In this document: piece by piece, positions 1 through 64,000 of the stretch
Numbering within the stretch: position 1 is the first letter of the stretch
Layout: each line of letters opens with the position of its first letter
NCBI GenBank assembly: GCA_029973955.1
Contig: JARKQJ010000205.1
Location: forward strand, 1-64,000
Source of the DNA: Paludibaculum sp.
Lineage (GTDB): Bacteria > Acidobacteriota > Terriglobia > Bryobacterales > Bryobacteraceae
Length of the DNA stretch: 64,000 nucleotides
Direction of reading: 5' to 3'
The notes under the pieces: model-generated
What the model was told of the DNA's origin: nothing
The model's database searches: none
Seen by the model: the letters and a program-made list of their open reading frames with translations, nothing else
Position numbers and translations under genes: made by a program

Positions 1-399
<399 letters not shown>

Positions 400-481
400 T
401 AAAATTTACTCTCAACACAGAACTCTTTCCTCTGTAGCAACTCGGATTACCCGTCAATATCAATTCAAAGCTCTCACAAGC
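400..481 (+). other. 23S-5S internal transcribed spacer
   Basis: About 80 bases of AT-richer sequence separate the 23S and 5S genes. No tRNA cloverleaf is visible in it. It should hold only RNA-processing sites. Confidence 0.8.
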
Positions 482-599
<118 letters not shown>

Positions 600-605
600 T
601 AACAC

Positions 606-633
606 AAAAAGCCCCGCCTCGTGCGGGGCTTTT
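606..633 (+). terminator. Intrinsic terminator of the rRNA operon
   Basis: A perfect 7-bp stem GCCCCGC (611-617) / GCGGGGC (623-629) with a CTCGT loop is preceded by five A and followed by TTTT. It follows the 5S gene directly. A very similar stem is used at 17993-18047 and 35705-35727. Confidence 0.9.
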
Positions 634-668
634 GCTTTTGCTCCCGCCTTTGTTACCATTCCCTTGCT

Positions 669-3512
669 ATGAGGCATTACCTGTTCCTCCTCTGCCTCTT
701 CGCCTCCTATCTGCCCCTGTTTGCCCTGGATCCCACCCTCCGCATCTCCCAATACCAAAAGCGAACCTGGCGCATCGAGGACGGGCTGCCTGAGAACTAC
801 GTCACCTCTCTGCTTCAAAGTAGTGCAGGGGACCTCATCGTCGGTACCTCCGGCGGCGCTGTTCGCTTCGATGGCCTGCATTTCTCTCCTATCGTTCTCG
901 ATCCCTCCTCCGGCATCACCCGCGAATGGATCACCGCGCTCTCGGAATCTCCTCCCGGCAGTCTGTGGATTTCCACTCGCGACGCTGGCCTCTTCGAGAT
1001 TTCTAAGCGCGGAGCCGTTCGCTCTCCTGACCTCTCCGCGGCCTTCGACTCCACCGCCGGCAACTTCGGCTTTCGCGCCGGACTCTACCGTTACTCCGGC
1101 CGTTGGCAGTCTGTTGCCCCCATTCAAAACACGGACCTGAGCTGGCAAGGGCTTGCCCTGCTGCCAGACGGCTCTGTCCTGGCGGCCACGTCGGACGGCG
1201 TGGTGCGTGTCCACAATCAATCGGTCGAACTCATCATTCCAGCGGCCAGCGTTCGAGGACGCCCGCTCTCCTTTGCTCCGCGTCGAGCTGGCGGGTTCTG
1301 GCTTGGTTCCACCGGCGGTCTCTTCGTTCTCCCCCCCAACGATCTACAGCATCCTCAACGCGTGCTGGATATTCCCGGCCCTGTGGTCAGCGTCGCGGAA
1401 GATGCGGACGGCTTGATCTGGGCGGCTACGTGGGGTCTGGGGCTCTATCGCGTATCCGCTGGTTCCGCGGTGCACTGCACCTCGGACGACGGTCTTCCAG
1501 ACGATTTCATTCACGCTCTTCTGATCGATTCGGATGGCGCCTTGTGGATCGCCACCCGAGGCGGCCTATCCCGGTGGACTACCCCGCTCGCCGTTCCATA
1601 CGGTCCAGACGAGGGTTTGTCCGCCCTCTTTGTCTCCACCGTGACCCCCAGCCGCCACGACACGGCTTGGTTCGGCAGTTGGCGTAGTGGCCTATACGAG
1701 CTCACCCGGGCCGGTTTCCGTAAGGAACCGATACCGATCCCTGACCTCGAAACAACCATCCGCAGCGCAGCGCAAACTCCCCGCGACGAACTCCTCATCA
1801 GCACGATACAAGGTGTCTTCCGTCGCAGTCCCTCCGGCGTCTGGAGCAAAGAGCCGGATGACCCTTCCTTCCCTGGCTTCATCCTGGCCATGCTCACTGA
1901 TCGTGCCGGTCAGTTCTGGGTGGGCGGAGTTAGCGGCCTCATGCAATATCCGCGTGGCCAGGTGGCACCGAACGGTTTCCATCGGCTCCAGGGCGCAGTT
2001 GTCCATGCGCTGGTCGAGGATCCCTCCGGCCCCATCTGGGCCGCGACCTCCAGCGGTCTCTACCAACTCACGAATCAATCCACCAGGCGCATCACTGGAC
2101 TTCCACATCCCTACGTCACCTCCGTCACCCTGGATTCGCGAGGCCGGATCTGGGGCACCACGAAGGCCAATGGAATCTTCCTTGTGGAGGCTGGTGTCGT
2201 GCACCGATTCGATGAGTCGCATGGTCTCCCTCCCATCGCCTTCTTTACTCTCCTGGATGGCGGCGATTCCCTCTGGATGACTTCCCCGGCCGGAATCTAC
2301 CGGCTGCCATTCGAACAGTTTGATCTGCTCCTCTCCCAGCGCATTCCACGCCTACAGCCGATTCTTTTCAACGAAATGGACGGCATGCGCACGCGCGAAT
2401 GCCAAAACACCAGCCAGCCCGCCGCGTGGCGCAGTTCCTCGGGAGACCTTTGGTTTCTGACCGTCCGCGGAGCTGTCTGCATCCGCCCCTCCATGCTCAA
2501 ACCCAGGAGCGGCCTCCACGTTTTCATCCAGCCGCCCGCCAATAGCCGCCGTCTCTTCACCGTTCGTTATTCGGCCGACCTCATTTCCGCCCCGCATCGC
2601 GTCGAGTTCCGGTATCTGCTCCCCGCGCTCTCCTCAGATTGGATCTCAGCCGGTACCGAGCGCACGATCCAACTATCAAACCTCCCGGCCGGCAACCACG
2701 AACTCACCATCCAGGCCCGCGAATGGGGCGGTCCATGGGGACCATCCTCTCTGGTCGAGCTCCAACAACCCCCGCGTCTCTATGAGACCTGGTGGTTCCG
2801 CCTCATCACCCTCGCCTGCCTCACATCGCTGCTCTTTCTCGCTTACCATTGGCGCGTCTACTCCCTCAGGACGCGCTACGCCGCCGTCCTGGAAGAGCGC
2901 AACCGAATCTCGCGCGAATGGCACGACACCCTGCTGGCGGGGTTCTCCGCCATTAGTTGGCAGCTCGATGCGACTCTCAAGTCTCTGGCCGCCGACCCGG
3001 GCCGTGCCGCCAGCTCCGTAGATACGGCCCGCCGCATGGTGCATCATTACCGTGCCGAAGCCCGGCGGGTCATCTGGGACCTGCGCGATAGCCAGCCCGA
3101 ATCCGCGCGCCTCGAAGACCTCGCCGCCGCCGCCCTCCGCCAGGCCGCCGAAGGCCACGGTCTCCGTACCCAATTCATACTCCGCGGCCATCCTGTCCCG
3201 CTCGATCCCGATCGCCGCCTCAACGCCCTCCGCATCTGCCAGGAGGCCATCGCCAACGCCATTCGTCACGCGAACCCCTCTGAGCTCTCCCTCCAAATCG
3301 AGTTTCAACCGCACCTCCTTCAACTCCGCGTCGAAGACGATGGCGCCGGTTTCGATCCCGCCCCCCACTTCCATCACCCCTCCGGCCACTTCGGCCTCAC
3401 CGTGATGCGCGAGCGTGCCCGCCGGTTCAAAGGCGATCTCCGCATCGTCAGTACACCCGGCAGTGGTACCATCGTCGAAGCCGAAATCCCGCTGACCAAC
3501 CAGCCCCAATGA
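669..3512 (+). CDS. Membrane sensor histidine kinase with a two-component-regulator propeller domain
   Basis: The 947-aa protein starts with a signal-like segment (MRHYLFLLCLFASYLPLFA). About 600 residues of propeller repeats follow, with many G-x-L/I-W-x-A/G-T blades. Next come a Y_Y_Y-like beta domain, one membrane helix near residues 706-728, a HisKA_3 dimerisation domain with the phospho-acceptor in SREWHDT (His about 752), and an HATPase domain with NAIRHA and DDGAGFD. The propeller is predicted to be periplasmic and to sense an extracellular ligand. I prefer the ATG at 669 over one at 621, because 621 lies inside the rRNA terminator and 669 begins the signal peptide. The stop overlaps the next start (ATGA), so kinase and regulator are translationally coupled. 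The ligand is unknown. Confidence 0.93.
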   Translation: MRHYLFLLCLFASYLPLFALDPTLRISQYQKRTWRIEDGLPENYVTSLLQSSAGDLIVGTSGGAVRFDGLHFSPIVLDPSSGITREWITALSESPPGSLWISTRDAGLFEISKRGAVRSPDLSAAFDSTAGNFGFRAGLYRYSGRWQSVAPIQNTDLSWQGLALLPDGSVLAATSDGVVRVHNQSVELIIPAASVRGRPLSFAPRRAGGFWLGSTGGLFVLPPNDLQHPQRVLDIPGPVVSVAEDADGLIWAATWGLGLYRVSAGSAVHCTSDDGLPDDFIHALLIDSDGALWIATRGGLSRWTTPLAVPYGPDEGLSALFVSTVTPSRHDTAWFGSWRSGLYELTRAGFRKEPIPIPDLETTIRSAAQTPRDELLISTIQGVFRRSPSGVWSKEPDDPSFPGFILAMLTDRAGQFWVGGVSGLMQYPRGQVAPNGFHRLQGAVVHALVEDPSGPIWAATSSGLYQLTNQSTRRITGLPHPYVTSVTLDSRGRIWGTTKANGIFLVEAGVVHRFDESHGLPPIAFFTLLDGGDSLWMTSPAGIYRLPFEQFDLLLSQRIPRLQPILFNEMDGMRTRECQNTSQPAAWRSSSGDLWFLTVRGAVCIRPSMLKPRSGLHVFIQPPANSRRLFTVRYSADLISAPHRVEFRYLLPALSSDWISAGTERTIQLSNLPAGNHELTIQAREWGGPWGPSSLVELQQPPRLYETWWFRLITLACLTSLLFLAYHWRVYSLRTRYAAVLEERNRISREWHDTLLAGFSAISWQLDATLKSLAADPGRAASSVDTARRMVHHYRAEARRVIWDLRDSQPESARLEDLAAAALRQAAEGHGLRTQFILRGHPVPLDPDRRLNALRICQEAIANAIRHANPSELSLQIEFQPHLLQLRVEDDGAGFDPAPHFHHPSGHFGLTVMRERARRFKGDLRIVSTPGSGTIVEAEIPLTNQPQ

Positions 3513-4135
3513 GTGAATCCATCCGCATCCTGATCGTCGAAGACCAGTATTTCGCCCGCCTCGCCATCCACACCATCGTGGACTCCTACGGTGGGATGTC
3601 CATCGTTGCCGAGACCGATCAGGGCGCCCAGGCGCTCCCTCTCTACGAGGCCCACCGCCCCGACGTCGTCATCATGGACCTGCGCCTCCCCGGCTTCTCC
3701 GGCTTCGACGCCATCGTCGCCATCCGCCAGGCTCACCCCGATGCCCGCATCGTCGTCCTCTCCAACTACGAAGGCAGCGAAGATGTCCACCGCGCCATCT
3801 CCTCTGGCGCTCTGGGTTACCTCACCAAGGACGCCTCCGCCGACGAACTTTCCGCCGCCATCCAAACGGTCCACCGCGGCAGGCGCTATCTCCCACAAGC
3901 CCTTTCGGCCCTGCTCGCCCGCCGTGTCGAGGCGGATGCCCTCACTTCCCGTGAAATCGAGGTCCTCAACCTCCTCGCCCGCGGCCTCGCCAACAAGGAA
4001 ATCGCCGCCGAACTCGGCATCGCCGAAAAGACCGCCCGCATCCACGTCAGCCACATCCTCGACAAACTCGGGGTCGCCGACCGCACCCAGGCGGTCCTCA
4101 CCGCCATCCAGCGCGGTTTCGTCCACCTGGCCTGA
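3509..4135 (+). CDS. LuxR/NarL-family response regulator
   Basis: The 208-aa protein has a receiver domain (about residues 5-120) with acidic residues in VEDQ, the phospho-acceptor Asp57 in VVIMDLRLPG and the conserved Lys in YLTKDAS. A C-terminal LuxR-type HTH covers about residues 142-200 (LTSREIEVLNLLARGLANKE). It overlaps the kinase gene by 4 bp and is its expected partner. Target genes are unknown; the exported protein and TonB receptor just downstream are natural candidates, which is an inference from position only. Confidence 0.95.
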   Translation: MSESIRILIVEDQYFARLAIHTIVDSYGGMSIVAETDQGAQALPLYEAHRPDVVIMDLRLPGFSGFDAIVAIRQAHPDARIVVLSNYEGSEDVHRAISSGALGYLTKDASADELSAAIQTVHRGRRYLPQALSALLARRVEADALTSREIEVLNLLARGLANKEIAAELGIAEKTARIHVSHILDKLGVADRTQAVLTAIQRGFVHLA

Positions 4136-4217
4136 ATAGGCCAAATGTCTCACGACAACCCCGCCCCGCCGCTGATATCTTGCCTCTAGACTACAGTCCC
4201 CTTGCTGAGGTATGAAT

Positions 4218-5615
4218 ATGGCTCCGTCTCGCCGTTCATTGTTGTCTTCTCTCCTTGCCGCCCCCGGTATCGCTCTGGGGCAGTCGCTCATCCAGTCCAA
4301 TCAGACCATCGGCTTCAAGGCCGACATGGGCCCCACCCGCTCCGAATGCGGCATTGGCGCCCTCATGCCTTGGGCCGATGCCCTCTGGGCCGTCACTTAC
4401 AACTCCCATATGCGCGGCACCGGTTACGGCCTCGGTCTGTACCGCATCGATGAAAGCCTCAAGACCGAACGTGTCCACGTCCACGACGGCACCCACGCCA
4501 ACCGCCTCGTCCACCACGAGTCCAATCAGTGCTTCATCGGCCCCTACGTCATCGACGCCAAGGGCAACTGGAAGTTCATCCCGGAGTTCGAAAACCACCG
4601 GCTCACCTCCACCATGCGCCATCTGACTGACCCTGCGAACAAGGTCTACTACCAGACCATGGAAGGGCTGTTCCTGGAGATGGACGTCAACGACCACAAG
4701 CCGCGTGTCCTCTTCGATCTCGTCAAGCAGATGAAGCTCGCCGCCCGGCCCCACTTTAAGGGGGGCTTCACCGCCCAGGGCCGCACAGTCGTTGCCAACA
4801 ACGGTTTCTACGAGTTCGGCGAAGACCAGGCCGGCCTCTTCGAGTTCGACGGCAAGAGCTGGAACCGCCTTTCCGGCAAGCCCCATATGGATGTCGCCGC
4901 CCGCCAGGATATGGGCAGCGTCATGTTCGCCACCGGTTGGGATGAGGCTTCCGTCCTCTTCTGGGCCCTCGTCAAGGGAAAGTGGCAGCGCTTCCGCTTC
5001 CCCAAGGCCACCCACGCCATGAGCCAGGCCTGGCAAACCGAGTGGATGCGCATCCGTGAGGTCGAAACCGAACACTACCTCATCGACATCCAGGGCATGT
5101 TCTACGAACTCCAGCCCATCGCCTTCCTCGGCCACATCTGGGGGATCAAGCCCATCTGCCAGCATCTCCGCATCATTCCGGATTACTGCTCCTTCCGCGG
5201 CATGTTCGCCGTCGCCGGCAATCAGACCACCCCCAACCGCGACAACAACGCCGTTGTCGGCCAACCCCAGGCTGGGCTCTGGTTCGGCAAGACCGACGAT
5301 CTCTGGAGTTGGGGCAAGCCCGCCGGCTGGGGCGGCCCCTGGTGGGACGCCCAGATCGTCAAAGGCGTCCCCTCCGATCCCTACCTGATGACCGGCTTCG
5401 ACAAGAAGATGCTCCACATCAGTACCGACAAGGCCGTCGACTTCGACATAGAGATCGACTTCATCGGCACCGGCCAGTGGAAGCCCTACGGCCGTGTCTC
5501 CACCGGTTCGGAAGGCTACGCCCGGCACATCTTCCCCGACGGCTTCTCCGCCCACTGGGTGCGGCTCACCCCCGGCGCCGATTGCCGCGCAACAGCCGCT
5601 TTCTTCTACAACTAA
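4218..5615 (+). CDS. Exported protein of unknown function (465 aa)
   Basis: I do not recognise a family. The N-terminus MAPSRRSLLSSLLAAPGIALG has an S-R-R-S-L-L motif and a hydrophobic stretch, so Tat export is plausible. The rest is soluble and rich in Trp, Gly and His. I chose ATG 4218 because GAGG at 4207-4210 is 7 nt upstream; the in-frame ATG at 4212 would leave only 1 nt. The gene sits 76 bp after the two-component pair and 39 bp before the TonB receptor, in the same direction, so it may handle a substrate of that receptor. This last point is inference. Confidence 0.85.
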   Translation: MAPSRRSLLSSLLAAPGIALGQSLIQSNQTIGFKADMGPTRSECGIGALMPWADALWAVTYNSHMRGTGYGLGLYRIDESLKTERVHVHDGTHANRLVHHESNQCFIGPYVIDAKGNWKFIPEFENHRLTSTMRHLTDPANKVYYQTMEGLFLEMDVNDHKPRVLFDLVKQMKLAARPHFKGGFTAQGRTVVANNGFYEFGEDQAGLFEFDGKSWNRLSGKPHMDVAARQDMGSVMFATGWDEASVLFWALVKGKWQRFRFPKATHAMSQAWQTEWMRIREVETEHYLIDIQGMFYELQPIAFLGHIWGIKPICQHLRIIPDYCSFRGMFAVAGNQTTPNRDNNAVVGQPQAGLWFGKTDDLWSWGKPAGWGGPWWDAQIVKGVPSDPYLMTGFDKKMLHISTDKAVDFDIEIDFIGTGQWKPYGRVSTGSEGYARHIFPDGFSAHWVRLTPGADCRATAAFFYN

Positions 5616-5654
5616 GTTAAGTTAATCTGCTAGCAGGTCTTTTGAGGTGAATCC

Positions 5655-8600
5655 ATGTTGAAACCTATACTCGCGCTCGTCTTGGCTGCCGCCGTCCCGC
5701 TTTGCGCACAGCAAGGCCGCGGCAGCATTTCAGGAACAATCACTGATGCCTCTGGCGCAGCCGTGCCCGCGGCCGCCGTCCGCATCGTCAATACCGGCAC
5801 CAACGCTTCTTTCTCCACAAACACCAATGAAGAAGGCTACTTCACAGCGCCCGCGCTCAATGTTGGCGCCTACACTGTCAGTGTCGAAAAGCAGGGCTTT
5901 AAAAAGGTAAACCGCACTGGCGTCACCCTCGAGGTCGACCAGCGCATCATGCTGAACATCCAGCTCGAAGTCGGCGCCACCGCCGAAGCCATCGAAGTCA
6001 CCGGCGAAGCCCCGCTTGTGGACACCGGCTCGGCCACCGTCGGCAAGGTCGTTGAAAACCGCCGCATCACGGACCTCCCGCTGAACGGCCGCAACGCCCT
6101 CGCCCTCGTCATGCTCACCCCCGGCGTCAAGTCCCAGGCCGGTCCCACCAACTCCGGCTTCGTCGATCGCGGTGTCGCCCTCTCCGCCATCTCCATCAAC
6201 GGCGGCCCCAGTTCCCTCAATAGCTTCGTGCTCGACGGCGGCAACAACAACTCCTCCTACCTCGCCGACGTCAATGCCAATCCCACCGTCGACGCCGTCC
6301 AGGAGTTCAAGGTGCAGTCCAACGTGATGTCCGCCGAATTCGGCTTCACCGCCGGCGGCGTCGTCAACATCGTCACCAAGAGCGGCACCAACCAGTACCA
6401 CGGCATCGGCACCTACTTCATCCGCAACGACGCCTTCGATGCCCGCCGCGCCTACACCGCCTCCAAGGAGATGTTCCGCTATCACCAGTACGGCGGCACC
6501 ATCGGCGGCCCCGTCCAGATCCCCAAACTCTACAACGGCAAGGACAAGACCTTCTTCTTCTTCAACTACGAAGGCTGGCGCAACGTACGCACCCGGTCGA
6601 ACATCCTCACCGTGCCCATCGAGGAACAGCGCGGCGGCAACTTCTCCCGCCTCTACGACGCCACCGGCAAACAGATCGTCATCTACGATCCGGCCACCAC
6701 CCTCGCCAATCCCAGTGGCTCCGGCTTCGTCCGCACCCCCTTCGCCGGCAACGTCATCCCCACCAATCGCCTCGACCCCGTCTCCAAGAACACCCTCCAG
6801 TTCTACCCGCTGCCCAACCAGACGCCCTCCAACGTCTACACCAACAGCAACAACTGGATCGGCCAGGTGGACGAAAAACGCGACATGAACCAGTACACCG
6901 GCAAGTTCGACCACCGGTTCAACGACAAGAACTCGTTCTCCGCGCGCTACCTCTACTACAAGCACTTCAACAACAATGGCTTCTCCTCCGCCTGGCCCGA
7001 TCCCAACATGCGCCAGCGCCTCGACAACTACCTCAACCACAACCTGGTTGCCAGCGACACCCACAGCTTCACCCCAACGCTCCTCAACGAGTTCCGCGTC
7101 AGCGTCGCCCGCCAGGCCTTCCCCTTCCAGGCCTACAGCTACGGCCAGGGTTGGCCGGCCAAGCTGGGCCTGCCGTCCTCCATCCCGGCCGACACTCTCC
7201 CCCGCTGGGACAACGGCCTCACCGCCCCCGGTGCCTTCACCGTCGGCCTCCGTGGCGCCACCACCTGGCAGTTCTTCGATATGGCCACCAAGATCATCGG
7301 CGGCCACACCCTGAAGCTCGGCGCCGACATCCGTGTCCAGCAGGCCAATAACTACCAGCGCGAAGTCCCCTCCGGCTCCTTTAGCTTCTCCTCCGGCCTC
7401 ACCAACAACCCGCAGAGCCCCACCGGCACGGGCAACTCATTTGCCACGTATATGCTCGGCGCCGTCAGCAGCGCTTCGCTCATTCGCTACGGTGGTGAGT
7501 CTGAAGCCGGCAAGTCCTACAGCATCTTCCTCCAGGACGATTGGAAGGTCTCCCGCCGCCTCTCGCTCAACCTCGGCATGCGCTGGGATTACCAGCAGTG
7601 GCCCTTCGAGCGCAACAACGGCACCTCCAACTTCAATCCCTTCGCCACCAATCCGCTCACCAACCTCCCGGGCCGCATGGAGTACGCCGGCATCGACTAC
7701 GGCCGCACTCCCTTCAGCCCCATCTACAGTAACTTCGGCCCCCGCATCGGCTTCGCCTACGACATGTTCGGCGACGGCCGCACCATCCTCCGCGGTGGTT
7801 ACTCCATCTTCTACCCCCAAACCTTCTACCGCGACTTCTTCGGCAACACCGCCGGTTTCGCCAACACCTCCACGTCCTATACCTCTGCCAACTCCAACCT
7901 CCCCGTCTTCCAGTTCAAGGACGGCCTCCCCTTCCCGGCCACCGAGCCGCTGGGCGCCAAGCTCGGCCCCAGCTTCCTCCTCAGCCAGGGCGTGAACTGG
8001 GACCAGGGCAGCGAAAAGGTCCCCATGTCCCAGCAGTGGACCCTCTCGCTCCAGCGGCAGCTCCCCGGCCGTTGGATGTTCGATGCGTCGTACTCCGCCA
8101 ACAAGGCCACTCACCTGGCCGCCAGCGCCTACGACTACAATCAGCTCGACCCCAAGTACAACTCCCTCGGCCTCGCCCTGCAGGACCAGGTTCCCAATCC
8201 GTACTACGGCATCGTCCCCGGCGCGCTTGGCGGCGCCACCATCAGCCGCTCTCAGTCGCTGAAGCCCTTCCCCTACTACACCGGCGTCAACGCACGCCTG
8301 CCCCACTCCGGCAACTCCATCTACCATGCCCTTCTCGTCAGCGCCGAAAAACGCCTCTCCAACGGCTTCGCGCTGCTCGCTTCCTACACCTTCGGCAAGC
8401 TCATCTCCGATAGCGCCGTCGTTCCCATGAACTTCGGCGCCGTCGAGGTCGGCTCCGACAACGGCTACCAGAACGGGAAATACAACCGCCGCGCCGAACG
8501 CTCCGTCGATCCCACCGACGTCGCCAACCGCCTCGTCATCAGCGGCATCTACGAGCTGCCCTTTGGGAAGGGCAAGCGCTACGTCCAGTCCGGCTTCGGC

Positions 8601-9065
8601 GCTGCCGTCATCGGCGGCTGGCAGTTAAACATCATCGGCACCCTGCAGGGTGGTCTGCCCCTCACCGTCCGCGGCGCCAACAACAACCTGGCCAACCGGC
8701 CCAACTCCACCGGCAGCAGCGCCAAGCTCGACAACCCCACCCCCGAGCGCTGGTTTGACACCATGCAGTTCGTCAACCCGCCCACCTACACCTACGGCAA
8801 CGTCGGCCGCACCTTGCCCGACGTTCGCGGCCCCGGCGTGGTCAACTTCGACCTCTCCGCCATCAAGGACACCACCCTCTTCGAAAACCTCCGGCTCCAG
8901 ATCCGCGCCGAGATGTTCAACTTTGTCAACCACACCAACTACGGCAGCCCCGGCGTCTCCTTCAGCCCCGGCGCCGCCGGCACCAACGTCAGTGCCACCT
9001 TCGGCACCATCACCTCGGCGCGCGATCCCCGCATCATCCAGTTCGGCGCACGCCTCATGTTTTAG
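5655..9065 (+). CDS. TonB-dependent outer-membrane receptor, Oar-like, with N-terminal carboxypeptidase-regulatory-like domain
   Basis: The 1136-aa precursor has a signal peptide (LALVLAAAVPLCAQ), then a CarboxypepD_reg-like Ig fold (about residues 20-100, starting GSISGTITDASGAAVP). A TonB plug follows (VVENRRITDLPLNGRN; about 110-240), then a long beta-barrel ending in a terminal Phe (FGARLMF), as outer-membrane barrels do. A clear Shine-Dalgarno GAGGTG (5644-5649) supports the start. Proteins of this architecture are expanded in Acidobacteriota and are thought to take up oligosaccharides or other large ligands. The GH38-like enzyme follows, which suggests glycan use, but the substrate cannot be read from the sequence. 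Confidence 0.95.
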   Translation: MLKPILALVLAAAVPLCAQQGRGSISGTITDASGAAVPAAAVRIVNTGTNASFSTNTNEEGYFTAPALNVGAYTVSVEKQGFKKVNRTGVTLEVDQRIMLNIQLEVGATAEAIEVTGEAPLVDTGSATVGKVVENRRITDLPLNGRNALALVMLTPGVKSQAGPTNSGFVDRGVALSAISINGGPSSLNSFVLDGGNNNSSYLADVNANPTVDAVQEFKVQSNVMSAEFGFTAGGVVNIVTKSGTNQYHGIGTYFIRNDAFDARRAYTASKEMFRYHQYGGTIGGPVQIPKLYNGKDKTFFFFNYEGWRNVRTRSNILTVPIEEQRGGNFSRLYDATGKQIVIYDPATTLANPSGSGFVRTPFAGNVIPTNRLDPVSKNTLQFYPLPNQTPSNVYTNSNNWIGQVDEKRDMNQYTGKFDHRFNDKNSFSARYLYYKHFNNNGFSSAWPDPNMRQRLDNYLNHNLVASDTHSFTPTLLNEFRVSVARQAFPFQAYSYGQGWPAKLGLPSSIPADTLPRWDNGLTAPGAFTVGLRGATTWQFFDMATKIIGGHTLKLGADIRVQQANNYQREVPSGSFSFSSGLTNNPQSPTGTGNSFATYMLGAVSSASLIRYGGESEAGKSYSIFLQDDWKVSRRLSLNLGMRWDYQQWPFERNNGTSNFNPFATNPLTNLPGRMEYAGIDYGRTPFSPIYSNFGPRIGFAYDMFGDGRTILRGGYSIFYPQTFYRDFFGNTAGFANTSTSYTSANSNLPVFQFKDGLPFPATEPLGAKLGPSFLLSQGVNWDQGSEKVPMSQQWTLSLQRQLPGRWMFDASYSANKATHLAASAYDYNQLDPKYNSLGLALQDQVPNPYYGIVPGALGGATISRSQSLKPFPYYTGVNARLPHSGNSIYHALLVSAEKRLSNGFALLASYTFGKLISDSAVVPMNFGAVEVGSDNGYQNGKYNRRAERSVDPTDVANRLVISGIYELPFGKGKRYVQSGFGAAVIGGWQLNIIGTLQGGLPLTVRGANNNLANRPNSTGSSAKLDNPTPERWFDTMQFVNPPTYTYGNVGRTLPDVRGPGVVNFDLSAIKDTTLFENLRLQIRAEMFNFVNHTNYGSPGVSFSPGAAGTNVSATFGTITSARDPRIIQFGARLMF

Positions 9066-9071
9066 CGACTC

Positions 9072-9099
9072 GAGCCTGTCCCTCCAGACAGGCTCCTTT
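9072..9099 (+). terminator. Terminator after the TonB receptor gene
   Basis: A perfect 9-bp stem GAGCCTGTC (9072-9080) / GACAGGCTC (9087-9095) with a 6-nt loop begins 7 bp after the stop codon and is followed by CTTTC. The U-tract is short, so it may act partly as an mRNA-stabilising hairpin. Confidence 0.75.
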
Positions 9100-9132
9100 C
9101 GCGGCTCTTTGCAACTGCTAACCCCTACTATC

Positions 9133-9211
9133 GCCTCCGGCCCGCTCTTCTCCGCGCAGCCTGAACCCAGGCTGCGCACCCAGTTCCGCAACAGGGGCCG
9201 GAGGCTCTTTT
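9133..9211 (+). terminator. Nested inverted repeat, probable terminator or structured leader
   Basis: An outer 11-bp perfect stem GCCTCCGGCCC (9133-9143) / GGGCCGGAGGC (9195-9205) encloses an inner perfect 10-bp hairpin GCGCAGCCTG (9154-9163) / CAGGCTGCGC (9168-9177) with loop AACC. TCTTTT follows at 9206-9211. It lies 37 bp before the GH38-like gene, so it is either a second terminator for the receptor transcript or a leader structure of the next gene. Confidence 0.65.
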
Positions 9212-9247
9212 CAGTCGTCCTTGTCCGATTCGCGGCATAATCGTTCC

Positions 9248-11638
9248 ATGCCGCTCACGCGCCGCGAATTCTCCGCACTCCCCTTCGCCGCCCTCGCCGC
9301 TCCCCCCCAGCTCTCCCGCCGCTGGACCATCTACGTCGTCCAGCACAGCCACATCGACGTCGGCTACACCGAACGCCAGGAGGTGATCGCCTCCTACCAT
9401 CAGCAGTTCCTCCGCCAGGCCCTCGAATCCGCCACCTCCCCGCGCCAAAGAGACCGCGCCCCCGAGTGCCGCTTCCGCTTCACCATGGAAGGCTTCTGGC
9501 AGGTTGAGCAATATCTCAACTCCGCCTCGCCCGCCGATCGCGCCCGCTTCATCCAGGCCATTCGTGACGGCCTGCTCGAACTCACCGCCTGCTACTTCCA
9601 CCTCACCGAGCTCCCCGATCAGGAGCTCCTCCGCTCGAGTCTCCAGCACTCCGCCGCCTTCGCCCAGGCCGAAAAACTCCCGCTCACCGCCGCCATGGCC
9701 TGCGACATCAACGGCTTTTCCTGGGGCATGGCCGACGCTCTCGCCGAGCGCGGCATCCGCTACCTCTCCACCAACATCAATCCCCATCACGGCGGTTATC
9801 CCTTCGGCAAACCACTGGTGCCTTTCTGGTGGGAGTCCCCCTCCGGCCGCCGCCTCCTCGTCTGGAGCGGCATGGCCTACCATAAGGCCAACCTCTTCGG
9901 CCTCATGGGCCGCACCGCCCCCGCCGGCGATCCCGGAGTCCCCGGCTTCTCTCTGCCCGGCCCCGATGGCTACTTCGACACCACCACCACCGACGTCGCC
10001 GAACGCAAGCTCTTCCCCTTCCTTCAATGGCTGGAGCAGTCCGGCTACCCCTACGACTTCCTGCCCCTCATGGGCTCCGGTACCTACACGGACAACTCGC
10101 CGCCCAACGAAGATTACTGCTCCATCCTCGCCCAGTGGAACGCGCGCTTCGGCTCGCAGGTCAGCGTCCGCTCCGCCACGCTCGCCGAGTTCTTCACGAG
10201 ACTGGAATCCGTCTCCACTTCGCTGCCCGTCCACCGCGGTGAATGGACAGACTGGTGGAGCGACGGCGTCGCCTCTTCCCCCGAAGACACCACCCTCTAC
10301 CGCAACGCCCTCCGCGCCCGCCGCCTTGTCACCCGTCTCGATCCTCAGGCCAAACTCGTCCCGCCCGCCGATCTCGACGCCATCGACCGCAAGCTCCTCC
10401 TCTACGCCGAGCACACCTTCGGCTACTCCAACACCGCCGTTCCCACGCTCCTCTCCGATCAGGTCTTCAAGCGCAAATCGCTCCACGCCATTCAGGCCGA
10501 TGAGTTGGCCTCCGCCGCGCTCAACCGCATCCTCGCCCAGCGCGGAGAAGGGGAGTTCGCCGCCGGCCGGCCCTTCTCCTACGCCGTTCTCAACCCCTCG
10601 CCCGAGCGCGTCCGCGCGGCCGTCGCCCTCCCCGTCGACTTCTTCGAAACCCCCTCCGTGCTGCGCGGTTTCGAAGTGCGTGACGAGCAGGGCCGCGTCC
10701 TCCCCTATCAATTGGAGCCCAGCCCCCGCGGCCGATCTGTCTATGTGCTTTGCGATCTCGAGCCGAACGCCCGCCGCCGCCTTTCGCTGGTGCCCGCGCG
10801 CAACTCCGCTCCCGCCGAAGCTCCCGCTGGTTCCGCTTTTGAGAACGGCTTCTACCGCCTCGCCTGGTCCCAGCAATCCGGTATCACCAGTTGGATTCAC
10901 CGCCCCTCCGGCGCCGAACTCCTCGCCCCCTCCGCTCGCGGGGGCCTCGGCTGCCCCGTCTACCAACTGTTTCCCAAAGGCGTCCGATGGGAGGCCGGCA
11001 AGGTCAACGGCGAACGCAAGCGCCCCGCCGACGAAGTCTCTTTCGGCCGCGTCACCGATCTCCGCCGCGTCTCCTCCGGACCCATCTTCGACCGCTGGAT
11101 CTTCACCTACTCTGTCCCCGGCGCCACCGAAACCAGCCTCGAACTCGTCTGTTACCGGGACCTGCCTCACATCGACCTCACCTTCCGCGCCATCAAGACC
11201 AACGTCGCCGATCCCGAAGGCCTCTATGCCTTCTTCCCCTTCGCCCTGCCCAACGCACGCTGGCACTTTGACAAGCCCGGCGCCATCATCCGTCCCGGCC
11301 TGGATCAACTCCCCGGCGCATGTTGCGACTACTACTGCATCCAGCAGGGCGCCGCGCTGGCAGGCCGCGACCTCGGCATCGCCTGGGCCACCCTCGACGC
11401 TCCGCTGGTTCACCTGAACGGCCTCAACCTCTGGCATTTCACCACGTCCTCCCCCGGCGAAGGCCCGCTCTACTCCTGGCTCACCAATAACAAGTGGGAG
11501 ACCAATTTCCGCCTCTACCTCGGCGGCGGCTACTCCTTCCGCTACCGCCTCGAGGCCGCGCCGCAATATGCCAAGCCCGAGGCCGCCATCGCGCGCCTCG
11601 CCACTCTTTCACAGCCGCCCCTCGTGCTGCGCGATTAA
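9248..11638 (+). CDS. Exported glycoside hydrolase, GH38 (alpha-mannosidase-like) N-terminal domain
   Basis: The 796-aa protein has a Tat-type signal (LTRREFSALPFAALAAPP). Next is the GH38 metal-binding motif VQHSHIDVGYT (about residues 32-42), and CDINGFSWG near residue 150 in the place of the usual nucleophile Asp motif. A mannosidase-like beta-sandwich C-terminal half follows. GH38 enzymes are zinc-dependent retaining alpha-mannosidases; this divergent exported member may act on another alpha-glycan. I chose ATG 9248 rather than 9221 because it starts the Tat signal. It follows the TonB receptor on the same strand after two hairpins, so cooperation in glycan use is plausible but not proven. 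Confidence 0.85.
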   Translation: MPLTRREFSALPFAALAAPPQLSRRWTIYVVQHSHIDVGYTERQEVIASYHQQFLRQALESATSPRQRDRAPECRFRFTMEGFWQVEQYLNSASPADRARFIQAIRDGLLELTACYFHLTELPDQELLRSSLQHSAAFAQAEKLPLTAAMACDINGFSWGMADALAERGIRYLSTNINPHHGGYPFGKPLVPFWWESPSGRRLLVWSGMAYHKANLFGLMGRTAPAGDPGVPGFSLPGPDGYFDTTTTDVAERKLFPFLQWLEQSGYPYDFLPLMGSGTYTDNSPPNEDYCSILAQWNARFGSQVSVRSATLAEFFTRLESVSTSLPVHRGEWTDWWSDGVASSPEDTTLYRNALRARRLVTRLDPQAKLVPPADLDAIDRKLLLYAEHTFGYSNTAVPTLLSDQVFKRKSLHAIQADELASAALNRILAQRGEGEFAAGRPFSYAVLNPSPERVRAAVALPVDFFETPSVLRGFEVRDEQGRVLPYQLEPSPRGRSVYVLCDLEPNARRRLSLVPARNSAPAEAPAGSAFENGFYRLAWSQQSGITSWIHRPSGAELLAPSARGGLGCPVYQLFPKGVRWEAGKVNGERKRPADEVSFGRVTDLRRVSSGPIFDRWIFTYSVPGATETSLELVCYRDLPHIDLTFRAIKTNVADPEGLYAFFPFALPNARWHFDKPGAIIRPGLDQLPGACCDYYCIQQGAALAGRDLGIAWATLDAPLVHLNGLNLWHFTTSSPGEGPLYSWLTNNKWETNFRLYLGGGYSFRYRLEAAPQYAKPEAAIARLATLSQPPLVLRD

Positions 11639-11665
11639 CCGGGCCGTGCATCCATTTCCATTCCA

Positions 11666-12325
11666 ATGAAACTTGCACCTGTCCTCTTCAGCTTCATCAT
11701 CACCTCGGTCTGCCTGTTCCTCTCTTCCGGCCGCCTGGATTGGACGAACGCCTGGGTCCTGCTCGCCATCAACTTTGCCGCCAGTGCGTCGTCATCCCTC
11801 CTCATGGCCCGCAACCCTGAACTGCTCGCCGAGCGCAGCAACGTGAAGGCCGGCAAGAGTTCCGACAAACTCCTGGTAGGCGTCACAGTCCTCCTGGGGC
11901 CCGTTGCCACCTGGGTCACCGCCGGACTCGACACCCGCTTCCACTGGTCCGCCGCCCTGCCCTTTTCAACCTTCCTCGTCGGAGTTGTGGTTGCCGCATG
12001 CGCCGCCGCCCTGGTTGCGTGGTCCATGTCCAGCAACCGGTTCTTCTCCGCGGTCCTTCGCATCCAGAAGGACCGCGGCCACTTCGTCGTCACCACCGGT
12101 CCCTACCGTTACGTCCGCCACCCCGGCTATGCCGGCATGGCGATCTTCACTCTCGTCACTCCCTTGGTCCTGAACTCGCGCTGGGCGCTGCTCCCCGCCG
12201 CCATCACCGCCGCCTTCGTCGCCCTCCGCACCGCCCTCGAAGACAGAACTCTCCAGGCAGAACTCGATGGCTACTCCGCCTACGCCGGCACCGTCCGCTA
12301 CCGGCTGGTTCCACTGCTCTGGTAG
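11666..12325 (+). CDS. Isoprenylcysteine carboxyl methyltransferase-family membrane protein
   Basis: The 219-aa protein has about five hydrophobic helices. Its C-terminal part carries the family signature TGPYRYVRHPGYAGM (about residues 145-158) followed by the acidic ED near residue 192, as in ICMT/PEMT-type SAM-dependent methyltransferases of the inner membrane. Bacterial members methylate lipids or unidentified small molecules; the substrate here is unknown. It starts 27 bp after the GH38-like gene on the same strand, so it may be co-transcribed. It converges with the glycosyltransferase gene at 12340. Confidence 0.85.
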   Translation: MKLAPVLFSFIITSVCLFLSSGRLDWTNAWVLLAINFAASASSSLLMARNPELLAERSNVKAGKSSDKLLVGVTVLLGPVATWVTAGLDTRFHWSAALPFSTFLVGVVVAACAAALVAWSMSSNRFFSAVLRIQKDRGHFVVTTGPYRYVRHPGYAGMAIFTLVTPLVLNSRWALLPAAITAAFVALRTALEDRTLQAELDGYSAYAGTVRYRLVPLLW

Positions 12326-12339
12326 CGGCCGCTGCCCCG

Positions 12340-14964
12340 TCACTCTACGCGCAGCGCGTAATCCACCCCGCAGGCTTGTACCCCTTGCGGCTCTTTCTGG
12401 AAGATGCGGATCCGGTATTCCCCCGCCGGAACTCCGTCCAGCGGAGCGCTCATGATGAAGCCCGTATAAAGCAGCGAGAGGTCGCCCAGGCCTCTGGCGA
12501 GATCCAGGCGGTGCTGGCGCTGGGCGCGCGCAATGTAGACTCCACGGCTTCCGGAGTTCAGCTCTACGAACACCTCATCGCTGGCCTTCATCCGCGACCG
12601 GTCCAGGATCCAACCCTTCAGGAAGATCCCCTGTTGATGAGTGGTCTCGAACTCCGGCAGGACATGGTGGATATTGTTGAACTGATCCAAGTGGCAATCC
12701 GCGCCCGTCGCCGCCTGTGGCCCGGCCTCCAGCGGCCGGTTGGCGCGCGTGAAAGTGACAGGGTTCATCTTTGGGAGCTGATCCGGCGCCGGTTCGCTCC
12801 CGATGTACTCCAACCGCAAACCTTGGAGTTTCACTCCTACGCCCGGCCTGCCCAGCAGGTGGTAGAAGACCTGGCCGGGGCCCGGCACGGTGAACTCCCC
12901 GGCCAGCCGCTGGCCGGGGGCTGCGGCTGTCCGGCTCAAAGTTGCGCCATCCGCCGCCTTGAACTCGATGGCGGTGGCGGCGGAAAAGTCGCCCTGCGCC
13001 ATTGCCGTCAGCCGGTAGCTTCCGCCGACTGGAATGTTGAGCGGGCCGGAAGCCAGGTCCTGTCCGGCAGCGGGTGGGCTCGGCTGGCCCATGCCGGGTG
13101 TCACGATGATCACCCGTTCGTGCGGGATTTCGGAGGCGTAGACCGGCTGCATCCGGGCGGCTTCCGCCGTGATGCGGAATAGGTAATAGGGCGGTTTCGA
13201 ACCGGCCAGTTCGGCGTTGGTGAAGCGCGTGGTCGTCAGGAAATAGTCGCCTGGCCTCGCGATCTCAGCCAATTGCCGCCATTGCGCCACCGGGCGGATG
13301 TCGTAGCGACCCAGCGTTTCCAGTTGCCAGACATTGGGGCCGTCCAGACCCATCGCCCGGTTCCACTCGAGGAAGAAGTAGTCGCTGATCAGATGTGCGC
13401 GGCTGCTCTGCCAGGGGCCTGCATCGGTGGCGATCAGCAGGCGCGACCCCAGCGTTGCGCCGCTCCGCGCCAGAAACCGGAGGTTCTCTTCGAGGCCGGG
13501 CAGCCCTTCCCTGCTAATCGTGGTCAAGGCGTGGGCCGAACTGGCGAAGCAGAAGGCGTTGAACACCGCGATCGACAGCGCCAGATGGTTGGCCGATGAG
13601 CGGCGCCACAGCAGAACCAGTCCGGCCGACAGCAGGATCCACCCCACGCCGAACGCGGCCAGCCGCAGTTTCTGGAAGGCCCCGAACCCTGTCCCTGTGA
13701 ACGTGCCCAGGGCCGTCGCCCAAGGAATCTCGATCGCGTTGGAGAGCGACTCAAAGGGATATGCCATCAGGCCCAAAACCGCCAGGCACGGCACCAGCAG
13801 AAAGGACGCCTTGGCCGCCTTGCTCCCATGCTCCACAAGCGACGCTACTCCGGCGGTGGCAAACACGGCGATCAACGGCAGGGCGCCAATGAAGAGGCGT
13901 TCGCGGACCGCGCCGGAAAGCCCCACATCCAGCAAGCCGTTCACGAACAACTGCGAGAGCAACGTCAGACGCAGGAGGATGGAGAGCAGATCCTGGTCGC
14001 GTGTTCTGTGGCGCAGCCAGAACACGAGCGGAACCGCCGTGACCAGCCCGGCGGCGAGCAGGAAATCGAGTGAGCACATGGCTCCCAGCAGGGGCGTGAG
14101 ATGCTCGCCGGGGTTCAGGAGTTGGCCTCCGTAGTGTCCTAACGCCGAGACGCCCGCGGAGCGCTTGTACAGGGTCCAGGCCGCCTGGGCCAGAACGGGA
14201 AGACCGATCAGAGCCAGCCCCGAGCGCAGCTTGTCCCCCACAGTCCTCCCAGCGCTGGACGGGTGGAGATAGAGTTCCAGCGCGGCTGTGAGAAATACCG
14301 CCGCCAGGAAGGGCGCCATGGCCACCTTGGTGAGAATGGTGAGGGCTAACAGGACACCCGTGCAGACGCCGTTCTTCAACGAGGCATCCTCGAGCCAGCG
14401 GGCCATGTAATAGAAGCCCGAGAGCATCAGCGGCAACGCCAGCGTCTCCGTCATGTACAGCGCCGCGTAAAACGTATGCGGCAGGAGCGCCGTGGATAGG
14501 GCGAGCAGCGTGGCGGCCGCCAGGCCGAGCCGCAGGTGCCGGGCGAGATAGAAGACAGGGAACACCGACAGCGAGATGACGAAACAGCTCACCACAAAAA
14601 GGGCCAGCCGCGGATCGCTTCCCAGACTGTGACCGAAGGCGACCAGCAGCGGGTATCCGGGCGGAATGGCCGGGTGAAACTCGCCCCGGCTGGTGTAACC
14701 CCGGCCCAGCCGGATGCTCTCTCCCACCGCGCTGTACTGCGCCTCGTCGGTGGAAAGCACCGGCAGCCGGTAAGCCGAGCCCAGCGCCATGAGATGCACA
14801 GCGAAGGACAGCAGGAACACGGCCAGGATGATCGCGGCAGGCAAGGCCGGGTGGTTAAGCCGCGACATGGCTGCCCGCCACTTTCCGGACTTGGGCGCTG
14901 CGTTGTTGACGGACTTCTTCCCTCCCGCCGGCTGCGCGGGCCTGGCGTTCCTGCGGGGCTTCAT
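12340..14964 (-). CDS. GT39/PMT-like polytopic glycosyltransferase with large C-terminal soluble domain
   Basis: The 874-aa protein has a basic N-terminal tail, then about 12 membrane helices. The first large loop contains STDEAQYSAVGE, matching the acidic motif of PMT/ArnT-type GT-C enzymes that use polyprenyl-phosphate sugars. The last 300 residues or so are soluble and end in a beta-rich region. It is the last gene of a three-gene minus-strand operon and overlaps the DUF2304 gene by 4 bp (ATGA). The upstream GT2 would make the polyprenyl-linked sugar and this enzyme would transfer it outside the membrane (inference). Confidence 0.82.
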   Translation of the reverse strand: MKPRRNARPAQPAGGKKSVNNAAPKSGKWRAAMSRLNHPALPAAIILAVFLLSFAVHLMALGSAYRLPVLSTDEAQYSAVGESIRLGRGYTSRGEFHPAIPPGYPLLVAFGHSLGSDPRLALFVVSCFVISLSVFPVFYLARHLRLGLAAATLLALSTALLPHTFYAALYMTETLALPLMLSGFYYMARWLEDASLKNGVCTGVLLALTILTKVAMAPFLAAVFLTAALELYLHPSSAGRTVGDKLRSGLALIGLPVLAQAAWTLYKRSAGVSALGHYGGQLLNPGEHLTPLLGAMCSLDFLLAAGLVTAVPLVFWLRHRTRDQDLLSILLRLTLLSQLFVNGLLDVGLSGAVRERLFIGALPLIAVFATAGVASLVEHGSKAAKASFLLVPCLAVLGLMAYPFESLSNAIEIPWATALGTFTGTGFGAFQKLRLAAFGVGWILLSAGLVLLWRRSSANHLALSIAVFNAFCFASSAHALTTISREGLPGLEENLRFLARSGATLGSRLLIATDAGPWQSSRAHLISDYFFLEWNRAMGLDGPNVWQLETLGRYDIRPVAQWRQLAEIARPGDYFLTTTRFTNAELAGSKPPYYLFRITAEAARMQPVYASEIPHERVIIVTPGMGQPSPPAAGQDLASGPLNIPVGGSYRLTAMAQGDFSAATAIEFKAADGATLSRTAAAPGQRLAGEFTVPGPGQVFYHLLGRPGVGVKLQGLRLEYIGSEPAPDQLPKMNPVTFTRANRPLEAGPQAATGADCHLDQFNNIHHVLPEFETTHQQGIFLKGWILDRSRMKASDEVFVELNSGSRGVYIARAQRQHRLDLARGLGDLSLLYTGFIMSAPLDGVPAGEYRIRIFQKEPQGVQACGVDYALRVE

Positions 14965-15365
14965 TTCTTTCCGGGGGCGCCGTCCTCCGGCCGCAGCGAG
15001 GCTTCCAGTAATGTGAGATTCTGCGCCAGTTTCCTACAACGCTCATCCACTACGGAGAGACGCAATCCAAAATGCAGCAGCAGAAGCGTGAGCGCCACAT
15101 TGGACAAAACCAGGTAGAAAACGGGCGGATAGTAGACGCCGAAGAAACTGGCGAGCCGGTCAAACGGCTGGGGGAATGCCGAGAAGGCCATCAAGGCGAC
15201 CCCGCCGGCCAATAGCAGGGTGCCGATCGGAATCATGAGCCGGCGATTCCGGATCTTCGTCATCACCCAAATGCAAAGCGCCACGCCCAGGGCGGCGACC
15301 AGCATCCTGGCATGCGGCGTCGCGCCGGTGAGCGCGTGGGCCTGGAGATCGCTAGCGTTTGTCAT
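14961..15365 (-). CDS. DUF2304-domain membrane protein
   Basis: The 134-aa protein has three hydrophobic segments and a short charged C-terminal tail that could form a coiled coil (CRKLAQNLTLLEASL). This fits DUF2304 proteins, which typically sit next to GT2 polyprenyl-phosphate glycosyltransferases and are thought to help flip or hold the lipid-linked sugar; that role is not established. It lies 13 bp after the GT2 gene and overlaps the GT39-like gene by 4 bp. A second copy of this arrangement is at 52165-52572. Confidence 0.85.
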   Translation of the reverse strand: MTNASDLQAHALTGATPHARMLVAALGVALCIWVMTKIRNRRLMIPIGTLLLAGGVALMAFSAFPQPFDRLASFFGVYYPPVFYLVLSNVALTLLLLHFGLRLSVVDERCRKLAQNLTLLEASLRPEDGAPGKK

Positions 15366-15378
15366 GATTGCCCCAATG

Positions 15379-16140
15379 TCACGGTTGCAGCAGCGCGCGC
15401 TGTTTGCGGCTTCTGAAGAGCTGGCGGCCGATGAGAATTCCCAACAGCGAGACGAACATGTTGGGGAGATAGAAGGCGGACTTCAAAAGACCGTGCATGG
15501 ACATGCCGGTGATGTCCTCATGCATGGTGACGGGAATCTCCAAGAGGCGGCAACCCTCGGAATGCGCGTAGAAGAGCAGATCGGCATCGGGCGTCTTTTC
15601 CGGGAAATCGCGCATCGCCGTGTAGACCGCCAGACCCCTGCGGTTCAGCGCCTGGAATCCGGTGGTGGTGTCGGTGATGCTGTCGCCGGTCAACAGGGAG
15701 AGAATCTTGGCAAGCAGCCAGGAGACGCCACGGCGGACCATCGGAATCTTGTAGCTGCGGCTGCCCGGTAAATACCGGCTGCCCAGCACGATGTCCGCCT
15801 GCCCGGCCACCAGCGGATCGATCAGACGCTGGAGATCGGCCGGTTCGTGCTGCCCGTCGGCATCCATGGTCACCACATACTCAGCACCGGCGCGCTCGGC
15901 GTACAGCAGCCCCGTCTGGAAGGCGACCCCATAGCCGCAGTTGAACGGAAGGTTCAGGACGGATGCGCCGGCCGAAGTGGCTTCTGCCGCGGTCTGGTCC
16001 GTGGAGCCGTCATCGACCACCACGATCCGCGCCGACGGCAACTGCTCCCGCGCCGCGCGAATCACCCCCGCGACCATTCGGCTCTCATTGTGCGCCGGAA
16101 TTACAGCAAAAACCGCGCCGGCGCTTCCCTGCTTTGACAT
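15379..16140 (-). CDS. Glycosyltransferase family 2, polyprenyl-phosphate mannosyl/glucosyltransferase type
   Basis: The 253-aa GT-A enzyme has VIPAHNES at the nucleotide site, VVDDGSTD, the metal-binding MDADGQH, and TTTGFQALN in the acceptor region. This is the layout of DPM1/ArnC-like enzymes that move a sugar from a nucleotide donor to polyprenyl phosphate. A hydrophobic C-terminal part (LPNMFVSLLGILIG) probably lies at the membrane. It is the first gene of the GT2/DUF2304/GT39 operon and is paralogous to the gene at 52526. The sugar is not predictable. Confidence 0.92.
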   Translation of the reverse strand: MSKQGSAGAVFAVIPAHNESRMVAGVIRAAREQLPSARIVVVDDGSTDQTAAEATSAGASVLNLPFNCGYGVAFQTGLLYAERAGAEYVVTMDADGQHEPADLQRLIDPLVAGQADIVLGSRYLPGSRSYKIPMVRRGVSWLLAKILSLLTGDSITDTTTGFQALNRRGLAVYTAMRDFPEKTPDADLLFYAHSEGCRLLEIPVTMHEDITGMSMHGLLKSAFYLPNMFVSLLGILIGRQLFRSRKQRALLQP

Positions 16141-16299
16141 CGCACTTCATTCTACAACGGGGCCTCGCTGTCTCTTCTCCCGGCCGTGGCGGGCGGCAAG
16201 TGACGCGGGAATGCCCCGGCAATTCTCAATCTCAGCCAGGGCGGGTCGCAGATGTGGGTGCCACTCCTGGAGCCCGCTCCGGCCAAATTGCGGCGCGCC

Positions 16300-17142
<843 letters not shown>

Positions 17143-17158
17143 AGTGGCTCCCTCGCAA

Positions 17159-17171
17159 GCTATCGTATAGC
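17159..17171. promoter_or_regulatory. Palindrome in a 32-bp divergent promoter
   Basis: GCTAT-CGT-ATAGC is a 5-bp-arm palindrome that supplies a -10-like hexamer to both sides: TATCGT for the + gene at 17175 and TACGAT for the - gene at 17142. The + gene has no Shine-Dalgarno, so its transcript may be nearly leaderless. No regulator can be assigned. Confidence 0.45.
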
Positions 17172-17174
17172 AAG

Positions 17175-17573
17175 ATGGACTACCGCATCGACCGCCCTCT
17201 CTCTCCCGAGCAGTACATCGATCTCCTCAACGCCTCCACTCTCGGCGAACGCCGCCCCGTCGACCGGCCCGATGCCATCCGCGACATGCTCGCGCACGCC
17301 AATCTGCTCGCCACCGCCTGGGAGGGCGACACCGTCCTCGGCGCCGCGCGCTGCTTCACGGACTACTCCTTCGTGACGTATTGCTCCGACCTCTGTGTCC
17401 GCGAGTCCCACCAGCGCCGGGGCATCGGCCGGCGCCTGCTCGAACTGGTTCAGCAGACTGCGCCCTGCCGCATTGTCCTGCTTGCCGCGCCCAAGGCCGT
17501 CGATTACTATCCCAGGATCGGCTTCACGCAACACACCTCCGCCTGGACCATCCTGCCCGGGGAACTGCGCTGA
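17175..17573 (+). CDS. GNAT-family N-acetyltransferase
   Basis: The 132-aa single-domain protein contains the acetyl-CoA-binding motif A (CVRESHQRRGIGRRLLELV, with R-R-G-I-G-R) and a preceding beta strand SDLCV. A motif-B-like end with YYPRIGF follows, as in small bacterial GNAT proteins. It would acetylate an amine of unknown identity. The gene is followed after one base by a 95-aa ORF on the same strand, so the two are probably co-transcribed. Confidence 0.9.
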   Translation: MDYRIDRPLSPEQYIDLLNASTLGERRPVDRPDAIRDMLAHANLLATAWEGDTVLGAARCFTDYSFVTYCSDLCVRESHQRRGIGRRLLELVQQTAPCRIVLLAAPKAVDYYPRIGFTQHTSAWTILPGELR

Positions 17574-17574
17574 C

Positions 17575-17862
17575 ATGGGCTTTGCGCTTTGGATCGAGAA
17601 AGATACGCTCTGGGCGGCTGGCACGCATGAGTACCGGCCGATGGGCGCCGCCGTGGTGGCGTCGAGTTCGGCCTTCACCACGCGCGACTTCAGCCGCTAT
17701 CTGAAGCCTCCGCCGCGGCATGATCCGCGCTTCGCCGGACTCTTCGCCTCGCTGGGAGAATTGAACGATTTTCTGGTTCGCCGGCGACGCCGTCACAGCA
17801 CTTCGAAAACTTTTTTTGTGGACTTCAAGCCGCGCAAAAACCGTGTTGTTTTAGAGTTTTAG
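17575..17862 (+). CDS. Small protein of unknown function (95 aa)
   Basis: ATG 17575 starts one base after the acetyltransferase stop codon, in a different frame, and the reading frame stays open to 17862. The protein begins MGFALWIEKDTLWAAG, ends KNRVVLEF and has a basic stretch RRRRRH in the middle. No domain is recognised. The tight spacing and the absence of any other plausible gene here support it as real. It contains the only FALWI/FVDF-type beta-rich pattern nearby, so a small beta fold is possible. Confidence 0.65.
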   Translation: MGFALWIEKDTLWAAGTHEYRPMGAAVVASSSAFTTRDFSRYLKPPPRHDPRFAGLFASLGELNDFLVRRRRRHSTSKTFFVDFKPRKNRVVLEF

Positions 17863-17992
17863 CGGCGCCGGCGCGCTCGCGAGAGAGGCGCGCCGGAGTC
17901 CGGAACGCTTGGCCGCGCTTGCTACACTTGGGTTGCGCGCATCACTGCGCCTGACATCGTCCGCCGCCCGCCGGCGGATCTCATAGGCATCC

Positions 17993-18078
17993 AGCCCCGC
18001 CCAGTGCGGGGCTTTTTACGTCCAGCCCCGTTTCCGGCGGGGCTTTTGTTTGCCCGCCCGGCCTTGTGCGGGGCTTTT
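17993..18078 (+). terminator. Three tandem terminator-like hairpins
   Basis: Hairpin 1 is AGCCCCGC (17993-18000) / GCGGGGCT (18006-18013) then T-run to 18017. Hairpin 2 is GCCCCG (18025-18030) / CGGGGC (18038-18043) then TTTT. Hairpin 3 is an imperfect GCCC (18052-18055) / GGGC (18071-18074) then TTTT. They end the acetyltransferase unit and lie immediately before the start region of the 788-aa gene (18098), so they could also attenuate it. Their stems match the rRNA-operon terminator. Confidence 0.8.
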
Positions 18079-18097
18079 CTGATAAGGAGCTGTTCTC

Positions 18098-20464
18098 ATG
18101 TCCGATCTTGAAGCCATTGTCCTTGCCGCCGTGGCAGCGAGGCCCGCCGCCGGCGCGCTGCGCCCGGAAGACATCACCGATCCATCGCAGTTACCCGCCG
18201 GTGTTACCGTCACCGCCGACTCCAATCACAATCTCACCTTCACCTCGCCCACCCCGTTCGGCTTCGACTTTCACTGGCTCCGCGAGGTGGCCGGCAGCGT
18301 GCTGCGCGGCACCACGCCCATCCGCATCGACTCCGAAACCAAGGCCAACGTGACCGCCACGCTCCGCGGCAATTACACAGCCACCGTCACACGCGACGAG
18401 ATCGACGGCAGCCCCGCGCTTCACCTGCAACTCAGCGCTTCGTCCTCGAATACGCTCGAAGGCCGGGCCACGGTTTCCGCCAGGGCGGGCATCCAACTGC
18501 CTGCGAACTCGGACCCGCTCTTCCAGGCGCTGCTGGGCATCCATCCCCTGCAGTGGCTGCGCGACGTGATGAAAGAGATCGGCAGTTCGCGCTTCACGCG
18601 CATCTCGGGCAATTGCGGCGCCACCATCGCCTCATTCGACCGTCTCATCCAGCACTGGCGCACACTCGGCGCGCGCGGCGAAGCGGCTCTCTGGTCTTCT
18701 CTCGACAACGCTGCTTCCTGGAAACAGCTTCGTCAGTGGACCGAGTGGTTCAACTCGCCCAAGGCCTCTTCAGAGGCCCTGATGCAGCGTATCAACGCGG
18801 CCATCGAGGCCGATCCCGCATTCGCCGCCACGCCGGCCGCCCGCTGGCTGGAAGCCGTGGCCGGGACCGCGCTGACGAACTTCACTTCCTCGCTGCCCCT
18901 GGATTCGCTGCGCTCGACCGCCCGCGAGTTTGAGGCGCTGGCCACGCAACCCGAAATCGAACGGCTCCTGCTCGCGCTGCCGGCCCGCGTCGCCCGCGAG
19001 CTCAGCGCTCCCGAGCCCTGGCCCTGGGCTACCGCTCGCTTGAAGGAGTTTTTCGGGCGAGAAGATGCCGCTTCGGTCTTCGGCGAACTTGCCAAGCCAT
19101 GGAAAGAACTGAGCGCCCGCGCCTATTCCGCCGCGGCCCAGGCTCTCTCCGACAAACTCAGCGCCGAACTCTCGCTCACCCTTTCTCGCACCGCCGGGCG
19201 CACCGCGCTGGCCGAGGCCTCTTTCCTGTTCACACCCGAAGGGCTCGCACTCTACCGGCAGGTTCTCAGCGGCGATCTCACGCCGCTCTTTCAGCCCTCG
19301 CCGCAAATCCGGCTCTCGCGCGGTTTGCTGACTCACGAACTGCGCCGCACGCGCCACCTGGAGTTCCAACTGCCATTCCTCGACCGCCGCGAGTTTCTGG
19401 CGAAGCGCCAGGTGCTGGCGGAGGCCGAAGTGGTGGCGCTGCCCGGCGGCGCACTCAGCGTGCGCTACTCCACGGAAGCATCCGACACCATCTCCGATTC
19501 GCAGCGCGCCTCCACGCTGATCTTCTCGGCGGCCTTCTCCGCCAGCGATCTGGAGACTGTCCGCGACAACTGTTCCCTGGCATTCAGCGACACTCGCACC
19601 ATCTCGGCCACGACCGACAACGCGGCGTTCTTTGCAGTCCTCGATGCCTATGGGGTGCCGCGTCCGCAGTTGCCGGCCGAAGCGTGCCGCGCCACGTTGA
19701 CGCTCTCCGTGCCCGGGTCGTTTGCCGACGCCTGGATGAACGCGCCGCACTCCAAGGAGGAGCAGTACATCCCCACGCTATGCCGCGTTTCCCGCGCGAT
19801 TCAGGCGATGAGCCGCCGCTGGCTGCCTGCCCTTTATCTCACGGGACTGGACGACTACCACACGCCCAGCGCGGTGCATCCGCTGCTGGCCTGGCAGTGC
19901 TCGCAGCCCTACACGCTGGTGCGCAAGCGCCAGTTCGGCTACGACATCATGGACCGCGAGGCTGTCGAGCGGGCCATCTATTCGTCACAGAACACACTGC
20001 CCCCGGTGCTGCGCTCCATTCGCGACCTGTTGCGTGCCGCCGGCCGCCCGAACCAGGCCGGCTATTACGAGCCCACCGAAATGCGCTACATCCTGGCGAA
20101 TGTTCTGCGCCAGCGGCGCAACTTCTGCGCCCTGCTGGCCGCCGACAACTACCTGGTGGAAGAGCTCATCCGGCTGATCTCATATTCGCGGGAGCTGCGC
20201 ACGTTGAACTCGCTCAAGCCCGAGGCCGCCGTACGGCAGCTGATCCGTTACTCGAACGCGCTGGTGGACGCCTTCTGCCGCCGTTTCCGCCGGCTCTACG
20301 CGCGGCAGGACTTCCTGGCGCTGGGCCCGCTCTTCCTGCTGGAAGCCACGGCCGCGCTCAACGGTCATGGGGAAGGGAACTGCCGCATCGAGGCGACGCT
20401 CACCCTTCACACCGCACAGGGCAACCTGCACTATCACAATGCCGCCGCCACCATCCGCGCCTAG
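18098..20464 (+). CDS. Large protein of unknown function (788 aa)
   Basis: I recognise no domain family. The protein has no signal peptide and no clear membrane helix, so it is probably cytoplasmic. The N-terminal 130 residues look beta-rich (Thr/Ser-rich strands such as NHNLTFTSPTPFGF). The middle 150-400 is alpha-helical and Ala/Glu-rich. The C-terminal third is helical and Arg-rich with aromatic clusters. It has a strong Shine-Dalgarno (AAGGAG, 18084-18089) and lies right behind three terminator hairpins, so it must have its own promoter or depend on read-through. The next gene encodes a methyltransferase 42 bp downstream. Size and context resemble neither phage nor secretion genes I know. 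Confidence 0.8.
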   Translation: MSDLEAIVLAAVAARPAAGALRPEDITDPSQLPAGVTVTADSNHNLTFTSPTPFGFDFHWLREVAGSVLRGTTPIRIDSETKANVTATLRGNYTATVTRDEIDGSPALHLQLSASSSNTLEGRATVSARAGIQLPANSDPLFQALLGIHPLQWLRDVMKEIGSSRFTRISGNCGATIASFDRLIQHWRTLGARGEAALWSSLDNAASWKQLRQWTEWFNSPKASSEALMQRINAAIEADPAFAATPAARWLEAVAGTALTNFTSSLPLDSLRSTAREFEALATQPEIERLLLALPARVARELSAPEPWPWATARLKEFFGREDAASVFGELAKPWKELSARAYSAAAQALSDKLSAELSLTLSRTAGRTALAEASFLFTPEGLALYRQVLSGDLTPLFQPSPQIRLSRGLLTHELRRTRHLEFQLPFLDRREFLAKRQVLAEAEVVALPGGALSVRYSTEASDTISDSQRASTLIFSAAFSASDLETVRDNCSLAFSDTRTISATTDNAAFFAVLDAYGVPRPQLPAEACRATLTLSVPGSFADAWMNAPHSKEEQYIPTLCRVSRAIQAMSRRWLPALYLTGLDDYHTPSAVHPLLAWQCSQPYTLVRKRQFGYDIMDREAVERAIYSSQNTLPPVLRSIRDLLRAAGRPNQAGYYEPTEMRYILANVLRQRRNFCALLAADNYLVEELIRLISYSRELRTLNSLKPEAAVRQLIRYSNALVDAFCRRFRRLYARQDFLALGPLFLLEATAALNGHGEGNCRIEATLTLHTAQGNLHYHNAAATIRA

Positions 20465-20506
20465 GCCGGCGATTACCATGGAGAAGACGTGCTCACGAGG
20501 AATCGA

Positions 20507-21178
20507 ATGGGCTGGTCCGGCCGGAAGCTCGGCGAGGCCAGCGAGCAGTTTGTGACCTTTGCCGCGGTGGCGGGCGGCCCCGTGCTCGACATTGGAGCGG
20601 GCTACGGGGCGGCGTGCCGGGCGGCCTTCGAGGCTGGTGCGGTGCGCGTGATCGCCAACGACATCGATGCGCGTCATGTGGAGGCTCTGGATGCGCGTTT
20701 TGAGATCAAAATCGGGCGTTTTCCGCGCGAAATCGAGTTCGAAGACGGCAGTTTGGCCGCGATTCACGCCGCCAACGTCTTCCACTTCCTCTCTCCGCGG
20801 CAACTGACCAGCGGCCTGCGCAAGATCGAGCGCTGGCTGCGGCCTGGGGGGAAACTTTTCGTGCAGGCGGCCAGCCCGTATCAGTCCGTGTGGGGCGCGT
20901 TTCCCCAGGAGTATCTTCGCAGGGTGGAGGCGGGGCAGGCATTCCCGGGTGTGATGGAAAAGGTGAGCGACTATGTCACGCACCGGATGCGCGGAGAGAT
21001 GCCGCGTTCCATCCACCTGATGGATGAGGTGATTCTGAGACGCGAAGCCGAAGCGGCGGGCCTGGTGGTGGAGCGGGCCTGGCTCTACCGATGGCGCGGC
21101 TTGCCGCGCGAGCTCACGATGGACGGGAGAGAGATGGTGGGTCTCATTGCGCGGAAGGTCCAAAGAGAAGGCCACTGA
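20507..21178 (+). CDS. Class I SAM-dependent methyltransferase
   Basis: The 223-aa protein contains motif I VLDIGAGYGAA, an acidic end of strand 2 (ANDIDARHVEALD) and a motif-IV region HAANVFHFLSP, typical of Methyltransf_11-like enzymes. The later GGKLFVQAASPY is the post-motif strand. I prefer ATG 20507 (AGGA 7 nt upstream) over the in-frame GTG 20489; both have a usable ribosome-binding site. It follows the 788-aa gene and may be co-transcribed. The substrate is unknown. Its 3' end overlaps the convergent TIM-barrel gene by 35 bp. Confidence 0.87.
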   Translation: MGWSGRKLGEASEQFVTFAAVAGGPVLDIGAGYGAACRAAFEAGAVRVIANDIDARHVEALDARFEIKIGRFPREIEFEDGSLAAIHAANVFHFLSPRQLTSGLRKIERWLRPGGKLFVQAASPYQSVWGAFPQEYLRRVEAGQAFPGVMEKVSDYVTHRMRGEMPRSIHLMDEVILRREAEAAGLVVERAWLYRWRGLPRELTMDGREMVGLIARKVQREGH

Positions 21179-21980
21179 GGAAGCGGGCCACGCGGGGCGC
21201 TTCGCCTTCAGAGAGTCCGTGGGTGATGAGAGGGCCGGTGAAACCGCCGCGGCGCAGGCAATCGAGATAGTGAGGATAATCCAGCACGCCGTTGCCGGCG
21301 AAGGTGAAGCGGCCGCCGGCGGAGCGGTCTTTGGCGTGGGCGATGGAGATGCGGCCGGCGAGCAGATCGATGCCGCGCGAGACGATTTCGCGCTGTTCGG
21401 CCAGCGAGGCCGCTTCGAAGAGATTGGCTGCATCGAGCACGATGCGCAGGCGGGGGCTCTGCAGTTCGGCGATGAGGCGGTGAGCGAGCGCGGGCGTGCT
21501 GACGATGTTGGCGAGTTCGGGCTCGATGCCGAGATCGACATTGTACAGCTCAGCGATTTCGATGGCGGCGGCCATGCTTTCGCGCATCACGATCCAGGCT
21601 TCTTCCGAGGAGTTTTCGGGGTGAAAGCGCCACTGATCGGCGGCATCGCGCGAGCCGGTGCAGAGGGTGAGCAGGCGCGTGCCCATGGCGGGCGCGGCGG
21701 CGGCGATGGCGCGCAGGGCAGCGAGGCCGCGGTGGCGGACAGAGGCATCGGGGTGGGCCATGTTGTAGGTGGCCGACACGGCGGAGATCTCCACCGCGGC
21801 TGCCTGGCCGGCGAGGCGCACGCCATCCACGAGCGCAGACGGGATCTGTTGGGGCAGAGCGTCGAGGCCGGAGCAGGCCCAGTTGTATTGCACGGCCGTG
21901 TAGCCGGCATCGCGCGCGGCGGAGAGGACGGTGTGCGGATCAGAGCCGGCAAAGGTCTTGGCAAAGATGCCGAGTTTCAT
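21144..21980 (-). CDS. Sugar phosphate isomerase/epimerase-family TIM barrel
   Basis: The 278-aa cytoplasmic protein starts KLGIFAKTFAG and shows the AP_endonuc_2 pattern: GIEPE (Glu), VLDAAN (Asp), IAHAKDR (His, Asp) and a terminal GLSEGEAP. These suggest a divalent-metal site for aldose-ketose or inositol-type epimerisation. Its start overlaps the stop of the upstream Gfo/Idh/MocA gene by 1 bp (TAATG). Such pairs are typical of inositol or rare-sugar catabolic units, so the two probably act in sequence on one polyol or sugar. Confidence 0.88.
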   Translation of the reverse strand: MKLGIFAKTFAGSDPHTVLSAARDAGYTAVQYNWACSGLDALPQQIPSALVDGVRLAGQAAAVEISAVSATYNMAHPDASVRHRGLAALRAIAAAAPAMGTRLLTLCTGSRDAADQWRFHPENSSEEAWIVMRESMAAAIEIAELYNVDLGIEPELANIVSTPALAHRLIAELQSPRLRIVLDAANLFEAASLAEQREIVSRGIDLLAGRISIAHAKDRSAGGRFTFAGNGVLDYPHYLDCLRRGGFTGPLITHGLSEGEAPRVARFLSGLLFGPSAQ

Positions 21981-23068
21981 TACAGTTCCCCGGCCAGGCC
22001 CCCGCTCACCGCGGCAAGCTTTACCGGCTGGCCGGTGCGCGCGGATTGCTCCAGAGCGACCATGGCCCGTACGCAGGCGATGCCGTCATCGATGTCCGCG
22101 CCGCGCATGGGCGCGCCGTGCAGCACAGTATTGGCGAAGCCTTCGAGCTGACGCCGGTAGAAATGGCCGTCGGCGCCGAGGATGCGCGTGGTAGCGCCGG
22201 TGGCCTCGCGGAAGATATCGACTTCGCTGGTCTTGTAGTACCAGGGATTGTAGGTTTTGGCGAGGATGCTGCCGCGCTCGCCGTAGATCTGCAGGCCTTC
22301 GTGCCAGTCCATGCGGACGGCGACGGTGAGGTCGAGGTGGCCCAGGGCGCCGCTGGCGAAACTGGCGCCGGCAAACCAGCAATAAGCGCCAAAGCGCTCA
22401 CTGATGCGGGTTTGGACTTCCACGATCTCGCCGCCGAGGAAGCGGGCGGTGTCCACGAGGTGGCTGCCATGGGCCAGCATGTAGTAGGCGCGGCGGTTGG
22501 CTTTGGGGTTGCCGGCCGGCCTGCGCGAGGCCGAACTGGTGACGATGGCGGGCTGCACGGCATCGGTCATCGGATAGCGGTGGGTGGAATCGCAATACCA
22601 GGCCTTGAGGGCGAGCATCTCGCCCATCTCCTTTTCGACGAAATCCCTGGCGGCTTCCAGGCCGGCATCGAAGCGCTTCATGTGGCCCACCTGGAACACG
22701 AGCCCGGAGGCGCGCACCGTTTTGCGCAGTTCCTCCACCTCCTCCACCGAGACGCCCACCGGTTTCTCGCAAAGCACGTGTTTGCCAGCTTCGAGCGCGG
22801 CCCGCGCGGCGGGCACGTGGAACTGGTCGGCGGTGGCGATAATCACCGCTTCGAGCTCGGGATCGGCGAGCATCGCCTGGTAGTCTGAGTAGGCGCGGCG
22901 GGGCTGATGGGTCCACTTCATGCGCTCCAGGAGGTCCGGGGCGACGTCGCAGATGGAGTGGAGTTCGGCGTTGCGCGCCTTCACACAGCTTTCAAAATGG
23001 GCGGCCTGTGCGATGGCGCCGCAACCGAGCACGCCGACCCGCAGGAGGCGGTCTTCTTTCTGGGGCAT
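21980..23068 (-). CDS. Gfo/Idh/MocA-family NAD(P)-dependent oxidoreductase
   Basis: The 362-aa protein has the dinucleotide-binding G-x-G-x-x-A in VGVLGCGAIAQAAH near the start and the family E-K-P motif in HVLCEKPVG. A C-terminal alpha/beta domain contains the HGSHLVDTARFLGG stretch with the likely catalytic His. I chose ATG 23068, just before the Rossmann strand, rather than an upstream in-frame ATG whose Thr/Ser-rich extension looks non-coding. It is translationally coupled to the downstream TIM-barrel isomerase. The substrate is probably a sugar, polyol or its acid. Confidence 0.92.
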   Translation of the reverse strand: MPQKEDRLLRVGVLGCGAIAQAAHFESCVKARNAELHSICDVAPDLLERMKWTHQPRRAYSDYQAMLADPELEAVIIATADQFHVPAARAALEAGKHVLCEKPVGVSVEEVEELRKTVRASGLVFQVGHMKRFDAGLEAARDFVEKEMGEMLALKAWYCDSTHRYPMTDAVQPAIVTSSASRRPAGNPKANRRAYYMLAHGSHLVDTARFLGGEIVEVQTRISERFGAYCWFAGASFASGALGHLDLTVAVRMDWHEGLQIYGERGSILAKTYNPWYYKTSEVDIFREATGATTRILGADGHFYRRQLEGFANTVLHGAPMRGADIDDGIACVRAMVALEQSARTGQPVKLAAVSGGLAGEL

Positions 23069-23120
23069 AGGGCTTTCGCACTCCCTAGTGTATGCGGCGG
23101 CCCGATCCCTATGCGATGCG

Positions 23121-23768
23121 TCAGGCGAGGTCGTGGTCGTCGAGGTCGAACATGTAGATGTCATCCAGTTGAGATCCAGGGCCGAGCGAGGCGGTCTCTT
23201 TGATATAGCCCGTGCGGAGGTCGTAGATCCAGCCGTGGATGATCGGCCGGTTCTCGGCCTTCCACGCCTTTTGGACGATGGAGGTTTCGGCGAGGTTCGT
23301 CACCTGCGCGGCGATGTTCAATTCGACGAGGCGGTCGAGCCGGGCCTGCTGATCCGCGATGCAGTCGAGTTCGCGGCGGTGCATGCGGTAGACGTCCTTG
23401 ATGTGCCGCAGCCACTTATTGATCAGGCCGAAGTCTTTGCGCGTCATGGCGTTCTTGATTCCGCCGCAGTCGTAGTGGCCGCAGATGATCACGTGCCGGA
23501 CCTGCAGCACTTCCACGGCGTACTGCAGGACGCTGAGCATGTTCAGGTCCGTGTGGATCACCATGTTGGCGATGTTGCGGTGGACGAAGAGTTCGCCGGG
23601 CTCCGCGCCGGTGATGTCTTCGGCGGGCACGCGCGAGTCCGAGCAGCCGATCCACATGAATTCAGGTTTCTGGTGTGTGGCCTGGCGGGTGAAGTAGTCG
23701 GGGTGGACGTTGAGCTTGTCCTGAACCCAGGCCTGATTGGCGAGCAGCAGTTTCTTGTATGAATCCAT
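23121..23768 (-). CDS. can: Beta-class carbonic anhydrase
   Basis: The 215-aa enzyme interconverts CO2 and bicarbonate. Zinc ligands are visible in CSDSRVP (Cys, Asp, Arg dyad) and in [10 protein letters not shown] (His, Cys), the beta-class hallmark. The N-terminus [12 protein letters not shown] and the length fit the plant/Can-type clade. It starts 9 bp after the SulP transporter gene, so the pair forms one operon. The transporter would supply bicarbonate (or export it) and the enzyme equilibrate it with CO2 for carboxylases or pH control. The PurE/PurK pathway nearby also depends on bicarbonate. Confidence 0.95.
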
Positions 23769-23777
23769 GGTGGGCCT

Positions 23778-25334
23778 CTAGAAGTTAGTGAATTCCAGGG
23801 TGATGCCGCGATAGGGGGCGAGTTTCTTGAAGTCTTCCACCACTTCGCGGATGTCGTAGTCGATGTAGAGAGCGCGGGTACCGTCGATGAAGAGGTGTGA
23901 GCCCTCGGGAATTTTCCGGAGATAGGTGCGCAGTTCGTTCTTGTTGACGAAGGAGGCGTCTTTGTTGAAGCGCATGAGGTAGTGGCGTCCCTGGTGGACG
24001 ACGGTGAAGGCTTTGTGGTGGTTGTTCCGAATCACAAAGAAGATGCCGGTGCAGAGGCCGATGATGACACCCTTCAGCAGATCGGTGAAGACGATGGCGA
24101 CCAGGGTGATGAGGAAGGGCAGGAATTGGCTCCAGCCGGACGCGTAGATTTCGCGATAGAGCGCGGGCCTGGTGAGTTTGTAGCCGACGGTCAGCAGCAC
24201 GGCGGCCAGGCATGCCAGGGGGGTGAGGTTGAGCAGGGAGGGGATGAAGAGCACCGCGGCGAGGAGCAGGATGCCGTGAATGACGGCGGCGCGGAAGGTG
24301 CGGGCGCCGGCGTAGACGTTGGCTGAAGTGCGAACAACAACGCTGGTGACGGGCAGGCCGCCGAGCAGGCCGCTGACGAGGTTGCCGAGGCCTTGAGCGC
24401 GCAGTTCCTGGTTGGGTGGCGAGATGCGCTTGTAGGGGTCGAGTTTGTCGGCCGCTTCAACGGAGAGGAGGCTTTCGATGGAAGCGACGACGGCGATGGT
24501 GAGAGCGATGGTCCAGACGTGTGGATCCGCGATGCGGGAGAAGTCGGGCAAGGTAATCTGTCCGGAGACCTCCTGGAAGGACTGCATGACGGGCAGGGCC
24601 ACCATGTGCTCCGGCTCAAAGATCCTGAGGCTCGGGGCGAATACGCTGAAGCACTGATTGAGGCCGACGCCCAGCGCGACGGCGAGCAGTGGCCCGGGAA
24701 TCAGCCGCAGCAGGCCGGGCAGACGGGGTGAGAATTTTTCCCAGGAGATGAGCAGAGCGAGACAGAGACCCGAGATGAGCATGGCGCCGGGATGGGCGGT
24801 GATGACGGCGGCGGCGAGATCGGTGAGCGTGTTGGAGCCACCCTGGCCGAGGAAGCCGAAGTCCCCGACATAGTCTTTGTCGCGGCCGAGGGCATGGGGG
24901 ATCTGCTTGAAGATAATGACAATGCCGATGGCGGCGAGCATGCCGCGAATGGCGGAGTGGGGCACGTAGTCGGCGATGGCGCCGAAGCGGAGGATGCCGA
25001 AAAGGAACTGGATGACACCTGCCAGCACGACTGCGAGCAGAAAGGCACGGAAGTCTCCCAGCGACTGAATGGCGGTGGCCACGATGACGCTGAGGCCGGC
25101 AGCGGGTCCGCTGACACTGACCTGGGAGCCGGAGAAAAAGCCTACGACGATGCCGCCGACAATACCGGCGATGACGCCGGCGAAGAGCGGCGCGCCAGAG
25201 GCGAGCGCGATGCCGAGGCAAAGCGGGAGAGCGACGAGGAAGACGACGGTGCCGGCGGGTCCGTCGTACTTGAAAAAGTTGTCTGAAGAGGGTTGGAGTA
25301 CTTGCGTTTTGTTCTCAGTGACGGGTGATTGCAT
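23778..25334 (-). CDS. SulP-family anion transporter, probable bicarbonate transporter
   Basis: The 518-aa protein has 10-12 hydrophobic helices starting AGTVVFLVALPLCLGIALAS, the SulP signature around SGSQVSVSGPAAGLS, and a shortened C-terminal STAS-like domain (SHLFIDGTRALYIDYD). SulP proteins exchange sulfate, bicarbonate or other anions. Being fused in an operon to carbonic anhydrase points to bicarbonate, as in BicA-like pairs. It is the first gene of the two-gene unit, and a weak promoter-like pair lies at 25356-25383. It acts in the inner membrane. Confidence 0.92.
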   Translation of the reverse strand: MQSPVTENKTQVLQPSSDNFFKYDGPAGTVVFLVALPLCLGIALASGAPLFAGVIAGIVGGIVVGFFSGSQVSVSGPAAGLSVIVATAIQSLGDFRAFLLAVVLAGVIQFLFGILRFGAIADYVPHSAIRGMLAAIGIVIIFKQIPHALGRDKDYVGDFGFLGQGGSNTLTDLAAAVITAHPGAMLISGLCLALLISWEKFSPRLPGLLRLIPGPLLAVALGVGLNQCFSVFAPSLRIFEPEHMVALPVMQSFQEVSGQITLPDFSRIADPHVWTIALTIAVVASIESLLSVEAADKLDPYKRISPPNQELRAQGLGNLVSGLLGGLPVTSVVVRTSANVYAGARTFRAAVIHGILLLAAVLFIPSLLNLTPLACLAAVLLTVGYKLTRPALYREIYASGWSQFLPFLITLVAIVFTDLLKGVIIGLCTGIFFVIRNNHHKAFTVVHQGRHYLMRFNKDASFVNKNELRTYLRKIPEGSHLFIDGTRALYIDYDIREVVEDFKKLAPYRGITLEFTNF

Positions 25335-25355
25335 AGAAGCCCATGGAGTGTATGT

Positions 25356-25383
25356 AGGATAGCATCTTCAGCGGGATTCGCAA
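25356..25383 (-). promoter_or_regulatory. Possible promoter of the SulP-carbonic anhydrase operon
   Basis: On the minus strand TTGCGA (25383-25378) and TATCCT (25361-25356) are separated by 16 bp, upstream of the SulP start. Both hexamers are imperfect, so the call is weak. Confidence 0.35.
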
Positions 25384-25406
25384 GTGTCTCAAAAATAATG
25401 AGTTAC

Positions 25407-25428
25407 CTCTAATTTGGGCATATTAGAG
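25407..25428 (-). terminator. Hairpin over the stop codon of the glycoside-hydrolase-like gene
   Basis: CTCTAAT (25407-25413) and ATTAGAG (25422-25428) form a 7-bp AT-rich stem that includes the stop codon region; on the minus strand a T-rich stretch (TTATTTTT) follows further on. It is a weak terminator candidate. Confidence 0.4.
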
Positions 25429-27471
25429 CAGTTTTTCCCCGGTGTTCGCGTCGAAGAGCCAGGAAGATTTGGGCGGGAGCTGAAGGTCGAGTGGGGCGAG
25501 GCCTTTGAGAGACAGGCGGCGGGGGCCGCCCTCTTTGGAGTGAAGGAGAACGAGTCCGCCGCCAGCATGAATGATGTCGTTGGACTCGGTGTAGAGATGG
25601 GCGCCGGCGGAGCGGAAGATGCGGCGCCAATCGGCGGGATTGTTCGGTGGCGAGGAGGCGTACCAGGTATTCCCGTGCTGGGAGATGCCGGGTTTGGCAT
25701 CGCCGACGGTGAAGTGGGGCGCGGGTTGTTTGCGCAGGTCGAGGCCGGTGGCCTCGCGGGAGTAATCGATGGAGAGCCGGGCGCCGTCGCAGTAAGCGGG
25801 GAGTCCCTGAAAGACGACGTGGCGAGTGGGGCTCATGACGCGTTCGCGCATCATGCGGCGCTGTTGGGCGGTCATGAGCCAGGTGTTGGCGAAGACGACG
25901 ACTTTGAAGCGGCTGAGGTCGAGGCTGGGGAGGTCCAGGATGTGGACAGTTTCGAGGGCTGCACCGCTCTGCCAGGCGGAGGTGATGGCGCGGTTCACGG
26001 CCAGGGTGTCGGTGAGGGGATCGGTGCCCTGGATGGAGCCGGTGTAGTAGAAGACTTCTGTATCGAAGACGAACAGGACATCGCCGGCGGGCTGATAGGG
26101 GCGCTGGTGGTAGCGATCGAGGGTTTGGCGGATGCGGGCGATTTCGGTCATGAGGCGGGAGTCGATCCACCAACCGGAGTGGTTGGCGGGGCCGAAGTCG
26201 TAGTACCAGAGGCCGGCGCCGCGGGTGTAGCTTTCGAGGACATTGCGGCGGAGGATGGCGAAGTCGGAGTCGAGGTCAGTGAGTTGGAAGGCGGTATCGA
26301 CGTCGTTGCGCCACTGCCAGGAAGGGGTCTGGTCCATCTCGTCGAGGAAGAGCTTGCCGTTGAGGCGGACGGACTCGGCGAGGCCGCGGGAGATGCCGGA
26401 TGCGCCGAGGCCGCGGTAGTGGTCGCCGTAGGCTTGGGGTGCGCTGAGGTAATCGACATCGGGCGAGGCGAGGACCCGGTGGAGGCAGAGGTGGCCGCCT
26501 GTGGCGGCGCGATCGAAGACGGAGAAGAAGTAGCCGTAGAAGGTGCCGGTGAGGATGGGCCGGGGCCAGCTCTTCTTGACGATGGCGCAGAGGGCGATGA
26601 TGCGTTCGGCGACCAGTTCCTGCTGGCAGCGGTAGTAGTCGATGACGTGCTGGCGTTTGGAGGGATCGCGGAAAATGCCGTCGTCGGTGGCGCGGCGTTC
26701 CTCGGTGGAGGGGATGGGCGTGACGGGGCGGTTGTGGGCTTTGCGCCAGGAGTCGAAGCGCTGCTGCATGGGGGCGCTGGTGTCGGGCTCATTGCGCATG
26801 AAGCCCCAGTAGTGCCATTCGCCGTAGACGCCGCAGGCAACGTGGATGCCGGCCAGGGCATTGCCTTCGGGGGTGCGGGCGAGATCCTGGAGGAGATTCC
26901 AGGTATGACCTTGGGCGAGGGCGAACCACTTTTCGGAGGCGAGGGAGGGGCGCTTGAGGCGGCGCAGATCGTCCATGAGGTAGCGGGCGGGCTGCGTGCG
27001 GGACTGCGGTTCGAGGGAGCCGTTGGAGTAGGCGACGAGTTCGCCGGGGTTGGCGTCGTTCCACCAACCGGGAGAGTTGACGTGCCAGCGGAGGACGATG
27101 GCGGCGCCGGGGCAGAGGTCGAGGATGCCGCGGATCTGGCGGCGGGCGGGTTCGATGGAGAACTCGCCGGGTTTGGGCATGCAGTCTTCGAGGAAGAGGT
27201 CGAGTTGGAAGAGGCGGAAGCCGGCGTCGACGAAGCGGGCGATGCTGGGCCGGGTGGACTCTTCGTAGCTCCAGCGGCCTCCAGGGCAGTCTGTCAGGGC
27301 GTAGAAGGAGGGGTAGGTGGGGACGCCGCGAATCATGAGGGTGGGCTTGCCGAGGTGGAGGCGGACCTCGGCGGTGACGGGGTCGATTGGCGTTGCCTGA
27401 GGCTGGGCCTGAGGCTGGGCGGGGGCAGCGGCGGCGAGGCCGGGGACGGCCAGGAATTCACGGCGATTCAT
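25423..27471 (-). CDS. Exported glycoside-hydrolase-like protein (beta-galactosidase-type fold)
   Basis: The 682-aa protein has a Tat-like signal (MNRREFLAVPGLAAAAPAQ) with a Pro/Gln/Ala-rich linker, then a TIM-barrel-like region. Glu and Asp are found at the expected strand ends in VYGEWHYWG (about residue 220) and LFLDEMDQTPSW (about residue 375). A flavodoxin-like second domain follows (VVVFANTWLMTAQQRRMMRE), as in the trimerisation domain of GH42 enzymes, and a small C-terminal beta domain. The family resemblance is to GH42-like beta-galactosidases, but it is distant. The ATG overlaps the stop of the winged-helix gene by 4 bp, so regulator and enzyme are one operon. The substrate is unknown. 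Confidence 0.72.
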   Translation of the reverse strand: MNRREFLAVPGLAAAAPAQPQAQPQATPIDPVTAEVRLHLGKPTLMIRGVPTYPSFYALTDCPGGRWSYEESTRPSIARFVDAGFRLFQLDLFLEDCMPKPGEFSIEPARRQIRGILDLCPGAAIVLRWHVNSPGWWNDANPGELVAYSNGSLEPQSRTQPARYLMDDLRRLKRPSLASEKWFALAQGHTWNLLQDLARTPEGNALAGIHVACGVYGEWHYWGFMRNEPDTSAPMQQRFDSWRKAHNRPVTPIPSTEERRATDDGIFRDPSKRQHVIDYYRCQQELVAERIIALCAIVKKSWPRPILTGTFYGYFFSVFDRAATGGHLCLHRVLASPDVDYLSAPQAYGDHYRGLGASGISRGLAESVRLNGKLFLDEMDQTPSWQWRNDVDTAFQLTDLDSDFAILRRNVLESYTRGAGLWYYDFGPANHSGWWIDSRLMTEIARIRQTLDRYHQRPYQPAGDVLFVFDTEVFYYTGSIQGTDPLTDTLAVNRAITSAWQSGAALETVHILDLPSLDLSRFKVVVFANTWLMTAQQRRMMRERVMSPTRHVVFQGLPAYCDGARLSIDYSREATGLDLRKQPAPHFTVGDAKPGISQHGNTWYASSPPNNPADWRRIFRSAGAHLYTESNDIIHAGGGLVLLHSKEGGPRRLSLKGLAPLDLQLPPKSSWLFDANTGEKLL

Positions 27472-27782
27472 GACTGCTTCCCCGGGCGGCGGCGCAGCAG
27501 GCGCAGGAGCGTGCCCACCTGGCTTTCGCGCTCCACCGGGTGGCGGAGGGGCAGTTCGGGGTTGACGACGTATTCGTTGCGGCGGCCCACCTTGTTCTGG
27601 GTGATGTAGCCCTCGGAGGAGAGTTCGGCGACGATGCGCTGCGCCGAGCGCTCCGTGATGCCGACCATTTGAGCGACATCTTTGAGGCGGATGCTGGGGT
27701 CGGCGGCGATGCAAAGAAAGACGTGGCCGTGGTTGGTGAGAAAGGTCCAGCGTTCCATGGGGTAATGCTCCGGCAGGTCCAT
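27468..27782 (-). CDS. Winged-helix (MarR/ArsR-like) transcriptional regulator
   Basis: The 104-aa protein has a helix-turn-helix in SIRLKDVAQMVGITERSAQRIVAEL and a wing around YITQNKVGRRNEYVV. This is the fold of small MarR/ArsR-type DNA-binding proteins, with no ligand domain. It is the first gene of a minus-strand pair with the hydrolase-like gene (4-bp overlap) and is divergent from icd. The 97-bp shared intergenic region contains the inverted repeat ATTTCA-N14-TGAAAT, a candidate operator. It may control its own operon and possibly icd. Confidence 0.85.
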   Translation of the reverse strand: MDLPEHYPMERWTFLTNHGHVFLCIAADPSIRLKDVAQMVGITERSAQRIVAELSSEGYITQNKVGRRNEYVVNPELPLRHPVERESQVGTLLRLLRRRPGKQS

Positions 27783-27803
27783 TGTCGCACGAATAAGAAT
27801 CCG

Positions 27804-27829
27804 ATTTCAGGTCTTGCATTACATGAAAT
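27804..27829. promoter_or_regulatory. Inverted repeat, candidate operator in the winged-helix/icd intergenic region
   Basis: ATTTCA (27804-27809) and TGAAAT (27824-27829) are separated by 14 bp and enclose the -35 hexamer of the icd promoter. A dimeric winged-helix protein binding here would block that promoter. The assignment to the adjacent regulator is inference. Confidence 0.45.
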
Positions 27830-27843
27830 GAATGTCGTATATT
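27814..27843 (+). promoter_or_regulatory. Promoter of the icd-purE-purK transcript
   Basis: TTGCAT (27814-27819) and TATATT (27838-27843) are 18 bp apart, a good sigma-70 match. The predicted transcription start near 27850 lies downstream of the in-frame ATG at 27832, which supports ATG 27880 as the icd start. Confidence 0.65.
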
Positions 27844-27879
27844 GAACGCAGGCAACCTGCCACCGAAGGAAACGAAGCG

Positions 27880-29325
27880 ATGACGGAACAGGCGGCGAGA
27901 ATCACGATGGCCCGGGGCGACGGCATCGGGCCGGAGATCATGGATGCGGCGCTGAAGGTGCTGGACCGGGCCGGGGCGCGGTTGGAGCTGGAGGAGATCG
28001 AGATCGGGGAGAGCGTGTACAAGCGCGGCTTCACGGCGGGCATCGAGCCGGCGGCGTGGGATTCGCTGCGGCGGACGAAGGTGTTTCTGAAGGCGCCGAT
28101 CACGACGCCGCAGGGGGGCGGGTTCAAGAGCCTGAACGTGACGATCCGGAAGACGCTGGGGTTGTATGCAAACGTGCGGCCGTGCGTCTCCTACCACCCG
28201 TTCGTGGAGACGAAGCATCCGGGGATGGACGTGGTGATCATCCGCGAGAACGAGGAAGATCTCTACGCGGGGATCGAGCACCGGCAGACCGACCAGGTGG
28301 TGCAGTGCCTGAAGCTGATTACGCGGCCGGGGTGCGAAAAGATTGTGCGCTACGCGTTCGAGTATGCGCGGCAGAACAACCGCCGGAAGGTGAGCTGCTT
28401 CACGAAGGACAACATCATGAAGCTGACCGACGGGCTGTTCCACAAAGTGTTCGACGAGATCGGGGCGGAGTATCCGGAGCTGGAGAAGGAGCACTGGATT
28501 GTGGACATCGGGGCGGCGATGCTGGCGGACACGCCGGGCGCGTTCGATGTCGTGGTGATGCCGAACCTGTACGGGGACATGCTGTCGGATGTGGCGGCGC
28601 AGATCGCCGGTTCGGTAGGGCTGGCCGGTTCGTCGAACATCGGCGAGCACGTGGCGATGTTCGAAGCGATCCACGGCTCGGCGCCGCGGCTGGCGGGGAA
28701 GAACCAGGCGAACCCGACGGGGCTGCTGCTGGGCAGCGTGATGATGCTGGTGCACCTGGGGCAGACGGAGGCGGCGGCGCGGGTACACAACGCGCTGCTG
28801 AAGACGCTGGAGGATGGAGTGCACACAGGCGACATCTATTCGGCGAGTCAGAGCCGGAGGCAGGTGGGCACGAAGGAGTTCGCCGAGGCGGTGATGGAGC
28901 GGTTGGGGGAAGAGCCGGCCGAACTGAAGGCGGTGCGCTACCTGGCGGCACCGAAGAAGCAGGCGGTGGAGTGGAAGCCGTCGAAGCCGGCTTTGAAGAG
29001 CACGGTGGGGGTGGATCTGTTCGTGGAATGGCGCCAGGGCAGTCCGGACGACCTGGCGGCGAAGGTGAAGGCGCTGGGCGGAGAGGCGCTGGAGTTGAAG
29101 ATGATCACCAACCGCGGCGTGAAGGTGTGGCCGGGCGGGATGCCTGAGACGTTCTGCACAGACCACTGGCGCTGCCGCTACATGGGGCAGGACGGAGCGG
29201 TGTCGCACGAGACGATCGCCGGGCTGGTAGGCCGCGCGGCGGCCGAAGGAATCGACTTCATCAAGACGGAGAACCTGTGTACGTTTGACGGCGAGCCGGG
29301 TTTCTCGCTGGGGCAAGGGCAGTAA
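27880..29325 (+). CDS. icd: NADP-dependent isocitrate dehydrogenase, long Thermus-like type
   Basis: The 481-aa enzyme converts isocitrate to 2-oxoglutarate in the TCA cycle. Visible are GDGIGPEI at the start, the substrate loop TPQGGGFKSLNVTIRK, ENEEDLYAG, the catalytic SCFTKDNIMK (Lys) and VVMPNLYGDMLSDVAAQ (metal Asp residues). The cofactor region is AIHGSAPRLAGKNQANPT. About 130 extra C-terminal residues (from about residue 350) match the long bacterial form seen in Thermus. AAGGA 9 nt before ATG 27880 and the promoter at 27814 select this start. purE follows after 3 bp. Confidence 0.95.
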   Translation: MTEQAARITMARGDGIGPEIMDAALKVLDRAGARLELEEIEIGESVYKRGFTAGIEPAAWDSLRRTKVFLKAPITTPQGGGFKSLNVTIRKTLGLYANVRPCVSYHPFVETKHPGMDVVIIRENEEDLYAGIEHRQTDQVVQCLKLITRPGCEKIVRYAFEYARQNNRRKVSCFTKDNIMKLTDGLFHKVFDEIGAEYPELEKEHWIVDIGAAMLADTPGAFDVVVMPNLYGDMLSDVAAQIAGSVGLAGSSNIGEHVAMFEAIHGSAPRLAGKNQANPTGLLLGSVMMLVHLGQTEAAARVHNALLKTLEDGVHTGDIYSASQSRRQVGTKEFAEAVMERLGEEPAELKAVRYLAAPKKQAVEWKPSKPALKSTVGVDLFVEWRQGSPDDLAAKVKALGGEALELKMITNRGVKVWPGGMPETFCTDHWRCRYMGQDGAVSHETIAGLVGRAAAEGIDFIKTENLCTFDGEPGFSLGQGQ

Positions 29326-29328
29326 GCG

Positions 29329-29832
29329 ATGGCAGCAGCGAAGAAGCAGAGCCCGCAGCCGGTGGTGGGCGTGATCATGGGCAGCCAGTCCGACTGGGAG
29401 ACGATGCGGCACGCGGCGGAGACGCTGGAGCAGTTTGGAGTGGCGCACGAATGCCAGGTTGTTTCGGCGCACCGCACGCCGAAGTGGATGGCGGAGTACG
29501 CCTCCACGGCGGCGGAGCGCGGGCTGGAAGTGGTGATCGCGGGCGCGGGCGGGGCGGCGCACCTGCCGGGCATGGTGGCCGCCCACACCGTGGTTCCGGT
29601 GTTGGGCGTGCCGGTGGAGAGCCATGCGCTGAAGGGGTTGGACTCGCTGCTGTCGATCGTGCAGATGCCGGGCGGCGTGCCTGTCGGGACGCTGGCCATT
29701 GGGAAGGCGGGCGCGATCAACGCGGCGCTGCTGGCTGTGGCGATTCTGGCCAACAGCCGCCCGGCGCTGCGCAAGAAGCTGGAGCGATTCCGGGAGGAGC
29801 AGGAAGCGCGGGTGCGGCAGGTGCGGCTGTGA
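29329..29832 (+). CDS. purE: N5-carboxyaminoimidazole ribonucleotide mutase
   Basis: The 167-aa class I PurE moves the carboxyl group of N5-CAIR to C4 in purine synthesis. GSQSDWETM, the catalytic SAHRTP (His) and [11 protein letters not shown] are all present and the length is normal. It is 3 bp after icd and its stop overlaps the GTG of purK (GTGA), so the three genes form an operon. The combination with icd is unusual. Confidence 0.97.
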
Positions 29833-30992
29833 AGCCGTTCCTGCCGGGCTCGACCATCGGGGTGCTGGGCAGCGGGCAGTTGGGCCGGATGTTCGCGATG
29901 GCGGCGCGGCGGATGGGGTATCGCGTGCACACGCTCTCGCCGGAGACGGAGACGCCGGCGGGGCAGGTTTCCGATGTCGAAACCATGGCGGCGTACGAGG
30001 ATCTGGATGCGGTGCGGGCCTTCGCGCGGCAGGTGGATGTGGTGACGTTCGAGTTTGAGAACGTGCAGGCGGCGACGGTGGAAGCGATCGAGCAACTGGT
30101 GCCGGTGCGGCCGGCGGGCCGGGTGCTGCACGTGGCGCAGCAGCGGGTGCGGGAGAAGCGTTTCCTGGAGAAGGCCGGCGTGCCGGTGGCGCTGTTCCGG
30201 GCGGTGGGAAGCGAGGCGGAAGTGCGGCAGGCGGTGGCGGAGATCGGCTGTCCGGCGGTGCTGAAGACGGCGCGGTTCGGTTACGATGGCAAGGGCCAGG
30301 CGGTGGTGCGAGATGCGGAGAACGCCGCGGCGTCGTGGCGCGCGCTGGGCGGAGAGGAGTGCGTGCTGGAAGCGTTTGTGGATTTCGAATGCGAGTTGTC
30401 GGTGGTGGCGGCGCGCGGGATGGATGGGGAGTTCCGGCACTACGGGGCGGTGGAGAACCGGCACGCGCGGCACATTCTGGATGTGACGATCGCGCCGGGG
30501 CGGTTTCCGGCGGAGGTGCAGAGCGCGGCGGCGGAGCTGGCGCGCGCGGTGTTCGAGGAGCTGGACGTGGTGGGCGTGGCGTGCGTGGAGATGTTCCTGA
30601 CACGAGAGGGGAAGCTGGTGGTGAACGAACTGGCGCCGCGGCCGCACAATTCGGGCCACTTCACCTGCGACGCGAACATCACCAGCCAGTTCGAGCAGCA
30701 ACTGCGGGCGGTGTGCGGATTGAAGCTCGGTTCGACGCGGCAGGTGATGCCGGCGGCGTGCGCGAACCTGCTGGGCGACCTGTGGAGCGACGGGGAGCCG
30801 GACTGGGCGGCGGCGTGCGCGGGGGCGGAGGTGAAGCTGCACCTGTACGGCAAGAGGGAAGCGCGGTTGGGGCGGAAGATGGGGCACCTGACGGCACTGG
30901 CGGAGACGCCGGAGCTGGCTTTGGAAAAGGCGCTGGCCGGCCGCGCGGCGCTTACTGACCGTTACGCCATGGCAGGTAGCCGCGGGCGATGA
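29829..30992 (+). CDS. purK: N5-carboxyaminoimidazole ribonucleotide synthase
   Basis: The 387-aa ATP-grasp enzyme makes N5-CAIR from AIR, ATP and bicarbonate. The N-terminus [21 protein letters not shown] is the preATP-grasp glycine-rich motif, and [21 protein letters not shown] and [14 protein letters not shown] are typical. GTG 29829 is chosen because it overlaps the purE stop and precedes the conserved N-terminal strand. Its 3' end overlaps the convergent Nudix gene by 41 bp. Confidence 0.96.
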
Positions 30993-31371
30993 GGTCGGGG
31001 AAGATGAGGTCGCGGAGGCTGGGAGGGAGGAGATCCTGATCGTGGGCGGGGCCGAACCAGACGAGTTCGGCGATTTCAGCGGTGGGCTTGGGCCGGCTGG
31101 TGAGGATGCCGGAGTAGAGGTCGATGCGGAGCGGCTTGGAGGCGGGGGCCGGGGTTTGTGAGTGATAGCGGCCGACCTTGACGGGGCTCTTGACGGAGAC
31201 GCCGCCGAGTTCTTCGCGGATCTCGCGGCGGAGGCAATCGAGTTCTGTTTCGCCGGGTTCGATCTTGCCGCCGGGGAGGATGAGCGGCGCTGGTGTGCGC
31301 TTGCGGCGGCAGAGCAGTACGAGTCCTTCATCGACGAGCAGGAGACCGACTTTATGGATGAGCGGTTTCAT
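30952..31371 (-). CDS. Nudix hydrolase, MutT-like
   Basis: The 139-aa protein carries the Nudix box G-x5-E-x7-R-E-x-x-E-E-x-G (GKIEPGETELDCLRREIREE then LGG) near residues 34-58. It would hydrolyse a nucleoside diphosphate derivative, possibly oxidised dGTP or a dinucleotide. The ATG at 31371 is preferred over an upstream frame-open Pro/Arg-rich extension that has no coding character. It overlaps the stop of the U32 peptidase gene by 4 bp, so the two are co-translated. Confidence 0.9.
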   Translation of the reverse strand: MKPLIHKVGLLLVDEGLVLLCRRKRTPAPLILPGGKIEPGETELDCLRREIREELGGVSVKSPVKVGRYHSQTPAPASKPLRIDLYSGILTSRPKPTAEIAELVWFGPAHDQDLLPPSLRDLIFPDLIARGYLPWRNGQ

Positions 31372-33866
31372 TGGAGCACTGGGAGCGCGGCTTCGGGGAC
31401 GTAAAGGCTGCCCTGGGTGGTGCCCTGGGGGGCGGCGTCGCGGAGGCGCAGGCGGAGTTCGTCGGGCGAGATGGTCTGATTGAGGGCGTGGCGGAAGGCT
31501 TCGGTAACCTGACGGAGCTGGCGGGGTGATTCGTGAGCGAATTCCAGGCGGAAGTGGCGGATGCCGGCGCTGAGCCACTCGGGTAGGAAGAGGCTGGCTT
31601 CCTGGGCTTCGGCGCTGAAGACTGTATTGCGGCAGCCGGTGTCTGCGAGGACGGGGTGGCGGCGGCCGTTGACGTCGCCGAGTTCGAGTTCGTGGCTTTC
31701 GCAGGGGCGGCCGCAGTCTTTGTAGGTGGTGCCGGTGGAGAGGAAGCGGCAGAAGACGCAGTGTTCGGTGTGGAAGATGGGCAGGTGCTGGTAGGCGACG
31801 GTTTCGAAACGGCCGCCGCCGAGGATGCGGGCGAGGACGGTGATTTGGGCGGCGTTGAGGTCGTGAGCCGGGGTGAGGCGTGCGAGGCCCATGTCGAAGA
31901 AGCCGCGGGCGGTGAGGGCGTTGGCGGCGTTGAGGGAGAAGTCACCGGTGAGGGGCTGGGTGGTGCGGGTGCGGAGCCAGTCGAGGAGGCCGGCTGGGCG
32001 GACGAGCAGGGGGCATTCGAGGCGGAGGAGGAAGTTGGCGATCTTCTCTTCGCCGGGCTTGAGGATGCGTGGGCTGGCGACGCGGGGTTCGAGGCCGGCT
32101 TCGCGGATCCTGGCGAGGGCGGGGGCGAGGCCGTAGAGGTCGAGGAAGTCGAGCGTGATGGAGGCAGGACGGAGGGCGATGGCGGAGTCGAGTTGGGCGG
32201 GGGTCCGGATGAGGAGGTGGAGAGCGGGCGGGATGCCGGCCTCCGACTCGAAGGGCTCCGGCTGAGGGATGGCCGATTCGAAGACCTGGATGTGGCGGAG
32301 TTCGGACTGCTGCTGCTGGAGGAGATCGACGGCCTGGCGCCGTAGGTCGTTGAGGAGCGAGGCAGGGGCGAAGGCAGGCTGGGCGGAGCGAAGTTCGAGC
32401 TGGGAGAGCGAGTACGGCGTGGGGCCGAGGCGATCGAGCTGGGCGCGGAGGGTGGCTTCGTCGAGAGCCCGGTTGAGGGCTGGCGGGAGAGGGTCGGGGG
32501 AGGCGACGGTGACGTGGATGTGGGGCTGGTTGTCGAGGGCCCAGAGGAGGCGGAGAGGCTGGCCGGCGTTGGCTTCGGCGGTGACGCTGACGGGCTGCTT
32601 GCGGACGGGGGCGGCGGCCTGTGTGAAGGGCTTTAGGAGTCGTTCGAGGGCCGGGTCGGCGGTGCGCCAGAGGAGGTCTCCCGGGCGGATGCGGGCGGGA
32701 TCGACGGCACCGCGGGCGAAGGCGAGTTGGAGGTGGCCGTTGGCGAGCGGGGTGACTTCGAAGAGGCGGCCGCCTTCCTCGTCCTCTTCGGGAGAGCGCC
32801 AGGCGGCGGCATCGAAGACAACGCCGTCACCGGGCTTGAGGGGGTAAGCGGCGTGATGGGAGGTGGGGCGGATGGTGATGGCCGTAGGGGTGATGGCCTC
32901 GACGGCTCCCATGAGGAGGCCGCGATGGCGGGGGGCGCGGCCGCGGACGACGGCCTGGTGATTGGTGCCGTGGATGAAGTAGGGTCCGGCTCCGCGCGAA
33001 TAGATTTGTTCGAGCTGGAGTTCTTCCAGGGGGGTGACGGAGAGGGGGCGCTGGGCCCAGGCGTCGTCGACGGCCTGACGGTAGGCGCGGGTGGCGGCGG
33101 CAACATATTCGGCATCCTTGTAGCGGCCTTCGATTTTGAAGGCGGCGACGCCGGCGCGGGTGAGATCAGGAATTTGATGGAGGGCGAAGAGGTCGCCGGG
33201 GGAGAGGAGATAGCGGGCGTCACCGAGGGGGGTGAGGTGGCCGTCGACGAACATGTCATAGGGCAGGCGGCAGGCCTGGGCGCACTGGCCGCGGTTGGCG
33301 CTGCGGCCGCCCCAGGCTTCGGAGGAGTAACACTGGCCGGAGTAGGCGACGCAGAGAGCGCCGTGGACGAAGACTTCGAGCTCAGCGTCGGTGGCCTGGC
33401 GGATGGCGCGGATTTCGTCGAGGGAGAGTTCGCGGGCGAGGGTGACGCGCTGGGCGCCGAGGCGGACGGCGAGGCGGGCGCCGGCAGCGTCGGTGACGGA
33501 CATCTGGGTGGAGGCGTGGATCTCGAGATCGGGGGCGATCTGGCGGGCGATGGAGAGAATGCCGAGGTCCTGGATGATGACGGCGTCGGCGCCGGCTTCG
33601 GCGATGGCGGCGAGGCCGCGTGCGGCTTCGTCGAGTTCGGAATCGAAGGCGAGGGTATTGAAAGTGACGAAGCCGCGGACGCCGCGGCGATGGAGTGTGC
33701 GGAGGGCTTCGGGGAGATCGGAGAGCGTGAAGCCGACCTTGGCGCGGGCGGTGAAGTGGGTGAGTCCGAAGTAGACGGAATCGGCGCCGGCTTCGATGGC
33801 GGCGTGGAGCTGGGGCCAGTGGCCGGCGGGGCTCATCACTTCTGGCTTGCGGGGCGAGACTGGCAC
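31368..33866 (-). CDS. U32-family peptidase-like protein, long form
   Basis: The 832-aa protein begins PEVMSPAGHWPQL and has the U32 signature LEVFVHGALCVAYSGQCYSS, with further Cys in GGRSANRGQCAQACR that bind an Fe-S cluster in RlhA/TrhP/UbiU-type proteins. The C-terminal 450 residues contain a DUF3656-like region. Despite the name, characterised U32 proteins act in RNA hydroxylation or ubiquinone hydroxylation, so an RNA-modifying role is as likely as proteolysis. It is the first gene of the operon with the Nudix gene and is divergent from the aldo/keto reductase, 69 bp apart. Confidence 0.9.
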   Translation of the reverse strand: MPVSPRKPEVMSPAGHWPQLHAAIEAGADSVYFGLTHFTARAKVGFTLSDLPEALRTLHRRGVRGFVTFNTLAFDSELDEAARGLAAIAEAGADAVIIQDLGILSIARQIAPDLEIHASTQMSVTDAAGARLAVRLGAQRVTLARELSLDEIRAIRQATDAELEVFVHGALCVAYSGQCYSSEAWGGRSANRGQCAQACRLPYDMFVDGHLTPLGDARYLLSPGDLFALHQIPDLTRAGVAAFKIEGRYKDAEYVAAATRAYRQAVDDAWAQRPLSVTPLEELQLEQIYSRGAGPYFIHGTNHQAVVRGRAPRHRGLLMGAVEAITPTAITIRPTSHHAAYPLKPGDGVVFDAAAWRSPEEDEEGGRLFEVTPLANGHLQLAFARGAVDPARIRPGDLLWRTADPALERLLKPFTQAAAPVRKQPVSVTAEANAGQPLRLLWALDNQPHIHVTVASPDPLPPALNRALDEATLRAQLDRLGPTPYSLSQLELRSAQPAFAPASLLNDLRRQAVDLLQQQQSELRHIQVFESAIPQPEPFESEAGIPPALHLLIRTPAQLDSAIALRPASITLDFLDLYGLAPALARIREAGLEPRVASPRILKPGEEKIANFLLRLECPLLVRPAGLLDWLRTRTTQPLTGDFSLNAANALTARGFFDMGLARLTPAHDLNAAQITVLARILGGGRFETVAYQHLPIFHTEHCVFCRFLSTGTTYKDCGRPCESHELELGDVNGRRHPVLADTGCRNTVFSAEAQEASLFLPEWLSAGIRHFRLEFAHESPRQLRQVTEAFRHALNQTISPDELRLRLRDAAPQGTTQGSLYVPEAALPVLQ

Positions 33867-33935
33867 AGCTTTCAGGGTAGCGCGGCGGGTTGTGCTATTT
33901 TGGCATCACAGAAGCTAGCCAGACTGGGAGGTTCC

Positions 33936-34796
33936 ATGCAAAGACGCGGTTTTCTAAAGAGCGGCGCCGGCGCGGTGAGTCTAAGCGCGTTTCCGTACTG
34001 GGCCTACGCTTCGGCGCAGGTGAAGAGGGCCAGCGACGTGGTGGAGTTGGGCCCGAAGAAGATCCGGCTGAGCCGGCTGGCTCAAGGGACGGGGACGAAT
34101 GGAGGGGGCGGATCGTCGAATCAGACGAAGAAGATGGGACTGAGCGGGATGGGGGACCTGCTGCAGGCCGGGTTCGATAACGGTCTGACGTTCTGGGATT
34201 CGGCGGACCAGTATGGGACGCACTCGCACCTGAAGGAAGGGTTGAAGAGGGTGCCGAGGGAGAAGGTGGCGATCCTGTCGAAGACGCACGCCTCGACGCG
34301 CGAGGAGATGCAGGCGGACATCGACCGGTTCCGGCGCGAGTTGGGGACGGACTACATCGACATCCTGCTGCTGCACTGCATGATGGACGGGACGTGGCCG
34401 CAGCGGAAGCAGGGCGCGATGGAGTACATCAACGAACTGCAGGAAAAGGGGATCGTGAAGACGAAGGGCGTGAGTTGCCACACGATGGCGGCGCTGAAGA
34501 CAGCGGCTGCGACGCCGTGGGTGGAGGTGGATCTGGCGCGTGTGAATCCGGCCGGAGCGGTGATGGATGCGCCGCCGGAACAGGTGCTGCCCGTGTTGAA
34601 GGAGATGAAGGCGGCGGGGAAGGGGATTATCGGGATGAAGATCTTCGGGGCAGGAAAGCTGCGGGGGCGGACGGACGAGTGCCTGCAGTGGGCGCTGGCT
34701 CAGGACGTGGTGGATTGCTTCACGATTGGGGCGGAGAGCATCGCGGAGATGCAGGATCTGGTGAAGAAGATCCCGGCGGCGTCGACGCGCGGATAG
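33936..34796 (+). CDS. Tat-exported aldo/keto reductase
   Basis: The 286-aa protein starts with the Tat motif MQRRGFLKSGAGAVSLSAF. The AKR barrel follows with the catalytic tetrad readable as DSADQYG (Asp, Tyr), LSKTH (Lys) and LLLHCMMDG (His). A GGGAGG Shine-Dalgarno lies at 33926-33931. An NADP-linked enzyme outside the cytoplasm would need cofactor loaded before Tat transport, as known for GFOR-type proteins. It is shorter than the usual 320-340 aa and lacks a long C-terminal loop. The substrate is unknown. Confidence 0.88.
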   Translation: MQRRGFLKSGAGAVSLSAFPYWAYASAQVKRASDVVELGPKKIRLSRLAQGTGTNGGGGSSNQTKKMGLSGMGDLLQAGFDNGLTFWDSADQYGTHSHLKEGLKRVPREKVAILSKTHASTREEMQADIDRFRRELGTDYIDILLLHCMMDGTWPQRKQGAMEYINELQEKGIVKTKGVSCHTMAALKTAAATPWVEVDLARVNPAGAVMDAPPEQVLPVLKEMKAAGKGIIGMKIFGAGKLRGRTDECLQWALAQDVVDCFTIGAESIAEMQDLVKKIPAASTRG

Positions 34797-34808
34797 GGGG
34801 CGCGGGAG

Positions 34809-35030
34809 TTAGTGCTTGCGGGGGCGGAACTTGAGGCAGTAGAAGATTCCGAGGGCGAGCAGGATGATGCCGCCCCACAGGCCGGCGCGCAACTCCGCAA
34901 GGACGATGTGCTGGGCGGCGGGGTGGCCGTGATAGTAGAGGTCCGCGCCGACGATCAACACGCCGTAGATGGTGAGCAGACTCCCGATGAAGAACCAGAT
35001 GGAGATGCCTTCCTGATCGTGTTCGTGCAT
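34809..35030 (-). CDS. Small membrane protein (73 aa)
   Basis: The protein MHEHDQEGISIWFFIGSLLT... has two hydrophobic helices separated by a polar His-rich loop (YYHGHPAAQH) and a basic end (KFRPRKH). I prefer ATG 35030; an 18-residue upstream extension (Pro/Arg-rich) looks non-coding. No family is recognised. It converges with the aldo/keto reductase, 12 bp away. Confidence 0.75.
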   Translation of the reverse strand: MHEHDQEGISIWFFIGSLLTIYGVLIVGADLYYHGHPAAQHIVLAELRAGLWGGIILLALGIFYCLKFRPRKH

Positions 35031-35157
35031 GGTGTGGGCCCTGGTGGAAGGACCAATGTATACCCTGGGTGGGGGCGTGGGCAAGGGGAGGCTGGGGGGT
35101 AAGGAGAGGGGGAGACGGCGAATCGTATTAAAAAACAGTCAGTTCAGAAAAAAAGGA

Positions 35158-35188
35158 TTGACGAGTATCGGGTCTGAAATGCAATAAT
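35158..35188 (+). promoter_or_regulatory. Possible promoter of the structured RNA region
   Basis: TTGACG (35158-35163) and an extended -10-like TG-c-AATAAT (35180-35188) are 19 bp apart. The predicted start falls near 35195, just before hairpin A1 at 35199. The spacing is long, so confidence is limited. Confidence 0.45.
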
Positions 35189-35198
35189 GGGATCAACA

Positions 35199-35490
35199 TA
35201 AGTCGTCATCGACTTAATTGCATCCCCGCGAGGAGGCCCAGCTCCTCGCAAGCCCCTCTGACAGAGGCCGTGCGGTCCCCAGCCACACGGCCTCTACGCC
35301 TGTAGGGCACCCTCCTCCTTCGATTCTCCTCCTCCAAACCGAAGGCTGGAGGTGTATCTACGCTATTCGCACCGGTAAGTGCGAAACTTCACCCAGATGG
35401 TCATTTGATAGCTGGATTCTCACCCACCCTGGGCAGGTGGTAGGGGTGACGGATGTTGCTAAGTGATTGAATCTGGGTGAAGGGGAGTTT
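35199..35490 (+). ncRNA. Structured RNA element, unit A plus central long helix
   Basis: The stretch has perfect or near-perfect stems in series: A1 TAAGTCG (35199-35205)/CGACTTA (35210-35216). A2 GCGAGGAG (35228-35235)/CTCCTCGC (35242-35249) with loop GCCCAG. A3 AGAGGCCGTG (35263-35272)/CACGGCCTCT (35286-35295). Hairpin E TTCGCAC (35366-35372)/GTGCGAA (35379-35385). A 12-bp helix D CTTCACCCAGAT (35387-35398)/ATCTGGGTGAAG (35471-35482) enclosing TCACCC/GGGTGA. The strand assignment rests on the promoter-like sequence at 35158 and is uncertain. No known family is recognised. Confidence 0.7.
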
Positions 35491-35521
35491 GGTACGCCAA
35501 CTGCACTAAGAAAGACAACAC

Positions 35522-35625
35522 GAGTCGTTCCCAAAACGACTCCTACATACCTCGAGGTGACCCAGCACCTCGTGAAGCCCCTCTAAATGAAGGCTCTGCG
35601 GCTCCCCGCCACAGGGCCTTCCCTC
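35522..35625 (+). ncRNA. Structured RNA element, unit B (second copy of the unit A fold)
   Basis: B1 GAGTCGTT (35522-35529)/AACGACTC (35535-35542). B2 CGAGGTG (35553-35559)/CACCTCG (35566-35572) with loop ACCCAG. The shared string AAGCCCCTCT follows, then B3 GAAGGCTCTG (35589-35598)/CAGGGCCTTC (35612-35621), closing around GGC-TCCCC-GCC. Order, spacing, the CCCAG loop and the TCCCC loop match unit A, while the stems differ in sequence but keep pairing. That is the mark of a conserved RNA fold rather than a simple DNA repeat. Confidence 0.7.
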
Positions 35626-35702
35626 CATTTGGGGGGTGAGGGTGAGTTTCTTGACGTGCTTCAGCGCCAGATGCCGGTGGAGAGGTTTGTTCCCACGCGG
35701 AA

Positions 35703-35805
35703 AAGCCCCGCGTGCGTGACGCGGGGCTTCGCTAGTGGCTTACCGCCACAGGGCCTTCCCTCGAACTGCCCGGTTTCCCGGGGCATCCCCTCTTTTGACA
35801 GAGGC
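35703..35805. repeat. Unit C: partial, rearranged third copy with a terminator-like stem
   Basis: It starts with an 11-bp perfect stem AAGCCCCGCGT (35703-35713)/ACGCGGGGCTT (35719-35729). Then GTGGC-TTACC-GCCAC (35735-35749) and a 20-nt run at 35743-35762 identical to unit B 35606-35625. CCTCT (35789-35793)/AGAGG (35800-35804) as in unit A follows. The U-tract (TTTT) lies on the minus-strand side of the first stem, so direction is ambiguous. Confidence 0.55.
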
Positions 35806-35894
35806 AAATCCTACTATCCAGTGGTGGAGCGCATCTGTAAGGCTCCGTTTTCTGTTTGACGCTACACTGGTCGGTTTGGAGGCAGGAATTTTTG

Positions 35895-36788
35895 ATGAAG
35901 ATTTTCGTGACGGGAGCCGGGGGCTACATCGGGCGGGCGGTATGTGATTATTTGAGGCAGGATCGGCAAGAAGTACTGGCGCTGGCGCACTCGGAAATGA
36001 GCGCGCAGTTGATGGAAATGAAGGGTTTCGGGGTGGTACGCGGGGCGTTGAAGGATGCGGAGCTACTGCGGAGCGCCGCGCAGGCCTGCGATGGGGTGAT
36101 TCATGCGGCGCGGACCGCGGGGCCGATGTCGGGTGCGGAAGACCGGGCGGCCGTGGAGGTTCTGTTGGGGGCGCTGGAGGGTTCGGGGAAGCCGCTGGTG
36201 TATTCGAGCGGAGTTTGGGTGATGGGGGATACGCGGGGGCGTCTGCTGGGGGAGGTGAGCGGGTTGAACCCGCCGCCGATGGTGGCCTGGCGTCCGGCGG
36301 TGGAGGAGTTGGTGCTGGATGCGGCGGCGCGAGGGATTCGCACGATGGTGCTGAGGCCGGGTACGGTGTTCGGGCGGAAGGGCGGACGGGTGGCGGAGAT
36401 GTTCGAGCAGGCGCGCCGGGATGGGGTGGTGCGGATTGTGGGGGATGGGAAGAACTGCTGGTCGATGGTGCATGTGGATGATCTGGCGGACCTGTACTGC
36501 CGGGCGGTGGCTGAACCGGTGGGCGGAGAGGTGTTTCTCGCGTGCGGCGGGATGCCGCAACCTGTGGGGGAGATTGCGCGGGCCGTGGCGGCGGCTTGCG
36601 GGATTGGTGAGAAGAAGGTGGAGTGCATCCCGGTGGAAGAGGCTCGGGCGCAGATGGGGCCACTGGCGGACTGCCTGGCGATGGATTGCCGGGCGGGATC
36701 GACCAAGGCGGCGCGGTACTTCGGCTGGACCGTGCGGCGGCCATCGGTCTATGACGAGATCTTCCGCGGATCCTATTTGGAGGACTGA
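35895..36788 (+). CDS. Extended SDR-family NAD(P)-dependent epimerase/reductase
   Basis: The 297-aa protein has the Rossmann G-x-x-G-x-x-G in KIFVTGAGGYIGRAV, the VIHAARTAGPM strand-4 region and a sugar-epimerase-like fold (LRPGTVFGRKGG, WSMVHVDDLADLY). The expected Y-x3-K catalytic pair is not obvious near YSSGVWVMGDT, so catalytic activity may be altered. Substrates of such atypical SDRs are varied. GGAGG lies 12 nt before ATG 35895. It follows the structured region directly, and the PepSY-like pair is 18 bp downstream. Confidence 0.85.
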   Translation: MKIFVTGAGGYIGRAVCDYLRQDRQEVLALAHSEMSAQLMEMKGFGVVRGALKDAELLRSAAQACDGVIHAARTAGPMSGAEDRAAVEVLLGALEGSGKPLVYSSGVWVMGDTRGRLLGEVSGLNPPPMVAWRPAVEELVLDAAARGIRTMVLRPGTVFGRKGGRVAEMFEQARRDGVVRIVGDGKNCWSMVHVDDLADLYCRAVAEPVGGEVFLACGGMPQPVGEIARAVAAACGIGEKKVECIPVEEARAQMGPLADCLAMDCRAGSTKAARYFGWTVRRPSVYDEIFRGSYLED

Positions 36789-36806
36789 GGCGTGGAGGAC
36801 TAACGG

Positions 36807-37379
36807 ATGACCTCACTGTTGCTGCGACGAATTCATATGTACCTGGCGCTGTTCCTGGCGCCCTGGGTGTTGATGTATGCGGTGAGCACGGCAGTGATGA
36901 ACCACCGGAAGTGGTTTGGCGAACCGGCGCCATACCGAGTGGTGGAGGAGAAGAAGCTGGAGGTGGTGCTGCCGGAGGGATCGGCGAAAGAGCAGGGGGC
37001 GTTATTGCTGGCGAGTTTGGGGATGGAGGGGGCTTACTCGGCGCAGAAACGAGATGGCGTGTTGGTGGTGCAAAGGCAGAGGCTGGCGGTTCCGGTGCGG
37101 GTGAGCTTCGATGCGAGGAGTTCGGTAGTGAAGGTGGAGGAGCAGGAGTTCCAGGCAAACGCGTGGCTGGAGCGTCTGCACCGGCGGCGCGGGTATCAAC
37201 AGGAGTACGCAGCGGACCTGATCTGGGCGGTGTTCGTGGATGTGACGATTGCGGCGATTCTGTTCTGGGCTATTTCTGGGTTGTGGATGTGGTGGGAGAT
37301 GCGGGTGACGCGAGCGCTGGGAGGACTGGCGCTGGCTGGCGGGTTGGCGCTATTTGCGTTCTATCTGGCGGTGCTGTGA
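36807..37379 (+). CDS. PepSY-like membrane protein, first of a tandem pair (190 aa)
   Basis: The protein begins LLLRRIHMYLALFLAPWVLMYAVS, a first helix typical of PepSY-TM proteins. A beta-rich periplasmic part follows, and then two close hydrophobic stretches (VFVDVTIAAILFWAISGLWMWWEM and a terminal helix). PepSY-TM proteins include iron and ferric-reductase associated factors. The stop overlaps the next start (TGATG), and the downstream protein has the same layout. Function is unknown; a heterodimer is likely. Confidence 0.75.
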   Translation: MTSLLLRRIHMYLALFLAPWVLMYAVSTAVMNHRKWFGEPAPYRVVEEKKLEVVLPEGSAKEQGALLLASLGMEGAYSAQKRDGVLVVQRQRLAVPVRVSFDARSSVVKVEEQEFQANAWLERLHRRRGYQQEYAADLIWAVFVDVTIAAILFWAISGLWMWWEMRVTRALGGLALAGGLALFAFYLAVL

Positions 37380-37975
37380 TGGGCTTCCCGCACTTTAACC
37401 GCCGTCTGCATCTGTATCTGGGCCTGGGTCTACTGCCCTGGTTTCTGCTGTATGGGCTGAGTTCCGTGGTATTCAGCCATGGAGCGTACTTCGATGAGAT
37501 GGACCAGAAGAAGGGGCTGCCGAACTGGAGCCTAAAGGAAGAACGGCCGTACGAAGCGCCGCTGACTGAAGGCGGGTTGAAGGCGCTGGGCGCGCGGATT
37601 GTGGCCGACACGGGGCTGCGGGGTTCCTGGGGCGCGTACCGGCAGAGCGCGACGCAGGTGAACGTATATGTGTATACGTTCTGGCGCAGCACGCAGGTGA
37701 AGTACTTCCTGGACCGGAAGACGCTGCGAGTGGAGGAGAAGCGGTTCCGGTGGGACCACTTCCTGACGGGGGCCCACGCGAAGGGTGGTTTCGAACAGGA
37801 GAGCTGGCTGGATCAATCGTGGGGCGTGATGGTGGATCTGGTGGCGCTGGGGTTGATGGCGTGGGTTCTGTCGGGGCTCTACCTGTGGTGGCACGTGCGC
37901 GGGGCGCGGCGCTGGGGTTGGGTGGCCATGGGGGTAGGGTGCGCGGCGTTCGTGGTGCTGCTACTGCGGCTGTGA
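37379..37975 (+). CDS. PepSY-like membrane protein, second of a tandem pair (198 aa)
   Basis: The protein starts GFPHFNRRLHLYLGLGLLPWFLLYG, closely resembling its upstream neighbour. It ends with a helix pair (VALGLMAWVLSGLYLWWHV and a terminal WVAMGVGCAAFVVLL helix). The region between is extracytoplasmic and beta-rich with aromatic residues (NVYVYTFWRS). It is translationally coupled to the first gene and its 3' end overlaps the convergent helicase gene by 15 bp. It is most likely a diverged duplicate. Confidence 0.75.
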   Translation: MGFPHFNRRLHLYLGLGLLPWFLLYGLSSVVFSHGAYFDEMDQKKGLPNWSLKEERPYEAPLTEGGLKALGARIVADTGLRGSWGAYRQSATQVNVYVYTFWRSTQVKYFLDRKTLRVEEKRFRWDHFLTGAHAKGGFEQESWLDQSWGVMVDLVALGLMAWVLSGLYLWWHVRGARRWGWVAMGVGCAAFVVLLLRL

Positions 37976-40900
37976 GACGGGGCAGGCTCCGTTGAGATAA
38001 GGGCACCAGCGGCATTCGGCGGTGGGATTGGTGGGAAAGTGGCCGCGGAACTCGGCTTCGCGCCAGGCGTCGAGAATGCGGAGGGCTGCGTTGCGGGCAT
38101 CGGGGGTGACGTCGACGGAGTGGCTGTGGCCGTCGCGGAGGGAGAAGAGCCATGCCTCCCTGGGTGCGCGGCCAGTGAGACGTTCGATGGCGGCGGCGTA
38201 GAGGCGGAGTTGGAGTGAGTAGGCACGGAGCCGGGCTTCAGAGAGGTGCTGATCGGTTTTGTAGTCGACGAGGACGGCGCCGCCGGGCTCTTCGAACCAG
38301 AGGTCGATCTGGCCGCGGAGGAGGGCGCCCTGGAGTTCGACGAGGAAGTCCATTTCGCGCTCGGCGCGGGAGGCAGAGGCGGCGCGGCGGCCGAGATCGC
38401 TTTGTTCAAAAACGGCGGCGAGGGCGCGGGCCTCCGGGGAGATCTCTTCGCGGAGTCCGCCGAGGAATTCGTGGACTTCGGTGCCCAGGGCCATGGCGCC
38501 GGACCCCTTCTGGGCAGCGGGCTGGGGCCAGCCTACGGCGGATTGGAGGAAGTAGCGGCGGGGGCAGGCGTCGAAGACGGAGAGGGCGGTGACGGAGAGG
38601 CCGGCGGCGGCGGCGGTCGGGGAGGGGAGCGGGCGGATGTTGGTGACGCGAGTCTCTTCGGTGGCGGCCACAGGATCGAGGATCTCGGGGAGTCCGGAGA
38701 GTTTGCGTGCGCGAATGGAGCCGGATTCGAAGGGGCTGCCGTCGGCGGGCCAGTCGATGCCGAGGCCGGTCTCGATCATGGCGACCCAGGGATTGCGCGC
38801 GGACTTGGTGAAGGTGTAGGAGAGCAGGAGGCGTTCTTCGGCGCGGGTCATGGCGACGTAGAGGAGGCGGTCCTCTTCGCGGCGTTCGCTTTCGGAGAGC
38901 GCGCTGCTGTGAGCGAGGAAGACTGAGTCGGGGACGGATTCGGAGGCGCCGGGGATGCGCCAGCGGACGCCGAGGCCGGATTGGGGGGAGTAGCAGAGAA
39001 AGGGATCGGAGCCGCCGGAGCGGCGGTGCATGGCGGCGAGGGCGACGATGGGGAACTCGAGGCCCTTGGCGGAGTGAATGGAGAGGATCTCGACGGCGTC
39101 GCGGGCGTCGGTTTCCCGGGCGTGGGGCTCCTTGCCGGTGGCGCGGAGGTCGCCGATGTGCTGGAGATGGGTGGCGAGGTCTCCAGGAGAAACGGCATCG
39201 AGCTGGCGAAGGAGGCGCAGGAACTTTTCGACGTTGGCGACGCCGCCGGGCGCGAGTTTGGCGAGGTAGCCGGATTCATCGATGAGGCCGGCGAGGATGC
39301 GGTCAGCGGGGATGTCTTCGCGGAGGCGACGGGCGAGTTGGATGCGCTGCCAGGCGTGGGCCGGGGCGAGGCCGCCCTGAAGGCGGAGGCGGGTGATCTC
39401 TTCGTCGCCGATGCCGAAAAACGGGGAGCGGAGGAGGGAGAAGAGAGCGATTTCGTTGGATGGGTTTTCGAGGACGCGGAGCCAGTTGGTGAGATCGAGG
39501 ACTTCAGGGGCTTCGAAGAAGTTGCGGCCGCGGGTGACGATGCAGGGGATAGAGAAGAGAGCGAGGGCTTCCTGGATGGCGCCGAAGACGGCATTGCTGC
39601 GAGCGAGGATGGCCATGTCCTGGTAGCGGGCGGGGCGGGGCGGATCGCCGACGGGGGTGCCGTGGCATTCGCGGAGGCGGCGGGCGAGCCAGAGGAACTC
39701 GTCGTTGCCGTCTTTGGTTTCGACGCGCTGGATTTCGAGGAAGGGGCCATTGGCCTCGGGCAGAGAGCGTTGGGCCCGCAGCTTGTGGGAGAGGATGCCG
39801 GCGGCGGGTTGAGTGACGGTGATGGCAGTGACGGCGTCGAGGATGGGTTTGCGGCTGCGGTAGTTATCCTGGAGTCGGTCGATGGTGCCGCCGGAGGAGG
39901 CGATGCTGGCTTCATAGGCGGAGAAGGCTTCGGGGGCGGCGTGGCGGAAGCCGTAGATGGACTGGTTGATGTCTCCGACGGCGAAGAAGCGGCCGGGGGT
40001 GCGGACGGCGTCGAGGATGCGCCACTGAATGGGGTTGGTGTCCTGGAGCTCATCCATGAGGATGGCGGAGAAGCGGGATTGGGTTTCGCGGCGGAAGTGG
40101 GAGTCGGATTCGAGGAGGGCGAGGGCTCGTTCCTGCAGATCTTCGAAGTCGAGGCGGGCGGAGAGGCGCTTGCGACGGTCGTACTCGGCTTCGAACTCGA
40201 TGAGGGCGTCGCGTAGGAAGGCGCGCTGCGGGAGATGGAGGGCGCCGGCGACCGCTCCGGCGACGCTGGGCTGGCGGGCGCGGAGACGCTGGACGCCGTC
40301 ATAGACGGGGTGGCCGGTGCGGAGGCCCTGGAGATCGATTTTGAAGGAGCTGATCCAGAGGAGAGGGTGCGTGGCGGGGCGGGCATCGAGCCAGGCGTAG
40401 GCGGCAGTGATGCGGTTTCGCTGGGGTTCTGACTTGGGGGGCGGGGCGTCGGCGAGGATGGCGCGGAGTTCGGCTTCGAAGGAGTCGAGTTCGGACTGGG
40501 GATCGAAGGAGGCGAGCTGGTGGAGGGCGCGGCGGGCGCCACCGGCCATGCGGAGGTTCTCGAAGACGGCGCGGAGAGCGGAGGAGAGATCGTGGGGCGG
40601 CCAGGCTTCGACACAGGCGGCAAATTCGGGCTGGCGTTCGGCGGCGAGGCGATCGAGGACGAGGTCCATGGCGGCGGATTGTTCGGCAATGGCTTCGCGT
40701 TCGTCCATCACGGTGAAGGCGGGATCGAGGCCGGCTTTGAGTGCGTTGTCGCGCAGGAGGCCCAGGCAGAAGGCGTGGATGGTGGAGACCTGGGCACGCT
40801 CGACGGCGCGGCGCTTGTCGCGATCGTCACGAAAGCGCTTGATAAGGCGGGCTTTGATTTGTGTTGCGGCCTTCTCCGTGAAGGTGATGGCAAGGATGGT

Positions 40901-41041
40901 GGAAGGATCGAGACCCTGTTGGATCAGCCAGGCGAAGCGTTCGACGAGGACGGTGGTTTTGCCGGAGCCCGGGCCGGCAACGCAGCAGGCGTCCTGGCCG
41001 TGGCGAGTGATGGCGTCCTGCTGCTCCTGGCTGAAATTCAT
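37961..41041 (-). CDS. UvrD/AddA-like helicase with C-terminal Fe-S nuclease domain
   Basis: The 1026-aa protein has superfamily-1 helicase motifs: Walker A CCVAGPGSGKTTVLVER near residue 20, DELQDTNPIQW, GDINQSIYGFRHA, SIHSAKGLEFPIV and MTRAEERLLLSY. The last 200 residues hold a PD-(D/E)xK nuclease (VLVDYKTDQ). Four Cys form a likely Fe-S staple: FDACPRRYFLQ upstream and CRWCPYLNGAC at the end. The pattern fits AddB/AdnB/Cas4-type nucleases fused to an AddA-like helicase, for DNA end resection or double-strand-break repair. No partner subunit lies next to it. ATG 41041 is chosen because it starts the helicase N-terminal motif. Confidence 0.9.
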   Translation of the reverse strand: MNFSQEQQDAITRHGQDACCVAGPGSGKTTVLVERFAWLIQQGLDPSTILAITFTEKAATQIKARLIKRFRDDRDKRRAVERAQVSTIHAFCLGLLRDNALKAGLDPAFTVMDEREAIAEQSAAMDLVLDRLAAERQPEFAACVEAWPPHDLSSALRAVFENLRMAGGARRALHQLASFDPQSELDSFEAELRAILADAPPPKSEPQRNRITAAYAWLDARPATHPLLWISSFKIDLQGLRTGHPVYDGVQRLRARQPSVAGAVAGALHLPQRAFLRDALIEFEAEYDRRKRLSARLDFEDLQERALALLESDSHFRRETQSRFSAILMDELQDTNPIQWRILDAVRTPGRFFAVGDINQSIYGFRHAAPEAFSAYEASIASSGGTIDRLQDNYRSRKPILDAVTAITVTQPAAGILSHKLRAQRSLPEANGPFLEIQRVETKDGNDEFLWLARRLRECHGTPVGDPPRPARYQDMAILARSNAVFGAIQEALALFSIPCIVTRGRNFFEAPEVLDLTNWLRVLENPSNEIALFSLLRSPFFGIGDEEITRLRLQGGLAPAHAWQRIQLARRLREDIPADRILAGLIDESGYLAKLAPGGVANVEKFLRLLRQLDAVSPGDLATHLQHIGDLRATGKEPHARETDARDAVEILSIHSAKGLEFPIVALAAMHRRSGGSDPFLCYSPQSGLGVRWRIPGASESVPDSVFLAHSSALSESERREEDRLLYVAMTRAEERLLLSYTFTKSARNPWVAMIETGLGIDWPADGSPFESGSIRARKLSGLPEILDPVAATEETRVTNIRPLPSPTAAAAGLSVTALSVFDACPRRYFLQSAVGWPQPAAQKGSGAMALGTEVHEFLGGLREEISPEARALAAVFEQSDLGRRAASASRAEREMDFLVELQGALLRGQIDLWFEEPGGAVLVDYKTDQHLSEARLRAYSLQLRLYAAAIERLTGRAPREAWLFSLRDGHSHSVDVTPDARNAALRILDAWREAEFRGHFPTNPTAECRWCPYLNGACPVSQPQ

Positions 41042-41141
41042 GCCACATATTTTCTCGAAAACGGCGGGGCCGCGGGGGGTTGAGCGGCGACGCGCGGGCG
41101 CGATAGAGTGAAAGCCGGTCCGACAAGCTGGGATTGCGATC

Positions 41142-41810
41142 ATGTCCACGATTCGACACGACACGTTTGAAAACACACCGCTCTTTGCGACGCTAACCAG
41201 CCAGGAGCGGCAAGCCATTGGCGCACTGGCAGTTGAGAGAAAGTACGACGCGGGGCAGGTCCTCTTCTATGAGGGCGAGCCGTGCGAAGGGCTATACATC
41301 ATCGGCAGCGGGACGGTGAAGATCTCGAAGACGAGCCCCTCCGGGCGCGAGATCATGCTGATGCTGGAGACGGCGCCTTCGACTGTGGCGGAGGTGCCTC
41401 TATTCGACGGCGGCGGGTATCCGGCGACCGTGACGGCGCTGCGGGAGACGGTGGCTTTCCTGGTGCGGAAGGACGACTTCCGGCGGTACTGCGGGCAGCA
41501 CCCGGATGTGCCGGTGAAGATGCTGGTGGTGGCCGGGCGGCGGCTGCGGCAGTTGGTGGGATTGATCGAATCCGTGACATTCGGCAGCGTGCGGCAAAGG
41601 CTGGCGAGGACACTGCTGGAGGGGGCGAAGGACCAATCCGGCATCCCACTGACGCACGAGGAACTGGCGCTCCGGCTGGGCACGGTGCGAGAGGTGGTTT
41701 CGCGAAACCTGGCCCGGTTCCAGGCAGAAGGCATGGTGAAGATGGTGAAGCGGCAGATCGTGATTGCCGACGCGGCGGCGTTGAAGGCAGAGGCGGAGAC
41801 CGAGTTCTGA
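41142..41810 (+). CDS. Crp/Fnr-family transcriptional regulator
   Basis: The 222-aa protein has a cyclic-nucleotide-binding-type beta-roll (residues about 20-110, GEPCEGLYIIGSG), a dimer helix, and an HTH_Crp domain with LTHEELALRLGTVREVVSRN and the E-x-x-S-R recognition motif. It lacks the N-terminal Cys cluster of FNR, so direct oxygen sensing by Fe-S is unlikely. A DNR/NnrR-type role (NO or redox) or another ligand is possible. The radical SAM gene starts 58 bp downstream and a 14-bp palindrome fit for this family lies in between. Confidence 0.93.
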   Translation: MSTIRHDTFENTPLFATLTSQERQAIGALAVERKYDAGQVLFYEGEPCEGLYIIGSGTVKISKTSPSGREIMLMLETAPSTVAEVPLFDGGGYPATVTALRETVAFLVRKDDFRRYCGQHPDVPVKMLVVAGRRLRQLVGLIESVTFGSVRQRLARTLLEGAKDQSGIPLTHEELALRLGTVREVVSRNLARFQAEGMVKMVKRQIVIADAAALKAEAETEF

Positions 41811-41812
41811 GA

Positions 41813-41826
41813 GTGACCTCGGTCAC
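41813..41826. promoter_or_regulatory. Crp/Fnr-type operator upstream of the radical SAM gene
   Basis: GTGACCTCGGTCAC is a 14-bp palindrome of the GTGAC-N4-GTCAC form, close to TTGAC-N4-GTCAA used by DNR/NnrR/HcpR-type proteins. Its centre lies about 41.5 bp before the predicted start (-10-like TACGCT at 41850-41855), as in class II activation. Confidence 0.65.
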
Positions 41827-41868
41827 TGAGGACCGAGGCACAGAGCGCTTACGCTGGGGCTGGAACGT

Positions 41869-42963
41869 ATGCGCGACTTTTCTGAAGCACCCTTTCTCGT
41901 GATCTGGGAAGTGACCCAGGCGTGCGATCTGGCTTGCCGGCATTGCCGGGCGTCGGCGCAACCGGAGCGGCACCCGATGGAACTGGATGCCGTGCAGGCG
42001 CGGGAGGTGATCCGGCAGGTGAAGGAGTTTGGCGATCCGCTGCTGGTATTCACGGGCGGAGATCCGTTGAAGCGCGCCGACCTGTATGAACTGCTGTCGG
42101 AGAGCGTGCGGGCCGGGTTGCGGACGACGGTGACGCCGAGCGCGACGCCATTGTTGACGGCGGAGGCCGTGCGGCGGATTCATGGGTGTGGGGTGTCGCG
42201 GATGGCGGTGAGCCTGGATGGGGCCGACGAGGCCGCGCATGATGATTTCCGCCAGGTGGCCGGATCGTTCCGGCAGACGCTGGGAGCGCTGCGGGCGGCG
42301 GCGGAGATCGGCTTGGAGACGCAGATCAACACGACGGTGACGCGGCGGAACGTGGGCACGCTGGACCGGATTGCGCGGCTGGTGGAGGAAGAGAAAGCGC
42401 GGCTTTGGAGCGTGTTCTTCCTGGTGGTGACGGGGCGGGCGCAGCTTGAGGATGATCTGACGGCGGCGGAGTACGAGCGGGTGTTCGAGTTCCTGTACCG
42501 CACTTCGTTGACGGCGCCGTTCGACATCAAGACGACGGAGGCGCAGCACTACCGGCGCTACCTGGCGCAACAGCGCAAGAAGAGCGGCGCGAAGAGTTCG
42601 GCCCCGCAGGGGATCATTTCGCGGCAGGCTGGCATCAACGATGGCAAGGGTTTCCTCTTCATTTCGCACACGGGCGAGATCTTCCCTTCGGGCTTCCTGG
42701 CGGTGTCGGCGGGGAACGTGCGGACGACGACGCTGCAGGAGGCGTACCGGACCACGCCGCTGTTCCAGGTGCTGCGCGACAGCGATGCGCTGCACGGCAA
42801 GTGCGGGGTTTGCGAATACCGGAACCTGTGCGGCGGGTCGCGGTCCAGGGCATTCGCGCTGACGGGGGACTACCTGGAGTCCGATCCGCGGTGCGACTAC
42901 TACCCGCTTACTTACGTCGCGCCTTCATCTCCGCCGCAATCTCAGCCAGCATCGGCGGTGTGA
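41869..42963 (+). CDS. Radical SAM/SPASM-domain protein (NirJ/AhbD-like)
   Basis: The 364-aa protein has the radical SAM Cys motif C-D-L-A-C-R-H-C near residue 20, FTGGDPL, and a C-terminal SPASM-like cluster (CGVCEYRNLCGG and a late Cys in DPRCDYYP). These resemble heme-related enzymes of the NirJ/AhbD group and the TIGR04053 class. Its product is unknown; adjoining hemerythrin and Crp/Fnr genes suggest low-oxygen or NO chemistry. It overlaps the convergent hemerythrin gene by 56 bp and has a Crp/Fnr-type palindrome upstream. Confidence 0.92.
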   Translation: MRDFSEAPFLVIWEVTQACDLACRHCRASAQPERHPMELDAVQAREVIRQVKEFGDPLLVFTGGDPLKRADLYELLSESVRAGLRTTVTPSATPLLTAEAVRRIHGCGVSRMAVSLDGADEAAHDDFRQVAGSFRQTLGALRAAAEIGLETQINTTVTRRNVGTLDRIARLVEEEKARLWSVFFLVVTGRAQLEDDLTAAEYERVFEFLYRTSLTAPFDIKTTEAQHYRRYLAQQRKKSGAKSSAPQGIISRQAGINDGKGFLFISHTGEIFPSGFLAVSAGNVRTTTLQEAYRTTPLFQVLRDSDALHGKCGVCEYRNLCGGSRSRAFALTGDYLESDPRCDYYPLTYVAPSSPPQSQPASAV

Positions 42964-43435
42964 GCTTCTCCGCCGCGTAAGCCTGCAGTGTTTCGTCTTC
43001 GGAGGCGATGTGTCGGCGGTAGTGCGCAACGAGGCGCTCGACGAGGTTGGATACTTCGGCGCGCCATTCCGGGGAGTCGGCCGGCGCGGCGATGCGGGCC
43101 TTGAGGGAGGCATACATGCGGTGAGCTTCGGTGTGGTCGTGTTCGAGGCTGGCGAGGTAAGTGCGTTCGCCGGGTTCGAGGAGCGGCACGAGGCGGGGGA
43201 AGATGGACTCCTCCTCGTCGGCTGTGTGATGGACGCCGCTGGAATCGAGGAAAGAAAAGGCGGAGGCGAAGGCGGCGAGGGCTTCGTCGCGGTGGGATTC
43301 AAGATGGGCGGCGGCACGCTCGAGAGTGGCAAGCCGCTCCTCGATGCGGCGGTGGCAGGCGAGGAGGTGATCGAGGGGACGGTCGAGAGACGAGCGTCCG
43401 GAAGCAGGCGCAAACAGGGCGTCAGGCTGGATCAT
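42908..43435 (-). CDS. Hemerythrin-domain protein
   Basis: The 175-aa four-helix protein has di-iron ligands in HHTADEEESIF, LEHDHTEAH and HYRRHIASEDE, preceded by LLACHRRIEERL. These are the HxxxE/HxxxH pattern of hemerythrin-like proteins (oxygen or NO binding, or iron-cluster repair). A GTGACC-N2-GGTCAC palindrome lies 36 bp upstream of the start, at the spot expected for class II activation with almost no 5' leader. It is convergent with, and overlaps, the radical SAM gene. Confidence 0.93.
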   Translation of the reverse strand: MIQPDALFAPASGRSSLDRPLDHLLACHRRIEERLATLERAAAHLESHRDEALAAFASAFSFLDSSGVHHTADEEESIFPRLVPLLEPGERTYLASLEHDHTEAHRMYASLKARIAAPADSPEWRAEVSNLVERLVAHYRRHIASEDETLQAYAAEKLTPPMLAEIAAEMKARRK

Positions 43436-43470
43436 GTCTCTATTGTGAGGGAGCGCGTGAGGTGTGGGCT

Positions 43471-43484
43471 GTGACCGAGGTCAC
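43471..43484. promoter_or_regulatory. Crp/Fnr-type operator upstream of the hemerythrin gene
   Basis: GTGACCGAGGTCAC is the exact reverse complement of the site at 41813-41826. Its centre lies about 41.5 bp before a start predicted at the hemerythrin ATG. It also overlaps the last bases of the corrinoid activator gene. Confidence 0.65.
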
Positions 43485-44845
43485 TTGAGGGTGAAGGGCG
43501 CCAGGGCCATGGACTCGGCGTAGATGTCCTGGAACTCAGGATCGGCGGCGAGTTCGACATGGCTGGTCATCCCGATAATTCGCTGGAGGCGTTCATCGCG
43601 GCGGGCGGGAGCGAGCAGGAGCATGCGGGTGCCGCGGAGGGCCGAGTTGCCGACGGGTTCAACCTCGACGTCTTCGGGCAGCAGGCCGATGGCGCGAGCG
43701 CTGGCCTGGCGAATGTAGTTGCCGAAGGCGCCGGCGAGAGAGAGATGGCGGACGCCTTGGCCGAGCATGCGAAGGCCGGCGGCCATGGCGCCTTTGGCTA
43801 GCTGGAGTTCGCGAATGTCGGACTGCGCGAGGGAGATGGCGCCGGAAAGGGGCAAGGTCTTCGTCCCGTTGGCGAGGCGGCCGTTGCGTTGGATGAGATT
43901 GAGTTGGCGGCTGGCGGCAACGGCATCAACGAGGCCGCTGCCGCAGATGCCGCGCGGGGCGACGCCGCCGATGGTGTGGCATTCCAGCACGCCGTCGCGG
44001 GCGTGGACGCTGTCGATCGCGCCATCGCCGGCGCGCGAGCCGACGACGATCTCGCCGTTGGTGCCGATGTCGAAGAGGCCGTGGGCGTGGCGGTGCTTGT
44101 CGAGGCGAGTGGCGACGATGCCGGCCAGGAGGTCGCTGCCGACGAAGCCGCCGAGGCAGGCGAGGAAGACTGCCGGGCCGGGCCAGTGGAGATCGGATGC
44201 GGCGAAGCGGACTTCTCCGAGGTCCGGCGAGAGGAAAGGCACGGCGGCGAGGGGCTCGACGCTGAGGCCGCAGAAGAGATGGTGCATGGCGGTGTTGCCG
44301 GCGATGAGGATCTCTTCGAGGCGCCGGCCCTGGGCCATGCGGGCGAGCATTTCACCGAGCTGGGAGCGGATGACGGCAGTGAGTTGGCCGGGGTTCTTCA
44401 AGTCGTACTGGATGCGGCTCATCACGTCGGCGCCGAAGCGGGCCTGGGCGTTGAGCGCGGTTTCGACGGCGAGGACTTCGCCTGTTTCGAGGTTGACGAG
44501 CTGGGCTACGAGCGTGGTGGTGCCGAGGTCGATTGCCGCGCCGAGGCCTGCGCGAGGCTCGATGGGGACGGCGGCCTCGTCGGTGAGGACTTCGAGCGAC
44601 CACTGCTCGACCTCCACGGTGACGGGGCCCGCGGCGTTCGCGCAGCAGGCGAGGCGCCAGCCCTGGGCGAGCTCTTCGTCAGAAAGGGCGGCGCGCATGG
44701 TGTCGGTGATGGGGATGACGCCGTCAAGGACGCGGATGCGGCAGCCGCCGCAGGCGCTTTCGCCGCCACAGGGGAATTCGACACCGGCGTGGAAGAGTTG
44801 ATCGGCGAGGCGCTGGCCGGGCTGTGGGAGGATCTTGAGATTCAT
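43481..44845 (-). CDS. Reductive activator of corrinoid protein (RACo/RamA-like, DUF4445)
   Basis: The 454-aa protein starts with a plant-type 2Fe-2S ferredoxin domain (PCGGESACGGC, then LACC near residue 65). It continues with the ASKHA-type ATPase fold: GAAIDLGTTTLVAQLV, an ATP loop in LIAGNTAMHHLF, and GLRMLGQG near the C-terminus. RACo-type enzymes reduce inactive Co(II) corrinoid to Co(I) at the expense of ATP, so a corrinoid methyltransferase partner is required; one is encoded directly upstream. It overlaps the MtaA-like gene by 4 bp and is the last gene of the operon. Confidence 0.93.
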   Translation of the reverse strand: MNLKILPQPGQRLADQLFHAGVEFPCGGESACGGCRIRVLDGVIPITDTMRAALSDEELAQGWRLACCANAAGPVTVEVEQWSLEVLTDEAAVPIEPRAGLGAAIDLGTTTLVAQLVNLETGEVLAVETALNAQARFGADVMSRIQYDLKNPGQLTAVIRSQLGEMLARMAQGRRLEEILIAGNTAMHHLFCGLSVEPLAAVPFLSPDLGEVRFAASDLHWPGPAVFLACLGGFVGSDLLAGIVATRLDKHRHAHGLFDIGTNGEIVVGSRAGDGAIDSVHARDGVLECHTIGGVAPRGICGSGLVDAVAASRQLNLIQRNGRLANGTKTLPLSGAISLAQSDIRELQLAKGAMAAGLRMLGQGVRHLSLAGAFGNYIRQASARAIGLLPEDVEVEPVGNSALRGTRMLLLAPARRDERLQRIIGMTSHVELAADPEFQDIYAESMALAPFTLK

Positions 44846-45861
44846 TGACAGGTGAGGGGGCGGGTGCGGGCGAAGCGCGCCATGGCTTCTACATTCTCAA
44901 AGGGCGTGCCGCGGGGGACTTCGCAGCCGGCGCCAACGATGTAGGCATCGCCGGCGGCCGCGTGGCAGGAGGCGAGGGCGGCTTCGATGGATGCGGGCGT
45001 GCCGTCGCGCAGAACCCGGACGGCATCGATGTTGCCGAGGAGAACCTGGCGCGGGCCCATGGCGGCGCGAGCTTCGGCGACGGGGGAAAGGTAATCGAGA
45101 TCAACGATCTCGCAGCCGAGTTCGCCCATGCCCTTGGTGATCCGCTTGGTATTGCCGCAGATGTGTAGGCGGACGGCGGCGCCCATGGCGTGAATAGCGT
45201 CGACGAGTTTCTTCTCGTAAGGCAGGACGAAATCGTTGTAGAGGCGCGGTCCGATGAGCGAGGCGGCGGCGTCGCCCACGCCGATGAGTGCGGCGCCGGC
45301 TTCGATCTGAGGCTGAGCGAAAGCGATCTCCATGCGGACGGTGTAATCGAACAGAGCTTGGACGAAGGGCGGGTCGTCGATGAAGTCGAGCATGAGGGTG
45401 TTCATGCCGCGGAGGTCGGCGGCCATGGCGCAGGGGCCCTCCACCCAGCCTTCGACGAGCAGATCGTTGCCTGCGCGCTGGGAGAGGAGGTGGGCGGCTT
45501 CGACGCGGTCCTGCATGCGGCCCTTGGTGGGATCAGGAAGTGCGAGAGTGTCGAGAGTGGACTTGTCGTGAAGTAGGGCACGGGATTCGTTGATGGCCGG
45601 GGGCTGGTTCTCGAACCATTCGATGGTGGCCCCGAGGTCGGCGGCTTCGCGGGCGGGATCGGAGATCACGGAGACGTAGTCGAAGCCGAAGCGCTCGGCA
45701 ACCTTGAGTTGAGCGCCGGCGAGGATGCGGTGATCGGCGGCATACCTGCCGTAAGGCACGCCGGCGAGATCCGCGGCGAACATCATGGTGATGGGCATGA
45801 GCGGCAGGCAGTCGACGGGCTGGCCGTGGATTCTGGCGAGGATGCGCTCTTTGCCTGTCAT
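44842..45861 (-). CDS. UroD-superfamily methyltransferase, MtaA/CmuA-like
   Basis: The 339-aa protein belongs to the uroporphyrinogen decarboxylase fold used by methylcobamide:thiol methyltransferases. It has the zinc motif RLHICGNT (His-x-Cys) and a third ligand Cys in VGAGCEVPRGTP, as in MtaA/MtbA, and lacks the decarboxylase Arg pattern at the N-terminus. I chose ATG 45861, before TGKERILARIHG, instead of an upstream Ser/Arg-rich stretch. It may move the methyl group from the corrinoid protein to a thiol, or from the substrate to the corrinoid. Its start and stop overlap neighbours by 4 bp or lie very close. Confidence 0.9.
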   Translation of the reverse strand: MTGKERILARIHGQPVDCLPLMPITMMFAADLAGVPYGRYAADHRILAGAQLKVAERFGFDYVSVISDPAREAADLGATIEWFENQPPAINESRALLHDKSTLDTLALPDPTKGRMQDRVEAAHLLSQRAGNDLLVEGWVEGPCAMAADLRGMNTLMLDFIDDPPFVQALFDYTVRMEIAFAQPQIEAGAALIGVGDAAASLIGPRLYNDFVLPYEKKLVDAIHAMGAAVRLHICGNTKRITKGMGELGCEIVDLDYLSPVAEARAAMGPRQVLLGNIDAVRVLRDGTPASIEAALASCHAAAGDAYIVGAGCEVPRGTPFENVEAMARFARTRPLTCQ

Positions 45862-45886
45862 TGTTTGCCTGCCATTACGAGGCCGC

Positions 45887-46621
45887 CTAGCGGATCTCCT
45901 CGGTGCGGACAATGGAGCCGTCGTAGGCGGCGGCAAGGCGTTCGCCGGGCTGCACGAGGACGAAGTCATCTCCGGCCCAATCGGCGTTCAGGAAGCGGCG
46001 GACGAGGATCAGGTCGCCGATGAGCTTCTCAAACTGCCAGCCGCGTTCGGCGGCTTCCCCGCGGGCCTCTTCTTCAAAGCGGGCGTCGGCTTCGAGGCCG
46101 GTTGCGATGTAGGTGAGCTTCTGATAGTTGGAGCGGTAGCGCGTGAGTTCTTCGTAGAGGTAGCGACCGTTGTCTTCGCCGTACTTGGCGATCATGTCTT
46201 CCAGGGAGACGTCCATGCCGGAGGTGACGTGGGTCAACTGTTGCAGGCCCTTGCCTCGCTCGAGCCAGCCAGTGGAGCGGTAGTAGGTGCCGGGATTTTC
46301 GTCGAAGTAGCGCTGATAAGCTTCGCGGCTGCCCATGAGGAGCGCGATGCAATCGTGGGCGCGCGGCAGGACGAGCATGGTGTGGCGCGCCTGAACGCCA
46401 TGGAGGCCATTGCCGCACAGGCCGTAGCCGAGCAGGATCGCGTCGTAGGCTCCGGCCGGGACGGCATCCACGCGGGCCTGCAGCTCGTCGGCCATCTTCC
46501 TGCCGCCGAGGTCATGGAGCCCTTTGGGAAGGAACTCGACATCGATCTGGTGCGGAGAGCGGGCCACGAATTCGCACATTTCGCGCAGCAGGACTTCGCA
46601 ACTGATGAGTTTCAGTTTCAT
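45887..46621 (-). CDS. DUF1638-domain protein
   Basis: The 244-aa protein is recognised by KLISCEVLLREMC at the start, LLGYGLCGNGLHG near residue 65 and LPRAHDCIALLMGS near residue 88. DUF1638 proteins are often encoded with corrinoid methyltransferases in anaerobes, but their biochemical role is unknown. The conserved Cys/His residues (SCE, LCGN, HDC) would suit a metal or corrinoid contact. It overlaps the homocysteine-methyltransferase gene by 4 bp and lies 25 bp before the MtaA-like gene. Confidence 0.9.
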   Translation of the reverse strand: MKLKLISCEVLLREMCEFVARSPHQIDVEFLPKGLHDLGGRKMADELQARVDAVPAGAYDAILLGYGLCGNGLHGVQARHTMLVLPRAHDCIALLMGSREAYQRYFDENPGTYYRSTGWLERGKGLQQLTHVTSGMDVSLEDMIAKYGEDNGRYLYEELTRYRSNYQKLTYIATGLEADARFEEEARGEAAERGWQFEKLIGDLILVRRFLNADWAGDDFVLVQPGERLAAAYDGSIVRTEEIR

Positions 46622-47490
46622 GCCGCGATCCTGGCTTTGACGAGAGCGGCGATGAACTCAGGACTGGTGCCGCAGCAGCCGCCGATGAACGAAGCGCCAG
46701 CGGCGACAAGCGGGGCGTAGTGGGAGGCGAAGTAGTCCGCGGAGGTGTTGTAGGCGATCTGGCCGTCCTTCATCTGGGGCAGGCCGGCGTTGGCCTTGAT
46801 CCAGATGGGCAGCGAGCAGGCCTCTTTGAGCCGGGCACAGACCGCGACGAAGTTCTCGACGCCCGCGCCGCAGTTGGCGCCGACAGCGTCCGCGCCGGCG
46901 GCCTCCATCTCCTGCGCGGCCATCTCGGGCGTGACTCCCATCATGGTGCGGTCTTTGTTCCTGCCGGTATCGAAGGCGAAGGAGACGATGACGGGGAGGC
47001 CGGTGGCCTTGGCGGCATCGAGTGCGACCTTGGCCTCTTCGATGTCGCTCATGGTTTCGATGAGGAGCGCATCGGCGCCCGCATCGGCCAGTGCGGCGGC
47101 CTGATCCGAGAAAGCGGCCTTGGCGGCTTCGGCGGTGACCTCGCCCATCATCAGCATCTTGCCGGTGGGACCAATGGAGGCAAAGACCAGCGCCCGGCCG
47201 GCGGCGGCGCGCTGGGAGATCTCCGCGCCCGCCCGGTTGATGGCGGCAACCTGGTCTCCGAGGCCTGCTTCGGCGAGGGTGATGGAGTTGGCGCGGAAGG
47301 TGTTGGTGAGAATCACCTGGCTGCCCGCATCCACATAGCCTTGGGCCACCTGTTGCACTCGTTCAGGGTGAAGCAGATTCCAGGAGTCCGGAATGATGCC
47401 GGGCTCGAGGCCGAGCGCCTGGAGTTGCGTGCCCCAGGCGCCATCGGAAATCAGCGGCCCGCCGCCGAGCCATTGGTCCAACTTGCCCAT
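46618..47490 (-). CDS. Stand-alone homocysteine S-methyltransferase domain protein
   Basis: The 290-aa TIM barrel shows the zinc ligands in VGANCGAGVEN and GGCCGTSPEF, the motif of the MetH N-terminal and BHMT/MmuM families. The N-terminal DGAWGTQLQ is the typical first strand. It is 10 bp downstream of the corrinoid gene, so it probably takes the methyl group from that protein and passes it to homocysteine or another thiol. The pairing of a separate homocysteine domain with a separate corrinoid protein splits what MetH has in one chain. Confidence 0.92.
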   Translation of the reverse strand: MGKLDQWLGGGPLISDGAWGTQLQALGLEPGIIPDSWNLLHPERVQQVAQGYVDAGSQVILTNTFRANSITLAEAGLGDQVAAINRAGAEISQRAAAGRALVFASIGPTGKMLMMGEVTAEAAKAAFSDQAAALADAGADALLIETMSDIEEAKVALDAAKATGLPVIVSFAFDTGRNKDRTMMGVTPEMAAQEMEAAGADAVGANCGAGVENFVAVCARLKEACSLPIWIKANAGLPQMKDGQIAYNTSADYFASHYAPLVAAGASFIGGCCGTSPEFIAALVKARIAA

Positions 47491-47500
47491 CGTGATCCTC

Positions 47501-48133
47501 CTAGGCGACCAGTTTGCGGGCGAGGCCTACCGCGGCGCTGGCGTTGTCGCTATAGCCATCGGCGCCGATCTCGTCGGCAAACTGTGGAGTGACGGGCGCG
47601 CCGCCCACCATCACCTTCACCTGTTCGCGCACGCCGGCGCCTTTGAGGGCCTCGATGGTGGTCCGCATGGCAGGCATGGTGACGGTGAGGAGGGCGGAGA
47701 GAGCGACGATATTGGCGCGCTTCTCCTGGATGGCGGAGATGAACTTCTCAGGCGCAACATCGGCGCCCAGGTCAGTGACTTCAAAGCCGGCGCCTTCGAG
47801 CATGGAGGCGACGAGGTTCTTGCCGATGTCGTGGAGGTCGCCCTTGACGGTGCCGATGACCACGCGGCCGGCGGGTTCGGCGCCAGCGGCAGCCAGCAGC
47901 GGGCGCAGCAGCTCCAGCGAACCCTTCATGGCGCGGGCGGACAGCAACAGCTCAGGTACGAAATACTCTTCGCACTCGAAGCGCTTGCCCACTTCGTCCA
48001 TGGCCGGGACCATGTACTTCGTGATCAGCTCCATGGGGGCGCAGCCCGCGGCGAGCGCCTCCTGTGTGACGGCGACGGCAGTTTTCTGGTCTCCGTTCAA
48101 AACGGCGTCATAGAGTTTCTGAAGCTCAGGCAT
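47501..48133 (-). CDS. Corrinoid (B12-binding) protein, MtaC/MtbC-like
   Basis: The 210-aa protein has an N-terminal helical cap (residues 1-85, with MPELQKLYDAVLNGD) and a Rossmann B12-binding domain. The lower-ligand motif is GTVKGDLHDIGKNLV (D-x-H-x-x-G, His about 105), and VALSALLT and VMVGGAPV complete the family pattern. It carries the methyl group between the methyltransferases of the operon. ATG 48133 is chosen for length and because it overlaps the stop of the upstream UroD-like gene by 8 bp. Confidence 0.95.
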   Translation of the reverse strand: MPELQKLYDAVLNGDQKTAVAVTQEALAAGCAPMELITKYMVPAMDEVGKRFECEEYFVPELLLSARAMKGSLELLRPLLAAAGAEPAGRVVIGTVKGDLHDIGKNLVASMLEGAGFEVTDLGADVAPEKFISAIQEKRANIVALSALLTVTMPAMRTTIEALKGAGVREQVKVMVGGAPVTPQFADEIGADGYSDNASAAVGLARKLVA

Positions 48134-49391
48134 GATCAAACTCCTTGATAGCGCCGAGCATCGCCACGATGTTCTCCACGGGCGTGCCGGCCTGGATGTT
48201 GTGAACTGTATTGAATACGAACCCTCCGCCCGGGGCGAAAACCTCACAACGGCGCAAAACCTGCTCTCTGACTTCGGAGGGCGTTCCGAATGGCAGGGTC
48301 TGCTGCGTATCCACTCCGCCGCCCCAGAAGACGAGGCGATCCCCGTAGTGGGCCTTGAGGGTTTCCGGCTCCATGCCGACGGCCGAGCACTGCACGGGGT
48401 TGATGATGTCGAAGCCGGCTTCAAGGAACGATTCAAAGAAGCGCTCGACGGAGCCGCAGGAGTGCTTGAAGCACTTCCAGCTTGTGTTGGAGTGAATCCA
48501 GCCGCAGAGGGATTTGTAATAAGGCAGCCAAAGTTCGCGGAATGTGGCGACGGAGCAGAAGGCGGAGGTCTGCGTACCGAAGTCCGTGCCGCAGAGGTAG
48601 ACGACATCGACGTCATTGCCGACGGCGGCATAGATGCGCCGCAGGTTGCCAATGGCCACTTCGCACTGCTTCTCGAAGATGGCGTGGATGTAAGGCCTGC
48701 GTGCTCGAATGGAGACGTACCACTCTGTGATGTCGCGAATGCCGCGGGGGTCCTTGAGACCGACGGCCGGGACGGCGGCGATGTCGCCAAATCCTGTGCC
48801 GCCGAAGCTGGCGATGACGGCCTTGCCTTTGGCGCGGGCGTGCTTCACGGATTCGGCGATGGACGCGATGTCCACATCGGACAGGGCCTGGAACTCTTCG
48901 AGATTGTCCTCGGGGTTGAGGTTGTCGGGGTCGAAGTGGTTCTGCCGGACGATGGCGTCGAAGAAGTAGCCGCCGCTGGGCATGCGGCCGGAGGGGGCGG
49001 CGGTGAGGTCGCCCTGCGGGTACATCAGGGTGTCGCCGCCGGCATCCCTGGTGACGTTGAAGTTGCCCGGGACGAGCACTTCCTGGCCATTGAAATCCCA
49101 GGGCTTCCAGTTGTCGAAGGTGAAGCCGAAGTGGGCCTTGCGGCGGGGCATGCCCTCGACGTCGACGCCGAGCGCTTCGGCGAGATCGTCCTCCACGAGG
49201 CCGAGCATCTGCATCGGCTCGTGGATCTTCACGGGGCGCTGCTCCAGGCCGTAGTGCCGGCGGAGTTTGGCGACCACGGAGGCATGGATTCCGGTGACTG
49301 AGGTGGCGCCGAGGTCCAGTGGGATCCGGTCGGGTTGTCGGTGCGACAGAGCGTCGAGGACGCGCTGCCGGCGGGGCTCATCCATTGTCAT
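48126..49391 (-). CDS. UroD-superfamily methyltransferase, divergent (421 aa)
   Basis: The protein has the UroD-type fold (VLDALSHRQPDRIPLDLGA near the N-terminus, YLCGTDFGTQT, a late FKHSCGS). The His-x-Cys zinc pair is in KHSC, but the third ligand position reads FNTVHNIQAGTP, with His where the MtaA-like neighbour has Cys. It is longer than the neighbour by 80 residues. As first gene of the operon it is the best candidate for the substrate-specific methyltransferase. I took ATG 49391; TTG 49403 and ATG 49385 are alternatives with no clear Shine-Dalgarno to choose among them. Confidence 0.87.
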   Translation of the reverse strand: MTMDEPRRQRVLDALSHRQPDRIPLDLGATSVTGIHASVVAKLRRHYGLEQRPVKIHEPMQMLGLVEDDLAEALGVDVEGMPRRKAHFGFTFDNWKPWDFNGQEVLVPGNFNVTRDAGGDTLMYPQGDLTAAPSGRMPSGGYFFDAIVRQNHFDPDNLNPEDNLEEFQALSDVDIASIAESVKHARAKGKAVIASFGGTGFGDIAAVPAVGLKDPRGIRDITEWYVSIRARRPYIHAIFEKQCEVAIGNLRRIYAAVGNDVDVVYLCGTDFGTQTSAFCSVATFRELWLPYYKSLCGWIHSNTSWKCFKHSCGSVERFFESFLEAGFDIINPVQCSAVGMEPETLKAHYGDRLVFWGGGVDTQQTLPFGTPSEVREQVLRRCEVFAPGGGFVFNTVHNIQAGTPVENIVAMLGAIKEFDHA

Positions 49392-49432
49392 TGACAGCGA
49401 CAAGCGTATCGAAAACTCACAAACGGATCAAC

Positions 49433-50485
49433 TTATCGCATGCTATCGAGAACGGACAGGGTGGCTGCTGCGGCGCGCTCCCAGGTGAATCTGGCGGCGT
49501 GGGCCGCCCCGCCGGCAGGCGCCTCTTTGCGCCACAGTAGCCGCAAGGCGTTCAGGAGGCCGTCTTCGTTCCCGGGCGGGAAGAGCAGGGCGTGGCCGCC
49601 GGTGAGGCTGCGGAGCGGTTCGATATCGCTGCACGCGACGGGGAGGCCTGCCGCCATGGCTTCCAGCACGGGCATGCCGAAGCCTTCGAACGAAGAGGGG
49701 TAGACAAAGCCACGGGCGCGGCGGAAGAGTTCGTGCAGTTCCTCGCGCGGAATCCAGCCTTTCATTGCCAGAGAGTCGCCCAGGCCGAGGCTCGCGGCCT
49801 CCTGCTCCACGCGCTGCGCGGAGAAGCCGCGCACGCCCGTGAGCACCAGGCGGGCACCGGGTTGCCCGGCGAGGAGTTTTGCGAAAGCGCGCAGCAGGAG
49901 ACTGTGGTTCTTGTGCGGATGGGTGGTGGATGCGCAGAGCAAGTAGCCGCCGTCTTCGCGGCGGCGTGCAAGTTCGAAGAACTCCGGTTCGACGCCATGC
50001 TCCACGACGGTTGAGTCGACCCCGTAGAACTGGAGCAGGTCGGCACGCGTGGCCTCACTCACGCTGATAAGCCGCCGGCTGCGCCGCACGGACAGCCAGA
50101 GGAAGAAGTTCCAGAAGGGCAGGTCGAACCACCGGAAGTACTCCGGGTGGCGCTTGTGCTGAAGGTCGTGGAAGACGGTGGCCTGCGGAACGCCGGGAAA
50201 CGCCGGAGCCGTGAATCCGGGGTTTAGGAGAACGTCGATGTGGTGGCGCCTCAACTGTCCAGGCAACAGGAGTTGCTCATACAGCAAGCGTGCGGGGCGG
50301 AACGATGCGCGTACGGGCAATAGGACGCTCTGCAGGCCCAGCGGACCCGTCTCCTGGTTGGTAAAGACGATGAACTCGTGCTGAGGAGCCGTCCGCTCCA
50401 AGGCTTCGATGAGGCGTCGAAGGTAGATTTCAGTGCCGCCGACGCCGCCGGGGATCAGATACAGCGCATTGATGCCGATGCGCAC
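49433..50485 (-). CDS. Glycosyltransferase family 1/4 (GT-B)
   Basis: The 350-aa protein has an N-terminal acceptor domain starting GINALYLIPGGVGGTEIYLRR and a C-terminal nucleotide-sugar domain. ASTTHPHKNHSLLLRA and the E-x7-E motif PSSFEGFGMPVLEAMAAG are typical of GT4 enzymes such as mannosyltransferases. It is the last gene of a five-gene minus-strand operon of envelope-glycan genes, 7 bp after the TPR membrane protein. It would extend a lipid-linked or surface glycan from the cytoplasmic side. Confidence 0.93.
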   Translation of the reverse strand: MRIGINALYLIPGGVGGTEIYLRRLIEALERTAPQHEFIVFTNQETGPLGLQSVLLPVRASFRPARLLYEQLLLPGQLRRHHIDVLLNPGFTAPAFPGVPQATVFHDLQHKRHPEYFRWFDLPFWNFFLWLSVRRSRRLISVSEATRADLLQFYGVDSTVVEHGVEPEFFELARRREDGGYLLCASTTHPHKNHSLLLRAFAKLLAGQPGARLVLTGVRGFSAQRVEQEAASLGLGDSLAMKGWIPREELHELFRRARGFVYPSSFEGFGMPVLEAMAAGLPVACSDIEPLRSLTGGHALLFPPGNEDGLLNALRLLWRKEAPAGGAAHAARFTWERAAAATLSVLDSMR

Positions 50486-50492
50486 GCCGCCT

Positions 50493-52196
50493 CTACTGCC
50501 CCTCGCTCTGCAGGGCGAGCTTGCCCTGGCGCGCGGCCTCGTTGGCGGGGTTGATCTGAAGAGCCGCGTCGAATTCGGCGTTGGCCGGCTCCTTCTGTTT
50601 GAGGATCACGTAGACGTTGCCTTTGTAGACGTGGGCGGCATCGTCGGCGGGATTGATCTGGATCGCTCTGTCGAGTGCTTCCAGGGCCAGTGCGGTTTGG
50701 TGCTGCTTGCCGTAGACCATGCCCATGACGCTCCAGGCGTGCGAGGAGTTCTCGATGGTGGTGGCCTGTTTGAGCTTGAGAATGGCGGCATTGGAGTCTC
50801 CCGCGCAATCCAGCGCGAGCGCCCAATCAACAAGCAGGCTGTATTCCAATTTGCCACGGGCCGCGGCCTGCTCGAAGGACTTGACCGAGTCCGCGCAGCG
50901 GCCGTCCAGATAGTACGCATGGGCGAGATGGAAATGGGCGCGGGCGTTGGCGGGGTTGACCTTTACGGAAGCGGACCACATGGCTTCGGTGCTCGAGTAG
51001 TCGCTGGCACGCGCGGCGGTGAGTAGCCCGAAGATGGCGGCGACGCCGGCCAGGGCGGCAACTTTGCCGCGATCGATGCCAAAACGCCAGGCCGCCTCCG
51101 CGGCAACCATGGCGAGTCCGATAAATCCGAGGTAGAGCCGGCGCTCGGCCATGGCGTCGTCGATGGGGATGATGGAGGAGGTAGGCGTGAGGAGGATGAG
51201 CGTAGTGAGGATTCCCAGCGTCGCCAGCGGATAGCGCCTGCGGTAGACAAAGGCCGCGCCGGCCAGAGTGAGCAGACCGGCCAATCCCAGCCAACTCAGC
51301 ACGTCACCAGGCGCCTTCGTGATGGGGAGAGTGTGATCGATGTTCTGTCCGAAGGGAAGAACGGTCATGCGCAGGTAAGCCCACACCACCTTGCATTGTG
51401 TGACGAGGTAATCTGCCCGCGCGACACTGGCGGTGGCGCCGGCCGTGCCCTCCCGGCTGGCGACGGAGTACAGCTTGAATGCGACAGCGGCGCCGCCGAG
51501 GGCGGCGATGCCGTACAGGCGCCAGTTCGCGGCCGCAGCCTGGATGTTCAGCTTCTCGCCAAACCAAAGGTCGGTGAGCAGCAGAACACCCGCCATCGCG
51601 ATGGCAGGTTCCTTGCTGAGCATGCCCAGGCCGAGGAGGATGAGCGTGATGATGGCGCCAATGAGGTTGAGTCCGCGTTCCCTCAGGGTGAGCACAAACA
51701 GGTAGGCCAGGTAGGCGAAGAGCACGCACAGGACTTCCGAACGGCTGGCGATATAGGCCACGGCCTCTGTCTGCATCGGGTGGAGCAGAAAGACGGCACA
51801 GCCGAACAATGCGCTCACTTCCGCGGTCCGGCCCGCTGCACCGGCGCGCGACAGCAGGCGCTTGAGGATCAGGAAGACCAGGCAGCCATTGAGGAGATGG
51901 AGGAGCAGATTCTCCAGGTGGTAAGGAAAGGGATTGAGGCCCCAAAGAGTCTTGTCGATGACGAGGCTGATGTTGCTGAGCGAGCGGAGGACCCGGCTTG
52001 CGTAGAGCGTCCAAGGGTCGTTGGCGCTCGCCCCCAGCATCGGCAGGTTGAGGTCGTCGAAGAGAAATGGTCCGTTTAGAGCCGGGGCGTAGGCGGCGAA
52101 AGTGGCGGCCAGCACCACAAACAGCGTCCAGACCGGCAGGTGGTCCCGCGCCTGTGCCGTGGGTTTATTCTCCTGGGGTTTGAGTTTTCTGTTCAT
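50493..52196 (-). CDS. Polytopic membrane protein with C-terminal TPR repeats (GT39/TMTC-like)
   Basis: The 567-aa protein has a first helix and a luminal acidic motif NGPFLFDDLNLP (about residues 45-56), as in GT-C O-mannosyltransferases of the TMTC kind. About ten membrane helices follow, then a TPR array of four or so repeats (about residues 405-555; NPANARAHFHLAHAYYLDG, IQINPADDAAHVYKGN). In TMTC proteins this architecture is an O-mannosyltransferase. It overlaps the DUF2304 gene by 32 bp and lies in the same place as the GT39-like gene of the first GT operon. Confidence 0.85.
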   Translation of the reverse strand: MNRKLKPQENKPTAQARDHLPVWTLFVVLAATFAAYAPALNGPFLFDDLNLPMLGASANDPWTLYASRVLRSLSNISLVIDKTLWGLNPFPYHLENLLLHLLNGCLVFLILKRLLSRAGAAGRTAEVSALFGCAVFLLHPMQTEAVAYIASRSEVLCVLFAYLAYLFVLTLRERGLNLIGAIITLILLGLGMLSKEPAIAMAGVLLLTDLWFGEKLNIQAAAANWRLYGIAALGGAAVAFKLYSVASREGTAGATASVARADYLVTQCKVVWAYLRMTVLPFGQNIDHTLPITKAPGDVLSWLGLAGLLTLAGAAFVYRRRYPLATLGILTTLILLTPTSSIIPIDDAMAERRLYLGFIGLAMVAAEAAWRFGIDRGKVAALAGVAAIFGLLTAARASDYSSTEAMWSASVKVNPANARAHFHLAHAYYLDGRCADSVKSFEQAAARGKLEYSLLVDWALALDCAGDSNAAILKLKQATTIENSSHAWSVMGMVYGKQHQTALALEALDRAIQINPADDAAHVYKGNVYVILKQKEPANAEFDAALQINPANEAARQGKLALQSEGQ

Positions 52197-52572
52197 GCAG
52201 CTCTTTGAGGCGGAATTCGAGGATGGCCAGTTTTTGAGTTAGCGTGATATTCATGTCTTTTAATTCTGATATCACTCTCGAAAACCGGTAAAAAACTCCT
52301 AGGAAGACAATCAGGATCAGAAACAGCAGGGAGATGGCCGCTTCGCCCACTCCGAAAAAGCGGGAGAGGCGGTCCAGGAGCTGGTGGCTTCGCGAAAGTC
52401 CGAGCAGTGCAGCGCAGGCGGCCAGCCAGCTGACCGAATGTTCCACGCGGATGTGCTCGCTGCGCAGCGATTTCAGCACGGTGAGCAGCAGCAGGAAGCT
52501 GAGAATGGCCAGTAGGTCGAGCAGCCTATCCACGGTGCGCCTCCTCTCCCTCCGCGCGGTGCCGGCCATCAA
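52165..52572 (-). CDS. DUF2304-domain membrane protein, second copy
   Basis: The 135-aa protein has three hydrophobic segments (LLDLLAILSFLLLLTVLK; WLAACAALLGLS; LLFLILIVFLGVFY) and a helical charged tail (KLAILEFRLKELHEQ). It overlaps the GT2 gene upstream by 47 bp and the TPR gene downstream by 32 bp, unusually long overlaps that bind the three genes tightly. The layout matches 14961-15365. Function is inferred only from this association. Confidence 0.85.
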   Translation of the reverse strand: MMAGTARRERRRTVDRLLDLLAILSFLLLLTVLKSLRSEHIRVEHSVSWLAACAALLGLSRSHQLLDRLSRFFGVGEAAISLLFLILIVFLGVFYRFSRVISELKDMNITLTQKLAILEFRLKELHEQKTQTPGE

Positions 52573-53260
52573 AGCGGAGGATGTTTACGAACACCCCTAG
52601 GAGTACGTGGATGACGTAGTAGATGGATCGGGTGGCGGTGATGGAACTGCGGCCTGCCATGCGCTTCCTCATTCGGCAGGGCACTTCTTCAAACCGGAAG
52701 CTGCGGCGCTGGAGCACCACCAGCGTTTCGATCTCGGGGTATTCCAAGGGGAACGTCTGCGCGAAAACCGAGAGTGCCCGCTGATTCACCGCCAGGAAAC
52801 CGGATGTCGGATCTGTCACCGGGCGGCCGAGGATGGGGCGCAGCAGCAATCGGAAGAACTGGATTCCGATGCGCCGGATGTAGTGCGTCTGCAAGCCGCC
52901 GGACTCCTTGGCGCGCACGCCGATGACGACTTCGCAGCCCGTCTCCTCCAGCACTGCGAGCAATCGCGGGATGTCCTGTGGATGGTGTTGCCCGTCGCCG
53001 TCGATGCGTACCACCTTTTTGTAGCCAAGCTGGTATGCGAGCTTGTACCCGGCCTGCACAGCGCCGCCCAGGCCCAGATGACACGGCAGCCGCATCAGCA
53101 TTGCCCCGGCCTCTTCCGCCTCAGTCGGAGTGGCATCCGCCGAGTGATCGTCGATGACGAGTACCGGCAGGCCGGGACAGATCTCTCTCACTTCGCGTAC
53201 CACCTTCCCGATGGCCTGCCCTTCGTTGTAGGCCGGAATGATCAGCAGCGTGTTCTCCAT
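52526..53260 (-). CDS. Glycosyltransferase family 2, polyprenyl-phosphate type, second copy
   Basis: The 244-aa GT-A protein begins NTLLIIPAYNEGQAIG and has VIDDHSADAT, the metal motif RIDGDGQHHP and the acceptor segment DPTSGFLAVNQ. It is a paralogue of the 15379 enzyme. It has no clear C-terminal membrane helix pair. ATG 53260 is only 2 bp after the rhamnosyltransferase-like gene stop. It would charge polyprenyl phosphate with a sugar for the membrane GT downstream. Confidence 0.92.
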   Translation of the reverse strand: MENTLLIIPAYNEGQAIGKVVREVREICPGLPVLVIDDHSADATPTEAEEAGAMLMRLPCHLGLGGAVQAGYKLAYQLGYKKVVRIDGDGQHHPQDIPRLLAVLEETGCEVVIGVRAKESGGLQTHYIRRIGIQFFRLLLRPILGRPVTDPTSGFLAVNQRALSVFAQTFPLEYPEIETLVVLQRRSFRFEEVPCRMRKRMAGRSSITATRSIYYVIHVLLGVFVNILRFDGRHRAEGEEAHRG

Positions 53261-53262
53261 GC

Positions 53263-54273
53263 TCACTGTGCGGCAACCTCCCGCGCGGAGATCAGGAATC
53301 TCCGGAGCAGCGCCAGGTACTCGTTCACCGGGATCTTGCGGGTGGACGCGATCTGGCGGCGCTGTTTCAGCAGCGCCGGCAGGTTTGCCAGCAGATCCAG
53401 GTGCGCTCGAACGACCACCAGCACGAGCTGCCAGGCGCTTCCGCCGTCCTCCCTGAACTGCGCCGCCTTGCCCTGGCCCCCCAACATGAGCGCCGCGTGC
53501 CAGAAGTAGCGCCATGCCGTCCACAGGGGACTGGCCACCACCCACGACCATGGCAGGCAGCGCACGGCCAGCCGCAGCCGGTTTCTCTCTACCAGCCATG
53601 CTTTCCGTTCAGATGCCGCTCCCGCGCTCTGCGAATAGCTGTGCCGCACCACGGCCTCCGGCTCATAGCCGCAGAGCCAGCCGCCCCAACGCGCGCGTAG
53701 CCCGAGGTCGGAATCCTCGCAGTACAAGAAGAAATCCTCCGCAAACAACCCGATTTCTTCCAGCATCGCACCGCGATAGACCGCCGCGCAGCCGCTCGGC
53801 ATCAGCGACTCACCCCGCTGCAGGTACGTGCCGGAGGGTTCACCGTGGCCGCGCTGCTTGGTGCTGCCGTCGCGGCCCACCAGCATGCCCGCCGAGTCGA
53901 TGCGGCCGGTTTCCCCCAGTTCGATCCGCGGCGCCACCATGCCCAGCCGGGTATCCGCTTCCATGGCTCGAATTGCCACCTCCAGCCAGTGTGGATCGGC
54001 GACGGCGTCGTCGTTCAACGTGGCCAGATAGTCCGCCGGCGCCAGCCGGAATCCCTGGTTGATGGCCGCGCCGAAGCCCACGTTCTCCCTGTTCTCAATC
54101 AGGCGGAACCGGTAGCGTGCGGCGCCCAAGCGATGGATGGCGCCACATGCGCTGTTGTCCACCACGACGACCTGCACGCCGGGCAACGTCTGCGCCTCCA
54201 GCGACGCAAGACACGCCAACAGGCGCGCATCGCCCGCCAGCGTCGGCACGACAACCGTGACAGTTGGGGACAA
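53263..54273 (-). CDS. Glycosyltransferase family 2, rhamnosyltransferase-like
   Basis: The 336-aa protein starts TVTVVVPTLAGDARLLACLASL and has VVVDNSACG, NDDAVADPHW (metal D-x-D), and CEDSDLGLRARWGGW, the ED-S-D-L motif of WbbL/RfbN-type rhamnosyltransferases. It is the first gene of the operon, divergent from the MetE-like gene by 54 bp. It probably adds a deoxyhexose to a growing glycan; the exact sugar is not determined by sequence alone. Confidence 0.9.
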   Translation of the reverse strand: MSPTVTVVVPTLAGDARLLACLASLEAQTLPGVQVVVVDNSACGAIHRLGAARYRFRLIENRENVGFGAAINQGFRLAPADYLATLNDDAVADPHWLEVAIRAMEADTRLGMVAPRIELGETGRIDSAGMLVGRDGSTKQRGHGEPSGTYLQRGESLMPSGCAAVYRGAMLEEIGLFAEDFFLYCEDSDLGLRARWGGWLCGYEPEAVVRHSYSQSAGAASERKAWLVERNRLRLAVRCLPWSWVVASPLWTAWRYFWHAALMLGGQGKAAQFREDGGSAWQLVLVVVRAHLDLLANLPALLKQRRQIASTRKIPVNEYLALLRRFLISAREVAAQ

Positions 54274-54314
54274 GCTCCAATTCTACGCGATCCGACCAAT
54301 CTTCCGATTCTGGT

Positions 54315-54320
54315 TAAAAT
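54315..54320 (+). promoter_or_regulatory. -10-like hexamer at a possible leaderless start
   Basis: TAAAAT lies 8 bp before ATG 54328, with no Shine-Dalgarno between, so the predicted transcript begins at or next to the start codon. No good -35 is visible. Confidence 0.45.
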
Positions 54321-54327
54321 AGTGCAG

Positions 54328-55326
54328 ATGTCTATCCTTACCACCGTCGTCGGAAGCTACCCCATCCCGCACTGGCTCCAGGGCGATACCTCGCGCACCG
54401 CCCTGCGTGACGCCATCATGGTCGTTCTCAAGTCTCAGGAACTCGCAGGCCTTGACGTCATCGCCGACGGCGAGTTGAACCGGTTCGACCCGTCCCATCC
54501 CGAAACCAACGGGATGATCGATTACTTCATCTCGAGGATGGACGGCGTCCGCACGCAGTTCTCACTCTCGGATATCCAGGCGTTCCGCGCTGATGCCGGC
54601 GTGGCCTACCGCACCGTGCCGGCCGGCATCGTGACGGGGCCGATCTCGCCGGGCGTCCTGAACCTGCCCAGCGACTACGAGTTTACGCGCGGGCTCACCA
54701 CGCACAAGTTGAAGTTCACTCTCACCGGTCCGCACATGCTGTCCAAGGTTCTGACGGACCGTCACTACCACTCCCGCTCGGCGCTCTGCATGGCGGTGGC
54801 GAACGTGCTGCGGAAGCAGGTGGAGGCGATCGGCGCCGACATCATCCAGCTCGACGAAGCCAATATCAGCGGCCACCCGGAAGACGTGGAATGGGCACTG
54901 CCTGCGTTGAACCATGTGCTGGACGGCATCTCCGGCACTCGCGCCATCCACATCTGTTTTGGCAACTACGGCGGCCAGTCCGTGCAAAAGGGCTTCTGGA
55001 AGGACCTGCTGCCGTTCCTCAACGGCTTGCACGTCAATCACCTGGTTCTCGAATTTGCACGTCGCGGCTACGGCGAGATCGAAGCGTTCAAGGACCTGCG
55101 GCCGGAGATCGGCCTCGGCTTGGGCGTGGTCGACATCAAGGACAATGGAATTGAATCGGCCGAACTGATCGCCCAGCGCATTGAGCACGCGGCCAAGGTG
55201 CTTGGTCCCGAGCGGATCCACGCCATCCACCCCGACTGTGGCTTCTGGATGCTCCAGCGCAACGTTGCGGACAGAAAGATGCGCGCCCTCGTGCTCGGCC
55301 GCAATCTCTATGAAGGACGCAGCTAG
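54328..55326 (+). CDS. Cobalamin-independent methionine synthase-like protein (MetE C-terminal domain only)
   Basis: The 332-aa TIM barrel corresponds to the catalytic half of MetE without the N-terminal domain. Zinc ligands are visible as IHICFGNY (His, Cys), LEFARRG (Glu) and HPDCGFW (Cys), and VVGSYPIPHW starts the barrel. Such core proteins take the methyl group from unusual donors, in some groups from corrinoid proteins, or act as thiol transferases of the CoM-transferase type. A corrinoid operon lies 5 kb away. It is probably translated from a leaderless mRNA, and the TolB-like gene follows after 6 bp. Confidence 0.85.
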   Translation: MSILTTVVGSYPIPHWLQGDTSRTALRDAIMVVLKSQELAGLDVIADGELNRFDPSHPETNGMIDYFISRMDGVRTQFSLSDIQAFRADAGVAYRTVPAGIVTGPISPGVLNLPSDYEFTRGLTTHKLKFTLTGPHMLSKVLTDRHYHSRSALCMAVANVLRKQVEAIGADIIQLDEANISGHPEDVEWALPALNHVLDGISGTRAIHICFGNYGGQSVQKGFWKDLLPFLNGLHVNHLVLEFARRGYGEIEAFKDLRPEIGLGLGVVDIKDNGIESAELIAQRIEHAAKVLGPERIHAIHPDCGFWMLQRNVADRKMRALVLGRNLYEGRS

Positions 55327-55332
55327 CTCCGC

Positions 55333-56343
55333 ATGACCCGATTTACCCTCTTCGTCTTCGCGGCCGCCTTGGCGGCCCAGACACCCCCGGAAGGGGCCCA
55401 TCTTGCCAATCTCCGCCAACTCACCCGTGGCGGCCAGAATGCAGAGGCCTATTGGGCTCCGGACGGCAAGCGTATCATCTTCCAGTCCACGCGCGATCCG
55501 CATCAGTGCGATCAGATCTACGTGATGAACGCCGATGGGTCCGATCAGCGCATGGTCTCCACCGGGAAGGGCCGCACCACCTGCGGCTACTTCCTCAAGG
55601 ACAACCAGCACATCGTCTACGGCTCCACTCATGAAGCCGGTGACGCCTGCCCGCCGCCGCCCGACCGCTCCAAAGGCTACCTGTGGGGCGTCTTCCCCGG
55701 CTATGACATCTACCTGGCCACAGACCAGGGCAAGATCGAGAAGAAGCTCACTACCGCGCCCGGGTACGACGCCGAAGCGACCGTCAACTTCAAGACGGGC
55801 AAGATCCTCTTTACCTCGCTCTCCTCGGGCGATCTGGAATTGTGGTCCATGAACCCTGACGGCTCCGGCAAGAAACAGATCACCAGACGCGAAGGCTACG
55901 ACGGGGGCGCGTTCTACTCCCGCGACGGCAAGCAGATCGTCTGGCGCGCCACCGCTCCCGGCAATCAGAAGGTGATGGCCCGCTACAAGGAACTGCTGAA
56001 GGAGAACCTCACCGAGCCGATGCGCATGGAGCTGTTCATTTCCGATTCGAACGGCAAGAACATCAGGCAGCTCACCAATTTCGGCTGTGCGGCCTTTGCG
56101 CCGTCCTTTACGCCCGATGGCAAAAAACTGATCTTCGCGTCGAACAAGCACGACTGCGACGGGCGCAAATTCGACCTCTACATGATGAACACCGACGGCT
56201 CGGGCCTCGAGCGCGTGACGTTCTTCAACGGTTTTGCCTCGTTCCCCGAGTTCTCGCCCGATGGCAAGACGCTCCTGTTCTGCACCGACTACCAGGGCAA
56301 GAGCCGCTACGAATTCAATATCTGGACCGCGGACTGGAAGTAG
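55333..56343 (+). CDS. Exported TolB-like beta-propeller protein (PD40 repeats)
   Basis: The 336-aa protein has a signal peptide (MTRFTLFVFAAALAAQ) and at least five PD40-type repeats, each with a W-A-P-D-G-K or F-x-P-D-G-K turn (AYWAPDGKRIIFQS; APSFTPDGKKLIFAS; PEFSPDGKTLLF). This is the TolB propeller fold. It is periplasmic and probably a protein- or ligand-binding scaffold, without a TolB N-terminal domain. It converges with leuS, 6 bp away. Confidence 0.88.
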   Translation: MTRFTLFVFAAALAAQTPPEGAHLANLRQLTRGGQNAEAYWAPDGKRIIFQSTRDPHQCDQIYVMNADGSDQRMVSTGKGRTTCGYFLKDNQHIVYGSTHEAGDACPPPPDRSKGYLWGVFPGYDIYLATDQGKIEKKLTTAPGYDAEATVNFKTGKILFTSLSSGDLELWSMNPDGSGKKQITRREGYDGGAFYSRDGKQIVWRATAPGNQKVMARYKELLKENLTEPMRMELFISDSNGKNIRQLTNFGCAAFAPSFTPDGKKLIFASNKHDCDGRKFDLYMMNTDGSGLERVTFFNGFASFPEFSPDGKTLLFCTDYQGKSRYEFNIWTADWK

Positions 56344-56349
56344 AGCCCG

Positions 56350-58785
56350 TCAGCCTCTCACCACGATATTGATCAGTTTGCCGGTGTTGATCACCTTCAC
56401 CACGGTCTTGCCGGCGAGATTGAACTGAATCTTCTCGTCGGCCAGCGCGGCAGCCTCCTGGTCTTCCTTGGAAGAACCGTTGGGGACGGTCACCTTACTG
56501 CGCAGCTTGCCGTTTACCTGCACGGGAATTTCGAGCGCCTCCTCGCGGGCGAGGTCGGCATCGAACGCCGGCCAGCTCTGCTTGAAGACCGGTCCCGTGT
56601 GCCCGGTGATGGCCCACAGCTCCTCAGCGGCGAAGGGCGCAAAGGGCGCCAGCAGCAGTGTCACCGTCTCGGCGCAGGCCTTCTTCGCGGCCGCGGAGAG
56701 TCCGGCTTCCGAGGTGTGCAGTTCGTTCATCAGCTCCATCAGAGCGGCGATGGAGGTGTTGAAGTGCCAGCGGTTGTCGAAGTCCTGCGTGATCTTGCGG
56801 ATGGTCTGATGCAGCTTCCGAAGGGCCTTGGAGTCGGTCTCGCCGCTCCCGGCGCCGGCGTCGGCGTTCCGGGTGACCCACTTGAACAGCCGCGTGAGGA
56901 ATCGCCACTGGCCTTCCACGCTGGACTCGTTCCAATCCATGTTCTTCTCCGGCGGTGCGGCAAAGAGCGTGAACAGCCGGCAGGTATCGGCGCCGTACTT
57001 CTCCACCATCTCATCGGGATCAACGATGTTGCCTTTCGACTTCGACATCGTCTGCCCGTTCAACTGCACCATCCCCTGCGTGAACAGGTTTTTGAACGGC
57101 TCATCCACCTGCACCAGGCCGATGTCCCGCATCACCTTGCACCAGAAGCGCGAATACAGCAGGTGCAGGATGGCGTGCGTCACGCCGCCGATGTACTGGT
57201 CCACCGGGAACCAGGGCTGCACGGTTTCGGGAGAGAAGGGCAGGGAAGTGTTCTTCGGATCGACGTAGCGGAAGAAATACCACGACGAATCGACGAACGT
57301 ATCCATCGTGTCCGTCTCGCGCTCTGCCGGCGCGCCGCACTTCGGGCAGGTGGTTTCCAGGAAGCTCTTCAGATTGGCCAGCGGCGATTTGCCGCGGCCG
57401 GTGAACTCGACATCCGGCGGCAAAACCACCGGCAACTGGTCGTCCGGCACAGGAACCACGCCGCAGGCTTTACAGTGGATCACCGGGATCGGCGTGCCCC
57501 AGTAGCGCTGGCGGGAGACGCCCCAGTCCTTCAGCCGGTAAGTGATCGACGCCTTGCCGAAGCCCTCTCTCTCGGCCTTTTCAGACATCCGCTTGCGGCC
57601 CTCGGCGCTGCTGAGGCCGGTCCACTCGGCGGAGTTCTCCATGATGCCGTACTCGGTGAACGCCTCAGTGGGATTCACGGCCAGCTCGCCGTCCACGGGG
57701 CGAATCACAGGGACAATCGGGATACCGTACTTGGTGCAGAATTCGAAGTCGCGCTCGTCGTGCGCGGGCACCGCCATGATGGCGCCCGTGCCGTAGCCCC
57801 ACAGAATGAAATTGCCCACCCACACCGGCACTTCCTTGCCGTTGTAAGGGTTCACCGCGGTGTGGCCGGTGAAGAAGCCTTCTTTGACGAGGTTCTCGGG
57901 ATCTTTACGGCTCTGGTCGTCGACCATCGCCTTGAGCTTCGCGGCGAGTTCGCCCGTGCAGAGGCGTTTCGAAATCGGATGCTCCGGCGCCAGGATGACG
58001 CAGGTGGCTCCGTAGATCGTGTCGACGCGCGTGGTGAAGACGCGGATGTTCTCGTCGGTGCCCTTCAGCTTGAAATCGACCTCGGTGCCCTCGCTCCGGC
58101 CGATCCAGTTGCGCTGCATGGTGAGCACCATCGACGGCCAGCCGGCCTCGATCTGCGCCATGTCGTCCAGCAGTTGCTCGGCGTAGTGCGTAATGCGCAG
58201 GAACCACTGGTCCAGTTCGCGCTGCTCCACCGGCGTGGTTTCATGCCGCCAGCAGCAGCCATTTTCCACCTGCTCGTTGGCCAGCACCGTGGCGCACTCC
58301 GGACACCAGTTCACCAGCGAGGTTTTGCGATAGGCCAGCCCGCGCTCCATCATCCGCAGGAACAGCCACTGGTTCCAGCGGTAATATTCCGGCGTGCAGG
58401 TGTTCACCTCGCGGTCCCAGTCGTAGGCGAAGCCCAGCCGCTGCAACTGCTTCTTCATGTGGGCCACGTTTGAGTGTGTCCACTCGGCCGGATGCCGCTT
58501 GTTCTTGATGGCGGCGTTCTCGGCCGGCAGGCCGAAGGCGTCCCACCCCATGGGGTGCATCACGTCGTAGCCGCGCATCCACTGATAGCGCGCCAGCGTG
58601 TCGCCGATCGAGTAGTTCCGCACATGGCCCATGTGCAGGCGTCCGCTGGGGTAGGGCAGCATCTCCAGCACGTAGTAGCGCGGCTTGGCGCCGTCGTCGG
58701 CGGCCTTGTACAGTTGCGGGTCGGACGACCAGCACTGCGCCCATTTCAGCTCGATTTCCTGGTGGTGGTACGGCGTTTCCGGCAT
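56350..58785 (-). CDS. leuS: Leucine--tRNA ligase
   Basis: The 811-aa enzyme charges tRNA-Leu. The class I signature is [18 protein letters not shown] (HMGH) and the second is [13 protein letters not shown] (KMSKS). The CP1 editing domain lies between, with [12 protein letters not shown]. Two Cys pairs ([13 protein letters not shown]) may bind zinc. ATG 58785 is selected because it begins the conserved N-terminus. The gene overlaps the 3' end of nfo by 40 bp, so it is translated in a different frame from the tail of the upstream gene. Confidence 0.98.
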
Positions 58786-59624
58786 AGCGATTTCAGTGCG
58801 TCCACATTGCGCTGGTCGTCGCCCGGCTGGTCGATGGGGGTCTCCAGCACGAAAGCCTTTTCCGCGAGATCCGGATGGTTCAGGATCCGGCGGAAGCCTT
58901 CCAGCCCGATGTGGCCTTCTCCTATGTTCGCATGCCGGTCCAGTCGCGAGGCGAGCCCGCCCTTGGAATCGTTCACGTGGATCACGGGAATCCGCGCCAG
59001 GCCGAGGATGCGGTCCGCCGCCGCCAGCGTCTCCTTCAAGCCCTGCTCCGAGGCCACGTCGAACCCGGAGGCGTACAGATGGCACGTATCCAGGCAGAAA
59101 CCGACGTCAAACGGCACTTTACCCGCCGTTTTCGCGCGCAATTCGGCCAGTTCTTCGAAGGTTCGCCCAATGGTCGCCCCGGCGCCGGCGGTGTTTTCGA
59201 ACAACAGCGTCACACCCGGCACAGCGAGGCTTTTCGATGCCTCTTCCAGGGACTGCGCGATCCGCTGAATCCCCGCCTCCACCCCGTCGTCCTTCGCCGA
59301 CCCCGGGTGCATCACCAGGTACTCGGCCCCAATCGCCGCGGCCCGCTCCAACTCGCCCCGCATCGCCGCCACGGACTTCCTGCGGATCTCTTCGTCCGGG
59401 GCAGCCAGGTTGATCAGGTACGAATCGTGGATCACCAGCGGCGCCAGTTCATGCTCCTTCCGGTAGGCCTGCATCTCTTCCCGCTGCTCTTCCGGCGGCA
59501 TCGCGGAGCGCCACATCCGCGGGCTCCCGGAGAAGATCTGAAAGCAGTTAGCGCCCAGTTCCACGGCCTTGATGGCCGCATTCACCAGTCGCCCCGACGT
59601 AGAAGTATGGATTCCAATCCGCAT
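58746..59624 (-). CDS. nfo: Endonuclease IV (AP endonuclease)
   Basis: The 292-aa TIM barrel begins [17 protein letters not shown] and carries the Nfo metal residues in [28 protein letters not shown] and [14 protein letters not shown] with [12 protein letters not shown]. It cuts DNA at abasic sites and repairs 3' blocks in base-excision repair. ATG 59624 starts at the first strand. The 3' end overlaps leuS by 40 bp, and the promoter is divergent from lpxC. Confidence 0.97.
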
Positions 59625-59738
59625 GAGCGTGAGTGTAGCGCACCCCCTCGCGGCGTGTCTTTCCATCCACAGGCGCTGCGGCGAAGTGTGTCACGCATAC
59701 CACATGTCAAAATTTGTAAAACTGTCTATTCAAATGAC

Positions 59739-59767
59739 TTAACACTCCTTCACGCTTCTGTTACGAT
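59739..59767 (+). promoter_or_regulatory. Promoter of lpxC with flanking inverted repeat
   Basis: TTAACA (59739-59744), a 17-bp spacer and TACGAT (59762-59767) make a good sigma-70-like promoter. AATGACTT (59733-59740) and AAGTCATT (59776-59783) form an 8-bp inverted repeat around it, a possible operator. The start near 59774 lies downstream of GTG 59768, favouring TTG 59795 as the first codon of lpxC. Confidence 0.6.
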
Positions 59768-59794
59768 GTGGATAGAAGTCATTCGAGGCCCTAC

Positions 59795-60685
59795 TTGAGA
59801 TTCGAAACCACCATTCAACGCCCCGTCGCCACCAGCGGCGTGGGCCTTCACAGCGGTGTGCCGGTGGCCATGCGCATCTTGCCTGCCCCGCCTGCCACCG
59901 GGATTGTCTTCCGCCGGACGGACCTTGACAACTTCGAAGTGCCCGCCAGCTGGAAATACGTCCAGCGCGTCAGCTATGCCACGTCGCTCATGCGGCAAGG
60001 CGTCCTGATCTCCACAACCGAGCACCTGCTCAGCACGTTCTTCAGCATGGGGCTCGATAACGCCTACGTCGAAATCGACAACCTGGAAGTGCCCATCCTG
60101 GACGGCAGCGGCCAACCCTTCTCAGAACTCCTCAGGCAGGCCGGAATCCGGCCCACGCGCCGCCGCAGGCGCTACCTGCGAATCCTCCACCCGGTCACGC
60201 TGGAGGGAAACGGCAAGCGCATCTCCATCGTCCCGTCAGACTCCTTCCGCCTTCGCTGCGATGTCTTTTTCAACCACCCCCTGGTGATGCGGCAGACTCT
60301 CGAGATGGAGGTGACCCCCGAGAACTACGCCCGCGAGATCGCCCCGGCGCGCACCTTCGGCTTCGCCCCCGAACTCGACCAGATGCGCAACATGGGCCTG
60401 ATCCGTGGCGCCTCGCTCGATTCCGCAGTCTGCTTCGCCGCGGAAGGTGTGCTGAATGAAGGCGGCCTGCGCTTCCCGGACGAACCCTGCCGCCACAAGG
60501 CCCTCGATCTGATCGGGGACTTGGCTCTGATCGGCAAGCCTATCCTGGGCGAAGTGATCGCCGAGCGCGCCGGCCATGCCATGCATGTCGCCCTGGTCGC
60601 CAAGATCATGTCCGACGCCTCTCTCTATGACATCGTCACCGCCGACGAAGCAGTTCCGGCTCTCTCCGTCGCCGCCCTGGCCTGA
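59795..60685 (+). CDS. lpxC: UDP-3-O-acyl-N-acetylglucosamine deacetylase
   Basis: The 296-aa zinc enzyme catalyses the committed step of lipid A synthesis. ISTTEHLLSTFF gives the first zinc His, RHKALDLIGD the second His and Asp, and ERAGHAMHVAL the catalytic His. The start is a TTG with GAGG 7 nt upstream, which begins at the conserved RFETTIQRPV; an upstream GTG at 59768 is ruled out by the promoter position. The phosphatidyltransferase gene follows after 4 bp. It shows that the organism has a lipopolysaccharide outer membrane. Confidence 0.96.
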   Translation: MRFETTIQRPVATSGVGLHSGVPVAMRILPAPPATGIVFRRTDLDNFEVPASWKYVQRVSYATSLMRQGVLISTTEHLLSTFFSMGLDNAYVEIDNLEVPILDGSGQPFSELLRQAGIRPTRRRRRYLRILHPVTLEGNGKRISIVPSDSFRLRCDVFFNHPLVMRQTLEMEVTPENYAREIAPARTFGFAPELDQMRNMGLIRGASLDSAVCFAAEGVLNEGGLRFPDEPCRHKALDLIGDLALIGKPILGEVIAERAGHAMHVALVAKIMSDASLYDIVTADEAVPALSVAALA

Positions 60686-60689
60686 TTCC

Positions 60690-61256
60690 ATGCTGCGGCA
60701 CCTGCCGAACCTCATCACCACCGTCCGTATCCTGCTCACTCCCTACATCGGCTACCTCATTGCCCGCGGCCAGAACCGGTTGGCGTTCTACCTCATCGCC
60801 GCCGCCGGCCTTTCCGACGGCCTCGACGGCTGGCTCTCGCGCCACTTCCATTGGCAATCCGCCCTGGGCGCCAAACTCGACCCACTGGCCGACAAGATTC
60901 TGTTGGCCACGCTCTTCCTCGGCCTGGGCTTCGCCGGCGCGCTCCCGTGGTGGGTCGTGATCCTCTCCTTCACCCGCGACCTGCTCATCCTGGCCTTCGC
61001 CGCCTACGCCTGGCGAGTTCACGGCCTGCGGGACTTCCCGCCGTCCATTTGGGGCAAACTCTCCACCTTTTTCCAACTCCTCCTGTGCGGCGGGGCGCTC
61101 CTCCGCAATCTCTGGCCTGAATCTTTCCTGGCCGCTCTAGTCCCCCTGGTCCTCTATCTCAGTGCCGCCGCCACCGCCTGGAGCGGACTCCACTACGCCC
61201 TCACCGGTGCCCGCATGCTGCGCGGGGCCCCCTCCGTCCTATCTGCTGGAGATTGA
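60690..61256 (+). CDS. CDP-alcohol phosphatidyltransferase family protein
   Basis: The 188-aa membrane protein has the family motif D-G-x-x-G/A-x-x-(S)R-x8-G-x3-D-x3-D: SDGLDGWLSRHF then LGAKLDPLADK (residues about 37-63). About five helices surround it. The layout and length fit PgsA-type phosphatidylglycerophosphate synthase or cardiolipin synthase of the CDP-alcohol group, making an anionic phospholipid. It lies in the envelope operon downstream of lpxC. Confidence 0.92.
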   Translation: MLRHLPNLITTVRILLTPYIGYLIARGQNRLAFYLIAAAGLSDGLDGWLSRHFHWQSALGAKLDPLADKILLATLFLGLGFAGALPWWVVILSFTRDLLILAFAAYAWRVHGLRDFPPSIWGKLSTFFQLLLCGGALLRNLWPESFLAALVPLVLYLSAAATAWSGLHYALTGARMLRGAPSVLSAGD

Positions 61257-61288
61257 TTCCGCCCCGCCATCAAGGTTACGCTGGAGTC

Positions 61289-61870
61289 GTGGCGCAATCT
61301 TCCACCGGTTCCGGGCCTCAGAGCAAGGCGGTCCGGTTCGCCCCCGCCCGCTCATATCTCACGGCTGCAGCCGTCGCTTTCGGCCTGGCTGCGTTTTCCG
61401 GCTGGATCGCGTTGCGCTGGATTCCTGCCGGTGTGCCTGCCGCCCTCCTACTGCTGAGCGCCGGCGCGGTGCTCTGGCTGGCCCTCCGCCCCGCCATCTA
61501 CATCTCCGATGCTGGCCTGAGCGTCGAGTCCACCGCCATCCGCTGGTCGGAAGTGCGGCGTGTCGATCAAACCGGCTGGGTTTCGCCGCTGGTCGTCTAC
61601 CTCACGCTGTGCGGCGGCGCGCGGCTCCGCCTGATCTACCCCGGCGAGACCGAAGAGTCGAACCGCCTGCTCCGCATGATCCAGCAGCGTTCCATCGGTG
61701 CACTGATCAACGGCGTACCCTACCGCCAGATCTTCGGCGATCCGAAGCCGGCCCAACCCGTGGCTCAACCAAAGCCCAAATTCCGCCTGCTGACGGAAGA
61801 AGACGAGGCTGAGGTCGAACGGCTTTATCACAGACTGCGCACCGCCGGCCGCATCGATCCCGAAAAATGA
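61289..61870 (+). CDS. Membrane protein of unknown function (193 aa)
   Basis: The protein has two adjacent hydrophobic helices (SYLTAAAVAFGLAAFSGWIA and AALLLLSAGAVLWLAL) followed by a cytoplasmic PH-like beta region (IYISDAGLSVESTAIRWSEV) and a charged C-terminal tail. The start is uncertain: GTG 61289 is taken, while TTG 61253 overlaps the previous stop and has no usable ribosome-binding site. The stop overlaps the YdcF gene start by 4 bp. Function unknown; a PH-like membrane sensor or an envelope factor is a guess. Confidence 0.72.
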   Translation: MAQSSTGSGPQSKAVRFAPARSYLTAAAVAFGLAAFSGWIALRWIPAGVPAALLLLSAGAVLWLALRPAIYISDAGLSVESTAIRWSEVRRVDQTGWVSPLVVYLTLCGGARLRLIYPGETEESNRLLRMIQQRSIGALINGVPYRQIFGDPKPAQPVAQPKPKFRLLTEEDEAEVERLYHRLRTAGRIDPEK

Positions 61871-62490
61871 AGCCTGCCCGACGTCTCCGCCGCGGCTTCG
61901 CCTTCCTCCCCATCCTGCTCATCCTGGCCGTCCTCGCCATCCTGTGGTGGCAGCGGCATCTGATCCTGGCGCCGGCCGGCACTCTGCTCGATGTCGGTGA
62001 GCCGCCGCAAAAGGCCGACGTGGCCCTGGTGCTGGCGGGGGGCTGGAAGGGCGAACGAGTGCTCTACGCAGGTGAACTGGTGCGCCAGGGCTACGTCCCT
62101 TACGCGCTATTAAGCGGGCCCAGTTTCTTCTATGAGCAGCCGGAGTGCAGTTACTCCATCCCCTACGCCGAGAAACATGGCTTTCCTGTCGCCTACTTCC
62201 AGTGCGCCCCGAACAATGCACGCTCCACGGGAGAAGAGGCCGCCGCCATGCTCCCCGAACTCCAGCGCCGCGGGGTGAGGAAGGTCCTCATCGTCAGCGT
62301 CCGCACGCATACGCGCCGCGCGCGCGCCATCTACTCCCGTCTGCCGCATGACGGCATCGAGTTCCTCTACGCATCCGCTGAAGACCCGTCCTTCCGCCTG
62401 CGGGAGTGGTACAAAACACGCGAAGGCAAGAAAGCCGTCCTGCTCGAATGGCTGAAGCTGATCACCTCCACCCTGGGTGTTGACCGATGA
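61867..62490 (+). CDS. YdcF-family (DUF218) membrane protein
   Basis: The 207-aa protein has an N-terminal helix (FAFLPILLILAVLAILWW) and a DUF218 domain with DVALVLAGGWKGERVLYAGEL, FQCAPNNARSTGEEAA and KVLIVSVRTHTRRARAIY, the pattern of YdcF/SanA-type proteins that act in envelope metabolism. It overlaps the ABC-transporter gene by 4 bp (ATGA). The enzyme activity of this group is unclear. Confidence 0.9.
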   Translation: MKPARRLRRGFAFLPILLILAVLAILWWQRHLILAPAGTLLDVGEPPQKADVALVLAGGWKGERVLYAGELVRQGYVPYALLSGPSFFYEQPECSYSIPYAEKHGFPVAYFQCAPNNARSTGEEAAAMLPELQRRGVRKVLIVSVRTHTRRARAIYSRLPHDGIEFLYASAEDPSFRLREWYKTREGKKAVLLEWLKLITSTLGVDR

Positions 62491-64000
62491 GGGAAGCCTT
62501 CCGCACAGCCTGGCCCTATCTGCGCAGGTACCGCCGCGGCCTGGCCCTGGGTGGGGCCGCACTGGTGCTCAAGGACGTCTTCAGCGTCATCATTCCTCTG
62601 ACGGTGAAGGCTGGCATCGACTCGCTCACTCAGCCCGGAGCGCCGCTCTCCCGCCTCTTCCTTTTCTGCGGCGCCCTTCTGCTGCTCTCCCTGCTGAAGG
62701 GCTTCTTCATGTACTGGATGCGCGTGATCATCGTCTCCATCTCCAGGGATGTCGAGTACGACATGCGCAACGACCTCTTCCGCAAGCTCGTGAGCCTCAG
62801 CCATGACTTCTACGGCCGCTACCGCACCGGCGACATCATGGCCCGCTCCACCAACGACCTCAACGCCGTCCGCATGATGCTCGGCCCCGCCGTCATGTAC
62901 TGGGCCGAAACCTCCCTCACCTTCGTCCTGGCCCTCGCCATCATGTTCTCCGTCGATTGGAGCCTCACCCTCTGGGCGCTCCTGCCGGCGCCGCTCATCA
63001 GCCTCGTCGTCATGGTCTTCGGCCACCGCATTCACGTCCGCTTTGAGGCCATCCAGAAGCTCTTCTCCGACATCTCCTCCCGCGTGCAGGAGAGCATCAG
63101 CGGCGTCCGCGTCATCCGCGCCTACGTCCAGGAGGAAGCTGAACTGCGCCGCTTCTCCGAACTAAACCGAGCCTACATCGCCGAAAGCATGAAGCTGGCC
63201 ACCCTCTCCGGACTCTTCATGCCGCTGCTGCAGTTCCTCGTCGGGCTCACCTTCCTGCTCGTCCTCTGGATCGGCGGGCTGCGTCTGCTGGAGCACCGCA
63301 TCAGTCTTGGCAGCTTCGTCATGTTCAATACCTTCATGGGCATGCTCGTTTGGCCCATGATCGCTTTCGGTTGGGTGGTGAACCTGATGCAGCGCGGCAG
63401 CGCCTCCATGAAGCGCCTGCGCGAGTTCTACGATCAGAACCCCTCCATCGCCGCGCCCGACTCTCCGCAAGCCATCCCCGCAGGAGTTCAGACGCTGGAG
63501 TATACGGACGTCACCCTCGCCTTCGACGGCCGTAACGCGCTCGACGGCGTCGCTCTTTCCATCCCGGCCGGCGCCACCGTCGCCATCGTCGGCCGCACGG
63601 GCAGCGGCAAGTCCACGCTCGTCATGCTGTCGGCCCGCATGTTCGATCCCACTGCCGGCCAGGTGTCCCTGGGCGGCATCGACCTGCGCAACCTCGATCC
63701 CACCGAACTCCGCCGCCGCATCGGCTTCGTGCCGCAGGAAACCTTCCTCTTCTCCGCCACCCTCGCTGAGAACATCGCTTTTGGCGTAGATTCCGCCACC
63801 GCGGAGGAGGTGCGCCGCGCCGCTGAGCTCGCCGGCCTCGCCGCCGATATCGACGGCTTCCCCAAGGGTTACGAGACCGAAGTAGGCGAGCGCGGCATCA
63901 CGCTCTCCGGCGGGCAGAAGCAGCGTACCGCCATCGCCCGCGCCCTGCTGCGCGAGCCCGAAATCCTGATCCTCGACGACGCCCTCTCCGCCGTCGACAC
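62487..64000 (+). CDS. ABC exporter, membrane and ATPase domains fused (partial, MsbA-like)
   Basis: The reading frame opens at ATG 62487 (overlapping the YdcF stop) and is still open at the window end, so 504 residues are seen and the C-terminal end is missing. Six membrane helices (residues about 20-320, with DFYGRYRTGDIMARSTNDL) precede the ATPase: Walker A GRTGSGKST (63591-63617), LSGGQKQR (63903-63926) and ILILDDALSAVD near the end. This is the half-size exporter layout of lipid or peptide exporters. With lpxC and the phospholipid gene upstream a lipid flippase role is plausible, but the subgroup is uncertain. Confidence 0.95.
   Translation, partial: MREAFRTAWPYLRRYRRGLALGGAALVLKDVFSVIIPLTVKAGIDSLTQPGAPLSRLFLFCGALLLLSLLKGFFMYWMRVIIVSISRDVEYDMRNDLFRKLVSLSHDFYGRYRTGDIMARSTNDLNAVRMMLGPAVMYWAETSLTFVLALAIMFSVDWSLTLWALLPAPLISLVVMVFGHRIHVRFEAIQKLFSDISSRVQESISGVRVIRAYVQEEAELRRFSELNRAYIAESMKLATLSGLFMPLLQFLVGLTFLLVLWIGGLRLLEHRISLGSFVMFNTFMGMLVWPMIAFGWVVNLMQRGSASMKRLREFYDQNPSIAAPDSPQAIPAGVQTLEYTDVTLAFDGRNALDGVALSIPAGATVAIVGRTGSGKSTLVMLSARMFDPTAGQVSLGGIDLRNLDPTELRRRIGFVPQETFLFSATLAENIAFGVDSATAEEVRRAAELAGLAADIDGFPKGYETEVGERGITLSGGQKQRTAIARALLREPEILILDDALSAVD

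Follow-up and report, generated by a model that had tools for sequence, protein, structure and literature searches.

Several described groups of bacterial small RNAs bear on the locus analysed here. Qrr, GlmY/GlmZ, and CrcZ/CrcY are sigma-54-dependent sibling small RNAs of Gammaproteobacteria that are controlled by activators and act in trans; alpha-r14/cuckoo RNAs of Rhizobiales, RsaE of staphylococci, and RepG of Helicobacter have unpaired, C-rich seeds that can base-pair with ribosome-binding sites; and the protein sponges include CsrB/RsmY, which titrate CsrA and display repeated GGA in the hairpin loops of the transcripts, and CrcZ, which titrates Hfq/Crc. Acidobacteriota, the phylum of the present host, are abundant in soils. 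The table of a 2022 review gave only four distinct annotated small RNAs for this phylum (PMC9029176). Solibacter-1, Acido-1, and Acido-Lenti-1 were put forward as candidate structured RNAs of Acidobacteriota, Solibacter-1 being listed in Table 1 of that paper only for Solibacter usitatus, with a '?' for being RNA and with no Rfam number (PMC2864571). Pxr of Myxococcus xanthus, as described in the portions of the sources used here, has a 108-nt coding region, three predicted stem-loops, and a predicted sigma-54 promoter (PMC5568312, PMC5684412, PMC11928866); in the corresponding portions of two of these sources, Cystobacter carries tandem pxr paralogues, each with its own sigma-54 promoter, and pxr adjoins an NtrC-like regulator gene, nla19/pxrR (PMC5568312, PMC5684412).

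The window, i.e., the whole 64,000-nt stretch of Paludibaculum DNA that was analysed, contained two candidate small-RNA units on the plus strand: unit A (35199–35297; 105.2 bits and E 6.2e-21 with covariance model R2) and unit B (35521–35623; 66.2 bits and E 1.4e-12 with R2), both of which belonged to the set from which R2 was built. The first-pass annotation had proposed two units with a common plan at this place, and the proposed order of hairpin 1, hairpin 2 with an xCCCAG loop, the string AAGCCCCTCT, and hairpin 3 was recovered in both: (i) unit A was composed of hairpin 1 (35199–35216, loop TCAT), the single strand GCATCCCC (35220–35227), hairpin 2 (35228–35249, loop GCCCAG), the linker AAGCCCCTCTGAC (35250–35262, containing AAGCCCCTCT at 35250–35259), and hairpin 3 (35263–35295) and (ii) unit B was composed of hairpin 1 (35522–35542), hairpin 2 (35553–35572, loop ACCCAG), the linker string AAGCCCCTCT (35575–35584), and hairpin 3 (35589–35621). 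On the plus strand, the loops of the window units read UCAU (A) or CCCAA (B), (G/A)CCCAG, and UCCCC type. The detail given for hairpin 3 was corrected in three respects: hairpin 3 of B contained one U-G pair; the stem of hairpin 3 continued, in A as in B, with extra pairs beyond an internal mismatch; and the TCCCC loop was exact in B, whereas that of A read TCCCCAG if no closing U-G pair is assumed. The plus-strand fold of A (35195–35300) had −48.3 kcal/mol and z −6.8, and that of B (35517–35640) had −58.3 kcal/mol and z −6.0, another value for B being z −6.9; 0/200 shuffles equalled either fold, and the minus-strand folds were weaker (A: z −3.9, 0/200 shuffles equal; B: z −2.5, 7/200). The A-unit matches in five other members of the genus had 93–96% identity.

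Past unit B, the region 35699–35762, which had no plus-strand match to the covariance model, contained a further hairpin, AAGCCCCGCGT/ACGCGGGGCTT, and a 26-nt stretch (35737–35762) that shared 92% identity with the 3′ portion of B hairpin 3 and was perhaps the remnant of a third unit. A weak model match on the minus strand at 49089–49172 (17.7 bits, E 0.034) was probably due to chance.

Sequence comparison across relatives bore out the proposal that the fold is under selection, homologues with covariation being found in dozens of related genomes. The genus alignment (MAFFT, unfitted) comprised 15 units (11 distinct) from eight genomes, and it displayed both-side changes in 28 cells versus a shuffled mean of 9.5, with 0/500 shuffles as high; the count of both-side-changed pairs (7) was matched by 93/500 shuffles, and that of further pair types (13) by 499/500. 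The wide set of 103 distinct rows, whose alignment was fitted to the structure model and took in one false match (L018:1097-1186, minus strand), had (i) both-side changes in 496 cells versus a shuffled mean of 110 (0/500 shuffles), (ii) 28/28 pairs changed on both sides versus 20.2 shuffled (0/500), (iii) 89 further pair types versus 60.4 shuffled (0/500), and (iv) 94.5% of cells paired, dropping to 37–49% in slid versions; the false match, together with two sources (L103 and L104), was left out of the 112-unit set. When 48 diverse units were aligned with MAFFT without fitting, RNAalifold recovered hairpins 2 and 3, 13/14 pairs having a both-side change in one sequence or more, but it did not recover hairpin 1. 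Among 100 distinct units, 120 G-U cells were counted versus 30 A-C cells, and TTTT was found within 14 nt after hairpin 3 in 42/111 units versus 2/111 at the control position; the G-U excess and the TTTT thus pointed to the plus strand as the RNA. Within the window, neither A nor B had a clear T-run behind hairpin 3, and a terminator scan reported none on the plus strand, its sole match being B hairpin 1 read on the minus strand.

The locus was detected by DNA search in eight of nine genomes of the genus, the window's own genome included, and the ninth (G003) had only a weak model match (E 0.0017). Both units were adjacent in 7/8 of the genus genomes with the locus; in G002, B alone was complete because contig ends broke the locus, and extra A-like starts were apparently present. 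At E ≤ 0.01, covariance model R1 (15 units) matched 64/200 Bryobacteraceae genomes, and R2 (112 units) matched 97/200 (44/76 genera). When R2 was applied to all 237 Bryobacteraceae genomes at E ≤ 1e-4, 87 matched (39/76 genera), which supplied the covarying homologues in acidobacterial genomes that a covariance-model check had been proposed to find; stricter filters were used in the large model searches, and weak matches were lost. With 150/237 genomes giving no match at E ≤ 1e-4, the RNA family appears to be common rather than universal, or it may be too divergent in some genera. The 30 sources outside the R2 building set gave 45 matches, two or three units being present in 13/30, and the deeper R2 matches were believable because many came in tandem. 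Tandem units were seen at 21/88 loci, and, of the 62 genomes that contributed retrieved units to the 112-unit set, 41 had at least two units and 50 had at least one sigma-54 unit (see below); the 6.5-Mb own genome had two copies only.

A phylum-wide draw gave matches in 4/396 genomes (the own genome plus three weak matches in one other genus), and at least two further own-family genomes among the 396 were without a match. Two of the three weak phylum matches, judged by eye, looked like artefacts: L112 resembled an ordinary terminator hairpin at the end of a gene, and L113 resembled coding sequence. A contig scan with a pattern that fitted 55/112 units, and hence missed about half, detected 51 stretches and gave no match in viral contigs; nearly all of the 51 came from MAGs named Bryobacteraceae, Bryobacterales, Solibacter(aceae), or Acidobacteria, 24 of the 27 stretches scored with the model matched it, and 5/51 were labelled as other groups. 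L156, L159, and L175, with other-group labels, had no model match and looked like chance; L141 (DYJN01000113.1, 'Arcobacter sp.') and L177 (JAJFUV010000122.1, 'Acidobacteriales') were true members (97–99 bits), the labels of which were probably wrong.

The two window units had promoters of different classes, a feature absent from the first-pass annotation, and both classes recurred across the family. The sigma-70-like promoter of unit A (35158–35188, plus strand), read from the sequence and conserved in the genus alignment, was composed of TTGACG (35158–35163), a 19-nt spacer containing GGTCTGAAATGC (35171–35182), and AATAAT (35183–35188), with an expected transcription start near 35195; it was not reported by the automated promoter scan because its 19-nt spacer lay outside the 16–18 range. 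The sigma-54 promoter of unit B was TTTGGTACGCCAACTGCA (35488–35505, plus strand), having GG at 35491–35492, N10, and GC at 35503–35504, with an expected transcription start near 35516. Across the family, a sigma-54 element (GG-N10-GC, with at least 8/12 consensus letters) was found 12–24 nt before the unit in 67/110 upstreams, versus 0–2 at eleven control offsets and a shuffled mean of 0.7, and the sigma-54-aligned consensus was about TTTGGCACG....TGCA. Among 39 additional upstreams from outside the 110 set, most of them belonging to divergent units, five had a sigma-54 element (at an offset of 10–26) versus one in the control, and the divergent clade was nearly all of sigma-70 type. All upstreams pooled (155, distinct by exact letters only) fell into 75 of sigma-54 type and 80 without a sigma-54 site. 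Two patterns, both written after the sequences were inspected, were distributed unequally over these groups: (i) a −35-like element with the spacer motif (R)G(D)(Y)C(Y) after it in 40/80 non-sigma-54 and 0/75 sigma-54 upstreams (shuffled mean 0.6) and (ii) the proximal motif TAAGnnnTTGA in 23/75 sigma-54 and 0/80 other upstreams. Judged from these upstreams, a promoter appears to precede hairpin 1 at a near-fixed distance.

An enhancer-like palindromic site, AGTGCGAAACTTCACCCA (35378–35395), was located 125 nt before unit B. The palindrome, first noticed as enriched dyads and then fitted, had a consensus of about TGGGNGAAATTTCNCCCA (also written as TGGGTGAAATTTCACCCA); a score of at least 6 was reached by 52/57 non-redundant sigma-54 upstreams versus 2/39 of the other class, and the best site lay 70–140 nt upstream in 53/57 non-redundant sigma-54 upstreams. 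Because the motif had been trained on the scored set, it was retrained on shuffled copies, and in 30 such trainings a score of at least 6 was reached by a mean of 16.5 and at most 23/57 upstreams, and best sites at 70–140 nt averaged 19 and never exceeded 29 (of 57). A model trained on the other class scored at least 6 in 28/39 of its own members, with only 6/39 at 70–140 nt; residual relatedness thus inflates the scores, and position is the stronger evidence. The palindrome was also present in 4/5 sigma-54 units outside the training set. Strict sigma-54 sites elsewhere in the own genome numbered seven versus one in the control, and none of these seven had a strong palindrome (best score 4.8). 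The marks of a sigma-54-dependent small RNA, namely a −24/−12 element at a near-fixed distance and an enhancer-like site upstream, were thereby apparent in the sequence, and the family, its fold, its strand, its promoter classes, and the enhancer-like site are likewise supported at this level.

Two further observations concerned these upstream regions. A 12-bp perfect inverted repeat, CTTCACCCAGAT/ATCTGGGTGAAG (35387–35482), lay between the enhancer-like site and the B sigma-54 promoter; it overlapped the enhancer-like site, and its CACCCA/TGGGTG halves resembled the enhancer motif. Another sigma-54 site of the own genome, L206 (G000:C82:48106-48122, minus strand), was preceded by a GTAAGTCGTTGATT element, which also precedes sigma-54 units of the RNA family; the only ORF of at least 70 aa starting within 400 nt of L206 was a mechanical ORF of 82 aa.

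The conserved unpaired strings of the family were GCATCC(CC), the loop (A/G)CCCAG, the linker AGCCCCTCTGA, and the TCCCCA loop; a divergent subfamily had TCCCCTCCC in hairpin 2 instead. CCCTCT was present in 129/157 units, and CCCCTCC, which is anti-Shine-Dalgarno-like, in 36/157. On balance, A and B are best read as sibling trans-acting small RNAs with two promoter types and with C-rich segments that pair with Shine-Dalgarno regions, a reading that we hold to be reasonably likely. A and B would be two sibling small-RNA genes of about 100 nt, each with its own promoter: (i) A would be transcribed by housekeeping-type polymerase from a promoter whose spacer bears a conserved motif and (ii) B would be transcribed by sigma-54 polymerase, turned on by a putative activator bound to the palindrome some 120 nt before the unit. 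Each transcript would pass through three hairpins and stop after hairpin 3, and the fold would keep C-rich segments open (GCAUCCCC, a CCCAG or CCCCUCC loop, AGCCCCUCUGA, and a UCCCC loop); the most likely partners of these segments are the G-rich Shine-Dalgarno regions of mRNAs, and this pairing, in which Hfq probably takes part, would lower translation, and the two promoter classes would let two signals feed one target set. Inferred from the sequence are transcription itself and its precise ends, an activator, binding to Hfq, the targets, and whether regulation is negative or positive. The own genome had one rpoN, and it had two Hfq-like genes over the cut-off plus one further match below it. 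About half of the copies examined lay behind a sigma-54 switch, and the RNAs thus probably adjust protein output when some signal is received. In a wider form that we regard as tentative, rather less than evenly probable, the family would be a Bryobacteraceae-wide riboregulator in which sigma-54/activator siblings and sigma-70-spacer-operator siblings bring two environmental signals to bear on a shared set of ribosome-binding sites, i.e., a global translational switch.

Complements of the open segments were counted in the own genome. The exact linker complement AGAGGGGCTT was not enriched there, with 22 sites (two of which were the units themselves) versus 23 for the reversed control; a mechanical ORF start (at least 80 aa) lay within 40 nt at six of the 22 loci (L190, L193, L196, L197, L200, and L201), and the sole convincing one, L196 (a 499-aa ORF with its ATG 3 nt behind the match), was not beyond chance. 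GCTGGGCYTCC, the complement of loop 2 and part of its stem, had 44 sites (unit A among them) versus 11 for the reversed control, an excess that may reflect targets or only codon usage. At L186–L188 (G000:C33:346-3541), a block GGAGAGGGGCTTCAGGCGGCCGTT...CTCTCCAC that recurs in the own genome was observed, two copies being about 141 nt apart. In view of the negative exact linker-complement test and of the loop-2 excess, which may have either meaning, the full mechanism was held to be no more than reasonably likely and a protein sponge was placed second. As a sponge, the RNA would titrate an RNA-binding protein through its C-rich single-stranded motifs, mRNA pairing not being needed; the repetition of such motifs in loops and linkers, the frequent presence of at least two copies per genome (41/62 genomes with fetched units), a sigma-54 control as in CrcZ, and the finding that exact mRNA complements to the linker were not enriched all agreed with this. 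However, the single-stranded motifs were long specific strings (AGCCCCTCTGA and GCATCC) and not one short repeated motif, and no GGA-type CsrA motif was seen by eye in the plus-strand loops of the window units, so that a sponge is regarded as rather unlikely next to the pairing of sibling small RNAs with mRNAs.

The region 35195–35625 was flanked by a 91-aa ORF (34809–35084, minus strand; no Pfam match) and a NAD-dependent epimerase gene (35895–36788); the window neighbours tested were an aldo/keto reductase, the 91-aa ORF, the epimerase, a PepSY-TM protein, and a U32 peptidase, and no tRNA/tmRNA was found in the window. The conserved epimerase gene lay downstream of the units in the genus and likewise in L048, which belongs to another genus, as would be expected if the units acted in cis, as leaders or attenuators, on that gene. 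An adenylate-kinase-like gene was located just upstream of the units at 11 loci and the other loci differed, the neighbours outside the window having been clustered and named from their translations; gene neighbours thus vary between genera, and the units are not the leader of one gene. A T-run tended to follow hairpin 3 across the family, and tandem copies had their own promoters, both of which likewise speak against leaders, a reading that we consider improbable; the units look like free-standing RNA genes. Dispersed non-coding repeats of REP/MITE type, moved by a transposase and not functioning as RNAs, would account for multi-copy hairpins that are in tandem at 21/88 loci and for the partial copy at 35737–35762, but the presence of only two copies in the 6.5-Mb own genome, the recurrence of the RNA in 39 genera, the covariation, and the near-fixed promoter spacing have already made this reading disfavoured, with very little probability left to it. 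Some small RNAs do encode a short peptide, but indels occurred in unit loops and linkers while the pairs covaried and no conserved start codon was seen by eye in the aligned units, and a peptide-coding or dual-function RNA is given equally little probability.

With the sibling small RNAs, a sizeable family is added whose fold, strand, and promoters are clear and for which there is a candidate enhancer site, and thus the regulator and the targets are now directly searchable. The sigma-70/sigma-54 split of related copies makes a good case for the wiring of two signals into one small-RNA output. If true, the global translational switch would be of a kind not met, among the matches listed, in those parts of the literature surveyed for soil bacteria of this phylum.

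With respect to known families, the first-pass annotation had named none for this RNA, and no convincing Rfam match was obtained even at a relaxed threshold: (i) 4227 Rfam 15 families at the gathering cut-off gave only 23S and 5S rRNA in the window and (ii) a relaxed Rfam search gave six matches in 35100–35900 and four in two relatives, all far below the cut-off and scattered over families. The RNA family is apparently undescribed. Acido-1 (RF01686) and Acido-Lenti-1 (RF01687) gave no match in the Rfam searches of the present locus. Solibacter-1, compared by its Table 1 entry, could be an earlier, unexplained sighting of the present family; members of the latter do occur in L145, a MAG record under the name 'Candidatus Solibacter usitatus'. 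Except for the name Solibacter-1, no recognisable earlier description was met among the matches listed for literature on acidobacterial, Solibacter, or Bryobacteraceae small RNAs, and the main texts of two recent surveys contained none of the five acidobacterial names searched.

Compared to Qrr, GlmY/GlmZ, and CrcZ/CrcY, the present family is alike in its homologous copies, its sigma-54 and putative activator control, and its proposed trans action, but these RNAs have other folds and motifs, no Rfam match to them was found, and the present family includes some sigma-70 copies. With alpha-r14/cuckoo RNAs, RsaE, and RepG it shares C-rich unpaired seeds, pairing being predicted in the present family, but again the present family had no Rfam match. 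The closest working analogue is myxobacterial Pxr, to which there is no sequence similarity: the mean local alignment scores of 157 units equalled those of shuffled controls, and neither CCCAG nor GCCCCTCT was present, both comparisons covering positions 13–33 and 48–111 of the inferred pxr ancestor. In addition, the host phylum differs, and, in the portions of the Pxr sources used here, an NtrC-like regulator adjoins pxr, whereas none was found among the window neighbours tested. Identity as Pxr is thus not supported, but the present RNAs may work like Pxr, with which, as far as those portions describe it, they share (i) three stem-loops in about 100–110 nt, (ii) a sigma-54 promoter, found at unit B and in 75/155 upstreams but not at unit A, (iii) a C-run, which in Pxr falls within or close to the first stem-loop (a primer contains it as TTCCCCCC), and (iv) a tandem arrangement, as in the Cystobacter paralogues, each of which has a sigma-54 promoter.
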